Part shown: positions 1-14,260 of the stretch, in pieces
How the letters are laid out: every line of letters starts with the position of its first letter
How positions within the stretch are numbered: position 1 is the stretch's first letter
Assembly (NCBI GenBank): GCA_934646865.1
Contig: CAKUEU010000044.1
Span: 1-14,260, forward strand
Source: an uncultured Collinsella sp.
GTDB lineage: Bacteria; Actinomycetota; Coriobacteriia; Coriobacteriales; Coriobacteriaceae
Length of the DNA: 14,260 nucleotides
Direction: 5' to 3'
The notes under the pieces: model-generated
What the model was told of the DNA's origin: nothing
The model's database searches: none
What the model saw: only the letters and a program-made list of their open reading frames with translations
Made by a program: the position numbers and the translations under genes

Positions 1-285
1 GCCCACAAGGTGACCGATGCCTGCCGCGCCATGAAGGACCTGATGGTCGAGCTGCCCAACTACCGCAAGTCCAAGACGCTGCGCGAGCTCGTCATCCAGA
101 TCAACACCATCGAGTCTGAGGCCGACGAGCTCTACATCAATGCCATGCGCAACCTGCACGTTAACGGCAAGGACCCGCTCGAGGTCATCGCTTGGCGTGA
201 CGTGTATGCCTTCCTGGAGTACTGCGCCGACTGCTGCGAGAATGTGGCTGATGTTGTGGATTCGATTGTGATGAAGAACAGTTAA
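1..285 (+). CDS. DUF47 / PhoU-like protein, 3' end only
   Basis: The reading frame is open from the first base, so the true start lies outside the window; about 94 C-terminal residues are visible. The sequence is all helical. Its ending, with the pattern W+D-YxFLEYCADCCENVADVVDSIVMKN, matches the C-terminal helix of DUF47 proteins, which are relatives of PhoU. In that family these small cytoplasmic proteins usually pair with a Pit-type phosphate transporter gene; any such partner here would have to be upstream, because the next plus-strand gene is a nitroreductase. A role as a transporter accessory or regulator is inferred from the family. A large inverted repeat begins about 20 bases after the stop. 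Nothing suggests the visible part is damaged. Confidence 0.8.
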   Translation, partial: AHKVTDACRAMKDLMVELPNYRKSKTLRELVIQINTIESEADELYINAMRNLHVNGKDPLEVIAWRDVYAFLEYCADCCENVADVVDSIVMKNS

Positions 286-305
286 TTGGGGGTACGTGTC
301 CCGGC

Positions 306-389
306 GGCGAAGGGCCGGCCACGGTTTGCTTTCTCACTCCGGCCGCTTTGCAGAGTCGTTCGAAAGTAAACCGTGGCCGGCCCTTCGCC
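306..389. repeat. Long inverted repeat, 28-bp arms with 28-nt loop
   Basis: The left arm (306-333) and right arm (362-389) are reverse complements over 28 bases, except that G328 faces T367, which would be a G-U wobble in RNA. The arm core contains GGGCCGGCCACGGTTT. The spacer is 334-361. The hairpin starts 20 bases after the DUF47 stop. It has no T-run after either arm, so it is not a textbook intrinsic terminator. It could be a dispersed intergenic palindromic repeat (REP/BIME-like), an RNA-stabilising stem at the mRNA 3' end, or a miniature element. The arms are seen directly; the function is unknown. Confidence 0.85.
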
Positions 390-410
390 TTACGTATCAC
401 CATTGGGAAC

Positions 411-540
411 TTTGGCTGATAGTTGTAGCGCAATGGAGGTTTGGCTGAAGGGACCTTTGGTACTCGTTCGGACACTTTGGCCCTTGATGAGCGTTTGGCT
501 GATTGCTGCTTTGGGTACTCTTTGGGTTACTTTGGGTTTG
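411..540 (+). repeat. TTTGG-repeat tract upstream of the nitroreductase
   Basis: TTTGG occurs eight times in 130 bases, starting at 411, 440, 456, 476, 494, 510, 521 and 531. Three copies are the longer TTTGGCTGA (411, 440, 494). The last three form a near-tandem array with a 10-11-bp unit, CTTTGGGT plus 2-3 bases (509-519, 520-529, 530-540). The tract is rich in G and T on the plus strand and ends 28 bases before the nitroreductase start codon. It could be a degraded minisatellite, an array of protein-binding sites phased about one helical turn apart, or simply an unusual leader. No function can be assigned. Confidence 0.7.
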
Positions 541-568
541 TTTGATTTTTAATTGTAGGAGGGCTTGT

Positions 569-1099
569 ATGTCTTATTTGGATCTGGCTCGGGGTCGTTA
601 TTCTTGTCGCGAGTTTGAGGATCGTTCTGTTGAGCAGGCTGTGGTGGATGCCATTGTTGAGGCTGGGCGGATTGCTCCTTCTGCTTGTAATAATCATCCG
701 ACCCGTGTGATGGTGCTGGATACTCCTGAGTTGTTGGAGAAGGCTGCTGCTTGTCAGCCGCGGTTTGCTCGCGATGGGTCTATCTTTGGGGCTCCGCTTA
801 TTTTTCTGATCTGCAGCGTTACCGACGATGCTTGGGTGCGTCCGTATGACCAGATGAACTCCAGTACTATCGATACCTCCATTGTGTGCGATCAGATGAT
901 GATGGAGGCCACCGAGCAGGGCCTGGGAACGTGCTGGGTGTGCCATTTTAAGCCTGAGGTGGCACAAGAGCAGTTCGACCTGCCCGAGGGCGTCTACCCC
1001 TATCACATGCTCGTCTGCGGCTATCCCGCCGACCATATTGCCGACCCCGAGCATCGCGAGGCCCGTACCATTCCCCTCCCCGACTTCCTCATCAAGTAG
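569..1099 (+). CDS. Small nitroreductase-family FMN oxidoreductase
   Basis: This 176-residue protein has the short single-domain nitroreductase fold. Such enzymes bind FMN and use NAD(P)H to reduce nitro, quinone or similar substrates in the cytoplasm; the substrate cannot be read here. Seen motifs are RYSCREF near residues 10-16 (FMN-phosphate site), APSACNNHPTRVMVL at 36-50, the helix DTSIVCDQMMMEATEQGLGT ending near 121, and GYP near 151-153. ATG 569 is chosen because AGGAGGG (557-563) lies five bases upstream; the frame continues open upstream to 503 but that part is the repeat tract. Codon use is odd: by hand count, 34 of the first 60 codons end in T and 3 in C, while in the last 60 it is 10 and 31. 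The gene converges on divIVA and shares its terminator. Confidence 0.88.
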   Translation: MSYLDLARGRYSCREFEDRSVEQAVVDAIVEAGRIAPSACNNHPTRVMVLDTPELLEKAAACQPRFARDGSIFGAPLIFLICSVTDDAWVRPYDQMNSSTIDTSIVCDQMMMEATEQGLGTCWVCHFKPEVAQEQFDLPEGVYPYHMLVCGYPADHIADPEHREARTIPLPDFLIK

Positions 1100-1117
1100 T
1101 TTTTTGGGACATGCAAT

Positions 1118-1150
1118 AAAAAAGGACCCGCAACTTGCGGGTCCTTTTTT
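1118..1150. terminator. Bidirectional intrinsic terminator
   Basis: A 9-bp GC-rich stem (GGACCCGCA at 1124-1132 with TGCGGGTCC at 1136-1144) has a three-base loop. It is flanked by A6 (1118-1123) and T6 (1145-1150), so the structure works on both strands. It lies 18 bases after the nitroreductase stop and 20 bases after the divIVA stop, and so separates two convergent transcription units. Confidence 0.95.
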
Positions 1151-1170
1151 CGACTGATTGTAATCCGGCG

Positions 1171-1845
1171 TTAGTCCAAGTCGTCGGCGGCAAAGTTGTC
1201 GATCGGGGCGAAGGGATCGGCCACGGGGACAACCGGGTCAGCGACGGGCAGCGGCTCGGCGGGAACAGTCACCGCAGGAGAAGCGGCAGAACCGACCGGC
1301 GTGGAGGCCATGAGGTCGGCAGGGAAGGAGTTCTGGGCATCATCCATGAAGTGCTGGATGAGCTTGAGGTACTCGGCCTTGAACTCCTCGCGGGAAGCCT
1401 TGAGACGATCGATTTCCTCGAGCTCGGCCTGCTTCTCGGTCAGAGCCTGGCGGATAACCTCGCGGGCCTTAGCGTCAGCCTCGTTGCGGATACGCTCAGC
1501 GTTCTCGTTGGCATCGTTGACGATGTTCTCAGCGGTCCGCTGGGCGGCAATCAGGGCGGCGGAAATCTGGCGCTCCTGAGCGGAGAAGTCAGGGGCGGGA
1601 GCAGCCACGGGGGCGGCAGGAACGGCCTGGGCGGTGGCATCCTGAGCTTGGGCAAGCTGAGCCTGCGCATCGGCAAGCTGCTGCTCGGTAGCAGTCAGAC
1701 GACCCTTAAGGTCGACGATCTTAGCGAGCATAGCGTCAACCTCGGAGGACAGCGTCTCCAAGAAGACGTCGACCTCAGCAGGATCGTAGCCACGCTTGGC
1801 CTCAGAGAAAGTCTGAGCCTGGATGTCTGCAGGGGTAATAGCCAT
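1171..1845 (-). CDS. divIVA: DivIVA-family polar/septal scaffold protein
   Basis: This 224-residue protein begins with the DivIVA lipid-binding domain (residues 1-65, with ITPADIQAQTF and RGYDPAEVDVFLETL). An Ala/Pro/Gln-rich linker follows at about 66-87, then a long coiled coil (about 88-172, with AENIVNDANENAERIRNEAD) and a Pro/Asp-rich tail ending DDLD. DivIVA assembles on negatively curved membrane at septa and poles. In actinobacteria it organises polar or septal wall growth and recruits partners through the coiled coil. AAGGAGA lies six bases before the ATG. It is the last gene of the minus-strand series, about 60 bases after yggT, and ends at the shared terminator. The tail differs in length among relatives, so interactions cannot be predicted. 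Confidence 0.95.
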   Translation of the reverse strand: MAITPADIQAQTFSEAKRGYDPAEVDVFLETLSSEVDAMLAKIVDLKGRLTATEQQLADAQAQLAQAQDATAQAVPAAPVAAPAPDFSAQERQISAALIAAQRTAENIVNDANENAERIRNEADAKAREVIRQALTEKQAELEEIDRLKASREEFKAEYLKLIQHFMDDAQNSFPADLMASTPVGSAASPAVTVPAEPLPVADPVVPVADPFAPIDNFAADDLD

Positions 1846-1906
1846 AACAAGTCTCCTTTTTCATCGCCTCGGCGCTACACGCCCGACGTAAGTTACTAAG
1901 TCAGTT

Positions 1907-2188
1907 CTACACGAGTATACCTATAAGAAGCTGCAGAACCAGCCTCTGCACCAACTGCAACGCAATAATCGCAACGACCGGCGAAAAATCGATACCGCCC
2001 ATCGGCGGGATGAAACGACGGAACAGGTTGAGCCACGGACCGCACACGCTATCAAGCACCGCGGCAATATCCTGAAGCAAACCACCCTGCTTCATGGGAA
2101 TCCACGTCATAAAGCAGTAGACGACAATGAGCGTGGAATAGAAGTTGAACAGCGTGTTGACCAGCTGGACGATAGTGTAGATGTTGAT
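1907..2188 (-). CDS. yggT: YggT-family small membrane protein with non-canonical start
   Basis: The protein is about 93 residues with a YggT layout: a first hydrophobic segment (about residues 4-26, IYTIVQLVNTLFNFYSTL and onward), a short loop containing TWIPM, the family-typical stretch CGPWLNLFRRFIPPMGGIDFSP, and a final hydrophobic helix. YggT/YlmG proteins sit beside sepF and are linked to division or membrane organisation; their biochemical role is not settled. The start is the problem. No ATG, GTG or TTG precedes the first membrane helix. The first in-frame ATG (2108-2110) would delete that helix and has no ribosome site. GAGGAG (2195-2200) is well placed for ATC at 2186-2188, six bases away, and abuts ATT at 2192-2194. 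I chose ATC. The frame is open back to the sepF stop, in the same frame. Confidence 0.82.
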   Translation of the reverse strand: MNIYTIVQLVNTLFNFYSTLIVVYCFMTWIPMKQGGLLQDIAAVLDSVCGPWLNLFRRFIPPMGGIDFSPVVAIIALQLVQRLVLQLLIGILV

Positions 2189-2194
2189 GGGAAT

Positions 2195-2200
2195 CTCCTC
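2195..2200 (-). promoter_or_regulatory. Ribosome binding site before the start-less yggT
   Basis: The minus strand reads GAGGAG, then ATT CCC ATC AAC. It lies 9 bases after the sepF TAA. Its spacing is zero to ATT and six bases to ATC, so it points to ATC (or ATT) as the initiation codon of yggT and argues against the internal ATG at 2108-2110. Confidence 0.6.
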
Positions 2201-2209
2201 GTCTTGTCT

Positions 2210-2932
2210 TTACTTAAGGTAGCCGTCCGCACGAAGCTTCTTGAGATCGGAATCTTTGACCTCGCAACCGGCGGGCAGCACCATGAACACGCGGTCGCCT
2301 ACCTCCTTGACCGTGGCGCCCAGACCGCAGGCAAAGCCGTAAGAGAAGTCCAAGACGCGCTTGGCAACTTCGGTGCGTACGCCCACAAAAATCAGTGCGA
2401 CAGGCTGCTTGGTGCGAACGCGGCGCACCACAGTCTCCACGTCGTCATAGCTCTCGGGGCGCAGAACATAAGCCGGCAGCTGCGGCGTGGCGTTGATGAT
2501 ATTGCTCGCATAGGCCGAGGCGTCGCTCGGTGCAGGCGCGGGCGCAGCGGCGGCACGGGCGCGGGTGTTCTCGGCGTAACTCGACGGCGTGTCATAGGCA
2601 CCAGGGCGATAACCGCTCGCAACGCTGTCCTGCGAGCGCGAAGGCGGGTTATACGTCGTGGCATGGCGGGAGTCATCGCCGACAAGCTGACCGGAGCGCG
2701 TATACACGGCAACCGACTCAGCTTCACCACGGCGCGTCTGACCAAGCAGGCCGTTGCTCGGCTCGTCTTGGGTGTAGAAGCCCTCGCCCGAAGCACCGCT
2801 GTAGCCGTTGCCCTGATAACCATCGTCATAGCCGTCATCGTAGCCGTAGTCGTCGTCCTGGCCATAACCCTGGTCGTAACCCTGCTGGCCGCCCAGGTGC
2901 ATCTTATTTTTAATCTCGTCAAGGAAGCCCAT
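2210..2932 (-). CDS. sepF: SepF, FtsZ membrane anchor and cell-division factor
   Basis: The protein has 240 residues. The N-terminus MGFLDEIKNKMHLGG is the amphipathic helix that binds membrane. A long disordered linker follows (about 16-150), starting with a Tyr/Gly/Asp-rich stretch (18-44, seven tyrosines) and ending in an Ala/Pro run. The SepF core is at about 153-225 (YVLRPESYDDVETVVRRV and PVALIFVGV). SepF polymerises under the Z-ring and binds the FtsZ C-terminal peptide. In actinobacteria lacking FtsA it is the main anchor, which fits the missing ftsA here. The ATG at 2930-2932 has GAGAGGA seven bases upstream; a longer frame to 2983 adds 17 residues that do not look like SepF. It lies 60 bases after yggS and 21 bases before the probable yggT start. 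The linker is long and unusually tyrosine-rich. Confidence 0.93.
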   Translation of the reverse strand: MGFLDEIKNKMHLGGQQGYDQGYGQDDDYGYDDGYDDGYQGNGYSGASGEGFYTQDEPSNGLLGQTRRGEAESVAVYTRSGQLVGDDSRHATTYNPPSRSQDSVASGYRPGAYDTPSSYAENTRARAAAAPAPAPSDASAYASNIINATPQLPAYVLRPESYDDVETVVRRVRTKQPVALIFVGVRTEVAKRVLDFSYGFACGLGATVKEVGDRVFMVLPAGCEVKDSDLKKLRADGYLK

Positions 2933-2992
2933 GGTTGTGTCCTCTCGCGGTTTAGTGCAGGCGCCCCGATAATCAGTGCGCACTTCAGAGCC

Positions 2993-3730
2993 TTATTTTA
3001 CTGCAAACTCCGGGCTAAATACTACCCTGCCCAGGCGAACGAGCGTAGAGCCCTCCTCAAGGGCAGGCTCAAAGTCCTCGCTCATCCCGCAGGAAAGCTC
3101 AGGCAGGTTCAAATCGGGATGCGCCGCCTCCAGCTCATCCCTCAGTTCACGAAGCCCCGCAAAGGTGCGGCGTGCCACATCCTTATTCCCCCGGGGCGCC
3201 ATAGTCATAAGCCCCTGCACGCAAATTCCCTCGAGCTCCGCAAGCTCACCCGCGGCGGCGCGAATCTCATCGGGCGAAAAGCCTCCCTTCGACTCCTCAC
3301 CACTCACATTGACCTCAATGAGCACGCGCTGGGGGCCGGCGAGCTCGCCTGCCTCAATCTTGCGGACAGCACGGCTCGAGATCGCCTGTGCCAGATGCAG
3401 CGAACCCACCGAGTGAATCAGCTCGGCTGAGCCCAGCACCGCATTGATCTTATTGGTCTGCAGGTTGCCGATCATATCGAAGCGCACCTCGGGCAGCTCC
3501 GGATGCTCCTCCAGACCCGTAAGCTTGCGAACCAGCTCCTGCGGGCGGTTCTCGGCAAAATGGCGATACCCCGCCTGGATGGCAGCAACAGTCTCATCGA
3601 CACCAACGGTCTTGGACACGGCAATGAGGCGCGCGGCGTCGTGGGGGCGGCCCGCGTGATCGAGCGCCGCATAAAAACGTTCCAGAATCTGCTCGCGGCG
3701 AGCGCGCATCAAGTCCAAATAGTTATCCAT
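2993..3730 (-). CDS. yggS: YggS/PLPBP-family pyridoxal-phosphate homeostasis protein
   Basis: This 245-residue protein has a PLP-binding TIM-barrel fold. The PLP lysine is in LIAVSKTVG (Lys40). Other family motifs are HFAENRPQEL, FDMIGNLQTNK, VLIEVNVSGEESKGG, GLMTMAP, and the closing CGMSEDFEPALEEGSTLVRLG. The family has no proven catalysis; it buffers free PLP and affects amino-acid and keto-acid metabolism. The ATG at 3728-3730 has GGAGG nine bases upstream; an open 28-residue extension upstream is unlike the family and was dropped. In many Gram-positive genomes this gene (ylmE) directly follows pgeF/ylmD and precedes sepF. Here sepF is in place, but pgeF is separated from it by the whole pst-phoU operon. 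Confidence 0.94.
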   Translation of the reverse strand: MDNYLDLMRARREQILERFYAALDHAGRPHDAARLIAVSKTVGVDETVAAIQAGYRHFAENRPQELVRKLTGLEEHPELPEVRFDMIGNLQTNKINAVLGSAELIHSVGSLHLAQAISSRAVRKIEAGELAGPQRVLIEVNVSGEESKGGFSPDEIRAAAGELAELEGICVQGLMTMAPRGNKDVARRTFAGLRELRDELEAAHPDLNLPELSCGMSEDFEPALEEGSTLVRLGRVVFSPEFAVK

Positions 3731-3782
3731 TGCTAATCGCCTCCGCTGACAGCCAAACAAGTAGTCCCATGCTAACGCAAGA

Positions 3783-3810
3783 GCGCGGCCCTGCATGTGC
3801 AAGGCCGCGC
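3783..3810 (-). terminator. GC-rich hairpin between phoU and yggS, possible weak terminator
   Basis: The arms GCGCGGCC (3783-3790) and GGCCGCGC (3803-3810) form a perfect 8-bp stem with a 12-nt loop, 39 bases after the phoU stop. Only a short pyrimidine stretch (CTCTTGCGTT) follows on the minus strand, so termination is probably partial at best. It marks the boundary between the pst-phoU block and the yggS-sepF-yggT-divIVA block. It could instead be a 3'-end stabilising stem. Confidence 0.45.
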
Positions 3811-3849
3811 CCACTTAGGTATTTACAATCTTTCGACGAACGGGGCTAC

Positions 3850-4707
3850 TTACTCCTCGTCGTCCTCGCCATCGTCCTCGTCCTCAAGATGATCGAGCAG
3901 GTAGCGAAGACCCTCGCTGACCTCGTTGGCGGGCACCTTGGCAACGTAGCGCGCGTCGACGGCGGGCCTCATGATAACACCCTCGCCCGAAGGCACGCGC
4001 ATGCTCTCGAGCTCATCCTCATCAGTGCGGGCAATATCGCCGGCGTTCATACGCTGACCAGTCAACAGGAAGGTCAGACGGCAAGCGGCATCGATGGAAA
4101 TCGAAGCGATGCGATCGAGGTAGCGCGAAACCATGATGGCGCGGCGCAGGTCGTCATAGTTGCTATCGTCGTCCATAAAGTCGCCCGTATCCATACGGTT
4201 AAAGGTGCGGAAGAACTTCTCGTAGGCGGCGTGCACCGGCTCGTCCTCGACGGCCAGGTTGCAGATGATGGACATGTCATTGGTGACGAGCGCAGAAAGC
4301 GAAGAGCCCAGCACCTGGTAGACGGCCTCAGCCTCGGCCTCGACCGTGCCGACAAGCTCCTTGGGCAGCGAGATGTCGGCCTTGATCATATGACGCGTGG
4401 CACGGCAGATCTGACGGACCTTATCGGTCATGCGCTGCAGGTTAAAGTCGACGTAGATGATCGTCTGAAGCAGGCGGAAGTCGGAGGCGACCGGTGACTG
4501 CGTGGCGATCAGGTTATAGCAGACGGCCTCCAGGTTGGCGCAGCGCGCGTCAATCGAAAGCGTGCGCTTCTTGGTCTTGGTGGCGAGCTTGCGGTCGTCG
4601 GTCACATAGGCCTTCACGGCATCGTGGAGGGCCAGATCGACGGCCTCATAGATGCTCAGCATCTCGTGACGGGCCTCGATGAGCTGACGGGAAAACAGTT
4701 TGCGCAT
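3850..4707 (-). CDS. phoU: PhoU-type phosphate signalling protein with acidic C-terminal extension
   Basis: This 285-residue all-helical cytoplasmic protein has two three-helix PhoU repeats over about residues 1-220. In known systems PhoU bridges PstSCAB and the PhoR kinase and keeps the Pho response off when phosphate is plentiful. Two features differ from typical PhoU. The metal-cluster motifs, usually ExxxD as in LERIGD, read LQRMTD (90-95) and LDRIAS (197-202), so one position of each is changed. An extra C-terminal stretch of about 65 residues ends in LEDEDDGEDDEE. GGAG lies six bases before the ATG. Position just after pstB agrees with the assignment. A 92-base gap with two small hairpins precedes it, so it may be expressed at a different level from the transporter genes. 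Confidence 0.92.
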   Translation of the reverse strand: MRKLFSRQLIEARHEMLSIYEAVDLALHDAVKAYVTDDRKLATKTKKRTLSIDARCANLEAVCYNLIATQSPVASDFRLLQTIIYVDFNLQRMTDKVRQICRATRHMIKADISLPKELVGTVEAEAEAVYQVLGSSLSALVTNDMSIICNLAVEDEPVHAAYEKFFRTFNRMDTGDFMDDDSNYDDLRRAIMVSRYLDRIASISIDAACRLTFLLTGQRMNAGDIARTDEDELESMRVPSGEGVIMRPAVDARYVAKVPANEVSEGLRYLLDHLEDEDDGEDDEE

Positions 4708-4727
4708 GGTTCACTCCAATCAGTTGG

Positions 4728-4774
4728 GTGCGGTCATGCCGCCCGCACAGTGAATACGCACCGGACCAGGTCCG
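4728..4774 (-). other. Two small hairpins in the pstB-phoU gap
   Basis: GTGCGG (4728-4733) pairs with CCGCAC (4743-4748). CGGACCAGGTCCG (4762-4774) is a perfect stem around a tiny loop. Both lie in the 92-base gap between the pstB stop and phoU. Neither has a following T-run on the minus strand, so they are more likely mRNA processing or stability elements than terminators. Their biological relevance is uncertain. Confidence 0.3.
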
Positions 4775-4799
4775 ATCGGCTTGGGACTAGTCGCACCGA

Positions 4800-5603
<804 letters not shown>

Positions 5604-5615
5604 GGGACTCCTTAA

Positions 5616-6521
5616 CTAGCGACGCTTGCGCGACAGGAAGCGCGCAAACAGGTTGAAGGCCAGAATGATCACCATCAGCAAGAGCGCGGTGCCGTAGGCT
5701 GCGTTCATGTTGATGCCGTCGTTTGCAAGCAGGTACAGGTGAACCGTCATGGGGCGGCCGGAATCGAGCGGCGAAATAGGTAGATTGATGGCCTGGCCCA
5801 TCGTATAGAGCACGACGGCGGTCTCGCCGATGGCGCGGCCGATGGCAAGCACGATGCCCGTGGCAATACGGCCAAAGGCAGAAGGAAGCACGATCTTGGA
5901 GACGACCTGCCACTTGGTGGCGCCCAGGCCGTACGCGCCCCAACGGATATAGCGCGGAACGGCGCGAATGGCCTCTTCGGTGGTGCGCATGACGATGGGA
6001 AGCATCAAGAGCGCGAGTGCCAGAGCGGCCGAGACCATCGAAAGGCCCAGACCCATGGCCTCGACAAACAAGGCGTAGCCAAACAGGCCCATAACGATAG
6101 AGGGCACCGAGGCCAAAGCGTCAGCAGCGTAGCGAATGAGCTCGACGACCTTGCCCTGCTTGGCGTACTCGGCCAGATAGACGGCTGCCAGCACAGCAAT
6201 CGGCGTGCAGATAAGCATGGCGAGCGCCGTCACATAGACGGTCGAGACGATCGTGGGCCAAATTCCACCCTCGGCGTTGACGCCCTGGGGCCAACCGAAG
6301 ATAAAGTCGAGCGAGATATGCGGCAGGCCGTTAATGACCACATATGCGATGATAGCGACCAGCACCAGCGTGGTGATATAGGCAGCCGCGCGGAATACGC
6401 CGAGCATGATCTTGTTGGACAAGTCCTTGTTGATGCGGCCCTTCTTGCCGTGGGAAAGGGCACGCTTGATGCGCTCGCGCGACGAGGTCGTATCGACCGT
6501 CGCGTCAACGGAATCGGACAT
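5616..6521 (-). CDS. pstA: Phosphate ABC transporter permease PstA
   Basis: This 301-residue inner-membrane protein pairs with PstC to form the phosphate channel. An N-terminal cytoplasmic stretch of about 35 residues, basic in its second half, precedes the first helix (about 40-64). The periplasm-facing loop has PHISLDFIFGWPQG. Further hydrophobic helices follow. The EAA coupling loop, YGLGATKWQVVSKIVLPSA (197-215), contacts PstB. The stretch AIGRAIGETAVVLYTMG after it is also family-typical. The ATG (6519-6521) has GAGGGGG six bases upstream; this ribosome site overlaps the end of pstC, whose stop is three bases away. PstA rather than PstC is chosen from the GLPHISLDF loop and from gene order. 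Confidence 0.96.
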   Translation of the reverse strand: MSDSVDATVDTTSSRERIKRALSHGKKGRINKDLSNKIMLGVFRAAAYITTLVLVAIIAYVVINGLPHISLDFIFGWPQGVNAEGGIWPTIVSTVYVTALAMLICTPIAVLAAVYLAEYAKQGKVVELIRYAADALASVPSIVMGLFGYALFVEAMGLGLSMVSAALALALLMLPIVMRTTEEAIRAVPRYIRWGAYGLGATKWQVVSKIVLPSAFGRIATGIVLAIGRAIGETAVVLYTMGQAINLPISPLDSGRPMTVHLYLLANDGINMNAAYGTALLLMVIILAFNLFARFLSRKRR

Positions 6522-6524
6522 AGC

Positions 6525-7451
6525 CTACCCCCTCTTTTTCTTGGAAATCAGACGGACGACGCCCACCAGCGTGGCGGAGATGATAAACAGGACCACGCCC
6601 ATGCCGAACAGCGCCGAGCGGTGCAGACCCGAGGAATAGCTCATGTCGAGCGCGATCTGGCTCGTGAGCGTCGAGATGGGGCTCGCAATGCTGTCGGGAA
6701 TAACCGGGGCGTTACCCACGACCATGAGCACGGCCATGGTCTCGCCGATGGCACGGCCCATACCCAGCACGATGGCATCCACGATACCCAGCTTGGCGGC
6801 AGGTAGCACGACCTTATAGATGGTCTGCCACTTGGTGGCGCCCATGGCATACGATGCCTCGCGAATGCCCATGGGAATGGAATTGAGGGCATCGATGGTG
6901 AGCGTGGTGATGGTAGGGACGATCATGATGGCAAGCACGAACCACGCCGTCAGCGCACCAAAACCAAGACCACCGGTCACCTGCGCGATAAACGGACGGA
7001 TGATGATCATGCCAAAGAAGCCATAGATGATAGAAGGGATGCCGGCCAACAGGTCAACGGCAGGGCTGATGAGCTTGCGTACGCGCTTGCCGGCGATCTC
7101 GACCAGATACACAGCCGTGCCCACGCCCAGGGGCACACCCATGGCGAGCGCACCGACGGTCACCAGACCCGAGCCGGCAAGCAGCGACACGATGCCGTAG
7201 TGGCCCTCAGAGGGCGCCCACGTAAAGCTAAAGAAATCTGCCAGACCGATGTCGGTAAAGACGGGCAGCGCCGAGTACGTGGTAAAGACAAAAATCAGGA
7301 TGACGGTAACAACCGCCAAGAACGCGCAGGCAAAGAAGATCCACTGCAGCGCCTTCTCCTTGATATAGGTGCTGCGCGATACGAGCGCCAGCTCGCGCTT
7401 CTTGGGCGCCTGACCATTCTGCTCAGTCTGGGAGTTTTCCTGTGCTTCCAT
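6525..7451 (-). CDS. pstC: Phosphate ABC transporter permease PstC
   Basis: This membrane permease of 308 residues forms the phosphate channel with PstA. A polar N-terminal tail of about 35 residues leads into helix 1 (about 36-62). The family motif FTWAPSEGHYGIVSLLAGS (76-94) follows. The EAA loop EASYAMGATKWQTIYKVVLP (198-217) and MGRAIGETMAVLMVVGNAP close to it mark PstC. An in-frame GTG three codons upstream would overlap pstS by eight bases. I prefer the ATG at 7449-7451 because AGGGGAG lies eight bases before it, against one base or less before the GTG. With this start the gene begins one base after the pstS stop (TAG-C-ATG), so translation is probably coupled. Confidence 0.96.
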   Translation of the reverse strand: MEAQENSQTEQNGQAPKKRELALVSRSTYIKEKALQWIFFACAFLAVVTVILIFVFTTYSALPVFTDIGLADFFSFTWAPSEGHYGIVSLLAGSGLVTVGALAMGVPLGVGTAVYLVEIAGKRVRKLISPAVDLLAGIPSIIYGFFGMIIIRPFIAQVTGGLGFGALTAWFVLAIMIVPTITTLTIDALNSIPMGIREASYAMGATKWQTIYKVVLPAAKLGIVDAIVLGMGRAIGETMAVLMVVGNAPVIPDSIASPISTLTSQIALDMSYSSGLHRSALFGMGVVLFIISATLVGVVRLISKKKRG

Positions 7452-7452
7452 G

Positions 7453-8289
7453 CTACTCACTCCCCTTCTCGTCGTTGGTGACGGGAATAAAGCCCGCCTC
7501 GCGAATCTGCTTGTCCATCTTTTCGGACGTCACGTAGTCGATGTAATCTTGCGCCTGCTGCGAAGGTGCACCCTTCACAAAGAAGTAAAGGTCGCGCGAG
7601 ATGGGATAGCCGCCGCTCGCGACCGTCTTCTCGGACGCCTCAACATGATTGACCGAGACGGCCTTGACCGAGGTCTTGGCGTTGAGGCTATCGACGAAGC
7701 CCAGCGAAATGTAGCCGATGGCACCGCGCGAACGAGATACCACGTCGCGCACCTGGCCCGTGCCCGAAAGAACGGCGGACCGGCGATCGAACGGGGTGCC
7801 GTCCATCACGATGGTGCGGAAGGCCTCACGCGTGCCAGACGCCTCGTCTCGGTTGATGACCTGGATCTTCAGGTCCTCTCCGCCGACTTCCTTCCAGTTG
7901 GTGATCTTACCGGCGTAAATATCGCGGAGCTGCTCGGTCGAGAGGTTATCGACGGGGTTATCGTCGTTCACGATGACCGCGATACCGTCGTGGGCAATGA
8001 CGATGGGAGTCAGGCCCAGATTCTGTTCGTCGGCATTGAGTCCACGGGAGGAGCTGGCGATATCGGCCGTGCCAGCGCTGACGGCTTCGATGCCAGCGGA
8101 AGAGCCCAAACCAGAGACGAGCACGTCGATGCCGGTCTCCTCCTTAAAGCCCTCTGCCGCAATCTCGGCGATAGGAAGACAGGTCGTGGAGCCGGCCACG
8201 GTAATGGAAGAGGTAGAAGATCCCGAAGAACAGGCGCACAGCGTAAGCGTAAGCACAGCGGCGCTCAGGACCGATACGATCTTTCTCAT
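7453..8289 (-). CDS. pstS: Phosphate-binding lipoprotein PstS
   Basis: This 278-residue substrate-binding protein captures phosphate outside the membrane and delivers it to PstC-PstA. The N-terminus is a lipoprotein signal: MRKIV, a hydrophobic core, and lipobox LCAC with the lipidated cysteine at residue 20, then a Ser/Gly linker. Ligand-site motifs are AGSTTCLPIAE (32-42), GLGSSAGIEAV (60-70), ASSSRGL (78-84) and RDEASGTRE (147-155). YFFVKG and FIPV near the end fit the family. The start codon overlaps the pgeF stop in an ATGA (8286-8289), and no good ribosome site precedes it, so translation probably depends on ribosomes finishing pgeF. No separate pstS promoter is visible in the overlap. 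Confidence 0.96.
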   Translation of the reverse strand: MRKIVSVLSAAVLTLTLCACSSGSSTSSITVAGSTTCLPIAEIAAEGFKEETGIDVLVSGLGSSAGIEAVSAGTADIASSSRGLNADEQNLGLTPIVIAHDGIAVIVNDDNPVDNLSTEQLRDIYAGKITNWKEVGGEDLKIQVINRDEASGTREAFRTIVMDGTPFDRRSAVLSGTGQVRDVVSRSRGAIGYISLGFVDSLNAKTSVKAVSVNHVEASEKTVASGGYPISRDLYFFVKGAPSQQAQDYIDYVTSEKMDKQIREAGFIPVTNDEKGSE

Positions 8290-9086
8290 AGCATCACGCC
8301 GATCGCAGCATGGCGCCCACAGGTGCCGTCCTCGTTACGGTAGGAATAAAAGCGGTCGTTCTGACGCACAGTCGAAAGCTGGGTATCCACGATATTATCC
8401 GCGTCCACACCGATATCTACCAGCGCCTCACGAATGGCGGCAGATAGATCAAGCATGCGAGAAGCGCCCGCATCGATGCACGAAAACTCGGCGGCAAAGC
8501 GGTCCATGAGTTCCTGGGATACCTCATATTCGTCAGCCAAGATATGGGGGCCGATATAGGCGGAAACGTCGCTCGCATCGCAGCCGGCAGCATCGCAAAG
8601 CACCCGGCACGCCTTGGCAGAAATACGTGTAATCGTGCCCTTCCAACCGGAGTGCACCACGGCAAATCCGCCGGGGGCCACCAGCACCACGGGAACGCAG
8701 TCAGCAAAGCAGAGAAGCACGGGCACGTCATGGGCCGTACAGACGATGGCATCGCAACCCTCGGCAATCTGCTCGCGAACAGCCTCAAGATCGTCGGCGC
8801 CGTTCGAAGTCACCGTAACGATATGGTCACCATGTACCTGATTGGGCACGAGCAGATTATGCTCGCACTCAGTGGCGCCCATAGCTTCGAGCGCTCGACG
8901 ACGATTTTCTTGAACAGCAAAGGGGTCATCGCCTACATGCGAGCCCAGGTTGAGCGAGGAGTACGCGTCTTCAGAAACGCCACCGGTGCGCTCGGTAAAG
9001 GCAAAGCGAACATCGGATGTCGCGCCCTCCACCAACGTAACTCCATCATGGTCGACACGCGAAACGTTGTCCGCACGTGCTGCCAT
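8286..9086 (-). CDS. pgeF: PgeF/YfiH/YlmD laccase-domain protein (purine nucleoside phosphorylase family)
   Basis: This 266-residue protein has the Cu-oxidase_4 fold once called polyphenol oxidase. The metal-site triad is seen as His85 in NQVHGD, Cys130 in ADCVPVVLV and His145 in VVHSGWKGT. Characterised members have zinc-dependent purine nucleoside phosphorylase and adenosine deaminase activities; E. coli PgeF is linked to peptidoglycan quality control. Which role applies here is not readable. The ATG at 9084-9086 has AGGAGG seven bases upstream; the open frame continues 35 residues further but looks non-coding there. It follows ftsZ, the usual ylmD position, and is the first gene of an apparent pgeF-pstSCAB-phoU transcription unit, with pstS overlapping its stop. 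Confidence 0.93.
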   Translation of the reverse strand: MAARADNVSRVDHDGVTLVEGATSDVRFAFTERTGGVSEDAYSSLNLGSHVGDDPFAVQENRRRALEAMGATECEHNLLVPNQVHGDHIVTVTSNGADDLEAVREQIAEGCDAIVCTAHDVPVLLCFADCVPVVLVAPGGFAVVHSGWKGTITRISAKACRVLCDAAGCDASDVSAYIGPHILADEYEVSQELMDRFAAEFSCIDAGASRMLDLSAAIREALVDIGVDADNIVDTQLSTVRQNDRFYSYRNEDGTCGRHAAIGVML

Positions 9087-9165
9087 ACTAAAGCCTCCTA
9101 ATAACACAAGTACCGCGGCATCGCCGCTACAGCCAGCGTTTATACGGCTGTCATACTTCCTTAAA

Positions 9166-9210
9166 AGGATACCCGCAGCGGTAGGGACCAAACGTAAAGG
9201 GAACGTAAGG
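9166..9210 (-). promoter_or_regulatory. Candidate PhoP box and promoter of the pgeF-pst operon
   Basis: On the minus strand the motif TTACGTT occurs twice, at 9202-9208 and 9191-9197, exactly 11 bases apart. Direct repeats on an 11-bp step are the hallmark of OmpR-family response-regulator sites such as Pho boxes. It lies between the ftsZ terminator and pgeF. A weak -10-like TATCCT (9166-9171) is 19 bases downstream; TATAAA at 9139-9144 is another option. Regulation by phosphate is inferred from the repeats and the genes; no regulator gene is in the window. Confidence 0.45.
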
Positions 9211-9239
9211 AGATTGGAGGCTTTCGTTTACAAACGAGA

Positions 9240-9275
9240 AACAAAACGGGGTGCATCCAAATGGACACACCCCGT
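9240..9275 (-). terminator. Intrinsic terminator after ftsZ
   Basis: On the minus strand, ACGGGGTG (9268-9275) pairs with CACCCCGT (9246-9253). An interior mismatch, three more pairs and a four-base loop close it, and the U-rich run TTTTGTTTCT follows. It begins 22 bases after the ftsZ stop and separates ftsZ transcription from pgeF-pst. Confidence 0.82.
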
Positions 9276-9297
9276 GCAGGTCGTTGAGAAAAACGAA

Positions 9298-10452
9298 CTA
9301 GAAGCTACCGCGCTTCAGGAAGTCGGGAAGCTCGAACTGGTCGTTGCCAAAGTTGGGCAGCTCGGTACCACCGACGTTGCGGGTCGGAGCGGCCTGAGCC
9401 GGGCTGGCAGCCGGAGCGGTGCGCTGCGGCTCAGCGGAGGCAGCGGCCTTGCTCTGAGACTGCTGAGCAGCAAAGAGCTCGTCCTGACGGTTGACGTTGG
9501 AATCGGAGAAGCCCGTAGCGATGACGGTGATACGCACCTGATCGCCCAGGGACTCGTCGACAACGGTACCGAAGATGATGTTCGCCTCGGGGTCGACGGC
9601 GTTGGCGACAACGTCGGCGGCGTCGCTGATCTCCTGGATGCCCAGGTCCTTGGAACCAGCGATGGAGAGCAGCACGCGCGTGGCACCATCGATGGAGCTC
9701 TCGAGCAGCGGGCTGGAGATGGCCTGCTGGGCAGCGTCGACGGCACGGGTGTCCCCAGAGGAGGTACCGATGCCCATCATGGCGGTACCGGCCTGCTTCA
9801 TGATGGTCTTAACATCGGCGAAGTCCAGGTTGATGATACCGGGGACGGTGATGAGGTCGGTGATACCCTGGGTGCCCTGGGAGAGGACGCCATCGGCAAT
9901 CGCGAAGGCCTCGAGCATGGTGGTCTTCTTCTCGGCGATGTCGAGCAGCTTGTCGTTAGGGATAACGATCATGGTGTCAACGCAATCGGAGAGGGTCTTG
10001 ATGCCCTCCTCGGCGCTCTTCTTGCGCTTGCGGCCCTCGAAGGTGAAGGGCTTGGTCACGACGGCGACGGTCAGCGCGCCGACCTCGTTCATCGCGATAT
10101 CGGCAACGATGGGAGCGGCGCCGGTACCGGTGCCACCGCCCTCGCCACAGGTGATGAACACCATGTCGGCGCCAGCGAGCGCCTCGGCGATGTCGTCGCG
10201 GGACTCATCGGCAGCCTTGCGGCCAACCTCGGGGTTGGCGCCGGCGCCCAGGCCGCGGGTAAGGTCGGTGCCGATGTGCACCTTGATATCGGCATCAGAG
10301 ATCGCGAGTGCCTGAGCATCGGTGTTGATGGCGACAAACTCGACGCCGCGGATGCCCTCTTCGATCATTCGATTGACCGCGTTGGTACCGCCGCCGCCGA
10401 CGCCGACCACCTTAATGACGGCAAGGTAGTTGTTGATCTCTGTCTCGTGCAT
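9298..10452 (-). CDS. ftsZ: Cell-division tubulin homologue FtsZ
   Basis: This 384-residue GTPase polymerises into the Z-ring. Seen features are the N-terminal GTP-binding segment [16 protein letters not shown] (15-30), the tubulin signature GGGTGTG (105-111), and the T7 loop NLDFADVKT (208-216), whose aspartates complete GTP hydrolysis in the adjoining subunit. A short Ala/Gln-rich linker follows, and the C-terminal peptide [11 protein letters not shown] (374-384) is the expected docking site for SepF. The ATG at 10450-10452 is chosen because GGAGG lies about six bases upstream; a start ten codons earlier is possible but has no well-placed site. ftsZ has its own 199-base AT-rich leader and its own terminator, so it may be transcribed separately as well as from murC-murB-ftsQ. 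Confidence 0.98.
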
Positions 10453-10487
10453 GTCGGTCCTCCGAACAAAGGTTATAGCCATAGCAT

Positions 10488-10620
10488 GGGTCGACCCCTG
10501 CGCACATTAACCTTCAGGTTGAAAGTAAATGCAAAGGTAAACCGTATTATGTTTGCACATTATGAACGTATCAGTCAAATAATTGACCGTGAAAACCAAA
10601 CAAACCAGATAAACGGCGTG
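10488..10620 (-). promoter_or_regulatory. AT-rich leader upstream of ftsZ, probable promoter region
   Basis: The 199-base gap between ftsQ and ftsZ is markedly AT-rich, mainly at 10500-10620, in an otherwise GC-rich window. On the minus strand it holds CATAAT twice (10546-10551 and 10559-10564, 13 bases apart), a TTGACT (10573-10578), and a perfect palindrome GGGTCGACCC (10488-10497). None of the hexamers pair at the usual 16-18-base spacing, so I do not name a specific promoter. A dedicated ftsZ promoter is likely given the gap. Confidence 0.4.
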
Positions 10621-10651
10621 GTATGGCCCCTCAACAAAGCATCAACCAGCG

Positions 10652-11908
10652 CTACGAGGTCGGAGCATTTCTAAATGTGTAGTTGCCCGGAGAGCGCACA
10701 TTGATATACGTTACGCCCTCTACCTGCGAAAGCAACTTGGTGACTACGCGTTCCTTCTTGGCGATATCGTCCGAATCGCCCAGCGACACCTCAATGCCGT
10801 TATTGAGGTTTGCCGAGATGGCTTCGACCGAAGGCGTGGAAATATCCTTGACTTGTCCCAAGAACTCGCTCGAAAAACCACGCACATAATCCAGACCGGC
10901 CTTAACGGCTTTGGAGTTCACCGCCTGGCCGGAAACCGGAGCGACATCCGCCGAGACATCAGTCAACAACACCGCGCCATAATGCTTGGCGAGCGCCAGC
11001 GCGGCATCGATTCCGGTCAAGGTATTTGAGCCCTGCCCTGTCGTGATGACGTTGCCCTGGTCGTCCACTTCGACCGACGTCGACAGCGGGGCGATCCAGG
11101 TGTCATCATCTCCGATAGCCCAGGCAAGGTCGTCGGAGCTGATATACGCAATGGCGATAACCTTACGCTCCGTCGGCGTGATGATAAGCGTATGGGGAAA
11201 CTGGCGCTGGACATCCACGCCCGAGACCCACGGGTTCTGCTTGAGATCCTCGGTAATCTGGTCGGGATCGACGTTAAAAAGCGACGTTCCCTCGGGCAAG
11301 TCGATCAGCTGGATAGCATCGTGCTTCGTCACATGCTCGCTGCCTTGAATCTGAATATCAGTGGCAGTAAACAATCCAGAGTTGATCACCACGATGGCAA
11401 CGACGACGAGCACGGCCAAGACGGCCAGAACGCCGCCCACGATTTTGCCTTTGCCGGTAACGACAGAAGCGGCGTCTGATGTTTTATTTGCCATCGCTCC
11501 AAGTGAAGAAAACGGGTTGAAACCTTTTTTACTCGAAGGCTTCTTGGCGGTAGCCGGCACCGATGTCAGCGAGCGCGGTTTCGATGCGCCCAGCGTGCGA
11601 CCTGGACGCGCCGCCTTAGTTCCCGTCGAGGGCTTGGGAGTTGCCATGGGACGGGCAGGCTTGGCGCCCATAACAGGCTTTGACGTCACCGAGGGACGCG
11701 AGGACTTTTTTGCGGCCGGACGATTACCGAGCTGCGAGCCGACGACCGGTCGACTGGTCTGTCGAGCATGCCCGCCAGACTTAGAGTGCGCGACGGTATT
11801 GCGTTGAGGTTTGGCAGGCGCGCCGGAACGCCCTCCGGCGCGGCGGAAGGTGGGTTTCGATGCTCTAGAAGCCGAGGAATTTAACTTCCGGTCTGAGCTC
11901 GATGCCAT
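10652..11908 (-). CDS. ftsQ: Divisome protein FtsQ (DivIB) with long basic cytoplasmic tail
   Basis: This 418-residue protein has three parts: a disordered cytoplasmic tail (1-155) rich in Ser, Lys, Arg, Pro and Gly, one transmembrane helix (about 156-178, GGVLAVLAVLVVVAIVVI), and an extracellular part starting with a POTRA domain (about 180-250, DIQIQGSEHVTKHDAIQLID and NPWVSGVDVQRQFPHTLII). FtsQ links early and late division proteins, binding FtsB/FtsL in systems studied. The tail is much longer than the few dozen residues usual in rods such as E. coli, and has repeated SKP/RP-type motifs. The ATG at 11906-11908 has GGGAGG three bases upstream and AGGTGAG eight bases upstream. The start lies inside murB, with a 44-base overlap. 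Assignment rests on POTRA plus gene order. Confidence 0.9.
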   Translation of the reverse strand: MASSSDRKLNSSASRASKPTFRRAGGRSGAPAKPQRNTVAHSKSGGHARQTSRPVVGSQLGNRPAAKKSSRPSVTSKPVMGAKPARPMATPKPSTGTKAARPGRTLGASKPRSLTSVPATAKKPSSKKGFNPFSSLGAMANKTSDAASVVTGKGKIVGGVLAVLAVLVVVAIVVINSGLFTATDIQIQGSEHVTKHDAIQLIDLPEGTSLFNVDPDQITEDLKQNPWVSGVDVQRQFPHTLIITPTERKVIAIAYISSDDLAWAIGDDDTWIAPLSTSVEVDDQGNVITTGQGSNTLTGIDAALALAKHYGAVLLTDVSADVAPVSGQAVNSKAVKAGLDYVRGFSSEFLGQVKDISTPSVEAISANLNNGIEVSLGDSDDIAKKERVVTKLLSQVEGVTYINVRSPGNYTFRNAPTS

Positions 11909-12776
11909 ACGCCTCCCTCACCTTTCCGTGCACATGTCTGATAACCGCGGCAACGTCATCGGCCGAGGCAGTTCCGTTATTAACGATAAAATTAGCGTGA
12001 ACGGGCGAAACTTCCGCGCCGCCAATCGAAAAACCCTTTAATCCACAATCCTCGATAAGCTTGCCCACACTCGCATCGGGCGGATTGCGAAAGACCGACC
12101 CGCAGGATGCGCGACCCATGGGCTGCGTACGCTTGCGCCTCGTAAGGTACCGCTCCATGCGCTCGCGAATGTCGGCCTTGGGCGCCGGTTTAAGCTTGAG
12201 CACGCACTCGAGGATGATCTCATTGCGGGGAAGGCTACATTCGCGGTAGCCCCAAGTGATCTCGGACCCCGCATAATGCTTGATACCGGATGCCGGGTCA
12301 AACGTTACGACATCCTCAACCAGCGAGCCAATCCACTCGGTCCGTGTGCCGGCATTCATAGATATCGCACCGCCGACCGAACCAGGGATGCCAACGGCAA
12401 ACTCAAGGCCCGAGAGGCTACGCGACAGGGCATCGTTGACCAAGCGCGCGAACATCACGCCCGCGCCAACGGTCAGCGTACGACCGTCTTCGGCAACAAC
12501 CGTGCGCTGGAACTCACGCCCCAGCGAAATGACGGCACCGCGATAACCGCCATCGGCAACCAGCAGATTGGAGCCCTTGCCGATGATGACCCACGGCACC
12601 TGCTCGCGATCGAGCACCGCCACGGCGCGGCGGAGGGCATGATAGCTATGGCACGTCACAAAGAGGTCGGCCTTGCCGCCGATACGATAGCTCGTATGAC
12701 GCGCAAGGCGCTCGTCCTCGATCACATCCGTGTCGATCATGCCCGAGAGCGCCATGACGGCGTTAAACAGACCCAT
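11865..12776 (-). CDS. murB: UDP-N-acetylenolpyruvoylglucosamine reductase MurB
   Basis: This 303-residue FAD enzyme reduces UDP-GlcNAc-enolpyruvate to UDP-MurNAc with NADPH in the cytoplasm, the second committed step of peptidoglycan synthesis. Visible motifs are HTSYRIGGKAD (27-37), the FAD-binding IGKGSNLLVADGG, GLEFAVGIPGSVGGAISMNAG, and ASCGSVFRNPP, which carries the catalytic serine. EVSPVHANFIVN holds the C-terminal glutamate of the active site. The length and missing insert suggest the shorter type II form. The start is five bases after the murC stop and has no clear ribosome site, so translation is probably coupled to murC; ATG codons at residues 8 and 13 are no better served. Its 3' end overlaps ftsQ by 44 bases. 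Confidence 0.95.
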   Translation of the reverse strand: MGLFNAVMALSGMIDTDVIEDERLARHTSYRIGGKADLFVTCHSYHALRRAVAVLDREQVPWVIIGKGSNLLVADGGYRGAVISLGREFQRTVVAEDGRTLTVGAGVMFARLVNDALSRSLSGLEFAVGIPGSVGGAISMNAGTRTEWIGSLVEDVVTFDPASGIKHYAGSEITWGYRECSLPRNEIILECVLKLKPAPKADIRERMERYLTRRKRTQPMGRASCGSVFRNPPDASVGKLIEDCGLKGFSIGGAEVSPVHANFIVNNGTASADDVAAVIRHVHGKVREAYGIELRPEVKFLGF

Positions 12777-12781
12777 TAGTC

Positions 12782-14200
12782 TTAAGCGTCTTTCTTGGCA
12801 GTCAGATACTCGATAAATTCGGGACCGACGGTCGTAACGTCACCGGCGCCCATGGTGAGCAGCAGGTCGCCCTCGCCCACCATCTGCTCGAGCTCCTGAT
12901 TGAGCTCAAGACGGCTGGAGCAGTACACGACCTCCTTGCCAGGATGCTTGGCGCGCACGGTATCGGCGAGCATCTTAGAGGTGACACCCGGAATGGGCAT
13001 CTCGCCAGCCGAGAACACATCAATCAGCAGCAGCTTATCGGCATTGGCAAATGCATCGGCAAAGTCGTCGCACAGGGCCTGCAGGCGCGAATAGCGGTGC
13101 GGCTGGAACACGACGTCGACGTGCTTGTAACCCAGCGACGAAGCGGCAGCAAGCGTCGCCTTGATCTCGGTGGGGTGATGGCCGTAATCATCGACCACGG
13201 TGATGCCGTCGATATCGCCCACGTGGGTAAAGCGACGGCGGACGCCCTCAAAGCTCGAGAGCGCCTTGGCGGCGGCGTCGATGTCAAGGCCCAGGACATG
13301 GGCAACGGTGAGCACGGCCGTGGCGTTGAGCATGTTGTGGCGACCGGGATTGCTCTTGATCTCCACAGCGTGCTCAGTTCCGTCCTCAAAGCGAACGATA
13401 AAGTCACTCTGGATGCCCTTGACATCCGGATGCACGCAGACGATGTCGTTGCTCTCGGCAAAGCCGTAGGAAAGCACGTGACGGCCCGTCGACTTGGCGA
13501 GCTCGACCAGATGCGGGTCCTCGCCGCAGACGATGACGGTGCCGTCCTCGCCCACCAGGCTCATGAATTTGGCGAAAGTTGCCTCGATCTCCTCGATACC
13601 CGAGTAGTGATCGAGGTGGTCAGCCTCGACGTTGGTCACAATGACCACGTTGGGGTTCAGGAACAGGAAGGAGCTGTCGGACTCGTCGGCCTCGGCGACA
13701 AAGTAGTCGCCCGAGCCGTTCTTGCCGTTCGTGTCATAGCCCTCGACGATGCCGCCGATCAAGAAGCTCGGATCCAGACCCATGCGGTCGAGCATGGTGG
13801 CGCACATCGAAGACGTGGTGGTCTTGCCATGCGTGCCGGCAACAGCGACGGTGGTGTAGCCGTGGCCCAATGCAGAGAGCATCTTTGCACGGGGCCACAC
13901 GGGGATGCCCAGCTCGCGAGCGCGCACAAGTTCAGGGTTGGACTCCGGAATAGCGGTGGAGACAACAACCACATCGGGCTTGACCTCGTCGATCGTGGCG
14001 GCCTCATGGCCCACATGCACCTTCACACCAGCGCGGGTAAGCTGGCGGATATAACGTGACGTCTTAAGGTCGGAGCCGGTAACGGCATAACCGCGCTCGT
14101 GCAGAACGAGAGCGATGCCGCTCATGCCGGCGCCGCCGATACCGATAAAGTGGGCGCTCTTAAACTCGGGCGCGGAGGTTGCAGTCTGGGAATCAGCCAT
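12782..14200 (-). CDS. murC: UDP-N-acetylmuramate--L-alanine ligase MurC
   Basis: This 472-residue cytoplasmic ligase joins L-alanine to UDP-MurNAc using ATP. Mur-ligase domains are in order: the N-terminal UDP-binding Rossmann part with FIGIGGAGMSGIA (18-30); the central ATPase with P-loop GTHGKTTT (122-129), EADESD (170-175) and NVEADHLDHY (190-199); then GRHNMLNATA (286-295), EGVRRRF (318-324) and VVDDYGHHPTEI (335-346). These separate MurC from MurD, MurE and MurF. Length is normal. The ATG at 14198-14200 is chosen because the protein then begins as expected; AAGGAG lies 11 bases upstream, a little far. The frame stays open to the window edge upstream, so a longer form cannot be excluded. 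It is the first gene of the visible murC-murB-ftsQ unit. Confidence 0.97.
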   Translation of the reverse strand: MADSQTATSAPEFKSAHFIGIGGAGMSGIALVLHERGYAVTGSDLKTSRYIRQLTRAGVKVHVGHEAATIDEVKPDVVVVSTAIPESNPELVRARELGIPVWPRAKMLSALGHGYTTVAVAGTHGKTTTSSMCATMLDRMGLDPSFLIGGIVEGYDTNGKNGSGDYFVAEADESDSSFLFLNPNVVIVTNVEADHLDHYSGIEEIEATFAKFMSLVGEDGTVIVCGEDPHLVELAKSTGRHVLSYGFAESNDIVCVHPDVKGIQSDFIVRFEDGTEHAVEIKSNPGRHNMLNATAVLTVAHVLGLDIDAAAKALSSFEGVRRRFTHVGDIDGITVVDDYGHHPTEIKATLAAASSLGYKHVDVVFQPHRYSRLQALCDDFADAFANADKLLLIDVFSAGEMPIPGVTSKMLADTVRAKHPGKEVVYCSSRLELNQELEQMVGEGDLLLTMGAGDVTTVGPEFIEYLTAKKDA

Positions 14201-14260
14201 GTGCTCGTGTACTCCTTGCGTAAACACTGCCTGTAACCCGTTAACTGTACCGCACCTACC

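Follow-up and report, generated by a model that had tools for sequence, protein, structure and literature searches.

Genes and features of the locus

The window, a stretch of 14,260 nucleotides from an uncultured Collinsella sp., carries the order ftsZ-pgeF-pstS-pstC-pstA-pstB-phoU-yggS-sepF-yggT-divIVA on its minus strand, with the reading frames open according to the ORF list and family scans. This confirmed the sequence-only reading, which had placed the phosphate genes on one strand between pgeF and yggS-sepF-yggT-divIVA with the genes on both sides intact. As members of the division cluster, pgeF, yggS, sepF, yggT and divIVA all lie 3' of ftsZ in order. We take ftsZ, ftsQ, murB and murC to be so named from their sequences, and the name yggT (ylmG) is likewise our assumption. 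The features are as follows.

9298..10482, minus strand: ftsZ, an ORF (name presumed), the reference for BLAST/HMM naming of loci
9246..9275, minus strand: intrinsic terminator 3' of ftsZ, with a 13-pair stem and T tail
8286..9086, minus strand: pgeF (ylmD), ATG at 9086 after a GGAGG-type site, which was seen in L031
7453..8289, minus strand: pstS, from ORF and family scan; its ATG overlaps the pgeF stop (ATGA)
6525..7460, minus strand: pstC, TIGR02138, 272.5 bits (cut-off 196.45)
5616..6521, minus strand: pstA, TIGR00974, 277.2 bits (cut-off 193.45)
4800..5603, minus strand: pstB, TIGR00972, 377 bits (cut-off 343.2)
3850..4707, minus strand: phoU, diverged, with an acidic tail; from ORF, family scans and alignment with relatives
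3781..3812, minus strand: hairpin between phoU and yggS, a likely terminator, from folding and covariation
3769..3774, minus strand: -10-like TAGCAT in GCGTTAGCATGG, directly 3' of the hairpin, a likely yggS promoter
2993..3730, minus strand: yggS (ylmE), TIGR00044, 142.5 bits (above cut-off)
2210..2932, minus strand: sepF, from ORF and PF04472
1907..2194, minus strand: yggT (ylmG), with no ATG, GTG or TTG start; ATT 2194 or ATC 2188 is likely
1171..1845, minus strand: divIVA, from ORF and PF05103
1118..1144, minus strand: terminator-like hairpin GGACCCGCAAGTTGCGGGTCC plus T run 3' of divIVA, read from the sequence and absent from the terminator list

Starts were preferred by ribosome-site context for pgeF (9086, not 9191), yggS (3730, not 3814) and sepF (2932). 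The genes are mostly tightly packed, with overlaps of 4 bp between pgeF and pstS and 8 bp between pstS and pstC, while the spacing is 3 bp 3' of pstC, 12 bp 3' of pstA and 92 bp between pstB and phoU. Scans of the window returned no Rfam match and no tRNA. In another locus, an ORF between ftsZ and pgeF (L071:453-1148) had no Pfam match.

PstS scored 250.9 bits against a TIGR02136 cut-off of 206.6 and, together with PstC, PstA and PstB, is assigned by family to the Pst phosphate ABC transporter, with transport as the predicted function. SepF and DivIVA both scored above the cut-offs of their Pfam families. PgeF was above the cut-off for PF02578 (218.4 bits) and below it for TIGR00726 (125.8 vs 141.15 bits). 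PhoU passed the gathering score of PF01895 in a single stretch, residues 20-103 (53.8 vs 23.5 bits), and failed the full-length equivalog TIGR02135 (89.9 vs 130.25 bits). The ERxxD motifs of PhoU are metal motifs. The translated window PhoU has no intact pair, with QRMTD and DRIAS in their places. In the alignment, the final D of the second motif is lost in 14/14 rows from Coriobacteriaceae (f1), and both motifs are intact in all 11 rows from deep Coriobacteriia.

Signals at the borders of the phosphate genes

The terminator 3' of ftsZ folds at -24.1 kcal/mol (z -5.40, 0/200 shuffles) and the phoU-yggS hairpin at -30.5 kcal/mol (z -5.63, 0/200 shuffles). The phoU-yggS hairpin also covaries, with both partners changed in 10 of 14 pairs and 100% of cells paired in 14 rows that were chosen for the hairpin, omitting L032 and L033 (other shape), L039 (a near-copy) and L037 (none strong). 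The -10-like motif does not directly follow the hairpin in L032 and L033. L037 retains pst-phoU, yet a strong hairpin is absent (-14.6), and L050 has no phoU but a different hairpin (-24.9) 5' of yggS. Since the T run of the phoU-yggS hairpin is poor, the hairpin may attenuate transcription rather than stop it. It may instead be a DNA operator. These signals suggest that in the window's lineage the phosphate genes are transcribed apart from their division neighbors.

The gap between phoU and yggS was 79-183 bp in 7/7 f1 loci, and the two genes were ≤16 bp apart or overlapping in all 16 deep loci, with starts set by a simple rule and pairs without a found start left out; two deep values, -175 and -112, probably reflect wrong starts. 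A promoter-like TATAMT was found 5' of phoU in 26 of 31 gaps from deep Coriobacteriia (control mean 0.44, max 3).

Two matrices were scanned against the window and neither gave a convincing Pho box, and a matrix scan of its close relatives found no Pho-box site near phoU or yggS. This negative is weak because the f1 matrix slid onto a second repeat during training. The best site near pgeF had a region p of ~0.08 in L031 and ~0.05 in L038. Nominal, uncorrected p values of 0.02-0.05 came from the slid matrix 5' of pgeF in L038 and L046 and 5' of both phoU and yggS in L092. The TTACGTTCCCTTTACGTT repeat 5' of pgeF in the window is Pho-box-like by eye and was supported by neither matrix.

For the deep gaps, a matrix was trained on the Pho-box-like repeat 5' of the second pstS in 20 deep genomes. 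Pho-box-like sites were found in 8 of 30 phoU gaps, compared to a mean of 0.69 and a maximum of 3 for 100 permuted matrices. Autocorrelation of the phoU gaps at lag 11, as for a tandem Pho box, fell short of significance (z 1.6, with 1.9 at lag 9). The tandem Pho-box reading was retained only once the matrix, trained on other pst operons, had provided an independent test.

Distribution across Coriobacteriia

phoU lies directly 5' of yggS in 77 of the 107 sampled Coriobacteriia genomes with yggS: 54/55 outside Coriobacteriales, 17/19 in f1, 6/18 in f2 and 0/15 in f3. TIGR02135, rather than PF01895, was used for these counts. In-cluster pst was found in 61 of the 107 genomes. Outside Coriobacteriales, 46 of 55 were identified by pstS and one more, G122, by pstB (L307); f1 contributed 8 of 19, and f2 five by pstS plus L096, of 18. 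None of the 15 f3 genomes has it, and all 15 fetched regions show pgeF and yggS as direct neighbors. The sequences of G136 and G141 end before the in-cluster pst state is visible. The pstS count was made with 70 of the 107 genomes (55/55 outside the order, 9/19 f1, 6/18 f2, 0/15 f3), each entered with one PstS, hand-picked as nearest yggS where present. The omitted f1 and f2 genomes had no PstS near yggS among the matches listed (some had no PstS at all), and gaps in the class sample were closed by fetching regions. Beyond the class, where fetching in the phylum sample was guided by PhoU matches among those listed, the complete order was seen in three f34/f20 genomes (L117-L119).

Comparisons were built on relatives around G001. 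By coordinates, 26 of 59 genomes of the Coriobacteriaceae-type family carry in-cluster pst; one set of fetched regions was picked to show both states and its proportions are meaningless. Several relatives lack pst and keep phoU in place. Six deep genomes (L079, L082, L087, L088, L305, L306) and eight f1 loci have phoU next to yggS but no pst there, and the division genes keep their order where the phosphate block is absent. In one locus, L034, phoU is present on both flanks of pst.

History of the linkage

The linked rows and L163 formed one group in the PstC+PstA tree (SH-aLRT 100), and the PstB tree placed 19 linked rows on one side of a branch (support 100). Proteins of ≥200 aa (PstC+PstA, with about half of the unlinked loci) or ≥150 aa (PstB) were included. 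All trees, the cluster-gene tree below among them, come from quick searches, have long branches and in some cases leave 18-19 forks open. The linked pst clade tracks host families, and some of its members are Actinomycetota from outside the class. Among the best 80 PstC loci, 33 were linked, every one with an Actinomycetota title. L163, a Coriobacteriaceae MAG, has its pst inside the linked group, yet its 11.5 kb show neither pgeF nor yggS. On a cluster-gene tree there were 16 changes of state, compared to a shuffled mean of 36.7. The trees are consistent with inheritance in which pst was lost repeatedly, and the Collinsella-type phosphate genes in the division cluster look like an old inheritance rather than a recent insertion.

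These findings do not support the earlier suggestion of a relocation that split the pgeF-yggS pair in this lineage, since the arrangement is class-wide, occurs in the three f34/f20 genomes and has trees that fit inheritance. That pgeF and yggS are usual neighbors held up, as ftsZ-ylmD-ylmE is described as an operon in all Streptomyces genomes analysed in the relevant passages of PMC5943314.

Interpretation

We favor, with a probability of roughly 0.62, an old, vertically inherited pstSCAB-phoU module between pgeF and yggS in early-branching Actinomycetota, with separate transcription in the window. The class-wide linkage and the host-family order of the linked pst genes support this at the sequence level, as does the absence of pst from scattered lineages with phoU often still in place. 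In the window, pgeF-pstSCAB-phoU would be transcribed as a single unit, from a start in the interval separating the ftsZ terminator from pgeF to a stop at the hairpin 3' of phoU. yggS-sepF-yggT-divIVA would then start at its own promoter just 3' of that hairpin. The in-cluster pst would import phosphate with high affinity in the ordinary way and be expressed together with genes for growth and envelope, probably alongside a second, distant pst, since a second PstS is present in 25 of the 26 family genomes with in-cluster pst. In the ancestor, phoU would have headed a unit of phoU, yggS and sepF driven from a promoter 5' of phoU, and phosphate and division genes may thus once have been co-transcribed.

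Another possible explanation, though an unlikely one, is that PhoU or the Pho regulon sets yggS-sepF-divIVA expression by phosphate status in the window and its relatives. phoU stays beside yggS in several loci without pst, the deep phoU gaps have more Pho-box-like sites than permuted matrices produce, and response regulator and kinase genes lie 5' of phoU in the Bacillota loci L277, L282, L283 and L291. However, 22 of the 30 deep gaps have no such site, the lag-11 test was not significant, phoU is missing at this position from f3 and 12 of 18 f2 genomes, and in the window yggS is preceded by the hairpin and its likely promoter. The phosphate-division link proposed in the sequence-only reading finds no support in the window, where terminator-like elements flank the unit and neither matrix gave a convincing Pho box, and some sequence support in environmental Coriobacteriia.

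The block could also have been assembled once and then retained through inertia and the economy of an operon, phosphate and division being functionally unconnected. The 16 changes of state, the absence of both genes from f3 and parts of f2 and f1, the unchanged division gene order without the block and the apparent insulation in f1 would all agree with this. Retention of phoU-yggS in nearly every genome outside the order and the phosphate genes that some Bacillota carry at the matching site speak against it, and we consider it quite unlikely. It is highly improbable that pst was only recently inserted into, or moved to, the pgeF-yggS interval in the lineage of the window. Such an event could account for the patchiness of pst within the family and the doubled phoU of L034, but the linked pst group follows host order across the class and further, and phoU alone fills the site in relatives.

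A more speculative, doubtful reading is that PhoU was a true division-operon member in early Actinomycetota, with phoU as the first gene of phoU-yggS-sepF-divIVA under a Pho-box promoter, such that phosphate starvation would reset expression of the Z-ring and pole genes. Coriobacteriaceae would later have broken the link by gaining the hairpin and a promoter of new origin, while in some Bacillota a PnpS-PhoU block placed in this interval would have led to the same outcome.

For pgeF, yggS and PhoU, which lack a settled role, the conserved neighborhood is among the better clues to function. The insulated-looking and uninsulated phoU-yggS-sepF forms in related lineages also provide a natural comparison for phosphate input to division. 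In open-licence full text, mostly judged by listing, we found no paper naming the class-wide phoU-yggS-sepF arrangement.

Comparison with other loci

The same order extends to unrelated phyla only in small part. phoU was found 5' of yggS-sepF in at least 4 of 61 sampled Bacillota, a lower bound because the view in 30 of the 61 was limited to 1.5 kb flanks; three of the four also have pstB and three have pgeF upstream. In a Desulforudis MAG (L282), a response regulator-PnpS-pstSCAB-phoU block, and with it the complete pst-phoU set, occupies the same interval from pgeF to yggS. Unlike the window, this block has two-component genes of its own, and its phoU is separated from yggS by an HlyD_2-type gene. 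Its PhoU and PstB group with other Bacillota, so a common origin with the window's block is no more than possible.

The Escherichia coli pstSCAB-phoU operon has the same five genes in that order. In contrast to it, the window's operon follows pgeF with an overlap, sits in the division cluster, encodes a diverged PhoU and has no convincing Pho box in the matrix scans.

Compared to the Streptomyces/Firmicutes ftsZ-ylmD-ylmE cluster, as described in PMC5943314, the flanking genes and their order are identical, but here four or five phosphate genes separate ylmD (pgeF) from ylmE (yggS). Four Atopobiaceae-type loci have ftsZ and pgeF abutting, with gaps of -8 to 8, like the overlap of these genes reported for Streptomyces in the same passages (PMC5943314).

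The second pst of Coriobacteriaceae (L051-L069) and deep Coriobacteriia (L211-L230) is also a phosphate ABC importer by family. In Coriobacteriaceae it is located elsewhere and its PstS is 29-39% identical to that of the window, and in deep Coriobacteriia the second pstS has the Pho-box-like repeat upstream that served in matrix training.

Gene order in the division cluster

A complete pst-phoU set between pgeF and yggS within the division cluster had been proposed by the sequence-only reading, and this gene order was confirmed. On its minus strand the window carries murC, murB, ftsQ, ftsZ, pgeF, pstS, pstC, pstA, pstB, phoU, yggS, sepF, yggT and divIVA, where the names murC, murB, ftsQ, ftsZ and yggT are our assumption. 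The start of pgeF is probably at 9086, with a 4-bp overlap between pgeF and pstS, and that of yggS is probably at 3730. The closest genome found had 56% of sampled 31-mers in common with the window, and the same order was seen in named records of Collinsella aerofaciens and Collinsella sp. (L139, L142, L143, L146-L148). ATG, GTG and TTG starts were all absent for yggT in the window (2194-2186, minus strand); the gene seems to start with ATT or ATC after a GAGGAG-type site there and in relatives L031, L036 and L038-L041.

Of the 21 Coriobacteriaceae loci, 17 have a DUF47 and/or PiT gene near divIVA, in both orientations, so phosphate genes are also found at the other end of the division cluster. 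The window has a DUF47 (PhoU-like) gene at 1-285 (+), and relatives have a PiT phosphate transporter (PF01384 in L031, 12042-13780).

Distribution of the arrangement

The Coriobacteriaceae sample held 59 genomes, 57 with yggS, and coordinates placed pstS between pgeF and yggS in 26 of them. A second PstS match was present elsewhere in 25 of these 26, G004 having a single PstS. Twenty cluster regions chosen to show both states, together with L068, were fetched and annotated; nine had pst-phoU, eight had phoU alone between pgeF and yggS, and four had neither; phoU thus holds this position more steadily than pst does. In L034 (4134-9602), phoU flanks pstSCAB on both sides, a pattern that may reflect tandem duplication or be the footprint of recombination. 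A distant pst operon immediately precedes murC in L068 (3863-9256), placing pst in front of a division cluster with a lone phoU inside.

Across the class, 109 genomes were sampled, 107 with YggS; phoU was directly upstream of yggS in 77 of the 107 and pst was in the cluster in 61. By family, phoU adjoined yggS in 17/19 Coriobacteriaceae and in 6/18 and 0/15 genomes of two other Coriobacteriales families, f2 and f3. In-cluster pst was found in 8/19 Coriobacteriaceae and, by pstS, in 5/18 f2 genomes, plus f2 locus L096 with pstC-pstA-pstB-phoU in the cluster and pstS on a different contig. None of the 15 f3 genomes had it, and pgeF adjoins yggS in all 15. Outside Coriobacteriales, phoU adjoined yggS in 54/55 genomes, the exception (G136) having the two genes on separate contigs, and pstS was in the cluster in 46/55. 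The other nine include G136 and G141, whose sequence stops before the pst position could be read, G122, with pstB-phoU-yggS at the start of a contig, and six with pgeF-phoU-yggS and no pst (L079, L082, L087, L088, L305, L306).

The phylum sample held 139 genomes, 137 with YggS. By coordinates, phoU was directly upstream of yggS in at least nine genomes outside the class among the PhoU matches listed. When 19 yggS regions were fetched and annotated, three had the complete order (L117-L119, families f34 and f20), six had phoU alone (L111-L116, f35), one had a weak PhoU match (L126), and the remaining nine had neither phoU nor pst.

History of the arrangement

The phosphate genes in the division cluster are real, old and informative; the gene families themselves are known, and their setting is new. 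A PstC-alignment scan of named genomes retained the best 80 loci, of which 33 had pgeF or yggS nearby (linked) and 47 did not, several of the latter with short flanks. By title, only L163 and L164 (a 3.4-kb contig) of these 47 are Coriobacteriia; the other 45 are titled as other phyla or archaea, save L182, whose title names none. Among the 67 rows of a PstC+PstA tree, the 34 linked ones fell into one group that also encloses L163 (SH-aLRT 100) and whose subgroups mostly match host families. The PstB tree placed 19 linked rows on one side of a branch with support 100, and the PhoU tree joined 27 Actinomycetota division-cluster rows and one unlinked row with support of just 86. Mapped on a tree of ftsZ, pgeF, yggS and sepF, the states pst+phoU, phoU only and neither required 16 changes, against 36.7 on average after shuffling. 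All these trees were built by quick search and have some long branches, and alone they cannot separate gain from loss; the simplest reading is that one early origin would have been followed by many losses. A functional link between phosphate and division is still a hypothesis. Full-text searches of open-licence papers turned up no paper on phosphate genes in the division cluster.

The sequence-only reading had also held the order to be unusual unless widespread across unrelated phyla, and such a spread was seen only to a small extent. Among 61 sampled genomes from the Syntrophomonas zehnderi phylum (Bacillota), phoU was upstream of yggS-sepF in at least four (L242/L283, L277, L278, L291) and not seen there in most. 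pstB is also present in three of the four loci (absent in L277), and pgeF was seen upstream in three (not L278). The whole set occurs in L282, a Desulforudis MAG outside that sample, in the order pgeF, response regulator, PnpS-type kinase, pstSCAB, phoU, HlyD_2-type gene, yggS, sepF, yggT. A single gene separates phoU from yggS in four of these five loci. Because their PhoU and PstB cluster with other Bacillota in trees, these loci may either share an ancient origin with the Coriobacteriia clusters or have been assembled separately. In L201 (Desantisbacteria MAG, 748-11238), ftsQ-ftsZ is followed by a pst-phoU set at a distance of about 3 kb.

Transcription signals

Two terminator features lie on either side of the pgeF-to-divIVA genes in the window:

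9275-9246, minus strand, strong terminator after ftsZ
1144-1118, minus strand, terminator-like hairpin after divIVA, read from sequence

A strong hairpin lies between phoU and yggS in 16 of 17 phoU-bearing Coriobacteriaceae loci (exception L037); in L042 and L068 it was identified by reading the sequence, the automatic pick having been another hairpin. In 14 rows selected for the hairpin (the window and 13 loci), all aligned cells were paired and 10 of 14 pairs had changed on both sides. Directly behind it, these rows share the motif GCG-TA--ATG (invariant G, C, G, T, A, A, T, G) with a -10-like core, which is further downstream in L032 and L033. Among the four loci lacking phoU, L043 and L046 retain the -10-like motif with no strong hairpin, L047 has neither clearly, and L050 has a hairpin of a different kind (-24.9). 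The phoU transcript would end at the hairpin, and a separate promoter behind it would drive yggS-sepF-yggT-divIVA, a unit that would stop at 1144-1118. Matrix searches found no convincing Pho box in the window, a weak negative since the Coriobacteriaceae matrix had drifted to a second repeat in training.

Coriobacteriia outside Coriobacteriales (deep loci) probably show the ancestral mode of expression. There the phoU-yggS gap was at most 16 bp in 16/16 loci and the pstB-phoU gap 54-160 bp. Of 31 gaps, 27 following pstB and four following pgeF, 26 carried TATAMT 30-80 nt upstream of phoU (Markov control mean 0.44, maximum 3 in 500 draws), and none of eight Coriobacteriaceae and f2 gaps tested did. 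Training of the Pho-box matrix used 20 regions upstream of other pst operons, which are divergent from a putative response-regulator gene, recognised by eye. Sites above the 99% background level were found in 8/30 phoU gaps, whose rows are related, and not in 22/30; 100 column-permuted matrices gave a mean of 0.69 and a maximum of 3. At that level, no Pho-box-like site was found in 25 pgeF-pstS gaps, and the 2/21 in ftsZ-pgeF gaps were matched by permuted matrices (mean 1.17, maximum 4).

ftsZ and pgeF abut in four Atopobiaceae-type loci. Their spacing is 0.7-1.1 kb in 8 of 11 deep loci measured, such as L071, where the intervening ORF at 453-1148, the sole one tested, had no Pfam match. pstC and pstA form a single open frame in the three f2 loci examined (L091, L092, L095; 652, 654 and 673 aa).

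PhoU sequence

The ERxxD motifs of PhoU have a metal role. Both are intact in 11/11 deep rows, and in f2 the first is absent and the second intact (4/4 rows). In Coriobacteriaceae, the last D of the second motif is lost in 14/14 rows, with pst present or absent, and the E of the first is altered in 13/14, L037 retaining it. These changes suggest an altered signalling role.
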